DNA of 64,000 nucleotides from NCBI GenBank assembly GCA_038736355.1, contig JAVYML010000002.1, positions 62,001 through 126,000 of the forward strand. The letters are read 5' to 3'. A program made the translations under genes and the position numbers. The notes beneath the pieces were generated by a model, which saw only the letters and a list, made by a program, of their open reading frames with translations, was not told the DNA's origin and made no database searches. Below are positions 1 through 64,000 of the stretch, piece after piece. This DNA comes from Candidatus Hadarchaeales archaeon. Lineage in GTDB: Archaea > Hadarchaeota > Hadarchaeia > Hadarchaeales > WYZ-LMO6. The stretch's first letter is position 1; each line of letters begins with the position of its first letter.

Positions 1-2
1 GG

Positions 3-3000
3 CCTTCCATTTCCTCGATGATGTTCAACTCGGCCGGCGCGATCAACGCCAGGTACCTCCTGGACAAGGTCTATCCTCCCGAGGTGAGCGATGCTCACAT
101 CGACGGGGATCTCCATCTCCACGATCTGTATCAGGGAGTGTGCGGGTACTGTTTCTCCGAGGACACGAGGGTGCTGACGAGGGAGGGATTCAAGTACTTC
201 TGGGAGGTCACGCCCGAGGACGAAATAGCGACGCTCAACCTCCGCACCGGCGAGCTGGAGTACCAGAAACCCCTGGCGAAGCAGGAATTCTATTTCGACG
301 GTTACCTCTACCACTGGCAGAACAAAGCCGTGGACCTTCTGGTGACCCCCGAACACAGGATGCTCGTCAGGATGGCGCTCGTCAAGAAACGCGCAAAGCC
401 CGACGGGGAGAGGCTCAGGAAGTACAGGAGGGTTTTCATGCTGAGGGATGGGGGTCTGAGTCTGAGGGGGGTCTCCGGCAGGGTTGGGATTCCGCTCGGA
501 ACCATCCAGGAATGGATCTACCACGGGAGGAAGCCGGTTTACCGGGGGCACAAGCTCAAGGTGGAACCGCAGGTCCTCATCAACGGTTGGAGGATCCTGA
601 CCGCCAAACAGCTCAGCGACCACTACTCCCTGTACGAGTTCAGGAAAGGAGGGGTGAGGTGGAGGGGCAAAGAGAGAGATTCCTTTGACTTTTTGTCGGT
701 AAGGGTCTGGTGCGGGGAATGCGGGAGGAGGGTACCCCCGGATGCCCTGAACTGTCCGAGGTGCGGCTCCTCCTCCTTCACCAGGAAAGAGGAGGTGAAA
801 CGCGTTCCGGCGGAGGTTTTCGTCAGGTTCATGGGGTGGTACCTTGCGGAAGGCAATGTTTGTATATCGAAAAAGGGGTATAGGATAGCCATCTCACAAC
901 TCAACGGGAGGAAGCAGAAGAGGATAGCATCCATAATGCGCGAGATGGGGCTGAACCCATGCATTACCAGGTTCCATGTGTCCTCCCATGCAAGCTGGCT
1001 CTACGAGTACCTGAAGAGGCTGGGCGGGTCAAAGGAGAGGTTCATTCCGCAGGAGATCAAGGAACTTCCCCCGAACCTGCTGAGACTCTTCCTCTCCGAA
1101 CTCTTCGCCGGGGACGGCGTGAAGAGAAAAGGTAAGCTGATACGATATTACACGGCGTCCAAGAAACTGGCGGAGGATGTGGTGGAGTGTCTGATAAAGG
1201 TGGGGAAATGCGGGACGATAAGGGAAGAGAAGGGCCGCTATGAAGTGACGGTGATCCACAGACAACTCACTCCAGAATTTGAAGGCAAGCCCAAGCTGGT
1301 CCGCTACCGGGGGAAGGTCTATGACCTAACCGTTCCCAACGGGACCCTCCTGGTGGAGAGGAAAGGGAAGGTGGTGTGGTCGGGAAACTGCGCGGGCCAT
1401 TCGATGGAGGATATCCTGACGAAGGGGCTGGTGAGCGTGGGGAACAATCCCCATTCCCATCCCCCGAAGCACCTGGACGTGGCCCTGATGCAGGTCGTGA
1501 ACTACATAGGGGTGATGACGCAGGAGTGGGCGGGGGCGCAGGCCTTCTCCTGGATAGACGTTTACCTTGCCCCCTTCATCAGGGAGGATGGTCTGAGCGA
1601 CAGGCAGCTCAAACAGCTCCTCCAGATGTTCGTGTACAACCTGAACGTGACCTCCAGGTGGGGAGGGCAGTGCGTCTCCGAGGACACGGAGGTGTTGACC
1701 GAGGAGGGATGGAAGAGGTACGATGAGCTGAGCATGGAAGACAGAATAGCAACTCTTAATCCGGAAAAAAGAAGGATAGAATTCCTCAAGCTAGAAGGCA
1801 TCCACGTCTACGATTACGAGGGGGAGCTGATCCTCCTCAAAAACAGGGTTACCGAGCAGCTCGTCACACCCAATCACAGAATACTCAGGAAAAAGTTCAA
1901 TTCTGAGACCCTCGAATTCACCGAAGCGGAGAAACTCTTAGCCTTTGATTCTTCCCCCATCCTGCCCATAGCAGGGGAAAATGAGGGAAAGAAAGAGGTG
2001 GACGAAAATCTGCTCAGACTTTGTGCCTGGGTCATTGCGGAGGGGACTTTCTCGGATGATAGGGGGAGGATAGCCATCTATCAGTCAGAGAAACATGTCG
2101 AAAACTGCGAAAGGATAAGGGAGTGTCTTAGAGCCCTGGGGCTCGAGTGGAATGAACAAAAAAGAAAAACCGGATGGTCGAAAGCTCCTTGCATAAGATT
2201 TAGGCTGAAGGACAGGAGCTCTCGGTGGCTCAAACGGTTCCTACCCAGAAAGGAAATTCCTAGATGGATGTTCGACCTCCCGGCAAAGCAGATACGCCTC
2301 TTCCTCGAAGAGTATGCGAGGGCGGACGGTCACGTAGACAAGAACGGCAGGATCAGACTTTATACCAACGACGAAAAGTTGCTTGACGGCTTACAAGCCC
2401 TGGCTGTTCTGGCGGGTTTTGGCTGTACAGCGAAGCGCAACACCGGAGGAACAGCATGGAACGTGAACCTGGTGAGAAATTCCTTCACTCGCATAACCAA
2501 GATAGAGAAGGTGAAGTACAGGGGAAAGGTCTGGTGCCCCACCACGAAGAATGGGACCTTCGTGGCCAGGAGGAACAAAAAGGTGTTCATAACCGGGAAC
2601 AGCCCCTTCAGCAATGTAACGCTGGCCTGCGGGGTTCCCGAGCCCCTGAGGGGAAAGCCGGCAGTGATAGGGGGAAGGCCGCTGGACAAAACCTATGAGG
2701 AGTATGAAGAGGAGATAGAGAGGTTCGATAGGGCCTTCCTGGAAGTCCTCCTGGAAGGGGACGCGATGGGCAAGCCTTTCACCTTCCCCATCCCGACCTT
2801 TGCCATCACAAAGGACTTCCCTTGGGAGGACGGGTTCAGCTCCCTCCTTTTCAAGGTGGCAGCGAAGTACGGCCTCCCCTACTTCCAGAACTTCGTGAGG
2901 AGCGACCTGAGCCCCTGGCAGGTGTACTCGATGTGCTGTCGGCTGAGTCTGGACCTGAGGGAGCTCCAGAGGAACGTCACGGGAGGACTCTTCGGGTCCA

Positions 3001-3872
3001 GTCCGAAGACGGGATCCGTGGGGGTGGTGACCATCAACCTCTCCAGGGCGGGGTACCTGGCGAAGGGGAGCGAGGACGAGCTCTTCAGGAGGCTGAAGTA
3101 CCTGTGCATCCTGGCGGGGAGGGCGCTGGAGCACAAGAGAAAAATCGTGGAGAAGAACATTCAGACCGGTCTCCTCCCCTACACAAAGGAGTACTTCGGG
3201 GATCTGAAGAGGCACTTCTCGACGATAGGGGTAGTGGGGGGGCACGAGATGTGCCTGAACATGGGGATAGAAGGGGGGATCATGAGCGAAGAGGGGAGGG
3301 AGCTGTGCAGGAGGGTGCTGGAGTTCCTGAGGGAGGAGTGCAGGAGGCTCCAGGAGGAGACGGGACACCTCTACAACCTCGAGGCCACGCCGGCGGAGGG
3401 AGTCAGTTACAGGCTGGCGAGGCTGGACAGGAGGAAGTTCGGGAAGGCCATAGCGACCTCGGGGGAGAGGGAGCCCTTCTACACCAACTCCACCCAGCTT
3501 CCCGTGGATGCCGATTTCGACTTGGTGGAGGCACTGGAACACCAGGAACCCCTTCAGACCCTCTACACCGGAGGGACGGTCTTCCACATTTACCTGGGGG
3601 AGAGCTTGGAGGATGGGAGCAGCTCCAAGAACTTAATGAGGAAGATCACCTCCATGACCAGACTCCCCTACTTCACCTTCACCCCCACTTACTCCATCTG
3701 TGGAGACCACGGATACCTGAGGGGAGAACATCCCTCCTGTCCCATCTGCGGAAGGGAGACGGATGTTTATTCAAGGGTGGTGGGGTACTATCGGCCGGTC
3801 AAGAACTGGAACGCTGGAAAGCAGGAGGAATTCAGGCTGAGGAAGAAGTACGACTATGGTCCCCCCCACTGA
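3..3872 (+). CDS. nrdD: Anaerobic (class III) ribonucleoside-triphosphate reductase with two inteins, 5' truncated
   Basis: Glycyl-radical enzyme that reduces ribonucleotides to deoxyribonucleotides without oxygen. The frame is open to the window edge, so the start and any N-terminal ATP-cone lie upstream. Extein signatures seen are the DGDLHLHDL stretch, CCRLSLDL, GLFGSSPKTGSVGVVTINL, GGTVFHIYLGE, a C-terminal four-Cys zinc site (CGDHGY...CPICG) and the glycyl-radical loop RVVGYYRPVKNWN. Two inteins (413 and 310 residues) interrupt it, leaving about 561 extein residues in view. No nrdG activase gene is visible downstream; the next gene is convergent. The identity is secure; splicing is inferred from the intein motifs. 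Confidence 0.95.
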   Translation, partial: PSISSMMFNSAGAINARYLLDKVYPPEVSDAHIDGDLHLHDLYQGVCGYCFSEDTRVLTREGFKYFWEVTPEDEIATLNLRTGELEYQKPLAKQEFYFDGYLYHWQNKAVDLLVTPEHRMLVRMALVKKRAKPDGERLRKYRRVFMLRDGGLSLRGVSGRVGIPLGTIQEWIYHGRKPVYRGHKLKVEPQVLINGWRILTAKQLSDHYSLYEFRKGGVRWRGKERDSFDFLSVRVWCGECGRRVPPDALNCPRCGSSSFTRKEEVKRVPAEVFVRFMGWYLAEGNVCISKKGYRIAISQLNGRKQKRIASIMREMGLNPCITRFHVSSHASWLYEYLKRLGGSKERFIPQEIKELPPNLLRLFLSELFAGDGVKRKGKLIRYYTASKKLAEDVVECLIKVGKCGTIREEKGRYEVTVIHRQLTPEFEGKPKLVRYRGKVYDLTVPNGTLLVERKGKVVWSGNCAGHSMEDILTKGLVSVGNNPHSHPPKHLDVALMQVVNYIGVMTQEWAGAQAFSWIDVYLAPFIREDGLSDRQLKQLLQMFVYNLNVTSRWGGQCVSEDTEVLTEEGWKRYDELSMEDRIATLNPEKRRIEFLKLEGIHVYDYEGELILLKNRVTEQLVTPNHRILRKKFNSETLEFTEAEKLLAFDSSPILPIAGENEGKKEVDENLLRLCAWVIAEGTFSDDRGRIAIYQSEKHVENCERIRECLRALGLEWNEQKRKTGWSKAPCIRFRLKDRSSRWLKRFLPRKEIPRWMFDLPAKQIRLFLEEYARADGHVDKNGRIRLYTNDEKLLDGLQALAVLAGFGCTAKRNTGGTAWNVNLVRNSFTRITKIEKVKYRGKVWCPTTKNGTFVARRNKKVFITGNSPFSNVTLACGVPEPLRGKPAVIGGRPLDKTYEEYEEEIERFDRAFLEVLLEGDAMGKPFTFPIPTFAITKDFPWEDGFSSLLFKVAAKYGLPYFQNFVRSDLSPWQVYSMCCRLSLDLRELQRNVTGGLFGSSPKTGSVGVVTINLSRAGYLAKGSEDELFRRLKYLCILAGRALEHKRKIVEKNIQTGLLPYTKEYFGDLKRHFSTIGVVGGHEMCLNMGIEGGIMSEEGRELCRRVLEFLREECRRLQEETGHLYNLEATPAEGVSYRLARLDRRKFGKAIATSGEREPFYTNSTQLPVDADFDLVEALEHQEPLQTLYTGGTVFHIYLGESLEDGSSSKNLMRKITSMTRLPYFTFTPTYSICGDHGYLRGEHPSCPICGRETDVYSRVVGYYRPVKNWNAGKQEEFRLRKKYDYGPPH
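150..1388 (+). other. Intein 1 in nrdD, LAGLIDADG type with extra HTH and zinc ribbon
   Basis: 413-residue in-frame insertion between ...GVCGY and CAGHS. It starts with Cys (block A, CFSEDTRVLT), has a TPEHR block-B-like stretch, and ends VVWSGN followed by Cys+1. Two dodecapeptide endonuclease motifs are visible (FMGWYLAEGNV near 830; LFLSELFAGDGV near 1090). Between splicing and endonuclease parts lie a helix-turn-helix-like segment (about 434-540) and a four-Cys zinc ribbon (CGEC...CPRC, 711-764), which intein 2 lacks. The residue before the terminal Asn is Gly rather than the usual His. Borders are set by restoring the NrdD extein. Confidence 0.9.
1671..2600 (+). other. Intein 2 in nrdD, LAGLIDADG type
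   Basis: 310-residue in-frame insertion within the extein sequence RWGGQ|SPFSNVTL. It starts with Cys (CVSEDTEVLTEEG), has the block-B-like TPNHR, and ends KVFITGN before Ser+1. Endonuclease motifs are LCAWVIAEGTF (near 2020) and LFLEEYARADGHV (near 2305). Block A and the C-terminal NGT-containing block resemble those of intein 1, suggesting related elements. The penultimate residue is again Gly. Confidence 0.9.
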
Positions 3873-3891
3873 CCTCCGAGGGGGTTGAAGG

Positions 3892-3932
3892 CGGGAGTAG
3901 CATCCCCCTGCGAGGGGGTAAGGCTACTCCCG
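3892..3932. terminator. Perfect GC-rich hairpin between convergent nrdD and the cooC-like gene
   Basis: A perfect 10-bp inverted repeat (CGGGAGTAGC at 3892-3901 and its complement at 3923-3932) encloses a second stem (CCCCC 3904-3908 / GGGGG 3913-3917). It sits 20 bp after the nrdD stop and covers the stop codon of the opposing gene. It is not followed by a T tract, so termination is inferred from position; it may instead stabilise mRNA 3' ends on both strands. Confidence 0.5.
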
Positions 3933-4685
3933 ACCTCCCCCTCCAGGGAGGTATCCCATCCTCTTGAGCAACCCCTCCACGCCCAGCAGGGCAGGGCTGT
4001 TCCTCCGCAGGTGAAAGATGGTTAAACCTTTCCTGTCCAGTTCCTCCACCTCCGCATCCTGGGGCACAAGACCCAATACCTCCATTCCCCCGGGAAGCTC
4101 CACCCCTTCTCCCCCCACCACCTTGTTGAGGACCAGACCAGCCCTTTCATATCCCACCGCCCCCCTATCCGCCACTTCCTTGATGATCGAAGCCACCCTC
4201 AGGGACTTGGGGGAGGAATCCGAAACGAGTAGGAGATCGTTGACTTCCCTCATCACCCTCCTGTTGATCTGCTCCACTCCCGCTTCCCCATCTATTACCA
4301 CCACTTCAAAACCCTTGGAAACCGAGGTGAGGACCTCCCTCAGGAATTCGTTTACCTTACAGTAACACCCTTCTTCTTCAGGTCTCCCCATGGCCAGCAG
4401 GGCAAAACCCCTTCCCTCCTCCATGATCTTCATTACCCCGTAGTCGAGGGAAAGGGCCAGCTCCTCCCTGCTCAACCCCCTCCAAGAGGAGAGCCATTCC
4501 TTCCTCAGATCTTCCACCGTTTTCCCAGTCCTCACTCCCAAGGCCTGAGAAAGGCCTGAAGACGGGTCCGCATCCACCGCCAGGATTTTCTTCCATCCCC
4601 CCTCCACCAGCAACCTCACCGAGGCTGAGGCCAAGAAGGTCTTTCCCACTCCTCCCTTTCCGCAAAAGGCCATCACCCTCGTCAT
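3924..4685 (-). CDS. CooC/AcsF-type nickel-insertion ATPase
   Basis: 253-residue P-loop ATPase of the MinD/ParA class. It has the deviant Walker A KGGVGKT at residues 10-16 and the family Cys-x-Cys (C107, C109) in MGRPEEEGCYC, which in CooC proteins holds Ni at the dimer interface. CooC/AcsF proteins mature the nickel clusters of CO dehydrogenase and acetyl-CoA synthase (family knowledge). Its ATG overlaps the TGA of the upstream ACS-like gene (ATGA), so the two are probably coupled. The natural inference is that it loads a metal into a partner encoded in this operon. Family assignment is firm; the client is unknown. Confidence 0.88.
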   Translation of the reverse strand: MTRVMAFCGKGGVGKTFLASASVRLLVEGGWKKILAVDADPSSGLSQALGVRTGKTVEDLRKEWLSSWRGLSREELALSLDYGVMKIMEEGRGFALLAMGRPEEEGCYCKVNEFLREVLTSVSKGFEVVVIDGEAGVEQINRRVMREVNDLLLVSDSSPKSLRVASIIKEVADRGAVGYERAGLVLNKVVGGEGVELPGGMEVLGLVPQDAEVEELDRKGLTIFHLRRNSPALLGVEGLLKRMGYLPGGGGRE

Positions 4686-5386
4686 CCCTTCCCCACCATC
4701 CTTTCCCTTATCGCCCTGAGCTCTTCCACGCTCCCGCAGATTTCCCTGTAGTCACACCTTTCACAGTCCAGGGAAACCTCTTCCACCATTTTGCCTATGG
4801 CCGAGGCAATCTTCCTGGCTTTCTCCCCTATCCCGAGTAGCGAACTCACCCCTTCTTCGGAGGTGGAGAAAACCACCTCCACGGAAGAAACGGGAAGGGA
4901 GCGCAGGGCCCTCCTCAGGGCCTCCCCCACCACGGAGAGGGAGAAGCCCCTCTCCACCACCTGCCTGCTCACCCTGCTCCAGACCCTCATCTGCGAGGGA
5001 AGACCCCTTATCGTGTATCCCTTGAGGACCATCCTGAAGGGCACCAAGTTCAGCTTCCGGTAGTCTTCATCCCTTATCTCCCTGGATTCCACCAAACAAA
5101 GCTGGGCAAAGGGCACTTCTCCCCTCAGCTCCGGAAGATCTTTCCCCCAAAGGCTCACCCTCCCATCCTCCACCAGTCCAGGTGTTTCGGTGAGGAGGAC
5201 GGAAGAAAAGGAGGGAAGCTCGGGAGGACCCAGTTCCACCCAAGTGTCCTCCTTGAGGATCACCTCTGGACCTTCTCCCAGGAACTCCTCCGGAAGGAAA
5301 GGGGAGAGCCTCCTCACCTTTCCTTCCCCCTCAGCTTTTTCCAAGAGGCCGCGCAGGAACTTCAGGTCCTCATCGAAAAGCTTCAT
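4682..5386 (-). CDS. Truncated acetyl-CoA synthase (CdhC/AcsB)-like protein
   Basis: 234 residues, recalling the middle region of the acetyl-CoA synthase beta subunit. Residues 47-100 (DTWVELGPP...VEDGRVSLWGKDL...PFAQLCLVE) match the VELGGPK...VEDGKI...GPDI...YPFGI stretch of CdhC. Residues 133-185 (MRVWSRVSRQVVERGFSL...VEVVFSTSEE) match its VWIRISKDAVEKGF...VQVTLYT. It stops where the A-cluster domain should begin and instead carries C208, C211, C217 (CxxCx5C). The full A-cluster ligand set of genuine ACS is therefore absent. It overlaps the activase gene by 17 nt and the CooC-like gene by 4 nt. It may be a small Fe-S/metal scaffold rather than an acetyl-CoA synthase. The homology is by eye. 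Confidence 0.7.
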   Translation of the reverse strand: MKLFDEDLKFLRGLLEKAEGEGKVRRLSPFLPEEFLGEGPEVILKEDTWVELGPPELPSFSSVLLTETPGLVEDGRVSLWGKDLPELRGEVPFAQLCLVESREIRDEDYRKLNLVPFRMVLKGYTIRGLPSQMRVWSRVSRQVVERGFSLSVVGEALRRALRSLPVSSVEVVFSTSEEGVSSLLGIGEKARKIASAIGKMVEEVSLDCERCDYREICGSVEELRAIRERMVGKG

Positions 5387-6155
5387 CCGCCTTCTCCCGT
5401 GCGAAGAGACAGGCCCCGTAGGCCCCTGCCAGGATGGGATCGAAGGGCAACCTCTTCACCTTCCTCCCCAGCTGTTCCTCTAAGGCCTCCACGAAACTCT
5501 TCAGCCTGCTCACCCCTCCCGCCACCACTATCTCCCCCCTCATCCCCACCCTCCTGACTATGGAGGAAACCCTGCCGGCAATGGCCCTCGTGACCGCAGC
5601 CAGAATGTCCTGAACTTCCTCCCCCTCGTTCAAAAGGGCTATCACCTCGCTCTCCGCAAACACCGTACACTGGGAGGTGATGGAGAGTCTTTTGGTGGAA
5701 CGGGCAACCTCCTCATCCCACCTCTCGAGGCTCACCCCCAGCACCTCCCCGAGCATCTCCAAGAACCTCCCCGCCCCAGCCGCGCACCTGTCGTTCGTCC
5801 CATAATCAACTATCCTACCCCTCTCCATCACCGCCACCCTCGTGGTATTGGCCCCTACCTCCACCAACGTTCCAGTCTCCGGGAGCAAGGGGGCGCAGGC
5901 TTTGGAAAGGCAGAGGAGGATGGGCTTGACTTCCCCCACGAAATCCAAGCCCCTCACCCTCTCTCCAGTCCCCACCCAGCAGGTTACTTCTTCCCTTTTC
6001 CTTCCAGCCCTTTCCAAAACCTCCCTCAGGATCCTTTCAGCCGTTTCCTTGGCCTTTGGACCGGTTTCCAGGACGGCTTGAGCCACCATCGAACCGTTCT
6101 CCATAAGAACTGCCTTCACCCTTCCGCTACCGATATCCAGTCCACCCACCAACAT
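5370..6155 (-). CDS. ASKHA-family reductase activase, divergent second copy (BcrA/BcrD/HgdC-like)
   Basis: 261-residue ATPase related to the activator of 2-hydroxyacyl-CoA dehydratases and the ATPase subunits of benzoyl-CoA reductase. It has an N-terminal phosphate loop (GLDIGSGRVKAVL) and both Cys that hold the dimer-bridging [4Fe-4S] cluster: C124 in NDRCAAGAGRFLE and C163 in SQCTVFAESEV. The usual IDIGGQDxK motif reads VEVGANTTRV, and the usual SEIxxHxxGA motif is degenerate. ATP binding may therefore differ from its partner. The start is the ATG at 6155, overlapping the upstream TGA; the longer open frame upstream is a shadow of the neighbour. Two unequal activases recall BcrA+BcrD. Confidence 0.85.
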   Translation of the reverse strand: MLVGGLDIGSGRVKAVLMENGSMVAQAVLETGPKAKETAERILREVLERAGRKREEVTCWVGTGERVRGLDFVGEVKPILLCLSKACAPLLPETGTLVEVGANTTRVAVMERGRIVDYGTNDRCAAGAGRFLEMLGEVLGVSLERWDEEVARSTKRLSITSQCTVFAESEVIALLNEGEEVQDILAAVTRAIAGRVSSIVRRVGMRGEIVVAGGVSRLKSFVEALEEQLGRKVKRLPFDPILAGAYGACLFAREKADEAFR

Positions 6156-6937
6156 CAGTTTCCCCCCACCCTCTCGCTGGCGAAGAGGGCCGCACCGAGA
6201 GCGCCCACCAGCTGGGGATCGAAATCCAGCTTGATGAGCGGGACTCCAAGCATTTCTTCCAGGTACTTCACCACGCCTATGTTCTTCGCCACGCCTCCCG
6301 AGAGGACCACCTCCCTCTCCACCCCCACCCTGGAAGCCAGTGCCTTCACCCTTGCTGCCATTGACTGGTTCACACCGGCTGCCACATCTTCGGCACTTGC
6401 CCCTTCCGCCAAGTAGGAGAGGACCTCTGACTGCGCGTAAACCGCACAAATGTTGGTGATGGGTATGGGCTCCTTGGAGGAGAGGGAAAGCCTCCCCAGG
6501 TCTTCCACTCCCACTCCGAGTGTCTTGGCCATGAGTTCCAAGAACCTTCCCGTCCCGGCGGCACACTTATCGTTCATGACGAAGTTCACCAGTCTTCCCT
6601 CCCCATCCACCCTTATCACCTTGCAGTCTTGCCCACCGATGTCTATCACCGTCCTCACGGAAGGGAGGAGCCAGTGGGCCCCCTTCCCATGACAGGAGAT
6701 CTCGGAAATGTTCTCGTTGGCGAAGGGAATCCTCACCCTCCCGTAACCCGTCCCCACGCAGTATGCCACCTCCTCCCACCTTCTTCCCGCCTTCCTCAGA
6801 GCCTCTTCCATCACCTCCCTGGCCGAAAGCTCTGGTCTGGGTCTCACCCTTCTCACCTCATGGGAGAGGATGCGCCCGTTCTCCATCAAAAGGGCTTTGG
6901 CAGTAAGGGAACCCACGTCGCAGCCGGCCACCAGCAT
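6155..6937 (-). CDS. ASKHA-family reductase activase, canonical copy (HgdC/BcrD-like)
   Basis: 260-residue ATPase with all family motifs: CDVGSLTAKAL phosphate loop, ISEISCHGKGAH, IDIGGQDCK (98-106), NDKCAAGTGRFLE (C125) and TNICAVYAQSEV (C164), then GGVAKN and a C-terminal GALGAALFA. Such proteins form homo- or heterodimers around one [4Fe-4S] cluster. They use ATP hydrolysis to push an electron at very low potential onto a double-cubane or dehydratase partner (family knowledge). Its start lies 1 nt from the stop of the HgdA/BcrB-like gene, so the operon encodes reductase and activator together. Confidence 0.92.
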   Translation of the reverse strand: MLVAGCDVGSLTAKALLMENGRILSHEVRRVRPRPELSAREVMEEALRKAGRRWEEVAYCVGTGYGRVRIPFANENISEISCHGKGAHWLLPSVRTVIDIGGQDCKVIRVDGEGRLVNFVMNDKCAAGTGRFLELMAKTLGVGVEDLGRLSLSSKEPIPITNICAVYAQSEVLSYLAEGASAEDVAAGVNQSMAARVKALASRVGVEREVVLSGGVAKNIGVVKYLEEMLGVPLIKLDFDPQLVGALGAALFASERVGGN

Positions 6938-6938
6938 G

Positions 6939-8315
6939 CTAACCCAGTCCCATCGTCTCGTTGAACTCTAAAATCCTGCGTTTGATTTCAGAAACCGGAC
7001 TAACCCTGAAGTCCCAGCAATCGGCCTCTATTTTCAGACAGGGAAGACCCGTCTCCTTCTGTAGCGCCCTTATAAAGGCTTGGAAACCCCCCCACACATT
7101 CTTACAGGCTGGATGACCCGCAAAAACAAAACAGTCCCCTCCCCACTGCTCCACGCACCAAAGGTAGTCCTCAAGCCACTGTTCCGGGTAATCCATGGGT
7201 CCTCTCTGTTGCCTGGTCATGGGATAATTCCAGCACCTCTGCGCCAATCCCTCGAGCATGGTATCCAAGGAGGAAGTATCGATGGGTCTCTCAGCGTGGA
7301 AGAGGGTCAGGATATCCACCACGTAGCTCATCCCATTCTCTTCCAGCCAGAACCAAAGATCCATGCTCGGAGAGTAGAAGCCCGTGTACACCCAAATCTG
7401 TCTAATGCGCTCCTCTGGTTTGGCCCCTTCCCTCCTCCTCAGCCTGTCCTTGGAGGCCTCCAACACCGTTTCGAAGAGCTTGGTCCCCTGGGGGGTTCCC
7501 ACCGAGCTGAACTTCACGGCCTGCAAGAAGATGTTGAAACAGGAGTGGACGGGATTGGGGCGGGCCCTCTTCAGATCATTGATCTCCAGATAACACCTCC
7601 TGCACTTCTCGCTTTCCTCTACCACCTCCCTCAACCTCTCCTCCTCCAGCTTCCTTCCCGCGAACTCCTCCAGTTTCCTCACTTGGTGCCTGTACTCCTT
7701 TAGGTAATACCGGAAGGCCCTTTCTCCATGATAGGTAGGGCAGTCTATTCCCAGATAGGGAACACCCAACCTAACAGCCATGTATTCGTAGAGCTTGGAA
7801 TTGGCATCACAGCTTCCCGGGGCAGCGGTGACCACTAGGTCCGGGCGGAGACCGAGGCCCTTCAGGATGGCCCCACAGGCTGCCCTCTGCGAGGTGCACA
7901 TGGTCTCGAGCAATCCCTCCTCCACACTCCAGTCGAAGTACACGTGCGGATCTTCCAAGAAGATGGTGGCAAAGGAGGTGAGCACCTCCGGCACCAGTGG
8001 GACTAGGTCCAGTGCGTATAGAACTTCGGGAGCGGTGTTGAAGCTGGAGAGCACCACCTTCTTCCCCTCCTCCTTCGCTCCCCTCACCATCCCCAAGTAC
8101 CAGCCGGCCCACCTGGATACCTCCATGGCCACCCTCCGGATGGCAGGATCGGAGAGGAAGAGGTGTCTCAGGACCTCGGCCTGGGAGGGAACGGCCGCTA
8201 CCAGGTCTTCCAGCTCCCTCTCCGTCACATCCTCTGGGATGGAGGAAGCTAGGGAAAGAAGGGTAAAGAGTCTCTCCTCGAGCGGCAGCTGCCTAGCCTC
8301 TTCCAACCCTCTCAC
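6939..8315 (-). CDS. 2-hydroxyacyl-CoA dehydratase/benzoyl-CoA reductase family subunit (HgdA/BcrB-like)
   Basis: 458 residues of the HgdB/FldBC/BcrBC superfamily. Family features are the N-terminal APEVLYALDLVPLVPE segment, PGSCDANSKLYEYMA, a GIDCPTYHGE segment, the late GHPACKNVWGG and a C-terminal EADCWDFRVSP...IKRRILEF. Partner subunits of this family bind [4Fe-4S] clusters and reduce or dehydrate CoA esters, or reduce small molecules (double-cubane proteins). The GTG start at 8315 gives a 23-nt overlap with the small upstream gene; a TTG at 8306 is possible. The substrate cannot be read from sequence. Confidence 0.85.
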   Translation of the reverse strand: MRGLEEARQLPLEERLFTLLSLASSIPEDVTERELEDLVAAVPSQAEVLRHLFLSDPAIRRVAMEVSRWAGWYLGMVRGAKEEGKKVVLSSFNTAPEVLYALDLVPLVPEVLTSFATIFLEDPHVYFDWSVEEGLLETMCTSQRAACGAILKGLGLRPDLVVTAAPGSCDANSKLYEYMAVRLGVPYLGIDCPTYHGERAFRYYLKEYRHQVRKLEEFAGRKLEEERLREVVEESEKCRRCYLEINDLKRARPNPVHSCFNIFLQAVKFSSVGTPQGTKLFETVLEASKDRLRRREGAKPEERIRQIWVYTGFYSPSMDLWFWLEENGMSYVVDILTLFHAERPIDTSSLDTMLEGLAQRCWNYPMTRQQRGPMDYPEQWLEDYLWCVEQWGGDCFVFAGHPACKNVWGGFQAFIRALQKETGLPCLKIEADCWDFRVSPVSEIKRRILEFNETMGLG

Positions 8316-8628
8316 CCTTCTCGGCGAGCTTCCTTATTTCCCTCTCCTCCAGCCTTGGGCGGAGGTAGACCGCATATCCCCCCTGGGTCCTCTCCACCAT
8401 CACCTTCCACCCTCCCCTCTCCCCCTCCTCCCTCTCCGACTGGCCCTTCACCACCCGATGCAGCATCTCCTCCATCCCCTCCAAGAGTTCCTTGGGAAGC
8501 CTGGGCCTGAAATCGGGACAGAGTCTCAGGCTGGCGGGGTTCTCCTCGGCCCCCTTCAGCTGGCAACTTATCCTCTCCCACCCTTCCCATCTCGCCCAGA
8601 AACAGTCCTCGCATCTCACGGGACTCAT
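8293..8628 (-). CDS. Small Cys-containing protein of the reductase operon, unknown function
   Basis: 111 residues; I do not recognise the family. The N-terminal third has four Cys (CEDC, ISC, RLCPDF; residues 6, 9, 22 and 37), suitable for a zinc or Fe-S site. The rest is charged, with an RGGWKVMVERTQGGYAVYL beta-like stretch. Its ATG overlaps the TGA of the HgdB-like gene (ATGA) and its end overlaps the HgdA-like gene by 23 nt. It is therefore almost certainly translated with both reductase subunits and may be an accessory subunit or electron-transfer adaptor (inference). Confidence 0.75.
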   Translation of the reverse strand: MSPVRCEDCFWARWEGWERISCQLKGAEENPASLRLCPDFRPRLPKELLEGMEEMLHRVVKGQSEREEGERGGWKVMVERTQGGYAVYLRPRLEEREIRKLAEKGERVGRG

Positions 8629-9767
8629 TTTCCCAGCCTCTCCAAGAAGGCCTGGACCCTAGTCCTGATCCTTCCCACCTCCGCCAGCGGGCCGTACTGC
8701 CTCTCCAAGAGCAGGGTGGGCACTCCCTCTTCCTCCAGCCTCCTGGCGAAGAGGGTGTTGTCCCCTCCGTGCGTGTCGCAGAACTTCATGTGTTCCAGGA
8801 TCACCCCTTCCACTCTCCATTCCTTGATCAACCTCCTCAAAAAGCTGAGCTTCCTTTCGAATTCCCCGTAGGTCCTGGCACAGGGCATGTGATAGTAGTA
8901 CCTCCTGACCAAAGCCTCGAAGGGATCACCCCTTTCCTCCACCAGATCCACGATGGACCTCATGCCAAAGCAGAGGGAGTCCGTGACCACCAGACCTCCC
9001 TGCCCCTCTATCACCCTCACCAGCTCCGGATCATCGTTCACACTCCCCACGAGCATAAGTCTGGCTCCCGAATGCTCCTTTCCCCTTTCCTCTATTTCTT
9101 CAAGGGCTTCCTCCAGCAGACGGTTGTAAACCTCCCTCCTCATAGCCGTGCTCGCCACATGAATGGCTAAGGCCTCCTGCCCGGAAATGAGGGGCTTCTC
9201 CTTCTTTCTCTTCTCGTTCAGCTCCAGCAAGAGCCTCCTCCCCCTGTTGTACTCCCTTACGGCCTCCTCCAGCCTCTCCCCCTCGAGCTTCGTCCCGAAG
9301 TGTCTCTCCATGGCACCCAAAAGGGAGGAGATCTCCTCCCGGTAGAACTCCAGCCCATGCTCCGTGAGGGTGTGGGGAATCCCGAAGTAGTAGAAGAAGG
9401 GAGGGAGATTCCCTGCGGCCTTCCAGCAGTCGTACATCCTCCTCATGTGGTCACAGGTGCGGGAAATCACGGCCCCGTCCAGAAAGCCGTACCTCCCCTC
9501 CAGCACCAGCTGCAGGCAGCAACGTGTGTAGCTACAGTTGACGGGACCGTACCAGGCATCAGCCAGGTGGGTCCCGGAGCATCCCGTCCCCCTTATCCTG
9601 AAGGGAAGCATGCCCAGAGCATGGACTAGTTCCTCCGGGAAGTAGCTGCAGGTATAGCCTATGACCCTTCCTCCCTCCCTTTTCCACCCCTCCACATGGG
9701 GATTGGAAATTCCAGAAGAGACCTGCACCAGAGTTTCGAAACTCCTCACTGAAAAAGGTTGGGCCAC
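8625..9767 (-). CDS. 2-hydroxyacyl-CoA dehydratase/BcrC/double-cubane-like subunit, operon leader
   Basis: 380 residues with the family pattern YTCSYFPEELVHALGMLPFRI (C40), a Cys-rich middle (C63, C78, C83, C84), SRTCDHMRRMYDCW (C105, C114), the late KFCDTHGGDN and a C-terminal IRTRVQAFLERL. This is the subunit type that holds the reducing Fe-S cluster in BcrC, FldC and double-cubane proteins. The number of Cys exceeds the three ligands of a plain dehydratase, so a double cubane is possible. The start shown is GTG 9767. GTG 9749 sits about 24 nt from the TATA-like palindrome centre and would give a leaderless mRNA, so it is the likelier true start. Confidence 0.87.
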   Translation of the reverse strand: MAQPFSVRSFETLVQVSSGISNPHVEGWKREGGRVIGYTCSYFPEELVHALGMLPFRIRGTGCSGTHLADAWYGPVNCSYTRCCLQLVLEGRYGFLDGAVISRTCDHMRRMYDCWKAAGNLPPFFYYFGIPHTLTEHGLEFYREEISSLLGAMERHFGTKLEGERLEEAVREYNRGRRLLLELNEKRKKEKPLISGQEALAIHVASTAMRREVYNRLLEEALEEIEERGKEHSGARLMLVGSVNDDPELVRVIEGQGGLVVTDSLCFGMRSIVDLVEERGDPFEALVRRYYYHMPCARTYGEFERKLSFLRRLIKEWRVEGVILEHMKFCDTHGGDNTLFARRLEEEGVPTLLLERQYGPLAEVGRIRTRVQAFLERLGK

Positions 9768-9779
9768 AAACTTAAGTTT
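9768..9779. promoter_or_regulatory. Palindromic TATA-like element shared by two divergent operons
   Basis: A perfect 12-bp palindrome, AAACTTAAGTTT, followed by a T run. It lies 24 nt (centre to start) from GTG 9749 on the minus strand and 33 nt from ATG 9806 on the plus strand, both suitable for an archaeal TATA box. One element may thus drive the reductase operon and the RuBisCO-like operon, or serve as an operator between them. Confidence 0.55.
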
Positions 9780-9805
9780 TTTTGGTGAGGGGGAAAAGAA
9801 GAAAG

Positions 9806-11002
9806 ATGGGGGACAAAAAAGTGGTGGTCCTGGGCGGCGGTGGGGTGGTAGGGAGAACCGCCGTGAAGGACCTGGCCAAGAGCGGGACCTTCTCCGAGGT
9901 GGTGGTGGCCGACAAGGAGGTGGAAAAGGCCAGAAGATACCTGGAGGGAATCCCGCACCTCTCCTTCGTGAAAACGGACATCACGGAGCTTGCCACCCTC
10001 CGGGAGGTGATAAAGGAAGCGGATGTGGTGCTCAACACCGTGGGACCCTTCTACAAGTTCGGCCCCCTCCTCACCAGGGAAGCCATCCGAGCGGGGGTGA
10101 ACTACGTGGATATCTGTGACGACTACGAAGCCACACTGGAGCAGCTGGAGATGGACGAAGAAGCCAGGAAGAAAGGGGTGACCGTCCTCACGGGGATGGG
10201 TTCTTCGCCCGGCGTGTCCAACGTGGTGGCCAAGTTCTGCTGCCAGCTCTTGGACCAGCCGGAGGAGATCCACATCTACCACATCCACGGGGGGGAGCCC
10301 GATGAAGGTCCCGCGGTGATCTACCACCGCATCCACTACATGGTGGGAAAGATTCCCATGCTCAGGGAAGGAAAAATGGTGTATTTCGGGTTCTTCAGCG
10401 AAGAAGGGGAGAAGGAAATAGAGGAAGTGGACTTTTACGATCCCATCGGGGTGGTGAAGGTTTATCCCTATCCCCATCCAGAAACCATCACCCTTCCCCG
10501 CCATATCCCAGGCCTAAAAAAGGTGACCAACAAGGGAGCCGTCCTCCCCCTGGAATATTACGAGCTGCTACGAAACGCCGTGAGGATGGGATTGGCCGAG
10601 GAAAAACCGTTGAAGGTGGGGGAAGCTTTGGTGGCCCCCATCGATTTCCTAGTTTCCTTCATCCTCTCCAAGAGGAAGGAATATGCAAGCAGGCTGCCCG
10701 AACCCGTGGGCTGTCTGAAGATAGTGGTGAGGGGGAAGAAGGAGGGGAAGAGGATGGAGTATAGGTTCGCCACGCCTTCGAGGGGGGCAGGGATGGGGGA
10801 AGGAACGGCCATCCCCGCCTCGGTGGGCACGCAGATGGTGGCCAGGGGAGAGATCGAGGAAAAGGGAGTTCTTCCCCCGGAGGCCTGCGTGGATCCCATG
10901 AGATTCTTCGAGGCGGTGAGGAGCAGGGAGGGAATGGGAGGGGTAAGGATCATCTTCGAGGGCGTTGACGAGGAAGGAAGAGTGACCAGCATACCCCTCT
11001 AA
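9806..11002 (+). CDS. Saccharopine dehydrogenase-family oxidoreductase
   Basis: About 398 residues with an N-terminal Rossmann dinucleotide-binding fold (VVVLGGGGVVGRTAVKDLAKSG), then DVVLNTVGPFYKFG, NYVDICDDYE and GMGSSPGVSNVVAKF, all typical of the saccharopine dehydrogenase/lysine-6-dehydrogenase superfamily. The substrate is not identifiable. ATG 9806 was chosen over TTG 9782 because of its distance to the upstream TATA-like palindrome. It is the first gene of a plus-strand set with a RuBisCO-like protein (35 nt downstream) and a sugar kinase, so it may oxidise an intermediate of a sugar or sugar-acid pathway rather than lysine (inference). Confidence 0.8.
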   Translation: MGDKKVVVLGGGGVVGRTAVKDLAKSGTFSEVVVADKEVEKARRYLEGIPHLSFVKTDITELATLREVIKEADVVLNTVGPFYKFGPLLTREAIRAGVNYVDICDDYEATLEQLEMDEEARKKGVTVLTGMGSSPGVSNVVAKFCCQLLDQPEEIHIYHIHGGEPDEGPAVIYHRIHYMVGKIPMLREGKMVYFGFFSEEGEKEIEEVDFYDPIGVVKVYPYPHPETITLPRHIPGLKKVTNKGAVLPLEYYELLRNAVRMGLAEEKPLKVGEALVAPIDFLVSFILSKRKEYASRLPEPVGCLKIVVRGKKEGKRMEYRFATPSRGAGMGEGTAIPASVGTQMVARGEIEEKGVLPPEACVDPMRFFEAVRSREGMGGVRIIFEGVDEEGRVTSIPL

Positions 11003-11037
11003 CAAGCCTTTTTTCCCCCAAAGAGCACCTCTTTTGA

Positions 11038-12336
11038 ATGTTCAAATGGAGGGAAAGGGAATACGAGGAACTGGAGGCCCAGCCCGAAGCCCTCCCTGAA
11101 GGGGTAGACCCGGAAGAATATGTCATTGCCACCTACTTCCTCTCCCTACCCTCTGCCCTGGATCCCTGGGAAGTGGCCAGGGCCCTAGCCATAGAACAGA
11201 GCACCGGCACCTGGGTACCCGTTCCCGGGGAAACCCCGGAGGTGAGGAAGAAGCATGTGGCGAAGGTAGTCGGAGTATACGAAACTCCCTTCCCGGAAGT
11301 GCTGGCCCCCACAGAGACCAAAGAAAGGAATTACATCGTGCAAATCGCCTTTCCACAGGTAAATTTTGGAAAGCAGATCCCCATGCTCCTTTCAACCGTG
11401 GCTGGAAACCTCATGTGCTGGGAGAAGATCAAGCTCCTCGACCTCCGTTTTCCCAAGAGCTTCGTGGAGGGTTTCAAGGGGCCCAAGTTCGGGATAGAGG
11501 GAATAAGGAAGCTTCTGGGGGTAAAGGAGAGGCCCCTGATCAACAACATGATCAAACCCTGCACGGGCTTCACCCCTGAGGTGGGCGCCAGGCTGGCCTA
11601 CGAGGCCGCGGTGGGAGGGGTGGACATGATCAAGGATGATGAACTGCTGGGCAATCCCTCCTTCAACCCCATCGAAGAAAGGGTCCCGAAGTACATGGAG
11701 GCCCTGGAAAGGGCCGACAGGGAGAAGGGGGAGAAGACCCTCTATACCGTCAACATCACGGATGAAGCCTCCAAGGTGCTGGAGAACGCCGACAGGGCCC
11801 TGGAGCTCGGAGCCAACGCCCTTATGATCAATTACCTCACCGCCGGAATCTCCCTCCTCAGGGAGCTGGCCGAAGATCCCAGCATCAACGTCCCCATCCT
11901 GGCCCACATGGACTTTTCTGGTACCATGTACGTCTCCCCCTACTCGGGTCTCTCCTCCTCCCTCCTGCTCGGGAAACTCCCCAGGCTGGCGGGAGCCGAC
12001 ATAGTGGTCTATCCCGCCCCCTACGGGAAGGCCCCCTTCATGAAGGAGAGATACGTGAGGGTGGCCCATCACCTGACCTTCCCCTTCTACCACCTCCGTC
12101 CCACCTTTCCCATGCCGAGCGGTGGGATCACCCCCTCCATGGTTCCCGAAGTGGTGAGTGACCTGGGAAGGGATGTGGTGATAGGAACGGGGGGTGGGAT
12201 CCACGCCCATCCGATGGGACCCAGGGCGGGAGCTAGGGCCTTCAGACTCGCGGTGGAAGCGGTGATGAAGGGGATAAGCCTGCAGGAGATGGCCAAAGAA
12301 CATGAGGAACTCAGGATAGCCCTCCAGATGGGTTAG
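11038..12336 (+). CDS. RuBisCO-like protein (form IV type)
   Basis: 432 residues of the RuBisCO large-subunit fold. The metal-binding triad is intact (K199, D201, E202 in VDMIKDDE, equal to spinach K201/D203/E204). Also kept are K173 (K175), H290 (H294), loop-6 K331 (K334), S361 (S379) and the GGG phosphate loop near 385. Carboxylase residues are replaced: K177 is C175, R295 is M291, H298 is S294 and H327 is Y325. It should therefore enolise a phosphorylated substrate but not fix CO2 on RuBP. Known relatives act in methionine salvage and in apiose/isoapionate catabolism. The adjacent sugar kinase favours a phosphorylated sugar or sugar-acid substrate (inference). Confidence 0.85.
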   Translation: MFKWREREYEELEAQPEALPEGVDPEEYVIATYFLSLPSALDPWEVARALAIEQSTGTWVPVPGETPEVRKKHVAKVVGVYETPFPEVLAPTETKERNYIVQIAFPQVNFGKQIPMLLSTVAGNLMCWEKIKLLDLRFPKSFVEGFKGPKFGIEGIRKLLGVKERPLINNMIKPCTGFTPEVGARLAYEAAVGGVDMIKDDELLGNPSFNPIEERVPKYMEALERADREKGEKTLYTVNITDEASKVLENADRALELGANALMINYLTAGISLLRELAEDPSINVPILAHMDFSGTMYVSPYSGLSSSLLLGKLPRLAGADIVVYPAPYGKAPFMKERYVRVAHHLTFPFYHLRPTFPMPSGGITPSMVPEVVSDLGRDVVIGTGGGIHAHPMGPRAGARAFRLAVEAVMKGISLQEMAKEHEELRIALQMG

Positions 12337-12344
12337 GGGATTCT

Positions 12345-13844
12345 TTGGGATACATCCTAGCACACGATCTCGGGACGGAACTGAACAAGGCCGCCTTGGT
12401 GGATGAGGAGGGGAGGATAACGGTCTACTGTACCCAAGAATACTCCGTTTCCTACCCCAGACCCGGATGGGCGGAGCAGGATCCGGAAGTCTGGTGGAAG
12501 GCCGTCAGGGAAACCACGAGGAGGGTTCTGGAGCTCGCCGGAATAAAACCTGAAGAAGTGGAGGCCCTGGTCTTCGACAGCATGATGTACACGCTGGTGG
12601 CGGTGGATGAGGAGGGCAGACCCCTAAGACCCGCCATCCTCTGGATGGACACTAGGGCCAAGGCCCAGGCCGAGGAGCTGATGGGAAGATTGGATCTGCT
12701 CGGCATGCTGGAGAGGGGTGTGATCCCCCCCACTTCCGCCAAAGACATCACACCTAAGATTCTTTGGATAAAGCAGGAGGAACCCGAGATCTTCGAAAGG
12801 GCCCGTTTCATAGACAGCAAGGACTACCTGGTACACAAGTGCGTGGGTGAGTTCTACACCGACTGGAGCTGTGCCAGCCTCTTCTGCCTTTTCAACTTCA
12901 GGGAGAAGGAATGGGAAAAGGAGCTGGTGGAGGAAATGGGCCTCTCGGTGGAGAGGCTCTCCAAACCGGTGAGGAGCACGGAGGTGGTGGGGAACCTCAC
13001 GGAGAGGGCCTCCAGGGAGTTGGGATTGCCGAGGAAGGTGGAGGTGGTGTGCGGATCCGGGGATGCCACCGCCGTGGCGGTGGGGGCGGGAGGTCCCCAT
13101 CTCTACATCGGCACCTCCGCCTGGATAGGGGCCCACGTGGAGGAGCCCCTCTTCGACCTCACGGGAGTGGGAAGCATCTGCTCCGCAGATCCCTCAAAGT
13201 TTTTCCTCATAGGGGAAATGGAGAATGCCGGGGCCTGTCTCAAGTGGTTCAGGGAAAACCTAGCCAAGGAGGAAAGGGAAAGGGCGGAAAGGGAGGGAAA
13301 GGGTCCCTACCAGCTCTTGGATGAGCTCGCAGCAAGGGTGGAGGCGGGATCCGAGAAGCTCCTCTTCCTTCCTTGGATGATGGGGGAGAGATGTCCCTTC
13401 ACGCAATCCACCGCAAGGGGGGCCTTCCTCAACCTCACCTTCGGGCATACCAAAGGGCACCTGATAAGGGCGATCATGGAAGGAGTGGCCTACCACATGA
13501 GGTGGATCCTGGAGGTGGTGGAGGGGATGGGTCTCTCCCTTCCCTCCCTCAGGGCCTGCGGCGGGGGGGCCAAGAGTGAGGTCTGGCTCCAGATCTTCGC
13601 CGATGTGATGGGAAAGAGGGTGGAAAGGATTTCCTTCCCCCACCACGTGGGCTCCGTAGGGGCTGCCACGATAGCCAGGGTAGGACTGGGGAAGACGGAT
13701 TTCCCCTCCGCCGAAAAATCCGTGAAGGTGGAAAGGGAGTTCCTCCCCTCCGAAGAAAAAAGGGAAATCTACGACAGGATGTACGAGGAGTTCAAAGGGA
13801 TGCAGGGAAGACTCTCGGAAGTCTTCGAACGTCTCAACACCTAG
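12345..13844 (+). CDS. FGGY-family carbohydrate kinase (xylulokinase-like)
   Basis: 499 residues. The N-terminal ASKHA phosphate loop reads AHDLGTELNKAALVDEEG, followed by GWAEQDPEVWW, the ILWMDTRA segment, GSGDATAVAVGAG and RACGGGAKSEVWLQI, the standard order for FGGY kinases of 480-520 residues. It phosphorylates a sugar or polyol with ATP. The start is TTG 12345, supported by an AGGGGA ribosome-binding site at 12335-12340 that overlaps the stop of the RuBisCO-like gene. Its product is plausibly the substrate or precursor used by that neighbour. The stop overlaps the archease stop in CTAG. Confidence 0.87.
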   Translation: MGYILAHDLGTELNKAALVDEEGRITVYCTQEYSVSYPRPGWAEQDPEVWWKAVRETTRRVLELAGIKPEEVEALVFDSMMYTLVAVDEEGRPLRPAILWMDTRAKAQAEELMGRLDLLGMLERGVIPPTSAKDITPKILWIKQEEPEIFERARFIDSKDYLVHKCVGEFYTDWSCASLFCLFNFREKEWEKELVEEMGLSVERLSKPVRSTEVVGNLTERASRELGLPRKVEVVCGSGDATAVAVGAGGPHLYIGTSAWIGAHVEEPLFDLTGVGSICSADPSKFFLIGEMENAGACLKWFRENLAKEERERAEREGKGPYQLLDELAARVEAGSEKLLFLPWMMGERCPFTQSTARGAFLNLTFGHTKGHLIRAIMEGVAYHMRWILEVVEGMGLSLPSLRACGGGAKSEVWLQIFADVMGKRVERISFPHHVGSVGAATIARVGLGKTDFPSAEKSVKVEREFLPSEEKREIYDRMYEEFKGMQGRLSEVFERLNT

Positions 13845-14263
13845 ATATCCACCACCGCCTGAACCACCACCCTATCCCCTTCTTTCCTTATCTCCATGAG
13901 GTGGTAGGTCATGGCCTTCACCGCCGTCCTTTCCTCGTGTTTGCTGGGATCGAATCTTTCCCCCCAGGCCCTTCCCCTCAACCTCCATCTTTCCCCTTCC
14001 TCCCTCACCTCCACCTCGAAACGCGAGAGGAGGAGACCCTCCGCATCCCTGAAATAGAGGAGCCTATCGAGCCAGTCGTAAAGGAGGGCCTGTTCGTCCT
14101 CGGCCTCCAGTTCCACCTCCACCTCCTCCCTGGGTTCCACCTTGCCCGTATCCGTCATGATCTCGAAGAGGGCAAGGGCAGCGTTTTCGAAGGCCTCTCC
14201 CAGGTCCTTTCCATAGGCCCTGAAGCCTATGTCCGAGGGATGCTCCACCCACTCGAACTTCAT
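13841..14263 (-). CDS. Archease
   Basis: 140 residues, the usual length. It opens with FEWVEHPSDIGFRAYGKDLGEAFENAA, has the acidic AEDEQALLYDWLDRLLY stretch, and ends VKAMTYHLMEI...VVDI. Archease activates the RNA ligase RtcB in tRNA splicing and RNA repair (family knowledge). No rtcB is visible here. It is convergent with the kinase, sharing a CTAG stop overlap. Confidence 0.93.
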   Translation of the reverse strand: MKFEWVEHPSDIGFRAYGKDLGEAFENAALALFEIMTDTGKVEPREEVEVELEAEDEQALLYDWLDRLLYFRDAEGLLLSRFEVEVREEGERWRLRGRAWGERFDPSKHEERTAVKAMTYHLMEIRKEGDRVVVQAVVDI

Positions 14264-14590
14264 CCTTGCACTTCGGAAAGAGAAGGTAAAGGGTCATCGG
14301 TAGCTTTTTTCCTCCCATCCAGCCTCTCGTCCAGACTCCCTTCCAGAACCCTCGGGACACGGAGGGTAAGGCCCAGCAGCAAACCCGGGGCTAGCGCACA
14401 AGCAAATCCAGGAAATCACCAGAACCTTTCCTCTCACCACGATGTTTCCAAAACCGCCGTGCTCAGGAGGAGGTTTCACCGCTCCACCTTAAGCACCGAG
14501 TTCCACCATCTCCCACTTCTTCCCGAACCCAGCACCTTTACTGCAACTTCATGCCCCGAATTCTAAACCTTTCCTAAATACCCTGTAAGG
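14264..14590. other. Intergenic region without recognised gene
   Basis: 327 bp between archease and DUF1464, the longest non-coding stretch in the window. Reading frames are short. On the minus strand several short complementary segments can be paired (for example GTGCT/AGCAC around 14459-14496 and CCCTC/GAGGG around 14350-14366). I could not match it to tRNA, SRP RNA or RNase P RNA. A structured RNA or a decayed gene remains possible. Confidence 0.3.
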
Positions 14591-15718
14591 TTAGCCCTTG
14601 AACCTCACGAACCTTTCCCTGATTCCCCTGGCCTTGGGGTGGTAGAGGTGGTCCAGGGCCGTTCCCTTCGCTTTTCCTATCCCCATCCATTCCACCAGCT
14701 CCCTGAACCTCCCGCCCGCCAATCCATCCGCCACGACCGCGTAGCCCTGCGCCGTTTCCTTGGTGAGCTTCGCCCCCTCCAGCCCACCCACTTCCTTCAC
14801 CTCACCCAACCTGCGCTCCAGTTCCTCCCTGATCCTCCTTATCCTAGTGAGCCTCCCCGAAATCAGAAGCTCTCTGGGTTCCTTCACCGATACCCTCATA
14901 GAAGCCACGGCTTTCTCTATTCCTTCCATCATGGCCTCAAAGGCCAGCTCGAACCTTTCCCCCTTTCCCTCAACGAACCTCTCGGGGTCCATCTCCCCCG
15001 TGATGGTGGCCGCTCCCCCCACGAAAACATCTCCCCTTTCCCACTTTCCCACTATCTGCACCAGTTCCCCATCTAGGGAGGAAGCCGTGAGAAAACCTAT
15101 TCCGGGAAAGGTAGTCCCCCCTATCCCGTCCACGATTCTTCCCCCCTCCACCCCTATTACCGCGTTGTAACCGAACCCCAGCTCTATCAGGATGAAGGAG
15201 ACCTCCCGATAGGGAATGCCCAACCTAGAGGCCTGGCAGTGGACCCCCAGCACCGCCACCGCCATCTTGTCCGCCGTCCCCATGTCCAGCTTGTTGACCT
15301 TTCTGAACTCCGGAACCGTGGGTAGCTCGACTACGGAAGGTATGAAGACCACTGGAAGTCTCTCCTTCCTCATCCAAAGGCATGCTTCGGTCATGTTCTT
15401 GTAGAGGATCGCCCCGAAGAGCCCCTCCTCGATGGCCTTCAGAACCTCCTCCTTGCTGGTGAGGAGGATGTAGTTGTAGTACCACTGCTCGAACCTTTCT
15501 TCGGGGACCTCCTCTATCCTCGTCAGCTCCACCCCATATCCGGAGGGTCCGGCGATGAGGTCCACGGGAAGAGCTTCCTCAACCGCCTCCCTGAAGAGGC
15601 CGGGTCTCTTCACCAGCTCGGCGTTGTCCAGTGACCTCTCGTAAACCACCCTCCCGTCCTCCAGACCGCAGAGGTCCATGCTCTTGGTCCCCGGATCTAT
15701 CCCCAGCACCCTCGCCAT
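14591..15718 (-). CDS. DUF1464 family ASKHA-like protein
   Basis: 375 residues. It begins with an ASKHA-type phosphate loop (VLGIDPGTKSMDLCGLEDG). Later come FGYNAVIGVEGGRIVDGIGGTTFPG, GDVFVGGAA and a LLISGRLTRI adenosine-like motif, matching archaeal DUF1464 proteins of uncharacterised kinase-like function. ATG 15718 was preferred over TTG 15727. It lies 14 nt after the DUF192 gene in the same direction, so the two are probably co-transcribed. The true substrate is unknown. Confidence 0.82.
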   Translation of the reverse strand: MARVLGIDPGTKSMDLCGLEDGRVVYERSLDNAELVKRPGLFREAVEEALPVDLIAGPSGYGVELTRIEEVPEERFEQWYYNYILLTSKEEVLKAIEEGLFGAILYKNMTEACLWMRKERLPVVFIPSVVELPTVPEFRKVNKLDMGTADKMAVAVLGVHCQASRLGIPYREVSFILIELGFGYNAVIGVEGGRIVDGIGGTTFPGIGFLTASSLDGELVQIVGKWERGDVFVGGAATITGEMDPERFVEGKGERFELAFEAMMEGIEKAVASMRVSVKEPRELLISGRLTRIRRIREELERRLGEVKEVGGLEGAKLTKETAQGYAVVADGLAGGRFRELVEWMGIGKAKGTALDHLYHPKARGIRERFVRFKG

Positions 15719-15732
15719 TGAACTCAAACTTT

Positions 15733-16071
15733 CTAGGTTCTCTCTAGTTTTATCCTATGCCCTCTCCTCACCCCTCCCTTCTTAAGGGTGTCAGGAGGAA
15801 ACTCCAGCAGGACCTCGGAACCCTTGGGAGCCAAGCAGAACCTCCAGGGCTTCATCCCCCTCACCACCTTGATCGCCCTGCCATCCTTTAGGAAGAGGAG
15901 GTCCAAGGGAAAGCGTACCAGGCAGGTGTGGACGTGCAAGCTCCCTCCCTTGAAGAGGAGGGTGGCAGGTTCTTTCCTGAGTATCTGACCCCTCAGCCTC
16001 TTCCAGAAGCCCTCGACCACCTCCACCTTTTCCGCCAGCACATAACCCGTGTCCTCATCCACCACCCTCAT
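15733..16071 (-). CDS. DUF192 family small protein
   Basis: 112 residues from ATG 16071, which has a GGGGGATGA-like ribosome-binding site; GTG 16095 would add eight residues. The characteristic LHVHTCLVRFPLDLLFLKDGRAIKVV block and the final GHRIKL are typical of DUF192 (YacA/PF02643-like). The family's function is unknown. It is the first gene of a two-gene minus-strand unit with DUF1464 and divergent from thi4. Confidence 0.85.
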   Translation of the reverse strand: MRVVDEDTGYVLAEKVEVVEGFWKRLRGQILRKEPATLLFKGGSLHVHTCLVRFPLDLLFLKDGRAIKVVRGMKPWRFCLAPKGSEVLLEFPPDTLKKGGVRRGHRIKLERT

Positions 16072-16131
16072 TCGCTCATCCCCCAGCTTCCACACACAAT
16101 CCTTAAGGAGTGGGGGGAGGGAAAAAAAAGG

Positions 16132-16899
16132 ATGGAGGCCGAGATCGCCGCCAAGATCATAGAGGAGTTCTCCCGGGAACTCCTGAAGAACCTGAAGCTG
16201 GATGTCGCAGTGGTAGGTGCTGGACCTGCAGGTCTAACCGCGGCGAGGTATTTGGCCAAAGAGGGGAAGAAGGTGGCTGTCTTCGAGAAGAACCTCTGGG
16301 TGGGAGGAGGGATGTGGGGTGGGGGAATCCTCTTCCCCAAGCTGGTGGTGGAAAGGGAAGCCGCCGATCTGCTTCGGGAAGTAGGGGTGAAGCTCCAAGG
16401 TGAGGGCTCTCTGCTGACGGCCGATGCTGTGGAGGTGGTGGCCAAGTGTACCTCCTCCGCCCTCGACGCAGGTGCCAAGATCTTCGTGGGGATGGAGGTG
16501 GAGGACCTGATGGTGAAGAACTCCAGGGTCTGCGGGGTAGTCCTGAACTGGAGGGCCGTGAATCTGGCCAGGATGCACGTGGACCCCATAGGGGTGGAGG
16601 CCAAGGTGGTGATCGATGCCACGGGTCACGAGGCCTTCCTCGCGAGGGTGCTGGAGAGGAAGCTTCCAGGAGTGAGGTTCCCCACCCCCACCGGGAAGAT
16701 CGTGGGGGAGGGACCCATGGACGCTGAAGTGGCCGAGAGGGAAATCGTGGAGAACACGAGGGAGATCTACCCTGGCCTGGTGGTGGCGGGGATGACGGCC
16801 GGGGCCGTGTTCGGCTCCCCGCGCATGGGCCCGGTGTTCGGGGGGATGCTGCTCTCCGGAAAGAAGGCAGCGGAACTCGCTCTAAAGCTGCTAACCTGA
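16132..16899 (+). CDS. thi4: Thi4-type thiazole synthase (sulfide-using archaeal form)
   Basis: 255 residues. An FAD/NAD-type dinucleotide motif (VAVVGAGPAGLTAARYLA, about 25-42) is followed by GGGMWGGGILFPKLVVE and the C-terminal GMTAGAVFGSPRMGPVFGGMLLSGKKAAE, typical of Thi4. In yeast and plants a sacrificial Cys donates sulfur; here that position is H149 (RMHVDPIG), as in archaeal enzymes that use sulfide and iron catalytically (family knowledge). It makes the ADP-thiazole precursor of thiamine. The ATG at 16132 follows a GGGGGAGGG ribosome-binding site. Confidence 0.9.
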   Translation: MEAEIAAKIIEEFSRELLKNLKLDVAVVGAGPAGLTAARYLAKEGKKVAVFEKNLWVGGGMWGGGILFPKLVVEREAADLLREVGVKLQGEGSLLTADAVEVVAKCTSSALDAGAKIFVGMEVEDLMVKNSRVCGVVLNWRAVNLARMHVDPIGVEAKVVIDATGHEAFLARVLERKLPGVRFPTPTGKIVGEGPMDAEVAEREIVENTREIYPGLVVAGMTAGAVFGSPRMGPVFGGMLLSGKKAAELALKLLT

Positions 16900-16927
16900 G
16901 AGGTGGGAAAGCCCCACGAACAAGCAA

Positions 16928-16940
16928 AACTAAAATATCG
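16928..16940 (+). promoter_or_regulatory. TATA-like promoter element for the secreted protein
   Basis: The AT-rich AACTAAAATATCG segment is the only such stretch in the 107-bp gap after thi4 and would place a transcript start near 16960, about 45 nt before GTG 17007. Confidence 0.35.
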
Positions 16941-17006
16941 GCACAAACGACGCTAGCTGATGGTGGACAGACCCGGGAGCCCGTCTCATCCTCAAAGACA
17001 ACTGGA

Positions 17007-18182
17007 GTGGTTGGTGGGACCTCGCTGAGAAAGATCCTGGTGCTTCTGGTTTTTGTCTGCCTCTCGCTCCTGGTGGCAACCACCTTCTTTCGCGGTGGGG
17101 AGAGGATGGAGGGGGCCCCTCCTTCGTTTGAGGAGAGGGAGAACGAGTTTTGGGGTTCCCACCCCGAGCTTGGTGAGGGTCGAGTAACCTACACCGTTGT
17201 GCCAGTAGAACTCGAATACATCGAAGAAATAGTGCCGATCGGAAAGATAGGCACCATCGGCCATCCCATCCCCACCTCGCACACCTATTGGGTACTTGCC
17301 AGGAAGGACTTGGGTTTCCCCGAAGACGGTTTCTCAAAGCCCGTCAGGGCACCCGCGGACGGTGTGATCACGAAAATCATCTTCACGTACTGGGCGGGCT
17401 TCCCGGATTACGGCATCTATCTCAGGCACACCAACACCTTCATGACGGCATTTTACCACCTCTCGGAGCTGAGCGAGGGAGTGCTGGCCAAAATAGGCTC
17501 ACCCCTGAGGGAGGGTCGCGCAAACGAGGTATACGTTCCGGTGAAGGCGGGGGATATCATCGGGAAAACGTCTTCTGCCATGGGACAGAGCGCCTGCCTG
17601 GACATGGGTGCCTACGACAGAGAGGTGCTGAACTTCATCCACCCGGAAAAGTATCCCCTGCCACAGCAGCACGCCATTTCCCCCTTGGACCTCTTCTCGC
17701 CCTCCCTGCAGGAGAGGGTCTACGAAAAGGTCAAAAGGACAGCGGAACCGCGCGGCGGTGAATGCGACTACGATCTCAGGGGAAAGCTCTCCGGAAACTG
17801 GTTCCTGGAGGGGACGGATGGATGCACCGGTGAAAACGGGTACCAGAACTACCTCTCCTTCGGTTACGATGTTTACGACCCTCGGCAGTTGAGGATAAGT
17901 TTGGGTTGGAAGTTCCTCGAAGCATTTGGCTTTCCCTCATGGCTTCCCCCCCTCTCTAGGGTGGAGGGGAATGCCCCGGACTTCAAGAACGTGGGCGTGA
18001 ACAGCGGAAGGATCGTCTACAGGCTTTCACCCGTGAGGGAGGAGAACCTCGCACCCCTGCCAGAAACCACGTGTACTCTATTGGTGGAGATGATGGACGA
18101 AGAAAAGATCAGGGTTGAGGTCTTTCAGGGCAACGTTCAAAATCCCTCCTTTACCCAAAGGGCGCTGATCTACACCAGGTAG
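17007..18182 (+). CDS. Secreted or membrane-anchored protein with degenerate M23/LytM-like domain
   Basis: 391 residues from a GTG start. Residues 7-27 form a hydrophobic signal or anchor (LRKILVLLVFVCLSLLVATTF). Residues about 110-200 look like an M23 peptidase fold: KPVRAPADGVITKI, then YGIYLRHTNTFMTAFYHLSEL and VKAGDIIGKTSSAMGQS. The final HLHFE-type metal motif is replaced by ACLDMGAYD, so zinc peptidase activity is unlikely. The C-terminal half has GNWFLEGTDGCTGENG and no recognised domain. The export prediction is firm; the function is unknown. Confidence 0.7.
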   Translation: MVGGTSLRKILVLLVFVCLSLLVATTFFRGGERMEGAPPSFEERENEFWGSHPELGEGRVTYTVVPVELEYIEEIVPIGKIGTIGHPIPTSHTYWVLARKDLGFPEDGFSKPVRAPADGVITKIIFTYWAGFPDYGIYLRHTNTFMTAFYHLSELSEGVLAKIGSPLREGRANEVYVPVKAGDIIGKTSSAMGQSACLDMGAYDREVLNFIHPEKYPLPQQHAISPLDLFSPSLQERVYEKVKRTAEPRGGECDYDLRGKLSGNWFLEGTDGCTGENGYQNYLSFGYDVYDPRQLRISLGWKFLEAFGFPSWLPPLSRVEGNAPDFKNVGVNSGRIVYRLSPVREENLAPLPETTCTLLVEMMDEEKIRVEVFQGNVQNPSFTQRALIYTR

Positions 18183-18274
18183 TGGTGGAGGCTGCCACGG
18201 TTTTACATTCGTCTGCTTGTTCCCACGCGAACGGGAAAGCTGGGAGGTGAGGGCATGACTCCGGCCCTTTGAGG

Positions 18275-18359
18275 CGCCGGGGGAGGGATTTGAACCCTCG
18301 AGACCCAAAGGGTCACACGCTCTCAAGGCGTGCGCCTTACCTGGCTTGGCTACCCCGGC
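18275..18359 (-). tRNA. tRNA-Ser(UGA)
   Basis: An 85-nt cloverleaf on the minus strand. It has a GCCGGGG/CCCCGGC acceptor, a D arm GCCAAGCCAGGTAAGGC, anticodon stem CACGC/GCGTG with loop CTTGAGA (anticodon TGA), a long variable arm (ACCCTTTGGGT) and T loop TTCAAAT. The long variable arm fits Ser. The discriminator is G and CCA is not encoded. No intron. Confidence 0.93.
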
Positions 18360-18382
18360 AAGAAAATCTGGGAGCGGGAAGG

Positions 18383-18389
18383 TATAGAG
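18383..18389 (-). promoter_or_regulatory. TATA box for tRNA-Ser
   Basis: CTCTATA on the minus strand lies 24-30 nt upstream of the tRNA 5' end, the normal archaeal spacing. Confidence 0.5.
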
Positions 18390-18428
18390 TTGACGAAAAC
18401 TCCTTTTTTGAGTCAGTACCATCTGAAA

Positions 18429-18767
18429 ATGATGGAAGCGGAGTTGGGGGAAATACCAAAGCTGGCCTGGTATCTGGAGCTCTTAGCCCTTGTGTATGTG
18501 GGATTGGGAGTCGTTCTCCTAGGTGTGGACGCCTACCTGGGAGGGGCAAGCCAGGAACTCTCCGAGCTGGGAACGGAGGCCGAAGGTGTGCAAAACACCC
18601 TGAATTCGGCGGTTCTGATAGTCCTGATCCTAGGGGTGGTGCTACTGATCTGCGGAGGTGAATGTTGGTACTTGAGTCACAGAATCCAGAAGATCATGGA
18701 AGAAGCTTCGAAAGATCTGAAACTCATAGAGGTGAAGAAGGCGGCACGTCAAGCTCCGAAGGAATGA
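18429..18767 (+). CDS. Small two-helix membrane protein, unknown function
   Basis: 112 residues from ATG 18429 (ATG 18432 also possible). The open frame extends upstream but would overlap the tRNA-Ser gene, so it was trimmed. Two hydrophobic helices are clear (about 12-37, LAWYLELLALVYVGLGVVLLGV, and about 57-84, NSAVLIVLILGVVLLICGG), followed by a charged, helical, Lys/Glu-rich tail. No family recognised. It lies 22 nt upstream of an ABC ATPase gene and may be an accessory part of that exporter (inference). Confidence 0.65.
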   Translation: MMEAELGEIPKLAWYLELLALVYVGLGVVLLGVDAYLGGASQELSELGTEAEGVQNTLNSAVLIVLILGVVLLICGGECWYLSHRIQKIMEEASKDLKLIEVKKAARQAPKE

Positions 18768-18789
18768 ATCCAGGAAAGGGAAGGAGAAG

Positions 18790-19782
18790 ATGGGAGATGT
18801 GATCAAGGCGGAGGGTCTCACGAAAGTTTTCAACGGTTTTACTGCCGTCGACCACATCACCTTCCGGGTGAGGGAAGGGGAGATCTTCGGCTTTCTTGGA
18901 CCCAACGGGGCTGGAAAAACCACCACCATCCACATGCTCACCACCGTCCTCAAACCCACCAGTGGAAGGGCTGAGGTATGCGGTTACGATGTGGTTAGGG
19001 AACCGGAAAAGGTGAGGAGATCCATAGGAGTGGTGCCCCAGGAGTATACCGCAGACGAGGATCTCACCGGGTATGAAAACGTGATGCTCTGTGCGGATCT
19101 CTACGGGCTCCCGAAGGAAGAAGCGAGAAGAAGGGCCCTCGAACTTCTCTCCCTGGTACAGCTGGAACCCTTCAAGGACAAGAGGGTGGAGACCTACTCC
19201 GGTGGGATGAGGAGGAGGCTGGAGTTGGCCTGCGGGCTCATCAACCGCCCGAAGGTGCTCTTCTTGGACGAACCCACGCTGGGACTTGACGTTCAGACCA
19301 GAACTTCCATCTGGAGGTACATCCTCTATCTCAGGGAAACCTTTGGGATGACGATTTTCCTCACCACCCATTACTTGGAGGAGGCAGATCATCTCTGCGA
19401 TCGTATCGCCATCATCGACCACGGGAAGATCGTGGGAGAGGGAAGTCCTTCGGAACTTAAGGACTCACTGGGAGGAGACCTCCTGACGCTGGAATGCGAA
19501 GGTGAAGGCGTGGAGGAAGTACTCGGGGAGATAGATGGGGTGAAGGAAGTGAAGAAGGAAGGAACGGAGTACAGGATAAAGGTGAACAAAGGGGAGAGCG
19601 TTGCCCCCCTCCTCCTCAAGGCCCTGGGGGAAAGGAGGCTGACGGTCAAACGACTTTCCCTCACGAAACCCACTTTAAACGAAGTCTATTTGGAAAAGAC
19701 CGGAAGATCCTTCAGGGACCAGGAAGAAAAGCCGGAGGAGAACCTCAGGCAGAGGATTACCCTATGGAGAGCCAGGAGATGA
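18790..19782 (+). CDS. ABC transporter ATP-binding protein (DrrA-like exporter)
   Basis: 330 residues with Walker A GPNGAGKTT (about 36-44), signature YSGGMRRRLELA, Walker B VLFLDEPTLGLD and switch His in TTHYLEEAD. The extended C-terminal region and the pairing with an ABC-2 permease are typical of daunorubicin-resistance-type exporters. It energises export of an unknown substrate from the cytoplasmic face of the membrane. The 3' end overlaps the permease gene by 19 nt, implying coupled translation. Confidence 0.93.
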   Translation: MGDVIKAEGLTKVFNGFTAVDHITFRVREGEIFGFLGPNGAGKTTTIHMLTTVLKPTSGRAEVCGYDVVREPEKVRRSIGVVPQEYTADEDLTGYENVMLCADLYGLPKEEARRRALELLSLVQLEPFKDKRVETYSGGMRRRLELACGLINRPKVLFLDEPTLGLDVQTRTSIWRYILYLRETFGMTIFLTTHYLEEADHLCDRIAIIDHGKIVGEGSPSELKDSLGGDLLTLECEGEGVEEVLGEIDGVKEVKKEGTEYRIKVNKGESVAPLLLKALGERRLTVKRLSLTKPTLNEVYLEKTGRSFRDQEEKPEENLRQRITLWRARR

Positions 19783-20603
19783 AGGGAAGACCCCTCCAAG
19801 GCTTCCTTGCCCTTACCCACAGGGAGCTGAAGAAATGGTACAAGGAACCTCTCCTCCTCCTCATCACCATCCTCCAGCCCCTCATCTGGATGATCTTCTT
19901 GGGAAAGGCCATGAACCTAGAGGCCGTTTTCGGAGGGGGGTTACCGCCCGACTTGGCAAGACAGCTCATGCTCCGCTCCTTCGGAACCGCAGATTACTTC
20001 TCCTTCATGGCTATAGGCATGATAGCCGTCACCTGTCTCTTCACCACGATGTTCACGGGCTTCTCCATCATCTGGGATCGCAGGCTGGGCTTCCTCAACA
20101 AGGTCTTGAGCACCCCCGTCTCCAGGGTCTCCGTGGTTTTCGCTAAGGTCTTCTACGCCACCCTGCGCTCCTCCTTCCAGGTCCTCATCATTCTGTCTGC
20201 AGCCTTTGCCCTAGGCCTCCAAACGGGACCGGGCTTTCATCCCCTTTACCTGCTCGGGGTCCTCCTGGTAACCTTCATGGTATGCGTGACCTTTTCTTCC
20301 CTTTTCCTCATGCTGGCCCTCAGATCCACCCGATGGGAAACGCCGATGGCGATGGTGAACCTCTTGGTCATGCCCCTCATGTTCGCCTCCAACGTCTTCT
20401 TCCCTCTGGAGCTCATGCCCGGATGGCTCAAAACGGTGGCGAGTTTTAATCCCCTCTCCTACACCAACGACGCCCTCAGACAGTTCACCATTTACGAACT
20501 GGACCTCAATGCCCTTCTCAAAGACCTGACCTACCTGGGTCTCTTCTGTTTGTTCATTTCTTCCCTCAGCATCTACCTTGCCAAAAAATACCTTTCCCGC
20601 TAA
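19764..20603 (+). CDS. ABC-2 type transporter permease
   Basis: 279 residues with about six membrane segments (for example [33 protein letters not shown] and [19 protein letters not shown]). It has the family features [16 protein letters not shown] and [21 protein letters not shown], ending with [12 protein letters not shown]. It partners the upstream ATPase. It is convergent with rpsJ, the stop codons overlapping by 4 nt. The substrate cannot be inferred. Confidence 0.93.
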
Positions 20604-20908
20604 CCCTTGAGCTCTATCTTGATGTGAACGTCCTGGGGGACCTGTAGGCGCATGAGCTGACGCATCGCCCTTTCATCGGCACTCATGTGGATGAGCCTCT
20701 TGTGGATCCTGAGCTCCCACTTGTCCCAAGTGGCCGTTCCCTCCCCATCCGGAGATTTCTTCACGGGTATCACTATCCTTTTCGTGGGGAGGGGAATGGG
20801 CCCGGAAATGCTCACTCCAGTACGCTGGGCTATGTCCTTGATCTGAGCGCAGATTTCATCCAGCTTCTTGTGATCCGTACTCGAAAGGTGAATCTTGGCC
20901 TGCTGCAT
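20600..20908 (-). CDS. rpsJ: 30S ribosomal protein S10
   Basis: 102 residues with [28 protein letters not shown] and [13 protein letters not shown], the standard archaeal S10 features and length. It is the last gene of the rpo-tuf operon, 40 nt after tuf, as in many archaea. Confidence 0.97.
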
Positions 20909-20948
20909 CTTCGCACCCCCTCACCTTCCTCCACCGGATAAAAAAGGT

Positions 20949-22211
20949 TCACTTGGCCTTTACCACATCGATACACACACCGGCCGCGATGGTCATACCC
21001 ATGTCACGGATGGCAAACCTGGCGAGCTGTGGTATGTCCGAAACCTTCTCTATCACCAGGGGTTTCGTGGGCCTCACCTTGATGGTGGCCATGTCCCCCC
21101 TCTTTATGAACTGCGGGTGATCCTCCAAGACGGCACCAGTCTTGGGGTCCAGCTTGTTGATGATCTCCGTGATCTGGCAAGCCACTTGGGCGGTGTGAAC
21201 GTGGAAAACCGGTGTGTAACCCGCCGCTATGGCGGTGGGATGCTGTAGAACGGCGATCCTAGCGGTGAACTCACTCACCACCGTTGGAGGTGCATTCGGA
21301 AGACCGGCAACATCACCCCTCTTGATCTCGTTCTTCGCTATTCCCCTAACGTTGAACCCGATGTTGTCTCCAGGCTCTGCCTTGGGAATGGGCTCGTGGT
21401 GCATCTCTATGGATTTTACTTCACCTGTCTTCCCGGAGGGTTCAAACACGACCGTGTCACCCGTCTTTAGCACTCCCGTCTCCACCCTTCCCACGGGCAC
21501 CGTTCCCACTCCAGTGATGGAATACACATCCTGGATGGGGATCCTGAGGGGCTTGTCTATGGGCTTGGGTGGGAGGCTGAAGGTATCCAAGGCCTCCAAG
21601 ATGGTGGGACCACTATACCAGCTCATCTTGCTGCTGGGCTTCGTCACGTTCTCTCCATAGAAAGCAGCCACGGGGACAAAGGGGAACTTGTCCGCGTTCC
21701 TGTAACCTACCACCCTCAACATTTCCATGATTTCTGATTTCAACTTCTCGTAAACTTCTTTCTTGTAATCGACCAGATCCATTTTGTTGATCGCCACCAC
21801 CAGCTGGTTCACTCCCAGCGTGAAGGCTAGGGCGGCATGCTCCCTCGTCTGGGGCATGATCCCATCGTCGGCCGCCACCACCAGGATGCCAGCATCCGCT
21901 TGGCTCGCCCCCGTGATCATGTTCTTGACGAAGTCCCTGTGCCCTGGGGCATCTATCAAGGTGAAGTAATACTTGTTGGTTTCGAACTTCCTGTGGGCCA
22001 GGTCTATGGTAAGACCCCGTTCCCTCTCTTCCTTGAGATCATCAAAAACCCAAGCGAACTTGAAGGTTTTTCCCTTGTCACCCATCGCCTCGAACTTCTT
22101 GATCTCATCTTCCTTCACTTCCCCCGTTTCGAAGAGCAATCTGCCTAGCAGGGTGGACTTGCCATGGTCCACGTGCCCCATCGTCACCAAGTTCAAGTGT
22201 GGTTTGGCCAT
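20949..22211 (-). CDS. tuf: Translation elongation factor 1-alpha
   Basis: 420 residues, close to the archaeal norm. GTPase motifs are GHVDHGKST (near residue 12), DAPGHRDF and NKMDL, with EF-Tu-type domains II and III ([23 protein letters not shown]). It delivers aminoacyl-tRNA to the ribosome. It has its own TATA-like element upstream as well as following rpsG by 49 nt, so it may be transcribed both ways. Confidence 0.98.
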
Positions 22212-22242
22212 TTTCCCGACCTTAGTCTCGATTGTTTTCCCG

Positions 22243-22251
22243 AATTTAAAT
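22243..22251 (-). promoter_or_regulatory. TATA-like element upstream of tuf
   Basis: GATTTAAATTC on the minus strand, 32-40 nt before the tuf ATG, in the only AT-rich patch of the rpsG-tuf gap. It would allow extra expression of EF-1alpha from within the operon. Confidence 0.5.
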
Positions 22252-22260
22252 CTTTTTGCG

Positions 22261-22869
22261 TCACCTGGCTTTTTCCGCTATCCTCTCTATTTCTTCCTTT
22301 CTGGCCACCGCATAACTTCTGGAATCGTATTGAGAAGCCAAAATGATCTCCTCGGCCAAACATTCCTCTATGGGTTTCTTGTTGCGGAAGGAGGCTGCAA
22401 AGGCACCCGCCGCTATGTTCATCAAGGCCACATCAATACCCCTGGCGGGAGAAGCATCTACCGCCACATGGTAGGTGATACCACCATAGGTAATCCTGGT
22501 CGTTTCCTCCCTGGGTGCGGCGTAATGGATGGCATCCACTAAGACCTGTAAGGGATTCTTTCCCGTCCTCTCTTCTATGATTTCAAAAGCTCTCTTCACG
22601 ATATTGTAGGCCTTGTGCTTCTTCCCGCATGCCCCGGCCCCCCTTATCACCCTCCCCCCTATCTTTTTGGCCCCTGGCCCTGACCTCATGATCTTGTTGA
22701 TCAAACGCTCAACGATGGGCACTTCTGCCTTTCCCAAGGGCTTGGAGGCATGCCTTCCACCGGAAGAAAGGGAAAGAGTGGGTTGTAACCTGAGATATTT
22801 CTTCATGCCAGGATCCTTTATCTCCACCCCCTCTGCCGACCACTTCCCAAAGTACTTAAATTCCACCAA
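22261..22869 (-). CDS. rpsG: 30S ribosomal protein S7
   Basis: About 202 residues. The recognisable block is [18 protein letters not shown]...[21 protein letters not shown], with a typical C-terminal [18 protein letters not shown]. The frame opens with TTG 22869 followed at once by GTG 22866; a GAGGTGAG ribosome-binding site suits the GTG slightly better. It follows rpsL by 4 nt. Confidence 0.96.
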
Positions 22870-22873
22870 GTTC

Positions 22874-23302
22874 TCACCTCGTGGGTTTTTCCTTCCTCCC
22901 CTTCACCAATTCCTTCAAAGAAACTCCGTTCACCTTCACCACCTTGTATCTCACCCCAGGAATGTCACCCTTGGGACCCCCTTGGGCCCCCCCTATTCCT
23001 TCTATGATCACCTCATCGTGTTCATCGATGAATCCAATCGCCCCATCACCGGGCGCGAAGGCAGTTACCTGTCTCCCATTCTTCACTATTTGAACCCTCA
23101 CGCACTTCCTGATGGCGGAGTTGGGCTGTTTTGCCTCCACCCCCACCTTCTCGAGCACGATGGCCCTAGCTTGCGGGGCCCCTTCGAGCGGGTCAGCTTT
23201 CTTGTCCAGCATGAGCATCCTCCTTTTGTACTCCGAATCCTTCCACCTGAACCTCTGTCTGTCGGAACGGAGCTTCCTAGCCGCAAACTCTCCCTTTCCC
23301 AT
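22874..23302 (-). CDS. rpsL: 30S ribosomal protein S12
   Basis: 142 residues, the archaeal length. It contains the decoding-centre stretch [18 protein letters not shown] and [13 protein letters not shown]. It lies between nusA and rpsG in the conserved archaeal order. Confidence 0.97.
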
Positions 23303-23323
23303 ATCATCCCCTCTGAGGCTCCT

Positions 23324-23742
23324 TCATTTTATTATTATGTTATGTAAGCCACAATTCCTTTGTGCCAACAACTTCGCCTTCTTGAGCCTAACACCTCCTT
23401 TACCGATGGCCAAACCCTTGTCCTGCTGTCTCACTTCAAGAACCGCCACTTTTTTTCCATTTTCCTCTATAAAAGTCAGGGAGTTTATCTGGGCCGGGGA
23501 GAAGAGGATTCTGAGGAACTCTTCGGGATCCTCAGAATATCCCACCACTTCTATTTCCTTTCCCAAGAGTTTCCTGAGCTTCTTTATGTGACATCCGTTC
23601 TTTCCCACGCAAAGACCCACCAGTTCCTTTTCTACCAAAAAGATCAACTTGTCCTCGCTCAGAAGACAGTCCCTGGCCCTCACCCCACTCACCATTTCCA
23701 AGAGTGACATGTACCTCATTTCTTCCTCGCTTAGAGTGATGC

Positions 23743-23746
<4 letters not shown>
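23324..23746 (-). CDS. nusA: NusA-like transcription factor
   Basis: 140 residues with two KH domains (LVGLCVGKNGCHIKKLRKLLG and GLAIGKGGVRLKKAKLLA), the compact archaeal NusA that lacks the bacterial N-terminal region. The start is TTG 23746, which overlaps the rpl30e TGA (TTGA); the longer frame upstream lies inside rpl30e. It is an RNA-binding factor likely acting in transcription elongation or termination. Confidence 0.93.
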
Positions 23747-25216
<1,470 letters not shown>

Positions 25217-27835
25217 TTACTCCACCTTCACCCCCACTATTCTCTCCACTAGTCTATCCACCCTCACGGCCTTTCCGTTATCCGTCCTCATGGGGTCGGC
25301 CCCGTCCTCCCCGTAGAGGAACTGCACGATGGCTCCCCTGTCATCCCTGACCGTCCCATCGTACTCCACGTGAAGGTCCTGCAACGCATTTATCAACCTG
25401 CGCTGCATGTAACCACTCTGGGCCGTCCTCACGGCCGTATCCACCAATCCCTCCCTACCACCCATGGCATGGAAGAAGAACTCCTTCGGTTTAAGCCCAT
25501 CCTTGTAGCTCGAACTCACGAATCCCCTGGCCTCAGCTCCCAGGTCCCCGGGCTTGAAGTGTATGAGCACCCTGTTGGTATATCCGCGGTTGAGCCTTTC
25601 ACCCCTTACCGACTGCTGTCCCACGCAGGCTGCCATCTGGGTGAGGTTGAGCATGCTTCCCCTTGCACCCGTTCTGGCCATGATGACGGCAGGATTGGAA
25701 AGGGTGAGATGTTTCTCGGCTACTTCTCCCGCCTCATCCCTGACCTCGGCCAGGACCTCCATGATCCTCATTTCCAGGGTCTCCCTCATCGACCTCCCGG
25801 GTAGGGGTTCCAGCTCTTCTTTCTCGTATATCTCTATGAGCTGCTGGACCTTCTTCTTGGCCTCCTCTATTTTCTCCTCTATCCTCTCCTTGGCTATGAG
25901 GGGAATATCCTCGTCCTCTATGCTGGTGGTGAATCCCAGCATCGTGGCGGCGGCTATGGAGAGTCTGGTCACCTGGTTGAGGAACTCGGACGCCCTTTCC
26001 ACCCCGTACTCCTTGGTGAGTCTGTCCCAGAGTTCACATTTATCGAGGGCCTTGTAGGCATGGGCATCGATCACCCCATACTTGAGCTCTCCCTTCTCTA
26101 TTACCACATAGGCCTCCTTCTCGCATTCCTTTTCCTTGCATTTCGAACAACCCTCACATATCTTTGCCCGATAGGTGAGGTTGAAATCCTTGGGCAGAAG
26201 GATGCTGAAGATCTGCTTGCCCGTCCAGTATTCCTTTCCCTCCCTCCTCACCGCAGGTTCGGGAAGGATCGGTTCTACCCCCGCCTGAAGGAGGAGCTGA
26301 CAGGCCTTTTCCCTGTCCAGCAGGGTCTCCTTCCTGGTGAGTAGGTAGGCACCCGTTATGTGATCCTGGATGCCACCTATGATGGGTCCTCCGAATCTTG
26401 GAGAGATGATCTGGTTCTGTACCGCCATGAGGATCATGGCCTCCACTTGGGCCTCCTCGCTCTGGGGTACGTGGAGGTTCATCTCGTCCCCATCAAAGTC
26501 TGCATTGTACAGGGGACAGACGCAGAGGTTCAATCTGAAGGTCAGGCCCGGCATCACCCTCACTTTGTGGGCCATGATGGACATCCTGTGAAGGGAAGGC
26601 TGACGGTTGAAGAGCACGATGTCGCCATCCCTCAGGTTCCTCTCCACTATGTATCCTGGTTCCAGCTTCTGGGCCAGCTCCTCCCTATCCGCGTATCGGA
26701 GGTCGTACCTTTTACCATCCGGGCTTATTACCCACTGGGCCCCAGGATATTTCTCCACCCCCCTCCTCACCAGCTCGCGCATTTCCTCCAGGTTGAAAGT
26801 AGTCACCCTGGTCCTAACCGTGAGAACCCTAGCCACGTACTCCGGCACGCCCACCTCGTCGAACTTCAAGCAAGGATCGGGTGAAATCACTGCCCTCGCG
26901 GAAAAATCTACCCTCTTCCCGGAAAGGTTCCCCCTGAACCTCCCTTCCTTTCCCTTCAGTCTCTGCCCCAGGGTACGGAGGACCCTTCCAGATCTGTGCC
27001 TGGCTGGTGGAACTCCGGAAATCTCGTTGGAGAAGTAGGTGGCCACATGGTACTGGAGGAGCTCCCACAGGTCTTCCACGATGAGATGGGGGGCACCCGC
27101 CTCCATGTTCTCCGCCAGTCTCTGGTTGATCCTTATGATGTCCACGAGCTTATGGGTGAGATCGTCCTCCGATCTCACTCCAGTCTCAAGCGTGATGCTG
27201 GGCCTCACGGTGACGGGTGGGACCAAAAGCACCTGTAGGACCATCCATTCCGGTCTGATGGAAGGATTGATGCCCAAAAGCTTTAGGTCCTCGTTCCTTA
27301 TCCTTTCCAATCTTGCCCTTATGTCCGAAGGGGTGAGTCTTCCCTTCCCCTCCACGAAGGTGAAAGGCTTCTCGAACTTCACTTCCTCCTGTTTTTCCCC
27401 GCAGTGGGGACACTCCTTCCTTCCCCTAGCCGCCTGTACGGCTTTCTCAGAAACTTTCCACCACTCCTCCTTTTCCTCCATTTCTTGCAGGAACTTCTCC
27501 CTCTCCTCCTCCTTCAAAAGGATCCTTCCGCACTTCCTGCAAGTGGACTGGAGGAGATCGAAAATGGTTTCCACATAGTTCACATGGATAACGGGCCTGG
27601 CCAGTTCTATGTGTCCGAAATGACCGGGACATTCCTTCGGACCTCCCCCACAGGTCTTACAGGTCAGTCCTGGCTCTACCACTCCGAGCCTCCTATCCAT
27701 CAGCCCCCTCTCGATGGGAAAACCGTCCTCATCGTAGGTGTCGGCGGTGACTATCCTGGTAACCGACATCTTCCTTATCTCATCAGGAGAAAGCAGGGAA
27801 AATTGGATGCTCTCTATTGCCCTCTGCGGTCTCAT
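25217..27835 (-). CDS. rpoA1: DNA-directed RNA polymerase subunit A'
   Basis: 872 residues from ATG 27835, which has a GAGGGGGGAAG ribosome-binding site and clears the rpoB stop. A longer frame would run into rpoB. The catalytic NADFDGDEMNLH is present, as are the N-terminal zinc site (CKTCGGGPKECPGHFGHI) and a four-Cys insertion CEGCSKCKEKECEKEA near residue 565. It is the catalytic half of the split largest subunit. Confidence 0.98.
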   Translation of the reverse strand: MRPQRAIESIQFSLLSPDEIRKMSVTRIVTADTYDEDGFPIERGLMDRRLGVVEPGLTCKTCGGGPKECPGHFGHIELARPVIHVNYVETIFDLLQSTCRKCGRILLKEEEREKFLQEMEEKEEWWKVSEKAVQAARGRKECPHCGEKQEEVKFEKPFTFVEGKGRLTPSDIRARLERIRNEDLKLLGINPSIRPEWMVLQVLLVPPVTVRPSITLETGVRSEDDLTHKLVDIIRINQRLAENMEAGAPHLIVEDLWELLQYHVATYFSNEISGVPPARHRSGRVLRTLGQRLKGKEGRFRGNLSGKRVDFSARAVISPDPCLKFDEVGVPEYVARVLTVRTRVTTFNLEEMRELVRRGVEKYPGAQWVISPDGKRYDLRYADREELAQKLEPGYIVERNLRDGDIVLFNRQPSLHRMSIMAHKVRVMPGLTFRLNLCVCPLYNADFDGDEMNLHVPQSEEAQVEAMILMAVQNQIISPRFGGPIIGGIQDHITGAYLLTRKETLLDREKACQLLLQAGVEPILPEPAVRREGKEYWTGKQIFSILLPKDFNLTYRAKICEGCSKCKEKECEKEAYVVIEKGELKYGVIDAHAYKALDKCELWDRLTKEYGVERASEFLNQVTRLSIAAATMLGFTTSIEDEDIPLIAKERIEEKIEEAKKKVQQLIEIYEKEELEPLPGRSMRETLEMRIMEVLAEVRDEAGEVAEKHLTLSNPAVIMARTGARGSMLNLTQMAACVGQQSVRGERLNRGYTNRVLIHFKPGDLGAEARGFVSSSYKDGLKPKEFFFHAMGGREGLVDTAVRTAQSGYMQRRLINALQDLHVEYDGTVRDDRGAIVQFLYGEDGADPMRTDNGKAVRVDRLVERIVGVKVE

Positions 27836-27846
27836 CTCTTCCCCCC

Positions 27847-30800
27847 TCAAGCCTTGTCCCGCAGCTTTATGCGGGTGTCCAAACACAAGGACCTCAGCTC
27901 ATCCAAAAGCAGTTTGAAGGCATAGGGCATCTCCACCGTGTAAATCTCCGACTCCTCTTCGCAGAACGGACAGTAAATCCTGTTCCTCTTCTTGTCGTGG
28001 ACGGCGAAATGTCCGCATCTTCCGCAGATCAGGGCATCGAACTTGTCCGAGCTCTCCAGCAGTCTATCCCTGAGTAACCTGGCTGCCCCATACCCTATGA
28101 GGCAGTCCCTCTCCATTTCCCCAAACCTCAGCCCTCCTTCCCTCGCCCTTCCTTCCGTGGGCTGGTGGGTAAGCACCTGGACGGGTCCTCTGGACCTCAC
28201 GTGGATTTTGTCCGCTGCCATGTGATGGAGTTTCTGATAATAACACACACCTATGAAGATCTCCGCAGGGATCATCTCGCCCGTCATTCCGTTGTACATT
28301 ACCTCCTTCCCGGCGGGACTGAAGCCGCACTCCAAAAGTATTTTCCTTATCCTTTCCTCGGGTTCTCCTTCAAAGGTCGTGCCGTCTATCTCCCTTCCCG
28401 CTAGGGCTCCGGCTTTTCCTGCAACCATCTCGAGCAACTGCCCTATAGACATCCTGGAGGGAATGGCGTGCGGATTGATGATGAGATCGGGTACTATACC
28501 GTTCTCGGTAAAGGGCATGTCCGCCCCATCCATGATCAGCCCCACTACCCCCTTCTGCCCGTGCCTTGAAGCAAACTTGTCACCCAGCTCCGGAATCCTG
28601 AGGCTCCTAACCCTCACTCTGGCCGCTCTGTTCCCCTCCGCCGTCATCACCAAGTAAACCATGTCGGCTATTCCTTCTTCCCCAGGCTTTATCCTCACGG
28701 AGCTCTCCCTCCTCCCCATCTCCATTTTCACCCCGAATTCGTCCGTTTCTTCAAAGAACCTCGGAGGACTGGTCCTTCCTATGACCACATCCTCCACCCT
28801 GAGCCTCGACTCCACTTCCACTATTCCTTCCTCTCCCAACTGGGCGTAGTGGGAAGCATCGGAATAACCTCTTATTTCCTCGCTTGGTATTTCGAACTTA
28901 TCCTTCTGTCCCCCAGAGTACCTGCCCTCTTCGGCCTCGTAAATGGTAAAGGAGGTGCTCCTCCCCAACCCCCTGTCTATTGAATCCCTGTTCACGATGA
29001 TGGCATCTTCCATGTTGTAACCACCATAACAGGCTATTGCCACCACCAAGTTCTGTCCGCTGGGCCTCTTCCTCAATCCCACAATTTCCATTACCTTCGT
29101 TCCCACCAAGGGACGCTGGGGATAGTGGAGGAAATAGGAATGAGTGTCCGTTCTCGTATGCATGGCGGTGGAGAAAACACCCAGCGCCTGTTTGGCCATG
29201 TTAGCTCCATAGGTATTGCGTGGTGACTGGTTGTGCTCCGCGTAGGGAATGAGGGAAGCACTTACTCCCAGGATAACCAAGGGATGGAGCTCGAGGTGGG
29301 TGTGGGCGGGAGTGAGCTCTTCGGGATTTATCGCCACATAAGTGTTCTCTTCCTCGTCCGCATCCAAGTATTCCACCACCCCCATCCTGACGAGATCCCC
29401 CCAAGTCATCCTCCCGCTCTTGAGCATTTCCAGGTGCTGGTCCGTAACCAAGGGTTTGCCATCCTTCACCACAATCAGTGGTCTCCTCACCCTTCCGTGG
29501 TCACACCAAACGGCTACCTCCTTTGTGTCCTTCTTGAACCTAACATTTACCTGGTCGCTGAGTTCACCCCTCCTCCTCCTCTCCCTTATCTCCCTCGCCA
29601 GCTTTTCCCCATCTTCCACCGTACCCACCACCCTCCCGTTCAGGAGGACCACCACCCTACCGCTCCGCTCTCCTCCCTTCCTGATGGGGGTTACCCCCAT
29701 CTTGTAGAGGGCCTTCTCCACTTCCTCTTCATCGGCACCAGTGGAGATCTCTGCCGTGAGGGCGAGGTTCTTGACCAATCCACAGTTTGGTCCTTCCGGA
29801 GTTTCAGAAGGACATATCTTACCCCAGTGGGTGGGATGCAGGTCCCTGGCCTCGAAGTGGGGCTGGCTCCTGCTCAGGGGGGAGACGATCCTGCGGAGGT
29901 GCGAGAGGGTGGAGATGTAGTTGGTCCTGTCCAGGAGCTGACTGACCCCCGTCCTACCACCAGGCCAGTTCCCCGTGGCCAAGGTATGCCTGATCTGCTC
30001 GGTGAGGAGATCCGCCCTAGCCGCCGTCCTCAGGTTGAGCTCCCTGCCCCTGGAATGGGAGCGCTCCAGCTGGTATTTGATATCCTTGATGAGGTTTAGA
30101 AGGGCCACCCTGAAGATGTTCTCAAGCATCTCACCGCTGAGCTTCAGACGTTTGTTTCCGTAGTGGTCCTTGTCATCCACCTCCCTTCTACCCAGCGAGA
30201 GTTCTATCACTCTCTCCACCATGCTACCGAGGAAGTAGGCCTTAGCCAGTCTGTCCTCGGGAGAGGTGCCTATGTGGGGGAGGAGGTATTTATCCAGGAC
30301 TTCTTGGGCCCTCTGGAGTCTGTAACTCTTTACCTGCCCTATGGCCACCCTCTTCCCTATGATGTCGAGCGCATCCTTCTCCGTTTTGATCTCCGCACCC
30401 TCCTGCAGGTTCTCGAAGAGTTCCCTTATGATCTCGGGATCATCGGAAACCGCCTCCACGATGTCCTTATCCTTCACCAATCCCAAGGCCCTCATCACCA
30501 CCACGAAGGGGAGCTGTCCAGGTACCGCGGGGAAGGACACCCTTATCAGTCCATCCCTCTTCCTCTCCACTACCACCAAAGCCCTGAAACCCCTGCGGCT
30601 CGAGAAAACCTTTGCAACCTCTACTCCCTGTCTCTCATCCCTTTCCACTAGGATGGAGTTCGTGGCCAGATCGTCCTGGATCACGATAACCCTTTCAGAG
30701 CCGTTGATGATGAAGTAACCTCCGGGATCCATGGGATCCTCCCCCATGGCGATGAGCTCCTCATCCGTCCTCCCATAAAGCACGCATATTTCGGACTTCA

Positions 30801-31161
30801 GCATCACCGGAATCTCCCCAATCATCACCCTCTGTGGGGGTCCCCTCTGTCCTTTGTAGACAATGCTCATTTCGAGGAAGAGGGGAGCCAGGTAACTCAT
30901 GTTGCGTATCCTAGCTATGGCAGGGGTGACGTCGGGAAACCTGGCATGAGACCCATCGGCCTCCCTAAACCAGGGAGTCCCCACCGTGATCTTCCCGAAT
31001 TCCACGTAGGTTCCCTCGATGTCAAGGTCTATCCCCCCTACGTCGTCTATAACCCGCTGGAGCCCATTCTTGATGAAGTCGTTATAGGAATCCAAATGTT
31101 GTCTAACCAATCCCCTTTCTTTAAGGAAGGCTTCCACCAATACCCATCTGTCCTTTAACAT
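27847..31161 (-). CDS. rpoB: DNA-directed RNA polymerase subunit B (unsplit)
   Basis: 1104 residues in a single frame, so rpoB is not split into B' and B'' as in many methanogens and halophiles. It shows PTHWGKICPSETPEGPNCGLVKN, GYNMEDAIIVNRDS, KFASRHGQKGVVG and a C-terminal zinc ribbon (CGRCGHF...CPFC). It lies 3 nt after rpoH. Confidence 0.98.
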   Translation of the reverse strand: MLKDRWVLVEAFLKERGLVRQHLDSYNDFIKNGLQRVIDDVGGIDLDIEGTYVEFGKITVGTPWFREADGSHARFPDVTPAIARIRNMSYLAPLFLEMSIVYKGQRGPPQRVMIGEIPVMLKSEICVLYGRTDEELIAMGEDPMDPGGYFIINGSERVIVIQDDLATNSILVERDERQGVEVAKVFSSRRGFRALVVVERKRDGLIRVSFPAVPGQLPFVVVMRALGLVKDKDIVEAVSDDPEIIRELFENLQEGAEIKTEKDALDIIGKRVAIGQVKSYRLQRAQEVLDKYLLPHIGTSPEDRLAKAYFLGSMVERVIELSLGRREVDDKDHYGNKRLKLSGEMLENIFRVALLNLIKDIKYQLERSHSRGRELNLRTAARADLLTEQIRHTLATGNWPGGRTGVSQLLDRTNYISTLSHLRRIVSPLSRSQPHFEARDLHPTHWGKICPSETPEGPNCGLVKNLALTAEISTGADEEEVEKALYKMGVTPIRKGGERSGRVVVLLNGRVVGTVEDGEKLAREIRERRRRGELSDQVNVRFKKDTKEVAVWCDHGRVRRPLIVVKDGKPLVTDQHLEMLKSGRMTWGDLVRMGVVEYLDADEEENTYVAINPEELTPAHTHLELHPLVILGVSASLIPYAEHNQSPRNTYGANMAKQALGVFSTAMHTRTDTHSYFLHYPQRPLVGTKVMEIVGLRKRPSGQNLVVAIACYGGYNMEDAIIVNRDSIDRGLGRSTSFTIYEAEEGRYSGGQKDKFEIPSEEIRGYSDASHYAQLGEEGIVEVESRLRVEDVVIGRTSPPRFFEETDEFGVKMEMGRRESSVRIKPGEEGIADMVYLVMTAEGNRAARVRVRSLRIPELGDKFASRHGQKGVVGLIMDGADMPFTENGIVPDLIINPHAIPSRMSIGQLLEMVAGKAGALAGREIDGTTFEGEPEERIRKILLECGFSPAGKEVMYNGMTGEMIPAEIFIGVCYYQKLHHMAADKIHVRSRGPVQVLTHQPTEGRAREGGLRFGEMERDCLIGYGAARLLRDRLLESSDKFDALICGRCGHFAVHDKKRNRIYCPFCEEESEIYTVEMPYAFKLLLDELRSLCLDTRIKLRDKA

Positions 31162-31164
31162 GGC

Positions 31165-31407
31165 TCATCCCTCCACCACATATCTATAGGCCAAGGTCCT
31201 ACCGGCGGTGGGACTTTCCCTCTTCACTTCTACTATATCCCCGGGTTTTGCACCTATTGCCCTCGCTACGGGATCCGTGCTCTTCATGAGGGGAAGCTGA
31301 TGGGGCTTCACCTTATACTTTCTCAGGATTTCTTCTTTTTCCTCTTCTGACAAAACCCTATGCTCCGGCACCAGTACGTGCCCCCGGGGATCGAAGCCTT
31401 CCTCCAT
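31165..31407 (-). CDS. rpoH: DNA-directed RNA polymerase subunit H
   Basis: 80 residues from ATG 31407: [46 protein letters not shown] and AYRYVV, which is full-length archaeal RpoH. The open frame extends upstream only through the tRNA-Lys gene, so that extension was discarded. Confidence 0.97.
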
Positions 31408-31421
31408 CTTCCCACCCCATA

Positions 31422-31496
31422 CGGGCCTGGTGGGATTCGAACCCACGACTCCCGGCTTAAAAGGCCGGTGCGCTAGCCAGACTGCGCTACAGGCCC
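31422..31496 (-). tRNA. tRNA-Lys(UUU)
   Basis: A 75-nt cloverleaf on the minus strand with acceptor GGGCCTG/CAGGCCC, anticodon stem CCGGC/GCCGG, loop CTTTTAA (anticodon TTT) and T arm GTGGGTTCGAATCCCAC. The discriminator is G; CCA is not encoded. It sits 14 nt before rpoH and may be co-transcribed with the RNA polymerase operon. Confidence 0.95.
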
Positions 31497-31520
31497 AACT
31501 AACCGATGACTCAAAACTAC

Positions 31521-31530
31521 TTATATTTAT
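31521..31530 (-). promoter_or_regulatory. TATA box for tRNA-Lys (and possibly the rpo operon)
   Basis: ATAAATATAA on the minus strand begins 25 nt upstream of the tRNA 5' end, ideal archaeal spacing. No other AT-rich element lies between the tRNA and rpoH. Confidence 0.6.
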
Positions 31531-31552
31531 CCCTTTCGAAGACATAAAAAGC

Positions 31553-33031
31553 CTACTCTACCTCGTAAACCCTTCCCCTCTCCACCTCCCCCCTCTCGAA
31601 CCTCTTCCTCATCTCGTCCGCTATCTTCTGGGCAAGGGGAGTGGGATATTCACCCGTAAGACAGGCAAGACACAGATCCTCCTTCCTAACGCCCGTGGCC
31701 CTCACGAAACCCTCCAGTGACTGATAGTGGACGGAATCTGCCCCTATCAGCTGAGCTATTTCTTCCTCTCGATGGGTGGAACCTATGAGCTCCCCAAAGG
31801 TGGCCATATCGATGCCATAGAAACAGGGGGAAATGATGCGGGGGAAGGTGAAATACATGTGTATCTCTTTGACCCCTGCCATCCTGAGTTTCCTTATGAC
31901 CCTCTTGGAGGTATCCCCCCTCACAATGGAATCCTCCACCACGGCTATCCTCTTCCCCTTCAGGGCTTCCGTAACGTTGATCTTCCTGGAAATGATTTTC
32001 TCCCTCTCCTCAGTGCTAGAGATGAAGGCACGGTCCACTACATACCTATGTCTCCTCACCGCCCTTTCCCAAGGTATACCCGTCACCTCATGCATTCCGT
32101 AAGCCGCGTCATCCCCAGTGGAAGGGATGGAAACGATCACATCCACCTTCTTCGCCAGGTCTGGATCTTCTCTGGCGAGGTTCCTTCCGAATTCTTCCCT
32201 TATCTTGTATACGGGCTTATCATTGCAAAGTATGGAGTCGGGGCGGGCGAAGTAAGCGAACTCGAAACTGCAAAAGGCCCTTCTTTCCCCCTTTACTATT
32301 CTCTCCCTCCTAGTCCCTTCTCCAGACCAGACGATCAGTTCACCCGGTTGAACCTCCGCCTCGTATTTGAACTCGTTTATATCCAATCCCACACTTTCGG
32401 AAGACACGGCGAAGGTTTGGTTATCCGGACTGCAACCATAGCAAAGGGGTTTTATCCCCAACGGATCGCGGAAAGCGAAAAGCTCCCCCCTTTGGGTCAT
32501 ACCCACCACGGAGAAGGCACCCTCTATATCCCTCATGCAAGCTTCCACTGCCGAGAAGAGATCCGAGTTCTTCATCCCCTGCAGGAGCTTCTTGGAGAGC
32601 AATTCTATATCGGAAGAGGAGGAGAGCCTACAGGTTTTTTTCTTCAACTCCGCCCTGAGCTCCTTCACATTCACTAGATTTCCGTTGAAGGCGATGGTGA
32701 TCTTTTCTTCCCAACCCGCCAAAAAGGGCTGCATGTCCCTCAGGAGCCAGTACCTCGTGCTTCTGCCGGAGGTAGCGTACCTCACATGGCCTATTCCCAC
32801 GTGGCTCTTGAAAGACCTAAAGAGTCTCCTTATCACGGGATGCCTCATGGGAGGGATAAGACCCAACGAGCGATGGGCGACGAATTCGTTCCCCCTGACC
32901 TCTGCAAAACCATAGGAATGATGCCCACGATGATTTTGGGAGATCAGACCCCAATATACGTGTGGAAAAACCTCCTTGCCTTCGAAATCGAAGGCACCAA
33001 AGACCCCGCAGGCCTCACCAAAAGGCTCCAA
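31553..33031 (-). CDS. purF: Amidophosphoribosyltransferase
   Basis: 492 residues from TTG 33031. A short propeptide precedes the catalytic N-terminal Cys (ACGVFGAF, Cys8), as in the Bacillus-type enzyme. It has the glutaminase [11 protein letters not shown]-like loop and the PRPP motif [12 protein letters not shown]. Cys positions matching the Bacillus [4Fe-4S] ligands are all present: [22 protein letters not shown] and [10 protein letters not shown]. It catalyses the first step of purine synthesis. The frame opens further upstream but that part overlaps purE. It is the last gene of the purine operon, 31 nt after purE. Confidence 0.95.
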
Positions 33032-33062
33032 TCCCCCACCAGAAGGGTTAAGGGTCCTTCCT

Positions 33063-33548
33063 TTAAATTTTTCCCCAGCTTTCCCTAACCTCCTCATCCG
33101 CCGAGATAACTTCTTCCCTTCTTTTCTTCTGCCAAGAGGAAACCCTTTCCGCCAATCCTTCATCCAGCAACGAGAGGATCTTTGCGGCTGCCAAGGCCGC
33201 TCCCTCCGGATCCGTCACCACCAAGGGAGCCACACCCCTGGGCATGCGCAGTGAAGAAAAAATGTCGAAGGGGAAGTTTTCCATTCTGACCGGACAGGTT
33301 ATCACAGGGTGTCTGACCTGCGCATCCACCATCCCAGAGAGGGCGTTGGATCTCCCCACCACGGTGAGATAGACCAAGTCTTCTCCACTGCGTTCGTACT
33401 CCCTCACTATCTCCAGGAGTCTGTCTGGCGTCTTGTGGGCGGAGGCCACCCTTTCTTCGAACCTTATCCCAAGCTCCCTGAAAAGTGCTCTGGCGGGCTC
33501 CGCGAACTCCATATCCGCCCTGGACCCGTAGAGGATTACGACCTTCAC
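33063..33548 (-). CDS. purE: Phosphoribosylaminoimidazole carboxylase, class II PurE type
   Basis: 161 residues. It opens VVILYGSRADMEFAEPARALFRELG with SAHKTPDRLLE. The GRSNALSGMVDAQVRHPVITCP and SSLRMPRGVAP motifs resemble class II PurE, which carboxylates AIR directly with CO2, rather than class I with its AAGLPGM loop. No purK is seen in the operon, consistent with class II. It follows the thioredoxin-like gene by 37 nt. Confidence 0.92.
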   Translation of the reverse strand: MKVVILYGSRADMEFAEPARALFRELGIRFEERVASAHKTPDRLLEIVREYERSGEDLVYLTVVGRSNALSGMVDAQVRHPVITCPVRMENFPFDIFSSLRMPRGVAPLVVTDPEGAALAAAKILSLLDEGLAERVSSWQKKRREEVISADEEVRESWGKI

Positions 33549-33585
33549 TACACCCGGGAAAGGGTCGGTGGGGAAGTTTTTAATC

Positions 33586-33981
33586 CTACCGCCCTCGTCC
33601 AGCTTTCGACTCCCGGCGGCCCATCGCTTCTTCCACGGCCTTCTTGATCATCCTCTTGGGTGGATAGGGGTAGTGCCTCCCCCCGTAGAAGTAAACCCTG
33701 CACCCGAGCTTGCACTCCCTTCGAACGAAATGACCAGCGCTCTCGGCAAGCTCCTCGCAAGAAGGGCACCTCCCCTTCGTGACCTCCTCTTGAACATCCC
33801 TACCATCCACCAGCACGGTGGGCGAACCCAAAAACCCGTACTCCTTGGCCTTTTCCTCCGTGTCTATCAGTATTTCTTCCACCTCCGCTTTTACGCCCAG
33901 TTCTCTCAGGACCTCTCTGACCACCTCCTTGGTCTTCAGGCACCATGGACAGTCCAATATGTACAGAATCTGAATCTTCAT
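33586..33981 (-). CDS. Thioredoxin/glutaredoxin-like protein within the purine operon
   Basis: 131 residues from ATG 33981. The N-terminal ILYILDCPWCLKTKEVV gives a CPWC redox motif (C11, C14), followed by FLGSPTVLVDGRDV with the cis-Pro of the thioredoxin fold. The C-terminal half adds CPSCEEL and a further RRECKLGC pair. It lies between purQ (14 nt) and purE (37 nt) in the same direction. It is not a known purine enzyme; it might keep the Fe-S and catalytic Cys of PurF reduced (inference). Confidence 0.8.
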   Translation of the reverse strand: MKIQILYILDCPWCLKTKEVVREVLRELGVKAEVEEILIDTEEKAKEYGFLGSPTVLVDGRDVQEEVTKGRCPSCEELAESAGHFVRRECKLGCRVYFYGGRHYPYPPKRMIKKAVEEAMGRRESKAGRGR

Positions 33982-33995
33982 CTTCTTTCCCTCGA

Positions 33996-34784
33996 TTATC
34001 TCCTTAAATTCTCCACCATGGAAAGGAAGATCCTCCTTCCATCCCCCCACTCGGGAAGTTCCCCCTTTGTCCAGTCGGGAAGCTGCCAACCGAAGACCGC
34101 CCTCTCCGGATGGGGCATCATGCCCATTACCCTTCCGGTAGGGTCGCAAATCCCCGCGATATCGAAAAGGGATCCGTTGGGGTTCGTCGGATATTTTCCC
34201 CTAGCCGGTCTTCCTTCCCTGTCGCAGTACCTGAAAACCAGTTGATCGTTTTTCCTAAGTTTTTTCCAGCATTCTTCCTCTCTCCCCGCCGGAAAGAGGA
34301 ACTTACCCTCCACGTGTGCCACGGGCATCCTCACCACTTCCCCCCTTTTCATCCCCCTCGTGAAGAGGCATTTCCCACCGTTTTCCACCCTGAGGTAAAC
34401 CCATCTACACTCAAACCTCCCGGAGTCGTTGAGGGCCAGGGCGGCTTGAACTTTCCCCCACTCGAATCCGGGTAAGATGCCTGCCTCCACTAGGACCTGA
34501 AATCCATTACATATTCCGAGAATGGCCCCTCCCCTCTCCAAAAACTTCCTGAGGGAAGAACCCATCCTTTCCCCAAGTTCCCTTCCCATGATGGCCCCAG
34601 CCCTAACCCTATCACCAAAAGAGAAACCTCCTGGTATCACCAACGCATCGTACCTTTCCAGTCCTTCCCTTAGCAATCTCCGGAAGTGGATGAGCTCCAC
34701 CTCCGCTCCCACTTCCTCCAGCGCCACCACGGTTTCCCCATCACAGTTGGTTCCACCAGCCCTCACCACACAGACCCTCACCAT
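33996..34784 (-). CDS. purQ: FGAM synthase glutaminase subunit
   Basis: 262 residues. It has VVRAGGTNCDGET, GGFSFGDRVRAGAI, the nucleophile Cys in ILGICNGFQVL and the catalytic MMPHPERAV. It supplies ammonia to PurL. ATG 34784 has a GGAGGA ribosome-binding site 7 nt upstream and overlaps the purL end by 7 nt; TTG 34799 is less likely. Confidence 0.96.
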   Translation of the reverse strand: MVRVCVVRAGGTNCDGETVVALEEVGAEVELIHFRRLLREGLERYDALVIPGGFSFGDRVRAGAIMGRELGERMGSSLRKFLERGGAILGICNGFQVLVEAGILPGFEWGKVQAALALNDSGRFECRWVYLRVENGGKCLFTRGMKRGEVVRMPVAHVEGKFLFPAGREEECWKKLRKNDQLVFRYCDREGRPARGKYPTNPNGSLFDIAGICDPTGRVMGMMPHPERAVFGWQLPDWTKGELPEWGDGRRIFLSMVENLRR

Positions 34785-37132
34785 TCCGGATTCCTCCAAG
34801 CCCTCCTCAGCTCTTCAGCATCCACTTCCCACCTTTCCTTCCTTCCCAGGACCCTCAGGACCCCTTCATCCGTGACCCAGCCTATCCTCCTCGCCCTTTT
34901 TCCCGCCTTCCTCCGGAATTCCTCCTCCTTTTCCCTCTTCACCTCGAGCAGGAATCTGCTGTTCGACTCGGAGAAGAAGAGGTAATCCTCTCTCAGTCTT
35001 TCAGGGGAGGGAACAAGCTCGAGTTCAACTTCCGCCCCACAGTCCCCACCGAGTACCATCTCCGCCAAGGCCACTCCCAGACCGCCCTCCGAAAGATCGT
35101 GACATGCCCTCACCAGTCCAAGCTCTATGGCTTCCTCCACCACCCTCAGGTTCCTCCTCGCCTCCCCTACCCTTACCTTGGGAACACTCCTTCCCAGATA
35201 TCCCAAGAGGGCGTAGTATTCGGAACCCCCAAGCTCCGGAAAGGTGTTTCCTACGAGGTAGAGCGGGTTACCACCCTCCTTCAATTCCGAAGAAACGGCT
35301 TTCCCCACATCCTCGATCAAACCCACGGCGGTGATCAGGAGGGTGGGGGTCACGGGACCGAGAGGTGACTCGTTGTACAGGCTATCCTTTCCGGAAATGA
35401 AGGGGGTACCCAAAGCCAGGGCAAAACGATAGCAGGCCTCGCAGGCCCTCAGCAGTGAACCCAGCTGTTCCTCCTTCTCCGGATTTCCCCACACGAAGTT
35501 GTCCAAGAGGGCTATTCTCCTTCCTCCGACCGCTACGTTGTTCCTCACGGCCTCCTCCAGACTCGAAGCGGCCATCCAGTAGGGATCTATCTTTCCATAC
35601 CTTGGTTTGAGCCCGCAGGAGAGGACCACCCCCTTCCTCGATTTCCTCAGGGGTTTGAGGACCACTCCATCGTTTGGACCGCCATATTCCCCCTGGAGGG
35701 GTTTCAGGACCGTTCCACCCTGTACCTCGTGATCGTAAGTTCGGATCACTTCCTCCCTGCTACAGATGTTGGGGGAAGAGAGAAGCCTGAGGAGGGTCCT
35801 CTTGAGGGGGGGAGGGGAGAAACTTGGCTCCTCCAAGGATGGTGCCTTCCACCTCGCCTTCCTCTCCGGCAGGGGAGGGGAGAAGAGGAAGGAGAGTTCC
35901 AGCTCGGCCACTCGATAACCGCGATAGAAGACCCTGAGTAGACCGTTTTCAGTGAATTTCCCTATTGCCGTGGCCTCAACTTCTTCCCCTTCAAAAATTT
36001 TCAACACCTCTTCCAGATGTTCTGGGGGAACGCTCAGGGCCATTCTCTCTTGGGATTCTGAAATCCAAATCTCCCAGGGTCTCATACCCGGATACTTGAG
36101 GGGTACCTTGTCCAGCCATACCTCCACCCCACACCCTGCCTCCCTGGCCATTTCACCACTGGCACAGGAAATTCCTCCTCCCCCCAGGTCGGTGATGGAG
36201 CTGGCCAATCCCCTTTCCGCCACTTCCAGGATCCCCCTTTTCAGTTTTTCCTCCTCGATGGGATCCGGGATTTGAACGGCCGGTCTGGATACCTCCTCAG
36301 ACTCCTCTGAAAGCTCAAGGGAAGCGAAGGTCACCCCATGAATTCCATCCCTTCCCGTCCTCCCCCCCACCAAAACCAAAAGATCTCCTGGTCTCGTTTT
36401 CTTCACGTACCTCTTCAGGGGAAGGATACCCACGCACCCGCAATAAACCACGGGGTTTCCCACATAGCTCTCATCGAAGTAAATGGCCCCCGCCACGGTC
36501 GGTATCCCCATGTTGTTTCCGTAGGCCCCTATTCCTGCCACTACCCCGCGGTAGATGTATCTCGGATGCTTGATCCCCGCAGGAAGTCGTTCCCATGGGA
36601 AATTGAGAGGACCGAATCCCAATACGTCCAAGCAAGCTATGGGCTTTGCCCAAACGCCCAAAATGTCCCTTATCACACCACCCACTCCCGTGGCCGCACC
36701 CCCGAAGGGTTCGATGGCGGAAGGGTGGTTATGGGTTTCCACCTTGACGGCCAAACCGTGCTCCTCGTCGAACCTCACGATTCCGGCATTGTCCCTGAAG
36801 GTGGAAACGCACCAGGAAGGGGAGAGCTCCTCCGTCACCCTCGCTATGAAGTCCCTGAAGAGCCTGACCCTCTTCCTCCCCACCCTCACCACCCCTTTGA
36901 AGGTCTTGTGGAAACAATGTTCTGACCAGGTCTGGGCGATGCCCTGCAGCTCCACGTCGGTGGGGTCCCTCCCTTTCCTCGAGAAATATTTTTTGCATTC
37001 CTCCATCTCCCTCAAGTTCATGGCCAGGCCCATCTCCAGGCTGATCCTAGAAAGTTCTTCCCCCTTCGCCTTGCTCAACAGGACCTCGTATACTTCGAAG
37101 GGAAGGGGGAGCCTCCTGTAAAGCTCGCTCAA
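34778..37132 (-). CDS. purL: FGAM synthase large subunit
   Basis: 784 residues; the small-type PurL that works with PurS and PurQ. Motifs are QTWSEHCFHKTF, VETHNHPSAIEPFGGAATGVGG, GRTGRDGIHGVTFAS and the C-terminal CHDLSEGGLGVALAEM. The start is TTG 37132, sharing TTGA with the purS stop. Confidence 0.97.
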   Translation of the reverse strand: MSELYRRLPLPFEVYEVLLSKAKGEELSRISLEMGLAMNLREMEECKKYFSRKGRDPTDVELQGIAQTWSEHCFHKTFKGVVRVGRKRVRLFRDFIARVTEELSPSWCVSTFRDNAGIVRFDEEHGLAVKVETHNHPSAIEPFGGAATGVGGVIRDILGVWAKPIACLDVLGFGPLNFPWERLPAGIKHPRYIYRGVVAGIGAYGNNMGIPTVAGAIYFDESYVGNPVVYCGCVGILPLKRYVKKTRPGDLLVLVGGRTGRDGIHGVTFASLELSEESEEVSRPAVQIPDPIEEEKLKRGILEVAERGLASSITDLGGGGISCASGEMAREAGCGVEVWLDKVPLKYPGMRPWEIWISESQERMALSVPPEHLEEVLKIFEGEEVEATAIGKFTENGLLRVFYRGYRVAELELSFLFSPPLPERKARWKAPSLEEPSFSPPPLKRTLLRLLSSPNICSREEVIRTYDHEVQGGTVLKPLQGEYGGPNDGVVLKPLRKSRKGVVLSCGLKPRYGKIDPYWMAASSLEEAVRNNVAVGGRRIALLDNFVWGNPEKEEQLGSLLRACEACYRFALALGTPFISGKDSLYNESPLGPVTPTLLITAVGLIEDVGKAVSSELKEGGNPLYLVGNTFPELGGSEYYALLGYLGRSVPKVRVGEARRNLRVVEEAIELGLVRACHDLSEGGLGVALAEMVLGGDCGAEVELELVPSPERLREDYLFFSESNSRFLLEVKREKEEEFRRKAGKRARRIGWVTDEGVLRVLGRKERWEVDAEELRRAWRNPEW

Positions 37133-37395
37133 CCCTTCACCCGCCTTTCCACCTTCCTGACCTCAAAGGAGTAATCGTCCTTTACGGGATTGGAGAGAAG
37201 TTTCCTGCACATCTCTTCCGTAAGCTTCTTGGCCTCTTCCAGAGAAGGGGCGGAGAACTCTATTTCATAGACCTTCACCACCGAGACCGAGCCAACCCTA
37301 TAGCCCAAATCCTCCAGAGCCTTCCTAGTACTTTCCCCCTCCGGATCCAGATAACCGGGCTTGAGCCTTACCTCTACCCTGCTCAGGTACCTCAA
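37129..37395 (-). CDS. purS: FGAM synthase PurS subunit
   Basis: 88 residues from TTG 37395: RVEVRLKPGYLDPEGESTRKALEDLGY and VKVYEIEFSAPSLEEAKK, the usual PurS content and length. GTG 37428 would add 11 residues but overlap purM; TTG 37395 lies 5 nt after the purM stop. Confidence 0.93.
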   Translation of the reverse strand: MRYLSRVEVRLKPGYLDPEGESTRKALEDLGYRVGSVSVVKVYEIEFSAPSLEEAKKLTEEMCRKLLSNPVKDDYSFEVRKVERRVKG

Positions 37396-37399
37396 ACTT

Positions 37400-38536
37400 T
37401 CACCCGTATTCGAACTTGCCCCTTTCACTCTTTACTATTACTCGGTTGCCCTCTTTTCCCTTCTCACACCTTCCTATCACCTTCGCCCCCAATCCGAACC
37501 TCTCCGAAATCCTTATCACTTCCTCCGCCTCTTCAGGATCCACCACCAACTCGAACCCTACCCCCATGTTGAAAACTTGGTACATCTCCTCCCACCTCAC
37601 CCTTCCTTCCTTCTGGATCAAGGAAAAGAGTGGATCGGGCTCGGGAAGCTGATCCTTCACGTAAACCACGTTCCTACCTATCCTCAGGCTCTTGGTTAGA
37701 CCTCCTCCCGTGTTATGCACCATGGCCTTCACCCCCCTTCCCACCTTTTTAAGGATTCTCAGAACAACGGGAGCAAAGAAACGGGTGGGGGAGAGAAGGG
37801 CCTCACCCACGGTCATACCCAGCTCCTCCAAATAATCATCGAACTTGAACCTCCCCCTGTACCCTTCCCGGTCCACCAGCTCTGGATACTTGCGTGTGTA
37901 TTCCCGTCTCATGAGGACATGTCTGGCCAAAGTTAGACCATTACACATGATGCCGCTGTTCTCCCTTTTCTCGTACTTCGTCCTCCCTCCGCTCCTCAGT
38001 CCCACGATGAGATCTCCCTTCCTTATTTCCTCCCCCCTTCTCACCTCTGAGAATTCGATCCTGGCGGCGATGGTTCCGGAAAGATCAAGGGTTCTCACTT
38101 GGTCGGGAAGATCCGCCGTTTCTCCCCCCAAAAAGGGAATTTCCAAACCAAGGGCCTCCAGCTCCTTCAGAGTCCTTCTGAAACCCTCCGCGAGGGAGGA
38201 AAGGAGCTCTCCTTTGGGGAGACGGTGGGGATTGAGGGTGAGGTAGTCGGCAAAAGCCAGCGGGGAGAAGGGACCCACACAAACCACATCGTCCACGTTC
38301 ATGGCCAGAACATCCTGGGTCAACCCTTGAAACCATTCGAGATCCCCTGTCTCCTTCCAGTGAAGGTAGCTCTGCTGTGGTTTGCTTCCCGCCCCGTCCG
38401 TGTGGAGGATGATACCCTTTCCCCCTTTTCCCTTCCCCACGGGACAAAAGGGTTTCAGGTCCGCATCCAGGAGGGGGAGGAAGAGCTCTGTTCCCTTCTT
38501 CTTCACATCCACCCCAAGGGACCTGTAGAAGCTCAA
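37400..38536 (-). CDS. purM: Phosphoribosylaminoimidazole (AIR) synthetase
   Basis: 378 residues with ILHTDGAGSKPQQSYLH, DVLAMNVDDVVCVG, FLGGETADLPDQV and a C-terminal MGVGFELVVDPEEAEEV. It cyclises FGAM to AIR. The TTG start overlaps the folD TGA (TTGA). The HNTGGGLTKSLRIG segment is the purM glycine loop. Confidence 0.95.
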   Translation of the reverse strand: MSFYRSLGVDVKKKGTELFLPLLDADLKPFCPVGKGKGGKGIILHTDGAGSKPQQSYLHWKETGDLEWFQGLTQDVLAMNVDDVVCVGPFSPLAFADYLTLNPHRLPKGELLSSLAEGFRRTLKELEALGLEIPFLGGETADLPDQVRTLDLSGTIAARIEFSEVRRGEEIRKGDLIVGLRSGGRTKYEKRENSGIMCNGLTLARHVLMRREYTRKYPELVDREGYRGRFKFDDYLEELGMTVGEALLSPTRFFAPVVLRILKKVGRGVKAMVHNTGGGLTKSLRIGRNVVYVKDQLPEPDPLFSLIQKEGRVRWEEMYQVFNMGVGFELVVDPEEAEEVIRISERFGLGAKVIGRCEKGKEGNRVIVKSERGKFEYG

Positions 38537-39402
38537 CCGCTCTCCCCCAGGGTCTCTGAAGCTAAGAGGGTGTTGTGCAAAAGCATCACCCTGGTCATGG
38601 GGCCCACTCCCCCGGGCACGGGGGTAAGATAGGAGGCCTTGCGGCTCACCCCCTCAAAGTCCACATCCCCCATCAGCTTTCCTCCCACATAGTTCATCCC
38701 CACGTCCACCACCACTGCCCCCTCTTTGATCATCTCCGCCGTTAAGACGAAGGAGGGTCTCCTTCCAACCGCCGAGACCACGATGTCCGCCTCCCTCGTC
38801 TTTCCCTCCAGGTCCCTCGTCTTGGAATGGCAGAGAAGAACGGTGGCATCCCTGTCCAGGAGGAGCTTGGCCAGGGGTTTGCCCACCAAATCGCTCCTGT
38901 TGATGATGGTCACCAACTTCCCCCTCACTTCCACACCATATCTGTCCAGGAGCTTCAGGATACCCTTGGGAGTGCAGGGGAGGAGGCTCCTCTCCGGATC
39001 GTACTGTCCTTTCCACAGCCTTCCCACGTTGTAGGGATGGAGACCGTCCACATCCTTCTGGGGGGAAATCTCCTCCACCAGCCTTGCGGAATTCAGGTGT
39101 GATGGGAGGGGAAGCTGTATGAAAATTCCGTGGACTCCCCTCTCCCCGTTCAGACGATGGAGGAGCTCCTTCAACTCTTCTTCCTCCACCGTAGGGGGAA
39201 AGGTGTAAAGCCTGAAGGAAATTCCCACTTCCTCGCAATCCTTCCTTTTCCCTTCCACGTAGATTTTGGAAGCTGGATGATCCCCCACCAGAAAGGTGGC
39301 GAGCGTGGGCACGATCCCCTTTCTCTTCAGCTCCACCACTTTCCCGCGCAACTCCGCCTTGATTTCCTCCGCCAGTGCCTTCCCATCCATTAGCACGGCC
39401 AT
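38533..39402 (-). CDS. folD: Methylenetetrahydrofolate dehydrogenase/cyclohydrolase
   Basis: 289 residues: VGDHPASKIYVEGKRKDCEEVGI (Tyr-x3-Lys catalytic pair), PQKDVDGLHP, LPCTPKGI, INRSDLVGKPLA and the late PGGVGPMTR. It interconverts methylene- and formyl-tetrahydrofolate. Its place in the purine operon suggests it provides the formyl donor for PurH. It begins 5 nt after purB. Confidence 0.97.
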   Translation of the reverse strand: MAVLMDGKALAEEIKAELRGKVVELKRKGIVPTLATFLVGDHPASKIYVEGKRKDCEEVGISFRLYTFPPTVEEEELKELLHRLNGERGVHGIFIQLPLPSHLNSARLVEEISPQKDVDGLHPYNVGRLWKGQYDPERSLLPCTPKGILKLLDRYGVEVRGKLVTIINRSDLVGKPLAKLLLDRDATVLLCHSKTRDLEGKTREADIVVSAVGRRPSFVLTAEMIKEGAVVVDVGMNYVGGKLMGDVDFEGVSRKASYLTPVPGGVGPMTRVMLLHNTLLASETLGESG

Positions 39403-39406
39403 ATCT

Positions 39407-40855
39407 TCAGAAGGAGGGAGGAACCTTTTTCCCCAGCCTGTCTGAGTACTTGGCCAAAACGGGGTCTATCTCCCTCTCCAAGAAGCGCTCACATCTCTCC
39501 ACCGCATCCCCCAAGTGCTTGGAGGGGTCCAAGATTTCCTCCCACTCCTCCTCGGTGAGAAGGGGACCCACCGAAGGATCCTCCTTCAGAAGGGAAGGCA
39601 AGGGGTTCTCCCCCCCTTCCCTGATCCTCTCCCAAGCCATGGAAGAAAGTCTTCTCAGCCTTTCGTGGAGCTCCTGCCTGTTTCCCCCCTTCTTCACCAG
39701 CACCATCAGGAGGGGCTCTAGGGCGGAAAAGGGGAAGAAGAGTTTCAGGTTCCTATCGATCATGGTCTTGTTTACCTCCATTCCCTCCACCAAGTGCTGG
39801 TAGAGGATAAGGATTTCGTCCACCGCCAAAAAACCTTCTGCCAAAATTACCCTCCTATTGGCCGAATCATCCAAAGTGCGTTCGAAGAGGGTATGGGAAG
39901 CATTTTCCCATGCCACCCTTGGGAGGGAGGCCACGTATCTGGCCAGGGAACACATACGTTCGGAGAGAACGGGGTTGCGCTTGAAGGGCATGGCGGAGGA
40001 TCCCACCTGCTTTTCCCCTATGGGCTCGTAGACCTCGCCCCAGAGGGGTGAATGCGTGTGCCTGAGATCCGCTCCAAACTTATGGGCACTCTGGGCAATC
40101 CCGGCGAGGACGGAAAGGACTATGAAGTCCTGCTTTCTGGGATAGGTCTGCCCCGAGACGGTGAAGTAAGAAAGACCCAGTTTTTCCATCACCCTGGCCT
40201 CCAGCTCCTCGGGCCTGGCCTTTCCTTCCAATAATCTCTTGAAGCTGGCCGAGGTACCCACCGCTCCCTTCATACCCTTTCCCTTCAGGAATTCTGAAAG
40301 GAGGATCTCCACCGCCCTGAGATCGATTAAAAGATCTTGGGCATATAGGGCCAACCTGTATCCCAGCGTGGTGGGCTCCGCGGGTTGCAGATGGGTCCAA
40401 CCCATACAGATGGTGTCCTTATGCTCCCTTATCCGAAGGGAAAGGGCGTGAAGACAGTTCACCAACCTCGTGAGGAGGAGGTCGAGTGCCCTCCTCATCC
40501 TCAGAACTTCTGCGTTGTCCTCTACATCCATGGAAGTGGCACCCAGATGGAGCTTCCCACCACCCTTAGAACACTGCTGGGAGAAAACCTTCAGCTCTGC
40601 CATGAGGTCATGCTTTATTTCCCTCTCCAATTTATGGGAGAGCTCCAGATCTATGTGTTCCTTTTCAGCCTTCTCCCTTATCTCCTTCAGCTCCTCTTCG
40701 GAAATCAAACCCCATTCGGCTTGAGCCTCGGCCAGTGCCCTCCAAATCTTCCTCCAAAGTGCCCTGTACTCCAGCTCGGAGAAAAGGGATCTCATCTCCT
40801 CGCTGCCGTACCTCCAAGTAAAAGGGGATAGAAAGGTGCTGTAATCGAAGCTCAT
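39407..40855 (-). CDS. purB: Adenylosuccinate lyase
   Basis: 482 residues with the fumarase-superfamily signature GSSAMPFKRNPVLSE, GATSMDVEDNAEV and MGWTHLQPAEPTTLGYR. It cleaves SAICAR and adenylosuccinate. It is the first gene of the minus-strand purine operon and starts 53 bp from divergent purH. Confidence 0.97.
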   Translation of the reverse strand: MSFDYSTFLSPFTWRYGSEEMRSLFSELEYRALWRKIWRALAEAQAEWGLISEEELKEIREKAEKEHIDLELSHKLEREIKHDLMAELKVFSQQCSKGGGKLHLGATSMDVEDNAEVLRMRRALDLLLTRLVNCLHALSLRIREHKDTICMGWTHLQPAEPTTLGYRLALYAQDLLIDLRAVEILLSEFLKGKGMKGAVGTSASFKRLLEGKARPEELEARVMEKLGLSYFTVSGQTYPRKQDFIVLSVLAGIAQSAHKFGADLRHTHSPLWGEVYEPIGEKQVGSSAMPFKRNPVLSERMCSLARYVASLPRVAWENASHTLFERTLDDSANRRVILAEGFLAVDEILILYQHLVEGMEVNKTMIDRNLKLFFPFSALEPLLMVLVKKGGNRQELHERLRRLSSMAWERIREGGENPLPSLLKEDPSVGPLLTEEEWEEILDPSKHLGDAVERCERFLEREIDPVLAKYSDRLGKKVPPSF

Positions 40856-40877
40856 CCCTTTTTCTTCTCTTACAAGG

Positions 40878-40888
40878 TTTTTAATTTT
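40878..40888. promoter_or_regulatory. Shared TATA-like element between purB and purH
   Basis: TTTTTAATTTT lies about 26 nt from the purH ATG and 28 nt from the purB ATG in a 53-bp gap, so one AT-rich box can serve both directions. purH also has a GGAAGGGAAG ribosome-binding site directly before its ATG. Confidence 0.5.
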
Positions 40889-40908
40889 GGGGAAAAAAGG
40901 AAGGGAAG

Positions 40909-42441
40909 ATGAAGGTAAGGAATGCCCTGATAAGCGTTTGGGACAAAAGGGGTTTGGAAGAGTTTGCCAAGGGTTTGGTTGAACTTGGAGTTCAACTTTT
41001 CTCCAGCGGAGGAACCGCTCGCTTTCTGAGGGAAAAGGGAATACCCGTCAAAGAAGTGAGTGAACTCACGGGTTTTCCCGAAATCTTGGACGGAAGGGTC
41101 AAGACCCTCCATCCCTTCATCCATGCGGGCATCCTAGCCAAGAGAAACCAGTCATCCCATCTAAACACTTTGAAGGAAAGGGGGATACCCACCATCGACT
41201 TGGTGGTTGTAAACCTCTATCCCTTCGTGGAAACTATTAGCAAAGCTGGAGTGGAGCTAGAGGAGGTCTTAGAGAACATCGACATCGGGGGCCCTGCCCT
41301 GGTGAGGGCGGCCGCCAAGAACTACAGGGATGTGATCGTGGTGGTCAGACCGGAGAGGTATGGGGAGGTTTTGGAGGAGCTGAGATCGAAAGGGGACTTG
41401 GGAGAGGAAAAAAGACTGGAACTGGCCGTGGAAGCCTTTGCCCACACCTCTTACTACGACTCTTCCATCTTCTCCTATCTGACCGGACTGCTTCCCCAGC
41501 GGACCTTTCCCACCTTCCTGGGACTGGGCTACAGAAAGCTCCTCGATCTGAGGTATGGGCAGAATCCCCACCAGAGGGGGGCTTTCTATGCCGAAGTTCC
41601 CGCCTGGGGGATGGCAACCGCCAAGCTCTATCAGGGAAGGGAACTGTCTTTTAACAATCTCCTAGACCTGGACTCGGCGGTGGAAATCCTCAGAGAGTTC
41701 GAGGAGACCACGGCGGTGGTGATCAAGCACACCAACCCCTGCGGGGTGGCCTCCGATCCAGAGGTCTGGAAGGCCTACGTCAAAGCTAGGGAATGCGACC
41801 CCATCTCTGCCTATGGAGGGGTGGTGGGGATAAACCGAAAGGTCGATAGAAAGACTGCGGAGGAGATCACTTCTACCTTCATCGAGGCCGTGGTGGCCCC
41901 CTCCTACGAACCGGAGGCCCTGGAGGTGATGAAGAAGAAAACCAACATGAGGGTGCTAGAGCTTCCCTCCTTCGAAAGCAAGGCAAAGATGCGTTTCAAA
42001 CAGATAAGCGGTGGACTCCTAGTTGAGGAAGAGAACTCCCTCCTCCTGCGTCCTGAGGAACTCAGGGTGGTCACAGAGAGGAAGCCCACTCGAGAAGAAA
42101 TGGAACAGCTCCTTTTCGCCTGGAAGGTGGTGAAACATGTGAAATCCAATGCGATCGTGGTGGCCAGGGACAAGCAAGCGGTGGGGATTGGGGCTGGGCA
42201 GACGAGCAGGGTGGACTCCACCGAGATAGCCCTGAAAAAGGCGGGTCCGCGCGCGAGGGGGGCCGTTCTCGCTTCTGATGCCTTTTTCCCTTTCCCCGAC
42301 TCGGTCCAAAAGGCGGCCGAGGCTGGAATCACGGCCATCATCCAACCTGGAGGTTCTATCAGGGACAAGGAATCCATTGATGAAGCCAACAAGCATGGCA
42401 TGGCTATGGTCTTCACCGGAATAAGGCACTTCAAACACTGA
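40909..42441 (+). CDS. purH: Bifunctional AICAR transformylase/IMP cyclohydrolase
   Basis: 510 residues. The cyclohydrolase N-terminus (NALISVWDKRGLEEFAKGL, SSGGTARFLR, DGRVKTLHPFIHAGIL) is joined to a transformylase domain with KHTNPCGVASD. The final motif is DAFFPFPDSVQKAAEAGI...QPGGSIRD. Many archaea use PurP/PurO instead, so the folate-dependent bacterial-type enzyme together with folD is informative. It is divergent from the purine operon. Confidence 0.96.
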   Translation: MKVRNALISVWDKRGLEEFAKGLVELGVQLFSSGGTARFLREKGIPVKEVSELTGFPEILDGRVKTLHPFIHAGILAKRNQSSHLNTLKERGIPTIDLVVVNLYPFVETISKAGVELEEVLENIDIGGPALVRAAAKNYRDVIVVVRPERYGEVLEELRSKGDLGEEKRLELAVEAFAHTSYYDSSIFSYLTGLLPQRTFPTFLGLGYRKLLDLRYGQNPHQRGAFYAEVPAWGMATAKLYQGRELSFNNLLDLDSAVEILREFEETTAVVIKHTNPCGVASDPEVWKAYVKARECDPISAYGGVVGINRKVDRKTAEEITSTFIEAVVAPSYEPEALEVMKKKTNMRVLELPSFESKAKMRFKQISGGLLVEEENSLLLRPEELRVVTERKPTREEMEQLLFAWKVVKHVKSNAIVVARDKQAVGIGAGQTSRVDSTEIALKKAGPRARGAVLASDAFFPFPDSVQKAAEAGITAIIQPGGSIRDKESIDEANKHGMAMVFTGIRHFKH

Positions 42442-42458
42442 GTTCCAGAGGGGAGGGA

Positions 42459-43472
42459 ATGGAGGTACTGGAAGAGGGGAAAGGGAAGCTTTTGGGATGG
42501 TGTGATCCGGAAGAACACAGGGAATGGGTGAGAAAGAACAAAACCAGGGAAATGGTTGAAAAAGTCATTACCCTCAAAGAAGCTGTTAGCCGCTTCGTCA
42601 GGAGGGGTTGCCTGATGGCTTTTGGAGGCTTTGGACACGTGAGGGTTTCCATGGCCTTCATCTACGAAATGATCAGGCAAAGGAAAAGGGGTTTGAAGGT
42701 GGCCGGAAAAACCGCCGTACACGATCTCGATTGTCTGATCGCGGCTGGTTGTGTGGAAGAAGTGGAGGTGGCCTATTCCTTTGGACACGAACTGAGGGGG
42801 CTTTCCCCCGCCTCCAGGAGGGCGGTAGAAAGCGGGAAGGTGAAGGTGGTGGCGGAGTTAAGCAATGCTGCCTATCAATGGAGGTTTAAGGCCGCAGCGG
42901 CCGGGCTCCCCTTCATGCCTGCTTACGTCATGCTGGGGACCGACACCTTCAAGAGAAGCTCGGCCAAAGTGGTACGTGACCCCTTTACGGGTAGACCCAT
43001 CTGTCTCCTTCCGGCCTGCTTTCCAGACGTAGCCGTCATCCACGTGCATGAGTGCGATCCTTACGGAAATTGTAGGATTGAAGGAGCATTGGTGGAGGAT
43101 TCAGAGCTGGCTAGGGCGGCCAAAAGGTTGGTGATAACCACGGAAAAAATCGTCCCTACAGAGAAGATAAGGAAGGAACCTTGGAGAACCGTTATTCCCT
43201 ACTTCTACGTGGATGCCGTCGTGGAAGTTCCTTATGGTTCTCATCCATGCAACATGCCTGGTCTCTATTATTTCGATGAGGAGCACTTAGCGGAGTATCT
43301 TCATCTGACCAAAACAGAGGAAGGAACAATGGAATACTTCGAAGAGTATGTGTACGGGGTGGAGGACTTCCCACAGTATCTGGAAAGGGTGGGTGGGAAG
43401 AAGAAGCTAAAGCTACTCGAAAGACTGGAGAAGGGAAAGGGACCCTACTCTTACCCCTGGAAGGGGAGATGA
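42459..43472 (+). CDS. Class I CoA-transferase alpha subunit (glutaconate CoA-transferase GctA-like)
   Basis: 337 residues. MAFGGFGHVRVSMAFIYEMIRQ is the N-terminal glycine-rich block; then AGCVEEVEVAYSFGHELRGLSPASRRAVE and VHECDPYGNCRIEG follow, typical of GctA and related two-subunit transferases. It would move CoA between carboxylic acids. Homologues in steroid degradation (IpdA) are hydrolases, so the exact reaction is open. It overlaps the beta-subunit gene in ATGA. Acyl-CoA formation would fit the dehydratase-like operon about 33 kb away (inference). Confidence 0.85.
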   Translation: MEVLEEGKGKLLGWCDPEEHREWVRKNKTREMVEKVITLKEAVSRFVRRGCLMAFGGFGHVRVSMAFIYEMIRQRKRGLKVAGKTAVHDLDCLIAAGCVEEVEVAYSFGHELRGLSPASRRAVESGKVKVVAELSNAAYQWRFKAAAAGLPFMPAYVMLGTDTFKRSSAKVVRDPFTGRPICLLPACFPDVAVIHVHECDPYGNCRIEGALVEDSELARAAKRLVITTEKIVPTEKIRKEPWRTVIPYFYVDAVVEVPYGSHPCNMPGLYYFDEEHLAEYLHLTKTEEGTMEYFEEYVYGVEDFPQYLERVGGKKKLKLLERLEKGKGPYSYPWKGR

Positions 43473-44230
43473 TGGAATACAGCAGGACGGAGATGATGGT
43501 GATAGCTGCCTCCCGCCTGCTGAGAGATGGGAAAATCGTTCTCACCGGAACGGGCATGCCCGTACTTGCGACCCTTTTGGCCAAGACCGTGAGGGCACCC
43601 AACCTTTCCATCATCTTCGAGGCTGGGGGAATAGCCCCCATGCGCCCTCCCACCCTTCCCCTCTCCGTAGGGGATTCCATGACCACCTACAAGGCCGTGA
43701 TGGCCGCCAGCATGGATCATGTCATGTCCCTCGCCCAAGCTGGGTACGCCGACTATGCCTTCCTTGGGGCTGCCCAGATAGATCCTTACGGTAACCTCAA
43801 CACCACCGTGATAGGTCCCTACGAGCGGCCCAAGATCAGGCTTCCAGGAAGTGGAGGGGCAAACGATTTCGGCTCCCTTTCCTGGAGAACCATCGTTCTC
43901 ATGAAACAGGGAAAGAACAGGTTCGTGAAAAAGCTGGATTTCCTCACTACCCCGGGCTATCTCGACGGAAAGGGGGCCAGGGAAAAAGCTGGGCTCCCCA
44001 GGGGAACGGGACCTTGGAGGGTGGTCACCCAACTCGGGGTTTATGGGTTCGGAAGGGATTTGAGACTCAGACTCCTCAGGATCTATTCCGGGGTAACGCT
44101 GGAAGAGGTGAGGAACTCCAGCGGTTTCGAAGTGGTAAGGGGAAAGGTGGGAAGGGAACCCGAGCCTACTCCAAAGGAACTGAAGACCTTGAGGGAGCTG
44201 GACCCACACGGGATAATCATAGGAAAATGA
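43469..44230 (+). CDS. Class I CoA-transferase beta subunit (GctB-like)
   Basis: 253 residues: LTGTGMPVLATLLAKTV, then IIFEAGGIAPMRPP with the Glu expected near the catalytic position of GctB, DYAFLGAAQIDPYGNLNTTVIG and LPGSGGANDFGSL. Pairs with the upstream alpha subunit to form the active transferase. The stop directly abuts the convergent guaB stop. Confidence 0.85.
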   Translation: MMEYSRTEMMVIAASRLLRDGKIVLTGTGMPVLATLLAKTVRAPNLSIIFEAGGIAPMRPPTLPLSVGDSMTTYKAVMAASMDHVMSLAQAGYADYAFLGAAQIDPYGNLNTTVIGPYERPKIRLPGSGGANDFGSLSWRTIVLMKQGKNRFVKKLDFLTTPGYLDGKGAREKAGLPRGTGPWRVVTQLGVYGFGRDLRLRLLRIYSGVTLEEVRNSSGFEVVRGKVGREPEPTPKELKTLRELDPHGIIIGK

Positions 44231-45688
44231 TTAACTTCCCCTCTCGGCTTCCGAGGGAAGTAAAACATCGTGGGGTTTGGTCTCCTGGGCCCCCAAGGGG
44301 GAGAGAACCGCGAACCTGGCCTTCTCCCAGAGCTCCCTGATGTTCCTAGCACCCGCATATCCCATGGAGGCCTTCAGTCCAAGCACCAGTTCCTTTATGG
44401 CTACGCTCACCTCTCCCTTGTAAGGCACCCATCCTTCCACCCCTTCCACTATCCCCTTGGAGGGTAGGGAATATCTGTCCAGGGAGTATCTCTTGGCCAT
44501 GGCCGAGGGACTTCCCATTCCCCTGTACTGCTTGTAGTATCTTCCGCCTATGCTCACCAAGGCACCCGGTGCCTCCTTGCATCTGGCGAAGAGGTTTCCG
44601 GCCATCACCGCGGAAGCACCAGCGGCGAGGGCCAAGGCTATGTCCCCAGGACCGCGAATTCCCCCATCCGCTATGATGGGGAGCTCCATACCGTAGTCCC
44701 TGAGAGCATCGGCCACGCTGGCGGTGGCGTAGAGGGTTGGAGCACCTGCCTTGGTGACCTCCGTGGTCACGCATATGGAACCGGAACCCACACCCACCCT
44801 GAAGCCCGCCACTCCCTCCAGCTTGGTGATCACATCCTCCGCCGCTTGATAGGTCCCCACGTTCCCCACCACCAGATCCGCCTCCACCTCTTTCAGCATC
44901 TTCTTGGTTGCCTCCAACACGGCTGAGTTGTGGAAGTGTGCCACGTCGGTCACCAGCACGTTCACGTATTTGTCCAACTTTTTCGCCCTTTCCAAATCGA
45001 AGGGAGAAACCGCGGCAGCACAGAGGAGTTGTCCTTCCTCATCCCTCGCCGCATCTGGATACTTCCCCCTCAGCATGATGTCCTTGAAGGTAATGAGTCC
45101 CTTGAGGTTTCCCTTCTCATCCACGATGGGTAGCTTCTCGATCCTGTGCCTGTGCAGTAGCTCCTTGGCCTCCTCCAAGCTTATCCCTTCTCTGGCCGTG
45201 ATCACCTCCTTCGTCATCACGCTCTCCACCTTGAACTCTGGATTGGCGAATCGGACATCCCTTCCCGTCAGGATCCCCACCAATTTTCCACCCTCCACTA
45301 CGGGCAAACCGGAGATGTGGTGGGTTTCCATCAGCTTTATGGCCTCCCCCACGGTCTGCTCCGGGCTTACCGTGATCACATCCCTTATCACCAGTGCCTC
45401 CGCCCTCTTCACCTTCTTGGCCATCTCCACCTGTTCCTCCACGCTACAGTTCCTGTGAAGAACTCCCACTCCTCCCTCTCTCGCCATGGCTATGGCCATC
45501 TCGGTCTCCGTGACGGTGTCCATGGGAGAGGAAACTAGGGGAATGTTCAGGGAATAATTCTTGGTGAACTTCGTTCTCACATCGATTTCCGAAGGCTCCA
45601 CGGCCAAGCCTGGCAGGAGGATGAGGTCATGGAAGGTGAAAGCCAGCTCCGCTCCCACTATTTTCTTCCTGAAACCTCCTTCCGGCAC
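44231..45688 (-). CDS. guaB: IMP dehydrogenase
   Basis: 485 residues. A TIM-barrel N-terminus (FTFHDLILLPG, PLVSSPMDTVTE) is followed by a paired CBS insert at about 95-210, then the active-site Cys loop GVGSGSICVTTEV, IADGGIRGPGDIALALAAGA and the flap GMGSPSAMAKR. It oxidises IMP to XMP for GTP synthesis. GTG start. It complements the purine genes upstream. Confidence 0.96.
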   Translation of the reverse strand: MPEGGFRKKIVGAELAFTFHDLILLPGLAVEPSEIDVRTKFTKNYSLNIPLVSSPMDTVTETEMAIAMAREGGVGVLHRNCSVEEQVEMAKKVKRAEALVIRDVITVSPEQTVGEAIKLMETHHISGLPVVEGGKLVGILTGRDVRFANPEFKVESVMTKEVITAREGISLEEAKELLHRHRIEKLPIVDEKGNLKGLITFKDIMLRGKYPDAARDEEGQLLCAAAVSPFDLERAKKLDKYVNVLVTDVAHFHNSAVLEATKKMLKEVEADLVVGNVGTYQAAEDVITKLEGVAGFRVGVGSGSICVTTEVTKAGAPTLYATASVADALRDYGMELPIIADGGIRGPGDIALALAAGASAVMAGNLFARCKEAPGALVSIGGRYYKQYRGMGSPSAMAKRYSLDRYSLPSKGIVEGVEGWVPYKGEVSVAIKELVLGLKASMGYAGARNIRELWEKARFAVLSPLGAQETKPHDVLLPSEAERGS

Positions 45689-45743
45689 CTTTCCACCTTT
45701 TTCTAAGGGAAAAGGGGAGTTTAATCCTATCGATAAGGGAATT

Positions 45744-46235
45744 CTAATCCTCGAATTCCCCCAGGAGTTCCTCCACCTCTCTCCTCACCCTCTCCACCTC
45801 CACCACCACCACTCCCTCCTTCGGCTGTCCATAGAGGACTGCGGTGCCTGGAGGAGATTTCATCACGGCCACGAGCGTGGCGAGGTCTTCCTCACCCTCC
45901 ACCACTATTTTCAGGGGAGGAGGGAGATCGAAGGCCTTCCACAGTTCATCGGAAAGGGTAGCGGGTGGGTTGACCACCCTTTTCTCCGGAAGATCCAGCC
46001 TCTCCAGCCTCTTCCTCTCTTCTTCGGCAAGCGGGGAACGGAGGGTCTTGAGGTCGACCACGCACACATCTGGTCTGATTCCCTCCTCCAAGAGGGTGAG
46101 GGTGACCCTATCCCCCACCGTCACTATCCTCTTCGGCTTCAGGGTTCTCAGATACTCCACCGCCTCGCCCATGCTCGGGAAAACCCTTCCCAGTGGTCTT
46201 TTGAGTCTGTCCCTCAAGTGTTCGGGAAGTTTCAT
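45744..46235 (-). CDS. GTP-dependent dephospho-CoA kinase (DUF359)
   Basis: 163 residues from ATG 46235, overlapping the UbiA TGA in ATGA (ATG 46241 also possible). It has IVTVGDRVTLTLLEEGIRPDVCVVDLKT and PPATLSDELWKAF, matching the archaeal DUF359 family shown to phosphorylate dephospho-CoA with GTP. The long frame upstream lies inside the prenyltransferase gene. Confidence 0.9.
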   Translation of the reverse strand: MKLPEHLRDRLKRPLGRVFPSMGEAVEYLRTLKPKRIVTVGDRVTLTLLEEGIRPDVCVVDLKTLRSPLAEEERKRLERLDLPEKRVVNPPATLSDELWKAFDLPPPLKIVVEGEEDLATLVAVMKSPPGTAVLYGQPKEGVVVVEVERVRREVEELLGEFED

Positions 46236-47098
46236 CCCCATCTCCCCAGCAGGAAGGCCAAGAGGCCGAAGAGCATCCAGAGGAGGGAAAGACGTTTGAA
46301 GCTCTTCGCCCTTTCCGGCGAGGGATCCCTCAACGAGAGGAGACCCGTGAGGAGGAAGCCCCCATCCGCGAACAGCAAGGGTGGGAGATACCAGACGGAG
46401 ACCTCTCCCAAGAGGAGGGGGAGGGGACTGAGTGCCACGGCGGAAAGGTAAAAGAGAAAAACGAAGGGAGCGGCTCCCCCCACTCCCCTCGTCACCGCCA
46501 GCGTCCTTATTCCCCTCCTCCTGTCTCCTTCCACATCCGCCATTCCCTTCAGGATTTCCCTCCCTGTGTTGGAGAGGAAGGCCATTAACACGAAGAGGGA
46601 GAGGGAAGGAGTAGGTTTCTCCCCGAGCACGAGGGGACCGTAAAGAAAGGGTACGGCCACACAGGTACTCACCATTAAGTTCCCCGGCAGTCCCGTTTTC
46701 TTTCCCCTTGCATTGTAATAGGTGGAGAGGAGGAAGGAAAGTAGGGCCACGAGCAAGGGATAGGGGGTACCACGCTCCGCGAAACTCCCGGCGGCGGAGA
46801 GGAATCCAATGGCCGCCCATCCGGAAGCGAAGAAAAGGGCTTCCCTAGGAGAGACAAGCCCGCTGGGAATGGGTCTACCCGGCTGGTTCACTTCATCCAC
46901 GAAGCGATCGAAGTAGTCGTTGATGGTCATGGAAGCTCCCGTGAGGAAAAAGGCCGTGGAAAAACCCAGAAGGCTTGGGAGGAATTCCATCCTTCCCACC
47001 GCCAGGACTTCCCCCACCAGGACGGCCAACCCCATCATCAAACAGTTGGGAAGCCTTGCGAGGGAAAGGAAAGCCGAGAGCCTTCGAAGGGAGGACAT
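46232..47098 (-). CDS. UbiA prenyltransferase, probable digeranylgeranylglyceryl phosphate synthase
   Basis: 288 residues with about eight membrane segments. Two Asp-rich prenyl/metal motifs are visible: NDYFDRFVDEVNQPGRPIPSG (the family NDxxDxxxDxxNxPxRP) and DVEGDRRRGIRT. In archaea this family attaches the second geranylgeranyl chain to GGGP. The neighbouring ether-lipid genes support that role. The start ATG 47098 lies 25-34 nt from a TATA-like element, so the mRNA is probably leaderless. Confidence 0.88.
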   Translation of the reverse strand: MSSLRRLSAFLSLARLPNCLMMGLAVLVGEVLAVGRMEFLPSLLGFSTAFFLTGASMTINDYFDRFVDEVNQPGRPIPSGLVSPREALFFASGWAAIGFLSAAGSFAERGTPYPLLVALLSFLLSTYYNARGKKTGLPGNLMVSTCVAVPFLYGPLVLGEKPTPSLSLFVLMAFLSNTGREILKGMADVEGDRRRGIRTLAVTRGVGGAAPFVFLFYLSAVALSPLPLLLGEVSVWYLPPLLFADGGFLLTGLLSLRDPSPERAKSFKRLSLLWMLFGLLAFLLGRWG

Positions 47099-47122
47099 AC
47101 TTCCAAGGGGGATGAACCCTCC

Positions 47123-47132
47123 AAGTTTTAAC
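47123..47132 (-). promoter_or_regulatory. TATA-like element for the UbiA gene
   Basis: GTTAAAACTT on the minus strand, 25-34 nt upstream of ATG 47098. Confidence 0.45.
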
Positions 47133-47157
47133 CCTACCGCAGCTTCCAAAAGGACAT

Positions 47158-47167
47158 TTTATAATAA
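47158..47167 (+). promoter_or_regulatory. TATA-like element for the tetraether synthase-like gene
   Basis: TTTATAATAA. It is only about 7-16 nt before ATG 47174 but about 30 nt before ATG 47192, which argues for the second Met as the true leaderless start of the following gene. Confidence 0.45.
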
Positions 47168-47173
47168 CTTAAC

Positions 47174-48784
47174 ATGCAAAGACTCAAGGACATGGAACTC
47201 GGAAAAACCACTTCCCTCTGCCCGGAATGCCTGAAGCTCCTCCAAGCGACCCTTTACGAAAGGGAAGGGAAGGTCTGGATGAAAAAAACCTGTCCCGAAC
47301 ACGGGGAATTCGAGGAAGTATACAGTGGATCTTACGAGTGGTACAAAAGGGCTGAAAAATACGCGATGGACGGAAGGGGGATAGAGAATCCCCAGATAAC
47401 TAAAGAAGAACCCTCCTGTCCCCAAGACTGCGGTCTTTGCCGTTTACACCTCAGCCACACCGCACTTGCGAACGTCGTTCTAACGAATCGATGCGATCTG
47501 GTTTGTTTTTACTGTTTCTTCTATGCCCAGCGTATGGGTTACGTTTACGAACCCACCCTGGAACAGATAGAGCAGATGTTCAAGGTCCTCAAGGAAGAGA
47601 AACCCATCGCCTGTAATGCCGTGCAATTCACGGGTGGGGAGCCCTGTCTGAGGGAAGACTTGGTCGAGATCGTGAAACTCGCGAAATCCTACGATTTCGA
47701 CCACATCCAGCTCAACACCAACGGAATAAGGCTTGCCCACAACCCAGAATTGGTCGAAAAAATCCGCGAGGCAGGGGTCAACACCCTCTACCTGAGCTTC
47801 GACGGGGTGAGCGAGAAAACCAATCCCAAGAACCACTGGGAATTTCCCTTGACACTCGAGCACTGTCGCAAGGTGGGGCTGGGAATCGTCCTCGTGCCCA
47901 CCATCATCAAAGGGGTGAACGACCACGAAGTGGGGGAAATGGTCAAGTATGCCTTCAAGAACCTCGATATCGTCAGGAGCGTGAACTTCCAACCCATCTC
48001 CTTGGTGGGAAGGATGCCCAGAAACGAAAGGAACAGGTACAGGATAACCATTCCCGAGGTCATCAAAAAGCTGGAAGAACAAACCAACGGCGAGATCACC
48101 CTCGAAGATTTCTTCCCAGTGCCCACGGCGATGGTGATAAGCAGGTTCATCGAAGAGCTCACGGGAAAACCGAGCTACGATCTCAGCTCCCACTTCGCTT
48201 GCGGGGCTGCCACCTACGTCTTCAAGGAGGATGGGAAGATGATTCCGATCACCAAGTTCATAGACGTGGAGGGCTTCCTGGAATACCTGAAGGAGAAAAC
48301 GGAGGAACTCAGAAAGGGAAAGAGCAAGACCCTCATCAAGCTGAAGCTTCTCACCTCCATGGGAAAGTTCATAGATTCCAGGAAGAAGCCCAAGGACCTG
48401 AAGCTCGGCAGACTCCTCTACCACTTGCTCATCAGACGCGACTACGGTGCCCTGGGTAAGTTCCACCTGAAATCCCTCTTCATAGGGATGATGCACTTCA
48501 TGGATCTCTACAACTACGATGTGGAAAGGGTGAAGAGATGTTGCATTCACTACGTGATGAGCGACAACAGAATAGTTCCCTTCTGTGCCTTCAACGTCAT
48601 TCCGGAATGGTACAGGGACAGGGATCAGGAAAGCCAGGGGATCTCAATAGAGGAGTGGGAGAGGAGAACGGGAAAAAAGCTCAAAGATGATCTTTACAAA
48701 AGGGATGTGGAGAAACTGAAGAGGACGGAAGCCTATAGGAAGTTCGAACAGGATCTCAGGGAGATTAGGTCCGGTCTCTATTAG
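47174..48784 (+). CDS. tes: Radical SAM tetraether lipid synthase (Tes/GDGT-MAS-like)
   Basis: 536 residues (530 if it starts at ATG 47192). An N-terminal Cys region (LCPECLKLL, KKTCPEHGEFEEVYSG, CPQDCGLC) precedes the radical-SAM cluster motif TNRCDLVCFYCFFYA (Cx3Cx2C) and QFTGGEPCLRED. The C-terminal half carries FACGAATYVF and RCCIHYVMSDNRIVPFCAFN. This layout matches the MJ0619-type enzyme that joins phytanyl chains into macrocyclic and tetraether lipids (family knowledge). It lies between UbiA and geranylgeranyl reductase, strengthening the call. Confidence 0.88.
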   Translation: MQRLKDMELGKTTSLCPECLKLLQATLYEREGKVWMKKTCPEHGEFEEVYSGSYEWYKRAEKYAMDGRGIENPQITKEEPSCPQDCGLCRLHLSHTALANVVLTNRCDLVCFYCFFYAQRMGYVYEPTLEQIEQMFKVLKEEKPIACNAVQFTGGEPCLREDLVEIVKLAKSYDFDHIQLNTNGIRLAHNPELVEKIREAGVNTLYLSFDGVSEKTNPKNHWEFPLTLEHCRKVGLGIVLVPTIIKGVNDHEVGEMVKYAFKNLDIVRSVNFQPISLVGRMPRNERNRYRITIPEVIKKLEEQTNGEITLEDFFPVPTAMVISRFIEELTGKPSYDLSSHFACGAATYVFKEDGKMIPITKFIDVEGFLEYLKEKTEELRKGKSKTLIKLKLLTSMGKFIDSRKKPKDLKLGRLLYHLLIRRDYGALGKFHLKSLFIGMMHFMDLYNYDVERVKRCCIHYVMSDNRIVPFCAFNVIPEWYRDRDQESQGISIEEWERRTGKKLKDDLYKRDVEKLKRTEAYRKFEQDLREIRSGLY

Positions 48785-48800
48785 CCCAGCCCAACGCTTT

Positions 48801-48810
48801 CCTTATATGT
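48801..48810 (+). promoter_or_regulatory. TATA-like element for the geranylgeranyl reductase operon
   Basis: CCTTATATGT, 23-32 nt upstream of ATG 48833; a leaderless transcript is likely. Confidence 0.5.
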
Positions 48811-48832
48811 CTACCGGAAAAGTTAGCTGAAG

Positions 48833-49999
48833 ATGTTGGCTAAAGAGTACGATGTCATCGTGGTTGGAGCGGGACCGGCTGGCCTGATGGCCTCTCGGGG
48901 GGCCGCGGAAAGGGGGGCGGATACCCTTCTGCTTGAAAGGGAAAATTCGTTGGGGAAAAAACCATGCGGCGAGGCCGTGTCCCTCTCCACCCTCAAAGAT
49001 GCTGGGGTGAGGGGTAGAAAATTCATCCGCAACCGTGTGGAAATTTTTAGGGTTCATGCACCCGACGAGAGGAAGTACGTCGACATCCTTTCCCGCAAAC
49101 TCGGTACGGCGGGGTACGTGATAGAGAAGGGACTCTTCCTGAAGGAGCTGGCCTATCTGGCCGTCAGAAGGGGGGTGGAGATCAGGATGGGAACCCCCGT
49201 ACTGGACCTAAAGAGGAGGGAGGGAAAATGGGAAGTGCTGGTCCGATTCGGTGGAGAAAGGAGAAAGGTGCGGGGCAAAGTCGTGATAGGGTGCGATGGG
49301 GTTAACTCGGTGGTTGCCAGCAGGGCCCTTGGAGTGAAAAGGCCAGAGGTCATACCCTGCTTCCAGTACAAGATGGTGAACTGCGGAGTTGAGGATCCCC
49401 ACATGTTGGAAGTTTATTTGGGAAGGGAAGTGGCACCTGGGGGCTACGTTTGGGTCTTCCCAAAGGACGGGGGCGAAGCCAACGTGGGAATAGGGGTAAG
49501 GGGAGCACCCGCCAAGCCTTACTTGGATCGTTTCCTTTCTTCTCATCCCTCCCTCTTCGGTAAGGCGGGAATAGTGGAGGTGGGGGCCGCACCCGTACCG
49601 GTGGGTGGGGAAGTGGAGAGGTTGGTGGATGAAGGGGTGATGCTTTGCGGGGACGCGGGGGGGCAAGTAATACCCCTCACGGGTGGAGGAATCCATTCCT
49701 CCGTGGTCGCAGGGAAGGTGGCGGGAGAGGTGGCGGGAGGGGTGGTGAAGGGTGAAAACACGGTGGAGGAATATCCCAGAAGGTACGAGGAATGGAGCAA
49801 CAGAATTGCCCGAAGCCTCAAGGTCCTGAGACTGATCGAGAAATTGAACGACAAAGAACTCAACCAGCTGGCCGACCTCCTCACCGGACAGGACGTGGTG
49901 GATCTGGCCAACGGGTTGAATCTGAAGAGGGTGGGAAGGAAGCTGCTGAAGCATCCATATTTTGCCCTCCGCCTCGCCAGAGGACTGCTGGGTGGTTGA
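48833..49999 (+). CDS. Geranylgeranyl reductase family flavoprotein
   Basis: 388 residues with an FAD Rossmann motif (DVIVVGAGPAGLMASRGAAERG), KKPCGEAVSL with the family Cys, GCDGVNSVVAS and the second FAD motif MLCGDAGGQVIPLTGGGIHSSV. It saturates the isoprenoid chains of archaeal membrane lipids. It heads a plus-strand run with GGGP synthase and glycerol-1-phosphate dehydrogenase, with no intergenic space to the next gene. Confidence 0.92.
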   Translation: MLAKEYDVIVVGAGPAGLMASRGAAERGADTLLLERENSLGKKPCGEAVSLSTLKDAGVRGRKFIRNRVEIFRVHAPDERKYVDILSRKLGTAGYVIEKGLFLKELAYLAVRRGVEIRMGTPVLDLKRREGKWEVLVRFGGERRKVRGKVVIGCDGVNSVVASRALGVKRPEVIPCFQYKMVNCGVEDPHMLEVYLGREVAPGGYVWVFPKDGGEANVGIGVRGAPAKPYLDRFLSSHPSLFGKAGIVEVGAAPVPVGGEVERLVDEGVMLCGDAGGQVIPLTGGGIHSSVVAGKVAGEVAGGVVKGENTVEEYPRRYEEWSNRIARSLKVLRLIEKLNDKELNQLADLLTGQDVVDLANGLNLKRVGRKLLKHPYFALRLARGLLGG

Positions 50000-50755
50000 G
50001 TGGGAAGGGTGGAGGAATACCTGTTGAAGGGTCTGCGCAAACATCCCCTACATCTCACGCTGGTGGATCCGGAAAAGACGAGGGGGGAAAAGGCCGGAAG
50101 GCTCTGCAGGGAAGCGGAAAAGGCTGGGACCTCCGCCATCATGGTGGGAGGTTCCACCGTTTGTTCCACGACCCTCGTGGATGAAACCGTTAAAAGCATT
50201 AAGAAGGCGGTGGACCTTCCGGTGATCCTCTTTCCCAACAATCTCTCCGGCATCAGCAGATATGCCGATGCCATCTTCTTCATGTCCCTCCTCAATTCCT
50301 CCAATCCCTACTTCCTCATAGATGTGCAGGCGCTGGGGGCTCCCCTCGTGAAGGAATATGGACTGGAAGTTTTACCCATGGGATACCTCATCCTGGGAAG
50401 CGGGGGGACAGCGGGTTTCGTGGGGCAGGCGAGATACCTTCCACCCGAAAAGGCGGAGCTGGCCGCAGCCTATTGCCTAGCAGCCGAGTACCTGGGAATG
50501 CATTTCGTCTATTTGGAAGCGGGTTCGGGTGCCCCAGCACCCGTTCCCACCCAAACCATCTCCACGGTCAGGAAATGGGTGAGGCTACCCCTCATCGTGG
50601 GGGGAGGGATAAAGAAGGGGGAGGATGCGGAAAGGGTGGCGAGGGCGGGGGCCGACCTGATCGTGACGGGAACGGTGGTGGAGGAAGGGGGGGCAGAAAG
50701 GATAAGGGAAATAGTGGAGGCCCTCCGAAGGGTCGACCGGGGTAAGGGGAGTTGA
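50000..50755 (+). CDS. Geranylgeranylglyceryl phosphate synthase
   Basis: 251 residues, TIM-barrel prenyltransferase: HLTLVDPEKT, IMVGGSTVCS, VILFPNNLSGISRYADAIFFMSLLNS, YLEAGSGAP and VGGGIKKGEDAE. It makes the first ether bond between glycerol-1-phosphate and GGPP. GTG 50000 directly follows the previous stop; GTG 50009 is an alternative. The stop overlaps the next start (TTGA). Confidence 0.95.
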   Translation: MGRVEEYLLKGLRKHPLHLTLVDPEKTRGEKAGRLCREAEKAGTSAIMVGGSTVCSTTLVDETVKSIKKAVDLPVILFPNNLSGISRYADAIFFMSLLNSSNPYFLIDVQALGAPLVKEYGLEVLPMGYLILGSGGTAGFVGQARYLPPEKAELAAAYCLAAEYLGMHFVYLEAGSGAPAPVPTQTISTVRKWVRLPLIVGGGIKKGEDAERVARAGADLIVTGTVVEEGGAERIREIVEALRRVDRGKGS

Positions 50756-51792
50756 GGGACATCCACACGATCGACCTCCCCACTAAGGTGGTGGTGGGGA
50801 GAGGAGTTATCGAGGTAGTGGGTGAAATCTGCAGGGGGCTCGGACTGAAGGACAGGGTCTTGGTGCTTTCCGGTCCCCACACCTACGAAAGGGCGGGAAG
50901 GAAGGTCGTCAAGTCACTGGAGGAAGAGGATTTCGAACCCCATTTCTTCAGGGTGAGGGGTGAACCCCTGGAAGAGGTAAAGGAGGAAATAGAGAAGGTG
51001 CGTCCCTCCTTCCTGGTGGGGGTGGGAGGGGGAAGGGTGATAGATCTGGCCAAATATTCCTCCTTCAAAGCCAACCTCCCCTTCCTCAGCATCCCCACGG
51101 CGGCCTCGCACGACGGTATAGCCAGTTCTAGGGCTTCCCTTCGCCGGTTGGGACCCCTTTCCGTCGATGCCCGCACCCCCCTGGCCATCCTAGCAGACGT
51201 GGAAGTGATTTCCCGTTCTCCCCACCGCCTGACGGCCAGTGGATGCGGTGACCTCGTGGCGAAGTTCACCGCCGTCAAGGACTGGAGGCTCTCCCACCTC
51301 CTCACGGGGGAATACTACGGGGAGTATGCCGCCCAGCTGGCCCTGATGAGTGCGGAGATGACGGCGAAACACTCGAAGCTGATAGGGGAGGGGAAGGAAG
51401 AGGGGGTAAGGGTGGTGGTGGAAGCCCTCATCAGCTGTGGGGTGGCCATGTGCATAGCGGGAAGCTCCAGACCGTGCAGCGGTTCGGAACATTCCTTCGC
51501 CCACGCGCTGGAGGAGCTTTCCCCAAACACCTCCCTCCATGGGGAGAGATGTGGGGTGGGAACCATCCTCATGGCCTACCTGCACGGACTCAACTGGAAG
51601 AGGATACGCAGGGTCCTTTTGGAGGTGGGGGCCCCCACCACGGCGGAGGAGTTGGGAGTGGAGGAGGAAACGATAGTGGAGGCCCTCCTCAGGGCAAAGG
51701 AGATCAGACCGGAGAGGTTCACCATCCTGAACAGGAAGGAAATGGATAGAAGGATCGCCCGAAGGATTGCACAGAAAACGGGTGTGATCTAG
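50752..51792 (+). CDS. egsA: sn-Glycerol-1-phosphate dehydrogenase
   Basis: 346 residues of the iron-alcohol-dehydrogenase fold: LPTKVVVGRGVIEVVGEI, VGVGGGRVIDLAKYSS, IPTAASHDGIASSRASL and zinc ligands in SEHSFAHALE and LHGERCGVG. It sets archaeal glycerol stereochemistry by reducing DHAP to G1P. The start is TTG overlapping the upstream TGA. Its stop shares CTAG with convergent hflX. Confidence 0.96.
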   Translation: MRDIHTIDLPTKVVVGRGVIEVVGEICRGLGLKDRVLVLSGPHTYERAGRKVVKSLEEEDFEPHFFRVRGEPLEEVKEEIEKVRPSFLVGVGGGRVIDLAKYSSFKANLPFLSIPTAASHDGIASSRASLRRLGPLSVDARTPLAILADVEVISRSPHRLTASGCGDLVAKFTAVKDWRLSHLLTGEYYGEYAAQLALMSAEMTAKHSKLIGEGKEEGVRVVVEALISCGVAMCIAGSSRPCSGSEHSFAHALEELSPNTSLHGERCGVGTILMAYLHGLNWKRIRRVLLEVGAPTTAEELGVEEETIVEALLRAKEIRPERFTILNRKEMDRRIARRIAQKTGVI

Positions 51793-52874
51793 CCGGAGAG
51801 GGGCAACATCCTTTCCTCGGATACCCCGAAGACCTCCCTCCTTATCTCCTCCAAAAGGAGATCGAGATTCTTCCCCTCCTTTGCGGAGATGGGGAGAAGG
51901 GGAAGGGGAAGTCTTCCCAGTACCTCCACCTTCTCCTTCAATTCTTGGGGGGAAAGAAGGTCTATTTTGTTCAGCGCCAACAGGATCTTCAAGTTTTTTC
52001 CAGAGAGTATTTCCAGGCTCACCTTGAGCTTTCTGAGGATCTCCGCCATGGGATCGCTCCCATCCAGCACCAGGATCACCAGATCCGCAGAGTAAATTTC
52101 CTCCAGGGCTGCCTTGAAGGCCTCCACCATCCACGGGGGGAGGCCCTCGATGAACCCCACCGAATCCGTCATCAGGATCCTTTCGCATCCCTTCACCGCC
52201 CTTGTCCTTACGGTCAGAGTGGTGAACATCCTGTTGTCCACCTCCACGTTGGAATGGGTAAGGGCGTTGAGAAGGGTGGACTTCCCGGCATTCGTATAAC
52301 CCGCCAAGGCCACCAGCCTGAAACCCCTCCTCCTGCGCTGCTCCCTCCTCTTTTCCCTGGATTCCGCCAGGGCCTTGAGCTTCCTCCTCAGAAGGGCCAT
52401 CCTCCTCTTTATCATGTCCATGTACATGTTGAGCTCGTATTCTCCCCTTCCCCTGAATCCAGGCTGCTCCACGGACAACAGGTTCCTTATCCTCTCCCTG
52501 ATCCTGGGAAGCTCATAGCTGAGCCTGGCATATTCCACCTGGAGCTTGGCTTCCGGGGATCCTGCCCTGCGGGCGAAGATCTCCAAGATGAGCTGGAACC
52601 TATCCATCACCTCCACTCCCAGCTCTTTGTTCAGGTTGAAGAGTTGGGAAGGGGTGAGTTGGTTGGCGAAAATCACCAACTCTGCCCCCCTTTCTTTAAC
52701 GAGCTCAGCTATTTCCTTCACCTTCCCCCTTCCTATTTGGAAGGCGGGATCGGTCTCCCTCACCTGTACTACTTTATCCACCACCTCATATCCCATGGTC
52801 TTCGCAAGTTCTTCCAGCTCTCCCAGCTCATCCTTCCCTCCGGGTTGTACCCTCTGCACTAGGATGGCTCGCAT
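51789..52874 (-). CDS. hflX: HflX-type GTPase
   Basis: 361 residues from ATG 52874 (GGATAGGG ribosome-binding site). An N-terminal HflX domain (GGKDELGELEELAKTMGYEVV; FQIGRGKVKEIAE) leads to the GTPase motifs GYTNAGKSTLLNAL, DSVGFIEGLPPWMVEAF and LNKID. HflX binds ribosomes and helps rescue or split them (family knowledge). Confidence 0.95.
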   Translation of the reverse strand: MRAILVQRVQPGGKDELGELEELAKTMGYEVVDKVVQVRETDPAFQIGRGKVKEIAELVKERGAELVIFANQLTPSQLFNLNKELGVEVMDRFQLILEIFARRAGSPEAKLQVEYARLSYELPRIRERIRNLLSVEQPGFRGRGEYELNMYMDMIKRRMALLRRKLKALAESREKRREQRRRRGFRLVALAGYTNAGKSTLLNALTHSNVEVDNRMFTTLTVRTRAVKGCERILMTDSVGFIEGLPPWMVEAFKAALEEIYSADLVILVLDGSDPMAEILRKLKVSLEILSGKNLKILLALNKIDLLSPQELKEKVEVLGRLPLPLLPISAKEGKNLDLLLEEIRREVFGVSEERMLPLSG

Positions 52875-52948
52875 CCCTATCCTTTTGGTACGAAAGGGTT
52901 TAACCGATATCCCCTCCTTTAAAAACAGCCCCAAAGAAAAGAAAGGTG

Positions 52949-54772
52949 ATGCCGACTACGAACCATCGAAGGGGAAAAAATTATTTTTTCCCCCTCGCTC
53001 TGCTAGTAACCCTCCTTCTCCCCACCCTTCCCCTCCCTTACGCCGGGGCCCTTTCCCTACCCTCCTACATCTTGGTGAAGAAGGAGTTCCAGATCCTAGA
53101 AAACAGGATGGTCAGGGCGGAGGAAAATTATCTTTTAAACCTCCCACGTCTCTATTCCTCCATCACCATCTATCATCTCCTCCCATCCCAGGATCTTTGG
53201 GAACTGAAGGCATGGTGTGAAAAGGGGACGCTGAAGCTGGAGAATCGGAGGGTGGAAGGCGGAACCGAGGTAATCCTCACCATTTCCTTCACTCCTCCCT
53301 TCAGTGGAAGGCTCGAGTACGGATTCTCCTACATGGCCTCGGGATGGGTGAGCGGGACTGGACCCAAATACGAGGCGAGGCTGGGAGGAGTGAGGATGGA
53401 GAGGGGGGATTATCCCTACGAGAACTATTTGCTCACCATCAAGGGTCCACCGGGAAGTAGACTCTTCTGGTACGAACCTAGGGAAGCCATCCCCTCAGCC
53501 GACGGTCTCTCCCTCACCTACTCCACCTCCGTGAGGGCTCCAGGAGTTTTCGAGGGATTGCTGGTAACCTTCTACACCTCTCCAGCATACTACAAGCTCA
53601 CCCTCTCCGAGGAAGTGAAGAACACGGGAAAGGGTGATTGCGAACTGATAATGAACCTCCTCCTCTTCGGAAGGAAGGGAAATCATTTCGCCTCCATAGT
53701 CTCCTCCGATCCACCCGTGGGAAGTCTATACATCGATGGGGAGAACAACTTTTACGCCTCCTTCGGTCTCAAATTGGCACCTGGAGAAAAAAGGAGGTTA
53801 AAACTTGAACTCGTGTGGATGGTCGGGCTTCACGATCCAGCCCTCTCCCCCTCGAATGCGGGAACCCTCGATGATCTCCCCTCGGGAATGGAAGAATACA
53901 CCAAAGGGAGGGAATGGTGGGAGGTGGAGGAACTTCGACCACTGGCCCTCCAATTGGCGGGAGGGGAAAGGAACCTCTATCTCCTCTGTGAAGGATTCCT
54001 GAAATGGATGGACCAAACGATCACCTACGTACCCACCGAGAGGAGACAGGGGGCCTTGGAAACCTATCAGAAGAAGAAGGGGGACTGTGACTGCTTCAGC
54101 GACCTCTTCATCACCCTCCTCCGGGCCCTCGGTGTGCCCTCCCGCCTCTCCTTTGGTTGGACGGTGGAAGAAAATGGAATAGGAAACCATGCTTGGGCCG
54201 AAGTTTATCTCCCGGGCTTGGAATGGCAGCCCGTGGATCCCACTTGGTCGAGGGGTTCTGAGAGATACCTCTTCAGAATGGACCCCCTTCACCTCTGTAG
54301 GGGCTCCAGGGGATTGTCCTCCTCCGATTCCTACCTCTCCAGGATCTATCGGGGAGGATATCCCGAGGTGGAACCCGAGGAGGTATCCCTCACCCTCCTC
54401 TCGGCTGAAGAAGCTTTCCAGGAATTCTTGCTTTCCGCCCGCTCCATGCTCGAACTGGCCGAAAAGGTTGGAAAGGGAGATCCAAGGCTGGAGAAGGGGA
54501 GGGAATACCTACTCAAAGGTCAAACGGAGAAAAGGATGGAGGATGTTCTCCTTTCCCTTTCCCTCTCCATGGAGATTCTCGGAGAAAGGGGGAAACCCCT
54601 AGAGCTTCCCTTCTGGGTTCCCCGGTGGATCCTCGTCCTCTTGGGAGTCCTCTTGGGAGTTGCGGTGCTGCTGGCGCTGGTGATATGGTTGGTCGAAAAG
54701 AAGTTGTCCTATCGTCCCCACTTGGGAAGCTGCATCAGGGCCTTCTCCACCAGTTCCTTCGGATACTCGTAA
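52949..54772 (+). CDS. Secreted, C-terminally anchored transglutaminase-like protein
   Basis: 607 residues. N-terminal signal peptide ([20 protein letters not shown]), a long extracellular beta-rich region, then a transglutaminase-like domain. That domain has a complete Cys-His-Asp triad: C380 in [10 protein letters not shown] (54086), His in [11 protein letters not shown] and Asp in [10 protein letters not shown]-terminal membrane helix ([23 protein letters not shown]) is followed by a short basic tail. It is probably a surface protease, amidase or cross-linker. The 3' end overlaps the convergent trpB gene by 64 nt, unusually long. Confidence 0.85.
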
Positions 54773-56073
54773 TCCTCCAGCTTTCCCTCAAGGTAGGCAC
54801 TCCAAGCCCCTAGATCCAAGAAACCATGACCGCTGCAGTTGAAGAGGATTACCTTCTCCTCCCCCGTACGCTTACACTTGAGAGCCTCGTCCACCACCGC
54901 TTTGACTGCATGAGCCGTCTCCGGCGCAACCACGAATCCCTCCGCTTGGGCAAAGAGACGGGCCGCCTCAAAGACTTCATTCTGATGGTAGGCCAGGGCA
55001 CCGACATATCCCTCCTTGGTGAGCTTACACAGGAGAGGGGCATCGCCGTGGTATCTCAAACCACCTGCATGGATGGGAGGTGGAACGAAGGTATGGCCAA
55101 GGGTGTACATCTTCAGGAGGGGCGTGAGTCCTGCCGCATCTCCGTGGTCGTAGGTGTAGATTCCCTTGGTCAGGGTGGGGCAAGCTTTGGGTTCGCAGGA
55201 GAAGGCCTGTAGCTCCGGTTTCTTCCCCGTAAGCTTGTCCGCCATGAAGGGGAAGAGAAGGCCAGCGTAGTTGCTCCCTCCTCCCACGCATCCGAAGATC
55301 ACATCCGGATACTCTCCCGCCATCTCCATCTGCTTCTTGGCTTCCAACCCCACCACGGTCTGGTGGAGGAGTACGTGATTGAGGACGCTCCCCAAGGAAT
55401 ACTTGGTGTTGGGATGGGTGACGGCGTCCTCGATGGCCTCGGAGATCGCTATTCCCAAGCTGCCGGGGTTCTGCGGGTCCTCCTTCAAGATCTTCCTCCC
55501 GTACTCCGTCCTATTGCTTGGACTCGGAATGCACTCCGCTCCCCAGATTTCCATGAGGATCCTGCGGTAGGGTTTCTGTTCATAACTCACCCTCACCATG
55601 TAGATCGTGCACTTGAGACCGAAGAGCATGGTGGCGAAGGCAAGGGCGCTCCCCCACTGCCCTGCCCCCGTTTCCGTGGTCAGTCTCTCCACACCTTCCT
55701 TCATGTTGTAATATGCCTGGGCCACAGAAGTGTTGGGTTTGTGACTTCCAGGGGGGCTCACCCCTTCCCACTTGTAGTAAATCCTAGCGGGAGTCTTCAG
55801 AAGGCGTTCCAGCCTGACGGCCCGATAGAGGGGAGTGGGTCTCCAAATCCTGTATACCTCCCTCACCTCCTCCGGGATGGGGATCCATCTCTCCCTGCTG
55901 ACTTCCTGCCTGATGAGTTCCTTGGGAAAAATGGGTTCCAGTTCTTCTGGACGTACGGGTTCTCCCGTCGCGGGATTGAGGGGAGGATCGAGGGGGGAGG
56001 GAAGATCCGCCTGAATGTTGTACCACGCCTTGGGGAGCTCCTCCTCGTCCAGCAGGAACTTAACGCGGTCCAT
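54709..56073 (-). CDS. trpB2: Tryptophan synthase beta chain, TrpB2 type
   Basis: 454 residues from ATG 56073 (GAGGGGTGAGG upstream). PLP Lys in [40 protein letters not shown] and the C-terminal [10 protein letters not shown]. The long N-terminus ([12 protein letters not shown]) is typical of TrpB2, which often works without a nearby TrpA. No trpA is visible. Role in tryptophan or serine metabolism is inferred. Confidence 0.95.
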
Positions 56074-56109
56074 CCTCACCCCTCTTCCTGTAAAGAATAA
56101 AAAAGTTCC

Positions 56110-56766
56110 TCAACGCACAAATTTGTGCTTTCCAAGGGAAAGAAGGAAATCGAGGGTGCGGGTACCGAGTCCCAGGGTTCCCGCCTTCAGCAGATCCTCC
56201 ACTTCATCCACATCTGTGGCCACCGTATCCGACTGGTAGATCTTTGGGGTTATCCCCACCCTCAAACTCTCCCTCACGTGGAGGGGAAAACTCTCCCCTC
56301 CGAACCTCAAGGGTATCACGTTGGGGGGGCGGAGAAAAAGGGCATTGGTTCCACGGGTCTTGGAGGGTGCTATCACCACCTCCCTTTGAGATGAGGCCAT
56401 TCCCCTTATCCCCTCCACATCCTTTACCCTAAGAAAGGGAAGATCGGCGGGGAGGATCAAGACCTCCTCCATCCCCTCTCTCACCGCCTTTTCCACCGCC
56501 AGTGAGAGGGCTAGGTTGAGCTCCAAACCTGGTTCCTTCAGGCCCTCCGCTCCCCTCTCCGAGGCGAAGCGCAGGACCTCTTCGTCAGGGGAAACCACCA
56601 CTTTCCTCATCTCCACCCCCGAAAGGACTGCCAGCATGTCCGAAAGCATGCACAGGACCAATTCCTTTCTCTCCTCGGGGCTGAGGACCTTTTCAAAACT
56701 GGACTTGGCCTTGGAAAGATGCTTGACGGGCAAGAGGATCCAGCCCCCGGTCATCCCATCACCCAT
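56110..56766 (-). CDS. cofC: 2-phospho-L-lactate guanylyltransferase
   Basis: 218 residues (or 214 from ATG 56754). It has ILLPVKHLSKAKSSFEKVLSPEERKEL, ILPADLPFL with the metal-binding Asp, and APSKTRGTNALFLRPPNVIPLRFG, matching CofC. It makes the guanylated phosphoester donor for F420 assembly. It is divergent from cofG. Confidence 0.93.
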   Translation of the reverse strand: MGDGMTGGWILLPVKHLSKAKSSFEKVLSPEERKELVLCMLSDMLAVLSGVEMRKVVVSPDEEVLRFASERGAEGLKEPGLELNLALSLAVEKAVREGMEEVLILPADLPFLRVKDVEGIRGMASSQREVVIAPSKTRGTNALFLRPPNVIPLRFGGESFPLHVRESLRVGITPKIYQSDTVATDVDEVEDLLKAGTLGLGTRTLDFLLSLGKHKFVR

Positions 56767-56827
56767 AGGTCAGCCCCTTTTACTCCCTTTGGCCCTCTGC
56801 TTTTTTATGGGGAGGGATGGGGGGAAG

Positions 56828-57835
56828 ATGATGGAAGGAACAGTGACCTATTCTTCGAACGTCTTCGTGCCCCTCACCAACCTATGCAGGAACCGTTGCT
56901 CCTATTGCGGTTTCAGAAGGGAAGAAAGGGAAGCCTCCTTCCTTTCCCCAAAGGAAGTCTTTTCCCTCGTCCTCAGGGGGAAAAAGGCTGGCTGCTCGGA
57001 GGTCCTCCTTACCCTGGGGGAGAGACCGGAAGTCCATCCCCTCGGGAGGGAAAAGCTAAGGGAATTTGGTTACCGAACCACCTCGGAGTATCTACAGGAA
57101 CTCTGCAAGTACATCCTCAAGCTCGGCCTCCTCCCCCATACCAACGCGGGCGTGCTGAGCGAGGGTGAACTGGAGGGACTGAAGAAGTACAACGCGAGCA
57201 TGGGATTGATGTTGGAGTGTGTTGCCGAGCTGGAAGCCCACAGGGAAAGCCCTGGAAAGGATCCGGAGCTGAGGCTTAAGTTCATAGAGAAAGCGGGAAG
57301 GCTGAGAATACCCTTCACCACGGGACTCCTCGTGGGGATAGGAGAAAGCAGGGGGGAAAGGGAGAAATCCCTGGAGGAAATCCGGAGGCTGCATGAGAAA
57401 TACGGTCACATCCAGGAGGTGATCATCCAACCCTTTTCCCCCAAACCCGGCACTCCGATGGAAAACTTCCCACCCCCTTCCCTCAAAGAACTCTTGGATA
57501 CCGTCAGGATGGCTGCTAGGATCCTCCCCCCGGGAATGGGTATCCAAATCCCACCGAATCTGGTACCGGATGTAGTACCCTTCCTCAAGGAAGGAGCAAA
57601 CGACTTGGGAGGAATCTCGGAGATCACCCCGGATTTCATCAACCCCGAACATCCCTGGCCCAAGTTGGTGGAATTGAAGAGAAGGGTGGAAGGAGCTGGT
57701 TTCAAGTTGAAGGAAAGGTTGCCCCTCTATCCCAAGTATGCCCTCGATCCTTCCTTCATGTCGGAAGAGGTAAGGAGGGTGGTCTCCAAGCTGGCGGATG
57801 AAAGGGGCTACAGACTCTCTCCCCAAAAGGGTTAA
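56828..57835 (+). CDS. cofG: FO synthase subunit 1
   Basis: 335 residues from ATG 56828 (ATG 56831 also possible). Radical-SAM motif TNLCRNRCSYCGF (Cx3Cx2C), then LLTLGERPEVHP and QPFSPKPGTPM, all typical of CofG. With CofH it builds the deazaflavin FO from tyrosine and the flavin precursor. A long frame upstream on this strand lies within cofC and is a shadow. Confidence 0.95.
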   Translation: MMEGTVTYSSNVFVPLTNLCRNRCSYCGFRREEREASFLSPKEVFSLVLRGKKAGCSEVLLTLGERPEVHPLGREKLREFGYRTTSEYLQELCKYILKLGLLPHTNAGVLSEGELEGLKKYNASMGLMLECVAELEAHRESPGKDPELRLKFIEKAGRLRIPFTTGLLVGIGESRGEREKSLEEIRRLHEKYGHIQEVIIQPFSPKPGTPMENFPPPSLKELLDTVRMAARILPPGMGIQIPPNLVPDVVPFLKEGANDLGGISEITPDFINPEHPWPKLVELKRRVEGAGFKLKERLPLYPKYALDPSFMSEEVRRVVSKLADERGYRLSPQKG

Positions 57836-57839
57836 GAAG

Positions 57840-59003
57840 ATGGAGACGAGAGGCTCCAACATGGAAAGGATTTTTCCTGTCCTCGAGAGGAGATGGGAAA
57901 GGGAGCTGGCGGAAAGCGACCCGGTGGTGGTCCAGGCCCTAGAAAGGGCCCTCTCGGGAAAGGAGTTACAACTGAAGGAAACCGTTGAGCTTTTGAAGGT
58001 GAAGGGCAGGGAACTGCGCCTCCTCCTCTTCACGGCCGATTTTCTCAGGAAGAAGCTGGTGGGTGAAATCGCCACCTACGTGGTGAACCGAAACATCAAC
58101 CATACCAACGTCTGCATGGGCTCTTGCAAGTTCTGCGCCTTCCGCCGCCCTCCTTTCCATCCCGAGGCTTACTCCCTCACGCGTGAGCAGGTGAGGGCCA
58201 AGGCGGAAGAGGCGGTGAGGATGGGGGCCACGGAGATCTGTTTACAGGGTGGTCTCCACCCCTTCCTCGGTCTGGAAGACTACCTCGAACTCATCCGCGT
58301 GATAAAAGGAGTCTCGGAAAGGCTTCACATCCACGCCTTCTCACCCGCCGAATTGGACCACCTTTCCAAAAGGGAGGGATTGCGAATGGAGGAGGTGGTG
58401 AAGATCCTGAAGGAAGCTGGCCTAAACTCCGTTCCAGGGACGGCTGCGGAAATCCTCAGCGACAGGGTGAGAAAGATGGTCTGCCCGGAGAAGATCCGGA
58501 CAAAGAGATGGATAGAGATAGTGAAGACTTGTCACCGCATGGGAATACCCACCACGTCCACCATGATGTATGGAACCGTGGAAACCCTTGAGGAAAGGGC
58601 GGAACACCTCCTGCTCCTCAGGGAGATCCAGAAGGAAACCCGAGGCTTCACGGAATTCGTCCCCCTCCCCTTCGTTTCCAAAAACACTGAGCTCTCCTCC
58701 TTGGGTGTGAGGGGTCCCACCTTCGAAGAGAGCCTTAAGGTACATGCCGTCGCCAGGTTGGTGCTGGCCGGATACATCAACCACCTTCAGGCTTCTTGGG
58801 TGAAGCTTGGACCAGAAGGGGCCATGACCATGCTGTTCGCAGGAGCTGACGATCTGGGTGGAACCCTCTTCGAAGAAAACATCACGAGGGAAGCCGGGGG
58901 TGAATGGGGACAGGTGATGACACCCCAACAGCTCCGTTCTCTCATCGTCAGGGCGGGGAGGATACCCAGACAGAGATCCACCCTTTACGAGCTCCTGGAT
59001 TGA
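57840..59003 (+). CDS. cofH: FO synthase subunit 2
   Basis: 387 residues from ATG 57840, 4 nt after the cofG stop. Radical-SAM motif NVCMGSCKFCAF, then CLQGGLHPFLGLEDYLELI, IHAFSPAE and GTAAEILSDRVRKMVCPEKI, matching CofH. It supplies the tyrosine-derived half of FO. The end overlaps the convergent cofD by 19 nt. Confidence 0.95.
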   Translation: METRGSNMERIFPVLERRWERELAESDPVVVQALERALSGKELQLKETVELLKVKGRELRLLLFTADFLRKKLVGEIATYVVNRNINHTNVCMGSCKFCAFRRPPFHPEAYSLTREQVRAKAEEAVRMGATEICLQGGLHPFLGLEDYLELIRVIKGVSERLHIHAFSPAELDHLSKREGLRMEEVVKILKEAGLNSVPGTAAEILSDRVRKMVCPEKIRTKRWIEIVKTCHRMGIPTTSTMMYGTVETLEERAEHLLLLREIQKETRGFTEFVPLPFVSKNTELSSLGVRGPTFEESLKVHAVARLVLAGYINHLQASWVKLGPEGAMTMLFAGADDLGGTLFEENITREAGGEWGQVMTPQQLRSLIVRAGRIPRQRSTLYELLD

Positions 59004-59926
59004 TGGGCCATCTCCTCCAGGATTTTCCTCGCCAACCTCCTCCTTTCCCCCAAGTTCCGCATCCAGAGGTTTGCCAAATGAACCTTCATCCCCAAATCCT
59101 CGATAAAAGGGGCAAACCCCCTATCGGAGGAATGGAGGAAAAAGTGTCCCGCCACCTCCCGATAGTAGCTCGCCACCCCTCTGGGGCTCACCTCAAAACC
59201 CAGGGCCTTCATGAGCTTTCCCGCCGGACCGCTGACGGGAGCCCTTCCCAAAATGGGGCTCACCACCACTACCTCCTCCCTCCTCCTTTTCAGCTCTTCC
59301 CGGATCTTCCTCAGCGATAGAATGGGACCTATGCTCGTCACTGGATTGCTTGGGCCTATCAGAATGAATTCACTTTTCCTGAGGGCCTGCAAAACCCCTG
59401 GCGCGGGCTCGGCGGTCTCCGAACCCCTGAACCTCACCCCCCTGACCCTCTCCCTTCCCTTTCTTCCCACCCAGAATTCCTGGAAGTGCACCCATCCCCT
59501 GGGTGTGAGGATCTCGGTAACCACCTTGCCATCCGTCATCGGGAGAACCTTTACCCTTATGCCCATCCTGGCGCAAAGTTCTGCGGTAAACTGGGAGAGG
59601 CTCTTTCCCCTCTCCAGTTCCAAAGTCCTGAAAAGGCAGGTGGCCCTGTCCCTATCTCCTAGCTTCAAGAGCTCCCTTACCCCCAGCCTTTCCAAGGCCC
59701 TATGGGTTTCAAAGGTATCTCCCTCTATTCCCCACCACGTCTCCTCGTTGATGATACCAGCAAGGGTGTAGACCACAGCATCCAGATCGGGGGAAACCCT
59801 GAGACCGGAAATCTCTATGTCCTCCCCCGTGTTGACCACCACGCAGAGATCCTCCTCTTTCGCCTCCCTCAACATCCCCTGAAGGAGCTTCGGAGTACCC
59901 GTCCCCCCGGATAGAAGGGTGATCAT
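58985..59926 (-). CDS. cofD: LPPG:FO 2-phospho-L-lactate transferase
   Basis: 313 residues: the nucleotide loop LLSGGTGTPKLLQGM, VVNTGEDIEISGLRVSPDLDAV, LGDRDRATCLFRT and IGPSNPVTSIGPIL. It joins phospholactate to FO to give F420-0. The full family length is present. Confidence 0.96.
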   Translation of the reverse strand: MITLLSGGTGTPKLLQGMLREAKEEDLCVVVNTGEDIEISGLRVSPDLDAVVYTLAGIINEETWWGIEGDTFETHRALERLGVRELLKLGDRDRATCLFRTLELERGKSLSQFTAELCARMGIRVKVLPMTDGKVVTEILTPRGWVHFQEFWVGRKGRERVRGVRFRGSETAEPAPGVLQALRKSEFILIGPSNPVTSIGPILSLRKIREELKRRREEVVVVSPILGRAPVSGPAGKLMKALGFEVSPRGVASYYREVAGHFFLHSSDRGFAPFIEDLGMKVHLANLWMRNLGERRRLARKILEEMAHQSRSS

Positions 59927-59991
59927 CTTTCTTGACTTTTCTCTCCTCCTAAAAAGGGGAAGTTTTTTCCTTCCCCCATCTATGAAGCCAG

Positions 59992-60615
59992 ATGGGGATC
60001 AAAGCCATCCTCTTCGATCTGGACGGAGTGCTCGTGGATTCCCTGGAGGTTTGGTACAAAGCCATGAACGAAACCCTGCGCAAGTTCGGCAGGGATAGGT
60101 TGGGAAAGGGGGAATATCTGAGGAAATACTGGGGTTTCAGTCTTTCCAGGAACTTCGAGAAACTGGGATTGGGAAGGGAAGCCGTGAACTACTGCCTTTC
60201 CAGGTATGAGCATCATCTGGGGGAGATCGAGCCCTTTCCTGGAACCGAGGAAGTGCTGGGAGAGCTTAGGAAAAGGAGATTCAAGCTGGCCTTGGTAACC
60301 AACACTCCTTCAAGGATGGTAGAAGCCCTCCTTTCCAAACTTGGATGGAAGGAGCTCTTCGACACCATCATCACAGGAGATGAGGTGAAGAGGGCCAAAC
60401 CCCATCCGGAAGCCGTGAGGAAGGCCTGCCGCAGATTGGGAGTTTCACCCGAGCACGCCCTGCTCGTGGGCGATACGAGGAGCGATGTCCTGGCTGGGAG
60501 GAACGCCAAGGTAAAGGTGGTGGGGGTAGGAGTGGAGGGGGACTTGAGGATCGAAAACCTGAAAGAACTCCTCCTCTTCCTCAGGAAATCAGGTGAAGAG
60601 ATCCTTCTCCCTTGA
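59992..60615 (+). CDS. HAD-superfamily phosphatase
   Basis: 207 residues with motif I FDLDGVLVDS, motif II VTNTPS, motif III KRAKPHPEAV and motif IV LVGDTRSDVLAG, plus an alpha-helical cap between I and II. It is related to phosphoglycolate/beta-phosphoglucomutase-type phosphatases. It is embedded among F420 genes but no phosphatase step is required there, so the link may be positional. The end overlaps cofE by 27 nt. Confidence 0.88.
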   Translation: MGIKAILFDLDGVLVDSLEVWYKAMNETLRKFGRDRLGKGEYLRKYWGFSLSRNFEKLGLGREAVNYCLSRYEHHLGEIEPFPGTEEVLGELRKRRFKLALVTNTPSRMVEALLSKLGWKELFDTIITGDEVKRAKPHPEAVRKACRRLGVSPEHALLVGDTRSDVLAGRNAKVKVVGVGVEGDLRIENLKELLLFLRKSGEEILLP

Positions 60616-61347
60616 TCTCACCAGTTCCCTAGCACTTCCCTTTCCCCTTTGGTATTTCGCCCCCCTCACCAGCACGACCGGTGTGCCCTCCCCCGCCTCG
60701 CCCATCATGGAAACCGCTGCGGCTGCTATGGCATCTGCTTGGGCCACCACCGTCACCTCCAGTTCCTTCCCGTAGAGGTCCTTCCTTCCCCTCAGATCCC
60801 ACAGGGGTTTCATTCCCGAAACTCCTATCGCCACCCCCAAACATCCGGTGCGAAAGGCCCTGCCCTGTGTGTCGGAAATGATCACGGCCACTTCCACTCC
60901 CAGCTCCTTCTTGATCTTCTTCCTGATCCTTTCAGCACTCCTGTCGGGGTCTCTGGGGAGAAGGGTTACCCTTCCCCCCTCCACGTTGGAGTGATCCACG
61001 CCCGCGTTGGCACACACGAATCCATGTTCCGTTCTGGTGATCAGTACATGGGAGGATCTCACGATCTCCTTGGCTTCCCTGAGAACCACTTCCACCTCTC
61101 TGGCATCCTTCCCCAGGCGCGAAGAGAGTTTCTTCGCCAGCTCCGAGGGTCTGATTTTCTTCAAATCCACGACTGCCCCTTCTGCCTTGGATACGATGGA
61201 TTGCGCCACCACGAGCACGTCCCCGGTTTGGAGGGAGAACCCCTGGGAACGAAGGGTCTTCACTATCAGCTCCCCTATATCATCCCCCTTCTTCACCAGG
61301 GGAAAACCCGGAAGGGGGATCACCTCCATCTTGTTCAGCTCCGGCAT
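60589..61347 (-). CDS. cofE: F420-0:gamma-glutamyl ligase
   Basis: 252 residues: PLPGFPLVKKGDDIGELI, VVAQSIVSKAEGAVVDL, GFVCANAGVDHSNVEGG, IISDTQGRAFRTGCLGVAIGVSG and MGEAGEGTPVVLVRGAKY. It adds glutamate(s) to F420-0 using GTP. The arrangement and length match characterised archaeal CofE. Confidence 0.95.
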   Translation of the reverse strand: MPELNKMEVIPLPGFPLVKKGDDIGELIVKTLRSQGFSLQTGDVLVVAQSIVSKAEGAVVDLKKIRPSELAKKLSSRLGKDAREVEVVLREAKEIVRSSHVLITRTEHGFVCANAGVDHSNVEGGRVTLLPRDPDRSAERIRKKIKKELGVEVAVIISDTQGRAFRTGCLGVAIGVSGMKPLWDLRGRKDLYGKELEVTVVAQADAIAAAAVSMMGEAGEGTPVVLVRGAKYQRGKGSARELVRSREKDLFT

Positions 61348-61409
61348 CCTAGAGTGTGGGAAAGGGAGTTTAAAGGCACCTTCATAAGGGTCAAAGGTTA
61401 CTTTAACCC

Positions 61410-62174
61410 GTGGAAGTGAAGCTCATAGGAATTAGGACTCCCCTCGTGAAACCCGGAGATCATCTCCCCTCCCTCCTCCTGAGGGCCCTCAGAAAAGCTG
61501 GAGGATTGAGAAACCACGATATTTTGATCCTTTCCTCTAAGGTGGTTGCCACAGCCCAGGGAAGATTGGTAAAGCTCTCGGAGGTAAAACCCAGTTCGCG
61601 CGCTAAGACCCTGGCGGAGAAAACTGGACTGAATCCCCTCTTCGTGGAAGTGGTGCTCAGGGAGGCCGATTCGGTGCTTGGAGTCTCGAGGGGGGCCATC
61701 CTCACCTTGGTGAAAGGACTCCTGTGCGCCAATGCCGGGGTGGATCTCTCCAACGCTCCACCGGGCTATGCCATCCTCCTTCCCTCCCATCCCCAGCTCT
61801 TCGCAGAAGAACTCAGGAAATACTTCGAGAAGGAAGAAGGGGTGAGGGTGGGAATAATCCTCTCCGACAGCACGGTGAGACCCCTAAGGCTCGGAACCGT
61901 GGGACAGGCAATAGGGATTTCGGGTATACCCGGCGCACTGGATTGTAGGGGAACGTCCGATCTCTTCGGCAAAAAACTAAGAGTTACCAGGAGGGCCCTG
62001 GCCGACCAGCTTGCCACCGCCGGAGAGCTTCTGATGGGAGAAGCGGGTGAAAGGATTCCGTTGGTGGTGGTGAGGGGACTACGGATAAAGGGCAAGGGCA
62101 TACCCTCGCCAGCTGTCAGACCCGAGGAATGCCTCTATTTTTCCCTCCTGAGAAAAGGATTCAAACGCGGTTGA
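61410..62174 (+). CDS. Second CofE-like ligase
   Basis: 254 residues from GTG 61410. It shares the whole CofE pattern (IGIRTPLVKPGDHL, SSKVVATAQGRLV, GLLCANAGVDLSN, IILSDSTVRPLRLGTVGQAIGISG, MGEAGERIPLVVVRGL) but differs widely in sequence from the neighbouring cofE, from which it diverges by 62 bp. It could extend the polyglutamate tail, use another acceptor, or be a diverged duplicate. The 3' end overlaps the RecA-like gene by 14 nt. Confidence 0.87.
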   Translation: MEVKLIGIRTPLVKPGDHLPSLLLRALRKAGGLRNHDILILSSKVVATAQGRLVKLSEVKPSSRAKTLAEKTGLNPLFVEVVLREADSVLGVSRGAILTLVKGLLCANAGVDLSNAPPGYAILLPSHPQLFAEELRKYFEKEEGVRVGIILSDSTVRPLRLGTVGQAIGISGIPGALDCRGTSDLFGKKLRVTRRALADQLATAGELLMGEAGERIPLVVVRGLRIKGKGIPSPAVRPEECLYFSLLRKGFKRG

Positions 62175-62928
62175 GAGGTTTTAGCTCCACTCCCCTCTTA
62201 TCCGAATGTATCTCAAACATTTTTTCCTCCAAAAGGGTTCCGAGAAGCTTTTCGCAAACCATCACTTCCTTCCCGTGTTCTTTGCGGAAGGTGATAATGC
62301 CATCGGCCTTCGAGAGGATATTGGCCTCGAGGGAAGGATCCAAAGTGCCAGGTACTAACAGGGCCAAGATCACGAATCCCCACTTCCTGCAAGCCTCTCC
62401 CATTTCTTCCAAGAAAGCCAAAAACTCCACCTTCTCTTCTTCTGAAAAGAAGAGGGCGAAGTCGTTAAGAGGGAAGAAAATCAAAACGGAGTTGGAAGCT
62501 TCCCTCTCCAAAAACTTGGAAAGATCGGAAAAGATTTTGGCCTTGGCATCCCTCACCACCTTCCCATCCGTTTGTTTGAGCCATCTCGCCAAGTCCATGA
62601 AGGACTCGGGAAGTTCCCAGAAGGAGCGGAAAAAGGCCTTGGAGGAAAAAGTCTTGCAGAAATCCTCCGAGAATTTTCCACTAACATCTTGAAGCACGCT
62701 CTGCTTGGTAGTGGCGAGGGTAAGATACCAGATGCGTTCGGGAAGGACTTGATTTTCATGTAGCTTGGAACCGTTGAGTCTTGCCAGCCTAACGGAAAGC
62801 GTGTGGAGGAAGTCCTCCTTTCTGGTACCTGGAGGACCTACCAACACGATCAAAGAACCTAGAGGAAATCCTCCTTGAAACACCTTATCCAACGGTTCAA
62901 AACCCGTGGGAACCCTAAGAATCATCAT
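62161..62928 (-). CDS. RecA/KaiC-like ATPase-fold protein with degenerate Walker A
   Basis: 255 residues. The N-terminus (VPTGFEPLDKVFQGGFPLGSLIVLVGPPGT) is that of RadA/KaiC-type proteins. The P-loop reads GPPGTRKE (31-38), so the conserved Gly is Arg and the Thr/Ser after Lys is Glu. A later VLIFFPLNDFALFF is in the Walker-B position without a clear acidic end. ATP hydrolysis is doubtful. The gene looks richer in A/T than its neighbours. The function is unknown. Confidence 0.7.
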   Translation of the reverse strand: MMILRVPTGFEPLDKVFQGGFPLGSLIVLVGPPGTRKEDFLHTLSVRLARLNGSKLHENQVLPERIWYLTLATTKQSVLQDVSGKFSEDFCKTFSSKAFFRSFWELPESFMDLARWLKQTDGKVVRDAKAKIFSDLSKFLEREASNSVLIFFPLNDFALFFSEEEKVEFLAFLEEMGEACRKWGFVILALLVPGTLDPSLEANILSKADGIITFRKEHGKEVMVCEKLLGTLLEEKMFEIHSDKRGVELKPLNRV

Positions 62929-62948
62929 TTTTTTTCTTACCCTCCTTT

Positions 62949-62977
62949 CTTTAAAAGTATAGCCTATCTTATAAATT
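62949..62977. promoter_or_regulatory. Divergent AT-rich promoter region
   Basis: Minus-strand ATACTTTTAAAG (62949-62960) lies 21-32 nt from ATG 62928. Plus-strand CTTATAAATT (62968-62977) lies 68-77 nt from ATG 63045, implying a longer leader for the transporter gene. Confidence 0.45.
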
Positions 62978-63044
62978 ATTTCCGATTTTGAAATAGCCTC
63001 TTGACAAAAGCTTTAGAGAGAAGCCGTTCACCTCAGAAGGTCGA

Positions 63045-64000
63045 ATGGAAACTTCCAAGTGGGCCACGCTACTCATCTTTGTGTGTTGCTATGCCCTAGC
63101 GATTTCGCGCAAAACCAGACTTTCCCTGATCTCCCTTTCCTCCGCCCTTCTCCTCCTCTTGCTGGGGATTTTGAATCCGAGGGAGGCTTTCGAGTCCATC
63201 AGGTGGAGCGTCCTAGCGCTCTATTGGGGCTTCCTCCTTCTTTCCCTTTCCTTCTCGGAGAGCGGTCTCCCCTCCCTCCTCGCCCACCGTTTCCTCAAAG
63301 CTTCCAGAAGCGAGGGTAAGGCCCTCTTCCTCCTCTGTGGCCTCACCGCCCTCCTCTCGGCCTTCCTGGAGAACGTGGGGGTGGTTCTCATGATGGCTCC
63401 CATAGCCCTGGAGCTGGCGAGAAAAACCCGCACCTCACCCTTCTTGCCACTGGTTTCCGTGGCCCTTTCCTCTAACATGACCACCACCGTGAGCATGATT
63501 GCCGATCCCCCCTCCATCATCCTAGCCTCGGAAACCGGCATGCACTTCATGGACTTCTACTGGTTCAAGGGGAGACCGGGGTTGGGTACCCTTTCCGTGA
63601 TAGGGGTGATAACCGGTCTCCTCACCCATTACTTCCTGCACCTAAAGAGGAGAAAGAACCGTATCGAAGTGAAGGAGGAAAGGATGAAGGTAGACTATTC
63701 TCCCCTCCTCCTCTTCCTCGCAGGGATCCTCCTCCTCTGTCTGGAGCCCTACTTGAAGATAGGCCAGGGAACTATAGGCTTGGGAGTAGGACTGGGTTCC
63801 CTATTCCTGTGCTGGAGGAAGGCCGGAAAACTCCTCCGCGAGTTCGATTGGGATTCCCTCCTCTTCCTGCTCGGTATCTTCGTGGTGATAAGGGCCACCG
63901 AAAAAGTGGGGCTTCTCGAAGACCTAGCGGGAGGTCTGGAAGGCCTGAAGCTCGGTTCCCTCTCCATCCTCTTCTTGCTCACTTATCTTTCCATGGGGCT
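63045..64000 (+). CDS. ArsB/NhaD/CitT-type membrane transporter, 3' truncated
   Basis: 318 residues visible from ATG 63045, continuing past the window. Around eight hydrophobic helices are present (for example LIFVCCYALAI, LISLSSALLLLLLGIL, LLCGLTALLSAFLENVGVVLMM and LLLFLAGILLLCLEP). The ion-transporter signature ENVGVVLMMAPIALEL and the SSNMTTTVSMIADPPSIIL loop resemble the re-entrant motif (SNIGGTATLIGDPPN type) of ArsB/NhaD/SLC13 transporters. The substrate (arsenite, Na+/H+ or a dicarboxylate) cannot be decided. Confidence 0.85.
   Translation, partial: METSKWATLLIFVCCYALAISRKTRLSLISLSSALLLLLLGILNPREAFESIRWSVLALYWGFLLLSLSFSESGLPSLLAHRFLKASRSEGKALFLLCGLTALLSAFLENVGVVLMMAPIALELARKTRTSPFLPLVSVALSSNMTTTVSMIADPPSIILASETGMHFMDFYWFKGRPGLGTLSVIGVITGLLTHYFLHLKRRKNRIEVKEERMKVDYSPLLLFLAGILLLCLEPYLKIGQGTIGLGVGLGSLFLCWRKAGKLLREFDWDSLLFLLGIFVVIRATEKVGLLEDLAGGLEGLKLGSLSILFLLTYLSMG

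Follow-up and report, generated by a model that had tools for sequence, protein, structure and literature searches.

Seven minus-strand genes at positions 3924-9767 of the window (the whole 64,000-nucleotide stretch of archaeal DNA analysed here, whose source is probably an alkane-oxidising member of the Hadarchaeota) form a set that joins a reductase of the BCR/HAD type, a short protein resembling acetyl-CoA synthase (ACS) and a CooC-like ATPase. Much the same set recurs in Desulfobacterota, Chloroflexi, Ignavibacteriae, Bacillota and Asgard archaea, with synteny and co-occurrence far above background. A preliminary description of this DNA had proposed that the three parts make up one system and had taken conserved synteny as its test; the set is syntenic across phyla, and this conservation supports that part of the proposal. 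The best explanation, held tentatively and at a little under even confidence, is an ATP-driven reductase that resembles class I benzoyl-CoA reductase (BCR), acts in acyl-CoA metabolism and has an AcsL-CooC module of its own for handling a metal, probably in maturation.

All seven open reading frames described as tightly joined were found, each overlapping or abutting its neighbour in the ORF coordinates. The first in the direction of transcription, bcrC (8625..9767, minus strand, GTG start), encodes a BzdN/double-cubane-type reductase subunit of 380 aa and shares 4 nt (8625-8628) with the gene for a small Cys-rich protein (8293..8628, minus strand, 111 aa). The latter overlaps bcrB (6939..8315, minus strand, GTG start), the gene for a BzdO/HadB-like subunit of 458 aa, by 23 nt (8293-8315). 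After a 1-nt gap (6938) follows actA (6155..6937, minus strand), encoding a BadFG/HgdC-type ATP-dependent activase of 260 aa, which has one nucleotide (6155) in common with actB (5370..6155, minus strand), encoding a second, BadFG-type activase of 261 aa. The actB start at 6155 is internal to a longer open frame that begins at 6566 in the ORF list. A 17-nt overlap (5370-5386) connects actB to acsL (4682..5386, minus strand), the gene for a short ACS-like protein of 234 aa with a predicted A2 domain and a C-x2-C-x5-C tail, and 4 shared nt (4682-4685) connect acsL to cooC (3924..4685, minus strand), encoding a CooC-like P-loop ATPase of 253 aa with a CxC metal motif.

Both reductase subunits score above the Pfam HGD-D cut-off of 28.4 bits (bcrC 308 bits, bcrB 182 bits). 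The best PDB match of bcrC is BzdN (8s02_B, E 2e-51), and its cysteines 40, 78, 105, 266, 296 and 330, invariant in 65 of 65 homologues, align with BzdN cysteines, a pattern that fits the double cubane guessed for this subunit. The six-Cys set is also that of DCCP (NF040772); bcrC matches 6eno_A (E 3e-31), like 7yyl a DCCP structure. Against the DCCP equivalog itself bcrC scores 176.5 bits, under the curated cut-off of 350, and the window system goes beyond DCCP in having a further partner subunit with three Cys as well as AcsL and CooC. For bcrB, a profile made from the copies near acsL (A6) matches 3o3m_A and BzdO (8s02_A) at E about 1e-35, the alignment with 3o3m_A (E 2e-35) extending across most of the bcrB length. 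Cys140 and Cys169 are present in 83 of 83 homologues and Cys404 in 68 of 83; the window protein has all three, and they correspond to Cys95, Cys128 and Cys380 of BzdO, the ligands of its catalytic [4Fe-4S] cluster according to PMC11971306, which also gives His131 as an active-site residue. At the position of His131, window bcrB has Asn172 (A6 alignment, with a one-residue gap removed by hand), and aromatic-ring reduction is thus not implied.

The two activases reach 214 bits (actA) and 145 bits (actB) with the Pfam family BcrAD_BadFG, and 267 and 186 bits with CoA_E_activ, both above its cut-off; Cys125 and Cys164 (actA numbering) are conserved in 87 of 87 activases. Among known enzymes, the BZD-type class I BCR (BzdNOPQ; 8s02; PMC11971306) shares with the window system two HGD-D subunits, two BadFG activases and, in the N-like and O-like subunits respectively, a six-Cys set for a double cubane and a three-Cys set for a [4Fe-4S] cluster. 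The match of the ligand sets of bcrC, bcrB and the activases to BzdNO supports a reading close to class I BCR. Unlike BzdNOPQ, the window system adds AcsL and CooC, its bcrB is of a distant subfamily without BzdO His131, and its genes score under the cut-offs of the bzd/bcr NCBIfam models. HadBC with its activator HadI (3o3m) is similar in that bcrB aligns with 3o3m_A, but again the window has the extra module; to our knowledge, the HadC-type partner of 2-hydroxyacyl-CoA dehydratase is without a double cubane. For the small Cys protein, Pfam gave nothing above any cut-off. A counterpart with 82% identity over 88 aa occupies the identical gap in genome G027, and no significant homologue was found beyond G000 and G027 among 244 loci; it looks like a real gene, but a lineage-specific one, so far seen in these two genomes only.

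The acsL product matches CdhC in Pfam (33 bits, cut-off 24, E 6.5e-8) and full ACS in HHalign (probability 99.85). Its predicted structure (AF2, pLDDT 89.8) superposes on residues 318-496 of the ACS in 1mjg (Z 20.6, rmsd 1.9 over 170), and the modelled fold is that of the middle (A2) domain of ACS, bearing out the truncated ACS-like protein of the preliminary description. Trp136 and Arg138 are common to ACS, and the A1 domain and a complete A3 are missing. A C-x2-C-x5-C motif, placed about where the ACS A-cluster ligands begin, is present in 88 of 88 acsL sequences, while the ACS-type CxxC-x8-C and the nickel-binding CGC motif are found in 0 of 88, with tails covered to the stop codon. Full-length ACS at 10 of 10 loci has both CGC and CxxC-x8-C-x9-C, presumably the A-cluster FeS ligands; these ten were kept for having the FeS pattern, which one ORF per locus carries, always with CGC, the other long ORFs having neither. 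Judged by its motifs, AcsL is not an ACS. The earlier idea of an ACS-like metallo-subunit is therefore weakened in its literal sense, the nickel motif being gone throughout. Fusions of acsL, sought as a way to name its partner, gave no credible case; the long frames resembled read-through in high-GC DNA.

The cooC product matches CbiA (Pfam, 46.5 bits), and its best PDB match is CooC (3kje, E 6.7e-16). Cys107 and Cys109 of the CxC motif are conserved in 76 of 76 sequences and the P-loop GKGGxGK in 74 of 76, both being present in the window, and the CooC-like genes of the set adjoin acsL. The system resembles CODH/ACS with CooC (CdhC/AcsB) in the A2 fold of acsL and the CooC affinity of cooC, and differs from it in the domains and CGC motif that AcsL lacks and in its occurrence in genomes without detected full-length ACS.

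The genome search for acsL was made by itself, independently of the reductase genes, and its match lists are complete down to short acsL. The 104 neighbourhood loci include several per genome as well as near relatives; seven loci repeating contigs already counted (L112, L120, L123, L127-L130) were excluded, and L126 is frame-broken. Among well-flanked bacterial loci, 34 of 36 have bcrC and bcrB each within 8 kb of acsL. Genomes with acsL have the bcrB type in 24 of 25 cases in the Desulfobacterota phylum, 58 of 61 in Asgard archaea and 2 of 2 in Hadarchaeota; across 28 genomes of the Hadarchaeota phylum, short acsL and any HGD-D protein are each confined to G000 and G027. Fisher tests on co-occurrence counted genomes regardless of phylogeny. 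Less weight falls on the converse test, given how A6 was made: the bcrB type occurs without detected acsL in 8 of 32 Desulfobacterota-phylum and 11 of 69 Asgard genomes, which counts against the reading of AcsL and CooC as the reductase's own module.

In Asgard archaea, acsL adjoins cooC in 35 of 42 loci, and bcrC/bcrB are absent within 8 kb of acsL in 29 of 42; given the near-constant bcrB type in these genomes, this is the pattern expected of a pair acting in trans. Bacterial loci have cooC within 1.5 kb of acsL in 41 of 60 cases, and its absence from some argues against a strict pair, although a trans-acting CooC is possible. Distances in the acsL and cooC trees correlate at r 0.83 for 18 single-copy loci and 0.88 for 67 loci, and those in the bcrC and bcrB trees at 0.91 and 0.75, while cross pairs reach 0.63-0.74 (18 loci) and 0.37-0.48 (all), suggesting one unit made of two tighter modules.

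Neighbours of acsL in other genomes include acyl-CoA-related genes. Near Asgard acsL are GlcD-type genes in 27 loci, GlcF-type in 27 and SCP2-like in 20, and a GMC oxidoreductase occurs near acsL in Desulfobacterota (neighbour families are single-linkage clusters, each named from one scanned representative). A conserved helical protein upstream in Desulfobacterota and Bacillota loci matched no Pfam family above cut-off.

By analogy with BzdNO, the two activases would hydrolyse ATP and drive electrons of low potential, by way of a bridging [4Fe-4S] cluster, into BcrC, whose putative double-cubane [8Fe-9S] relay would pass them on to BcrB. There, an open-site [4Fe-4S] cluster may reduce a CoA-bound, probably hydrophobic acyl substrate, a class suggested by the neighbours in other genomes. 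AcsL and CooC would be an assembly pair, in which CooC, with ATP and its CxC motif, loads AcsL with a metal, perhaps nickel; AcsL would then pass the metal to a reductase cluster or complete that cluster. We know of no need for such a module in BCR, HAD or DCCP enzymes, which, like the missing ACS nickel ligands, speaks against this reading. A possible parallel is the isoprene reductase operon of Acetobacterium, where, according to PMC10134865, IsrA is encoded with HypA/HypB, nickel chaperones proposed to serve the reductase, nickel itself being unproven; the likeness lies in nickel-chaperone genes within a reductase operon, and the protein families are unrelated to those of the window. The literature searched, of licence-limited and partial coverage, gave no description of the gene set, though this absence is weak.

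ATP-driven double-cubane reductases go past the usual biological potential window (benzoyl-CoA, -622 mV; PMC11971306). If the present reading is correct, a widespread branch of them has, nearly without exception, its own piece of ACS and in most cases a CooC-type ATPase next to it. Anaerobic carbon cycling in Asgard archaea, Dehalococcoidia, Desulfobacterota and Hadarchaeota that probably oxidise alkanes would then involve an enzyme system not yet described, and the ACS middle domain would have been put to use outside the Wood-Ljungdahl pathway.

An appreciably less probable reading counts AcsL among the reductase subunits, as a stoichiometric third one; the A2 domain would bind the CoA thioester, the three-Cys [4Fe-4S] cluster would exchange electrons with BcrCB at the substrate, and CooC would mature AcsL. 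The A2 domain of ACS has a part in CoA binding, and the fold, the shared Trp136 and Arg138 and the acyl-CoA-type neighbours all agree with this; so does the placement of acsL next to activases, and in many bacterial loci between an activase and cooC, the position expected of a stoichiometric subunit. Against it stand the separation of acsL-cooC from bcrCB in most Asgard loci and the looser co-evolution of acsL with bcrCB than with cooC. Moreover, according to PMC11971306 the CoA ester is already bound by BzdO.

More doubtful again is a Ni-Fe-S member of the BCR/HAD superfamily, in which AcsL, charged with nickel by CooC, would place the metal in a reductase cluster, either BcrB's open-site cubane or BcrC's double cubane. 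The result would be an ATP-driven Ni-Fe-S reductase acting on hydrophobic acyl-CoA substrates that are unactivated. If so, this would be an enzyme class not known before and common to bacteria and archaea.

That AcsL and CooC mainly serve the nearby FAD/FeS redox proteins, which would bring electrons into the same pathway or oxidise a substrate for it, is improbable: the GlcD-, GlcF- and SCP2-like genes of Asgard archaea and the GMC oxidoreductase of Desulfobacterota would suit it, but such partners vary by clade and are missing from the window operon, whereas the bcr association holds across clades. Less credible still is a catalytically dead ACS relic serving the operon as an acyl-CoA or redox sensor; the lost nickel motif would allow this, but three invariant cysteines and close co-inheritance with an ATPase better fit a working metal site.

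The slightest chance attaches to a role in aid of CODH/ACS, with the activases and double-cubane protein reductively activating ACS and AcsL as an A-cluster assembly scaffold. AcsL is related to ACS, CooC belongs to the CODH/ACS maturase family, the window's own genome encodes a full CdhC, and ACS in full, divergent or fragmentary form is present in 18 of the 35 scanned genomes with acsL. Full-length ACS was, however, not found in the other 17, a biased fraction since the 35 comprise 12 Asgard genomes picked mostly for a single match and 23 of unstated completeness reached via loci; one of the 17 is 100% complete and one is on a single contig. Conversely, the ACS-bearing relatives G011, G025 and G026 showed no acsL, and 0 of 6 full-length-ACS loci (L141-L143, L145-L147; two canonical ACS and four divergent paralogues, used as controls only, spanning 10.6-20.6 kb, some with a short flank on one side) had bcr or activase matches. 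As such, acsL and cooC do not track separate CODH/ACS operons, the alternative raised in the preliminary description, and an accessory role there is ruled out as the main reading. A link with the mlp methyltransferase clusters was likewise set aside, as their gene set, in the accessible part of PMC10418091, differs.

All seven minus-strand genes of the operon (bcrC, a gene for a small Cys protein, bcrB, actA, actB, acsL and cooC; 3924-9767) were found where the preliminary description had placed them, with overlaps of 4, 23, 1, 17 and 4 nucleotides and a single 1-nucleotide gap. They constitute a real and conserved system, of which we found no description in the literature searched. A convergent plus-strand ORF (18-3872; 1284 amino acids) bounds one side and reads as ribonucleotide-reductase-like, presumably of the anaerobic class; two intein-like insertions in it were likewise judged by reading the sequence. 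The other flank is the start of a divergent saccharopine-dehydrogenase-like gene, in a plus-strand row with RuBisCO-like and FGGY kinase genes (9782-13844; family matches). The top model for the RuBisCO-like gene is 2,3-diketo-5-methylthiopentyl-1-phosphate enolase, at 381.8 bits, below the cut-off of 409.

The acsL product matches CdhC (Pfam), and phmmer aligns it with residues ~329-483 of acetyl-CoA synthase (ACS). Its AF2 model, built on an alignment of 23 sequences, reaches a mean pLDDT of 89.8, with lower values (53-73 by blocks of ten) in the C-terminal Cys tail. The best 23 Foldseek matches to this model are ACS chains throughout, and VIA-align superposes it on 1mjg 318-496 with a Z of 20.6 (rmsd 1.9 over 170 residues), Z being at most 3.2 from rank 19 on. 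Aligned to full ACS by HHalign, 88 acsL proteins give 99.85% probability across the A2 domain. This domain is common to both, and the Cys motifs beyond it are similarly spaced: in full ACS the A-cluster CxxC comes ~20 residues past the end of the aligned A2 region, and the CxxC-x5-C of acsL about equally far (17 residues in the window copy). Because A2 is kept but the CGC nickel motif and most of A3 are missing from all 88 acsL proteins, acsL is a relative of ACS and not itself an ACS. For cooC, the last operon gene, the nearest PDB entry is CooC; the CxC pair is kept in 76/76 rows and the P-loop GKGGxGK in 74/76.

Both bcrC and bcrB belong to the HGD-D family (Pfam). The PDB ranking for bcrC places BzdN first (E 2e-51), followed by 3o3m_B and MbdN, and then by 7yyl and 6eno, which we take to be double-cubane cluster proteins; the bcrB-protein profile matches 3o3m_A and BzdO at ~E 1e-35. 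The two activase Cys are kept in 87/87 rows, both window activases included. The 65 bcrC proteins encoded at acsL loci share six invariant Cys, in register with BzdN, whose six Cys hold an [8Fe-9S] double cubane according to PMC11971306. The same paper places an aqua-[4Fe-4S] cluster of BzdO on Cys95, Cys128 and Cys380, with Glu65 and His131 adjoining. Two Cys of bcrB are invariant in 83/83 proteins and a third is present in 68/83, with His instead in two Chloroflexi rows. The window protein retains all three but has Asn172 at the position aligned with His131; the predicted architecture is therefore that of a BZD-type class I benzoyl-CoA reductase, with a substrate that need not be aromatic.

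Searches with acsL alone as query, not the whole gene set, found short relatives in 61/227 Asgard genomes, 25/297 genomes of the Desulfobacterota phylum and 2/398 genomes of the phylum of G624; in these scans short acsL scored at least 134 bits, versus at most 101 for full-length ACS. By name, relatives occur in Chloroflexi/Dehalococcoidia, Ignavibacteriae, Helarchaeota, Jordarchaeia/Freyarchaeota, Abyssobacteria, a Microthrixaceae MAG, Desulfobacteraceae, Desulfosudis and a Lachnoclostridium MAG. Within 8 kb of 60 bacterial acsL loci we found bcrC in 49, bcrB in 53, an activase in 47 and cooC in 42; for the 36 loci flanked by 5 kb or more on both sides, the counts are 34, 34, 29 and 28. Among 42 Asgard loci cooC lies within 8 kb in 37 and bcrB in just 13, and at one locus in Jordarchaeia (L092) bcrC, two bcrB, two activases and acsL follow one another directly. 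Genome-wide, the bcrB type (matches to a profile built from bcrB near acsL) is encoded in 58/61 Asgard acsL genomes, the other three being 58-71% complete, in 24/25 of the Desulfobacterota phylum and in 2/2 of Hadarchaeota; the other 26 of 28 Hadarchaeota genomes have no HGD-D protein. As counter-evidence, the bcrB type occurs without detected acsL in 8/32 Desulfobacterota-phylum and 11/69 Asgard genomes. In one such genome (G1251) the matches begin 1.6 kb from the contig start, and acsL would lie beyond the edge if gene order were as in locus L137.

On independence from CODH/ACS, a CdhC scan of 35 acsL genomes, a set partly chosen for this, showed no full-length ACS in 17, including one 100% complete (G517) and one in a single contig (G507, 90%); in the remaining 18 ACS is full, divergent or fragmentary. 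None of six full-length-ACS loci (two canonical, four divergent) had bcr or activase matches. Divergent ACS paralogues of Chloroflexi (L143, L145, L146, L147; 455-491 amino acids) carry the full A-cluster pattern and CGC, score ~60-70 bits with CdhC versus at least 200 for canonical ACS, and in three of the four adjoin ORFs of 829-850 amino acids.

Tree distances for 18 loci with one copy each correlate at 0.83 for acsL-cooC, 0.91 for bcrC-bcrB and 0.63-0.74 for cross pairs (0.88, 0.75 and 0.37-0.48 over all loci, with arbitrary copy choice). The operon behaves as a single unit containing two tighter pairs, acsL-cooC and bcrC-bcrB. In the trees the bcrC of Hadarchaeota falls with that of Desulfobacterota (support 0.995), as mostly does acsL (0.945), which suggests transfer between domains; the corresponding groupings are weakly supported for bcrB (0.44) and cooC (0.28).

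Beyond the gene set, folds, ligand residues, synteny and co-occurrence established here, what is known of BzdNO suggests that electrons would pass, ATP-gated, from activase to double cubane to open cubane. CooC, by analogy with its namesake, may act as a metal-loading ATPase, and AcsL and CooC would assemble or complete a reductase cluster. The main rival explanation is that AcsL is a stoichiometric subunit of the reductase. The isoprene reductase operon with HypA/HypB (PMC10134865) offers a precedent for nickel chaperones encoded next to a reductase.

The host genome (1.27 Mb, 95.8% complete) encodes a full CdhC and two MCR_alpha matches (C1:55388-55762 and C4:188-568). The latter make the host a probable Hadarchaeon with an Mcr or alkyl-CoM reductase; the two-part profile matches that described for Ca. 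Cerberiarchaeaceae in PMC10811742 and is consistent with alkane-oxidising Hadarchaeota.

Recurrent neighbours, clustered within 9 kb and identified by Pfam scans of cluster representatives, include acyl-CoA dehydrogenase (18 loci), AMP-forming acyl-CoA ligase (8), enoyl-CoA hydratase (7), TetR (9), GMC oxidoreductase (8), SCP2-like lipid carriers (20 Asgard loci, and 6 bacterial loci with a protein resembling them) and an FAD oxidase/CCG Fe-S pair (27 Asgard loci and 1 other). They indicate CoA esters of hydrophobic acids, suggestively only, because they are clade-specific and none belongs to the operon in the window. Upstream of bcrC lies a conserved helical protein, matching no Pfam family, in 19 loci (L133, L135-L140, L212-L216, L218, L219, L221, L227, L236, L237, L244), several of which have tandem copies of shorter related ORFs. 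In Asgard loci such as L037, L072, L085 and L107 a GlcD/GlcF-like FAD/CCG pair adjoins acsL-cooC, and several Asgard loci with this arrangement also have the SCP2-like protein. URO-D/MtaA-like genes lie near the cluster in the Asgard loci L127 (Pfam scan; contig shared with L092), L038 and L041.

Follow-up and report, generated by a model that had tools for sequence, protein, structure and literature searches.

The RuBisCO-like proteins (RLPs) of the D-apionate pathway, said to have been described by Carter et al. in 2018, reportedly include OiaX, a 3-oxo-isoapionate-4-phosphate decarboxylase. RLPs of the apiose pathway decarboxylate or transcarboxylate/hydrolyze 3-oxo-isoapionate-4-phosphate (PMC6302742, PMC10176493). 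In the D-hamamelose pathway, the RLP is reportedly found amid sugar-assimilation genes and acts as an oxygenase on a phosphorylated substrate (Kim et al. 2018 via PMC10176493, PMC8914248). A second set of RLPs belongs to salvage pathways. The DeepYkr RLPs of Rhodospirillum rubrum and R. palustris (RLP1) are MTRu-1-P 1,3-isomerases that use the product of MtnA, and an anaerobic DHAP shunt that runs through MtnA and a class II aldolase has also been described (PMC5893883). MtnW, of the YkrW clade, is the 2,3-diketo-5-methylthiopentyl-1-phosphate (DK-MTP-1-P) enolase of Bacillus-type methionine salvage.

Here we compare with these systems an archaeal locus in which an RLP is encoded together with an FGGY-family carbohydrate kinase and a saccharopine-dehydrogenase-like (SDH) oxidoreductase. 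Literature searches brought up no report that combines an RLP with either an FGGY kinase or a saccharopine dehydrogenase. The original prediction, that the trio matches no recognized system, is borne out by the described RLP systems that we compared, none of which was a match.

Organization of the locus

The window is the whole stretch of DNA that we analyzed, 64,000 nt long (C2:62001-126000), from a genome of 1.27 Mb that is 95.8% complete. The three genes lie head to tail on its + strand (9806-13844) in the order SDH, RLP, FGGY kinase. The features of the locus are:

9768..9805, no strand assigned: divergent intergenic stretch of 38 nt between a 2-hydroxyacyl-CoA dehydratase gene and the trio; probable promoter region
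9806..11002, + strand: SDH, saccharopine-dehydrogenase-like NAD(P) oxidoreductase, predicted 398 aa from ATG; first gene of the trio (PF03435, PF16653)
11038..12336, + strand: RLP, RuBisCO-like protein of 432 aa from a distinct archaeal form IV clade (PF00016, PF02788; KDDE motif)
12334..12347, + strand: RLP stop, G-rich ribosome-binding-like stretch and kinase TTG start, as read in the sequence
12345..13844, + strand: FGGY-family carbohydrate kinase, 499 aa, TTG start (FGGY_N and FGGY_C)

The open reading frames, together with Pfam domains that all scored above cut-off, confirm the predicted trio. A possible alternative start for SDH is the TTG at 9782. The gap between SDH and RLP is 35 nt. 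The RLP stop codon (12334-12336) lies within ...GGTTAGGGGATTCTTTG..., where a G-rich stretch overlaps it, and the TTG of the kinase follows 8 nt past the stop. The overlap of a kinase ribosome-binding site with the RLP stop, as originally proposed, thus holds for the G-rich stretch; the translational coupling of RLP and kinase that was drawn from it is plausible, with a modest Shine-Dalgarno match. That the three genes form one operon is part of the explanation that we prefer, a reading which, taken whole, we regard as evenly balanced between right and wrong.

Upstream, a 2-hydroxyacyl-CoA dehydratase operon (6155-9767, - strand, start at 9767) diverges from the trio. The 38-nt stretch between them contains a perfect palindrome of 12 nt, AAACTTAAGTTT, at 9768-9779, which was not kept in a relative from the same genus. 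We set aside a functional tie between the trio and the dehydratase operon because, among the relatives read, their adjacency was limited to this genus. At the other end, an archease gene on the opposite strand overlaps the 3' end of the trio. The window also carries Thi4, which along with archease and further genes shows the DNA to be archaeal. No transporter, aldolase or regulator linked to the trio was found in the window. The absence of salvage genes and aldolases near the trio, noted originally, was seen again both among its annotated neighbors and, as far as such genes could be recognized, elsewhere in the window.

The RLP falls in a separate archaeal clade

The RLP matched the Pfam families RuBisCO_large (PF00016, 1.8e-51) and RuBisCO_large_N (PF02788) above cut-off. 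Judged by its sequence, it is a member of the RuBisCO superfamily, of form IV in the broad sense and outside forms I-III. Its best matches in NCBIfam and in the PDB were MtnW, and both MtnW models scored below cut-off (NF007095, 381.8 < 409; TIGR03332, 338.8 < 513.6). The form III RuBisCO model TIGR03326 (285.4 < 497.5) and the OiaX model (194.6 < 700) also fell below theirs. The PDB entry 3qfw, which may be R. palustris RLP1, matched with only 129 bits.

Maximum-likelihood trees were built from 51 and 57 sequences, with the R. rubrum (DeepYkr) group not among them. The RLP fell inside an all-archaeal clade of 16 members (support 99/96 and 99/98), and MtnW together with the Alicyclobacillus RLP 4nas formed a separate clade (100/100). 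The sister group of the archaeal clade comprised MtnW and RLPs of bacteria (Synergistaceae, Bacillota and Anaerolineaceae), with moderate support (93/91 and 95/79). The AU test rejected a grouping of the archaeal clade with OiaX (p = 7.6e-11) and did not reject its grouping with MtnW alone, without the bacterial RLPs (p = 0.085). The comparison with MtnW and OiaX that had been proposed at the outset therefore gives a distinct archaeal clade (99% bootstrap) outside both. An OiaX identity of the RLP was rejected on the model score and the AU test.

The RLP is the sole RuBisCO-family gene in its genome. Other members of the order carry form III RuBisCO instead (locus L008 against 6hun, 1.3e-157). 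Archaeal form III RuBisCO has the same fold as the window RLP; it differs in being missing from the window genome, in that the window RLP has lost the P2 residues described below, and in that this genome has no ribose-1,5-bisphosphate (R15P) isomerase.

The active site is predicted to hold one phosphate

In RuBisCO, the P1 site for the 1-phosphate consists of Thr65, Trp66, Lys334 and the glycines 381, 403 and 404, the P2 site for the 5-phosphate consists of Arg295 and His327, and Lys201 is carbamylated. Residues were called from an alignment of the 16 members of the archaeal clade in RuBisCO numbering. Glu60, Asn123, Lys175, Lys201-Asp202-Asp203-Glu204 (KDDE), His294, Lys334, Ser379 and Gly381 were kept in all 16 sequences, and all 16 carry Cys in place of Lys177, Met in place of Arg295 and Val in place of His327. 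The P1 residues Thr65, Trp66, Gly381, Gly403 and Gly404 were kept in the clade with single exceptions in two members. With P1 kept and both P2 residues lost, the site should have room for one phosphate.

One interpretation of the kept residues is that the RLP is a true carboxylase acting on a monophosphorylated ketose and that the module fixes CO2. The retention of Glu60, Asn123, Lys175, Lys201 and Lys334 speaks for this reading; however, Lys177 is replaced along with Arg295 and His327, and the genome encodes a single IF-2B-family protein, MtnA, and so no R15P isomerase to supply RuBP. We consider such an activity extremely improbable. A RuBP carboxylase of the AMP pathway was rejected on the loss of P2 and the absence of the isomerase.

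The nearest characterized protein is MtnW, at 39-41% identity. An AlphaFold2 model of the RLP had the RuBisCO fold (pLDDT 85.8), and its best matches among PDB folds were MtnW entries 2oek and 2oem (TM 0.87-0.88). Arg295 and His327 are lost in both proteins. In contrast, the two differ in clade and at three positions of the active site. Lys98 of MtnW (chain position 98 of 2oek), which Imker and co-workers in 2007 reportedly identified as the catalytic base, lies in the Asn123 column, where each of the 16 archaeal members has Asn; the loop-6 Ser of MtnW lies in the Lys334 column, where the window RLP has Lys; and the window RLP has Glu60 where MtnW has Gly. Among the rows that we checked, carboxylating forms, OiaX and DUF1537-linked RLPs all had Lys334 except for the aberrant L047, and the enolase MtnW lacked it.

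An unlikely role in methionine or 5'-deoxyadenosine salvage

These likenesses to MtnW raise the possibility that the RLP takes part in methionine/5'-deoxyadenosine salvage, either as an MTRu-1-P isomerase of the DeepYkr kind or as a DK-MTP-1-P enolase like MtnW. The top NCBIfam and PDB matches speak for it, and the genome encodes one true MtnA (360.5 bits against a cut-off of 279) and one class II aldolase. As in the DeepYkr systems, the maker of the RLP substrate is therefore at hand, the product of MtnA being what DeepYkr RLPs use (PMC5893883). On the other hand, MtnA and the class II aldolase could by themselves be sufficient for an anaerobic DHAP shunt without the RLP. The operon partner in DeepYkr systems is a cupin methylsulfurylase and not a kinase (PMC5893883), a comparison made by description, with DeepYkr outside our tree. 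The aldolase scored only 75 against the MtnB cut-off of 137, and a family search of the genome did not find MtnD (acireductone dioxygenase), so the genome differs from those of MtnW systems in having neither MtnB above cut-off nor MtnD. To our knowledge, an FGGY kinase and an SDH belong to no known salvage route.

Taken with the sub-cut-off scores of both MtnW models, the Asn in place of Lys98 and the Lys in place of the loop-6 Ser, these observations make a salvage role unlikely. An MtnW identity of the RLP was rejected on the scores, the separate clade, the Lys98 column and the missing MtnB and MtnD. The original prediction had reckoned with the protein falling inside a known clade with matching pathway genes elsewhere in the genome, and we found no such combination.

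The kinase and the oxidoreductase

In the kinase, FGGY_N and FGGY_C both scored above the Pfam cut-off and the catalytic Asp is kept. The XylB model of NCBIfam scored 329, below its cut-off of 380. The substrate pocket reads SMMY where xylulokinase has GQMH (Met77-His78), and His78 is thus replaced. Going by the XylB score and the pocket, the enzyme is an FGGY-family kinase and probably not a xylulokinase. FGGY orthologues in RLP-bearing archaea were 41-50% identical to it, and the FGGY proteins of genomes G208, G374 and G326 belong to a more distant subfamily (33-36%). The pocket residues differ among the trio kinases (SMMY, GMMF, TQMM, SQWS and AQMI), and the substrate may therefore differ between lineages.

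SDH scored above cut-off for Sacchrp_dh_NADP (PF03435, 69.5 bits) and Sacchrp_dh_C (PF16653, 40.5 bits), which place it in the superfamily. No NCBIfam model scored above cut-off; the equivalog for carboxynorspermidine synthase/saccharopine dehydrogenase gave 29.4 (< 800). Orthologues in RLP-bearing archaea were 46-49% identical. The second strand ends in an Asp (Asp36), which points to NAD(H) as the probable cofactor. The nearest PDB entries were 4ina, 8deb and 3abi, and the closest solved relatives by both sequence and fold were carboxyspermidine, lysine and saccharopine dehydrogenases at about 20% identity, each of which acts on a C-N bond. The superfamily relatives that we found act mostly on C-N bonds. 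The DPG motif of these relatives is SPG in the window SDH, so its chemistry cannot be read off, and the predicted structure was weak (pLDDT 64, with only three sequences in the input).

These relatives give rise to a serious rival reading, in which SDH would work as an amine dehydrogenase and deaminate an amine or amino acid that bears a hydroxyl group, an aminotransferase would replace it in some archaea, and the kinase and the RLP would process the keto product. In line with this, aminotransferases of class III or histidinol-phosphate type adjoin FGGY or RLP at seven loci (L033, L034, L082, L109-L111 and L118). However, the close class III type (55-56%) occurred in three genomes only, UBA186 and two genomes of family f111, and a class III aminotransferase was rejected as a constant partner of the trio for this reason. 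In addition, UBA186 and G362 also have SDH, so the aminotransferase does not cleanly replace it, and both the weak SDH model and the SPG motif count against reading an amine chemistry into the enzyme. An amine-derived substrate is on balance unlikely, but it is the main doubt about the pathway proposed below.

Recurrence of the trio across archaea

We surveyed 394 archaeal genomes, taking matches of more than 200 bits as strong SDH and of more than 400 bits as strong FGGY. The RLP clade was present in 14 genomes. Strong SDH occurred in nine, eight of which were among these 14, and the same counts were obtained for strong FGGY. With these bit thresholds, which were picked after the scores were seen, the hypergeometric probability of the co-occurrence was 2e-12 by genome and 2e-8 and 1e-6 by family. 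The exception, G362, has SDH and FGGY and belongs to the same family as the RLP-bearing G279. At the same thresholds none of the three genes was found in G002 (same genus as the window), G003 (same family) or G276 and G099 (family f40). L033 and L034 come from genomes in which all three are present.

In a relative from the same genus the order of the trio is kept, with identities of 94, 90 and 90%. In four genomes of one other family (G225, G190, G208 and G079), a stretch of about 10 kb holds SDH, FGGY and RLP in varying order and orientation, and in G326 and UBA186 SDH adjoins FGGY away from RLP. The rearranged linkage is the better evidence of a shared function, since a conserved order may merely be inherited. 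In family f40, Fhs, FolD and FtcD are encoded near RLP; this was seen nowhere else and we took it as local synteny.

Could the three genes be chance neighbors with no common pathway? Their order is not kept beyond the genus, and no SDH match exceeded 200 bits in six genomes of the RLP clade (G279, G374, G259, G242, G293 and G119), G374 being 88% complete. Against chance stand the repeated linkage in rearranged order and the co-occurrence, seen at the level of both genomes and families, which make this explanation very improbable. The trio is a conserved module and the association of its genes is real. The description of the trio as a pathway is supported by this recurrence, in the same order within the genus and rearranged in another archaeal family, as seen in a neighborhood survey of the kind suggested for it.

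Comparison with other kinase-linked RLPs

From the OiaX side of the tree we read twelve plasmid RLPs together with their neighbors, counting OiaX and leaving out a Thiodictyon photo-type RLP. In 11 of them (L076, L077, L079 and L125-L132) a DUF1537 four-carbon-acid-sugar kinase directly follows RLP, usually with a dehydrogenase nearby. In the twelfth, Agrobacterium OiaX, two aldo/keto reductase genes lie upstream of RLP, and a DUF1537 kinase is encoded at a distance of about 6.6 kb. Among bacterial relatives, L035, L036 and L038 have an FGGY kinase directly upstream of RLP, 24-26% identical to the window kinase. L037 and L039 are sugar-transport loci with a ribose-5-phosphate-isomerase-like enzyme and a triosephosphate-isomerase-like enzyme, the former resembling D-erythrulose-4-phosphate isomerase below cut-off (146 < 240). 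The pairing of RLP with a kinase has thus arisen repeatedly, which supports an RLP that acts after the kinase.

The D-apionate systems, with the decarboxylase OiaX and the transcarboxylase/hydrolase, resemble the window in having RLP near a kinase with a dehydrogenase nearby and in keeping Lys334, Lys175 and KDDE. There the RLP acts after the kinase, an order that we infer for the window. They differ in that the window RLP is only about 30-36% identical, belongs to another clade (AU p = 7.6e-11) and has lost Arg295 and His327, and in that its kinase is FGGY and not DUF1537 and its dehydrogenase is SDH-like. Among the annotated neighbors of the trio there was no DUF1537 kinase or other apionate gene. 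The D-hamamelose RLP, compared by description only, is alike as a pathway RLP acting on a phosphorylated intermediate and unlike in being an oxygenase. RLPs that work alongside a kinase and a dehydrogenase are a known kind; the distinct archaeal clade and the unrelated partners are new here.

A proposed pathway

We propose that the trio is a catabolic module comparable to the RLP sugar-acid pathways and built from other parts, an account with about an even chance of being correct. The NAD(P)-linked SDH-like enzyme would act first and yield a carbonyl compound, which the FGGY kinase would phosphorylate. The RLP would hold this single phosphate in the P1 site and enolize the monophosphorylated keto acid on Mg2+ held by the carbamylated lysine. 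It would then most probably remove or cleave the carboxylated part, as a 3-oxo-acid-phosphate decarboxylase or a carbon-carbon hydrolase, and a small sugar phosphate would be released to central metabolism. We infer the order of steps, the kinase before the RLP, the one phosphate and the decarboxylation or cleavage. Because of the analogy to the apiose RLPs and the kept carboxyl-handling residues, decarboxylation or cleavage of a 3-oxo-acid phosphate made by SDH and kinase is the most likely activity of the window RLP. The trio was first described as a possible uncharacterized sugar or sugar-acid pathway. The uncharacterized pathway stands; sugar or sugar acid is suggested by analogy to the DUF1537 operons and the bacterial sugar loci, by which the pathway is probably carbohydrate-breaking.

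More tentatively, and with somewhat less than an even chance, the archaeal clade may be a new functional class of RLP that catalyzes an undescribed reaction (decarboxylation, carbon-carbon cleavage or even carboxylation) on a singly phosphorylated substrate, working with SDH and FGGY in several deep archaeal lineages and possibly entered from an amine.

Few RLP functions are established, and the diversity of RLPs bears on the origin of RuBisCO. The active site of the clade is intermediate between MtnW and the carboxylating forms, with the loop-6 Lys, Glu60 and Asn123 kept and apparently one phosphate site. As the three-gene module is conserved in several uncultured archaeal lineages, the function of one trio could serve for the whole clade.

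Neighboring genes and paralogues in the source genome

In the genus of the source archaeon, the trio is divergently oriented from a 2-hydroxyacyl-CoA dehydratase-type operon. This operon encodes dehydratase-type subunits and two activase-like ATPases, together with a CooC-like ATPase and a weakly CdhC-like protein. Paralogues of the oxidoreductase (SDH; 36-39% identity to the trio protein) and the FGGY kinase (34-38%) lie at unlinked sites on contig C1 of the source genome, where a gene for a GlcD-like FAD oxidase adjoins the kinase paralogue.

Window 3924-9767, minus strand: 2-hydroxyacyl-CoA dehydratase-type operon
L106:8551-9747, contig C1: SDH paralogue
L105:6643-8076, contig C1: FGGY kinase paralogue

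RLP loci in other genomes

At three bacterial loci an FGGY kinase gene lies directly upstream of the RuBisCO-like protein (RLP) gene. These kinases share only 24-26% identity with the window kinase, and the pairings are independent of that in the window. Two further bacterial RLP loci carry genes for a ribose-type ABC transporter, for lactonase-like, RpiB-like and TIM-like proteins, for a UPF0261 protein and for a class II aldolase, and look like a catabolic cluster for a tetrose or branched sugar. The RLP neighbors in archaeal family f40 may reflect either local synteny or a one-carbon (C1) link.

L036:1311-5131; L038:7167-11233; L035:4696-7573: FGGY kinase, then RLP (Bacillota and Synergistaceae)
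L037:4662-11254; L039:2107-8332: bacterial RLP loci with ribose-type ABC transporter and enzyme genes
L087:9283-13426; L086:10445-11380: formate-THF ligase, FolD and FtcD/FchA fusion beside RLP (f40)

A further archaeal RLP group (L093 and L095-L099, from genomes G383, G050, G130, G090, G318 and G182) has approximately 50% identity to the window RLP. Its members retain Arg295, His327 and Lys334 (RuBisCO numbering) and have Phe at position H298. A GlcF/TfrB-like Fe-S protein gene adjoins or is close to the RLP gene at several of these loci, and a GlcD-like FAD enzyme is present at some. This group is possibly a glycolate-forming RLP.
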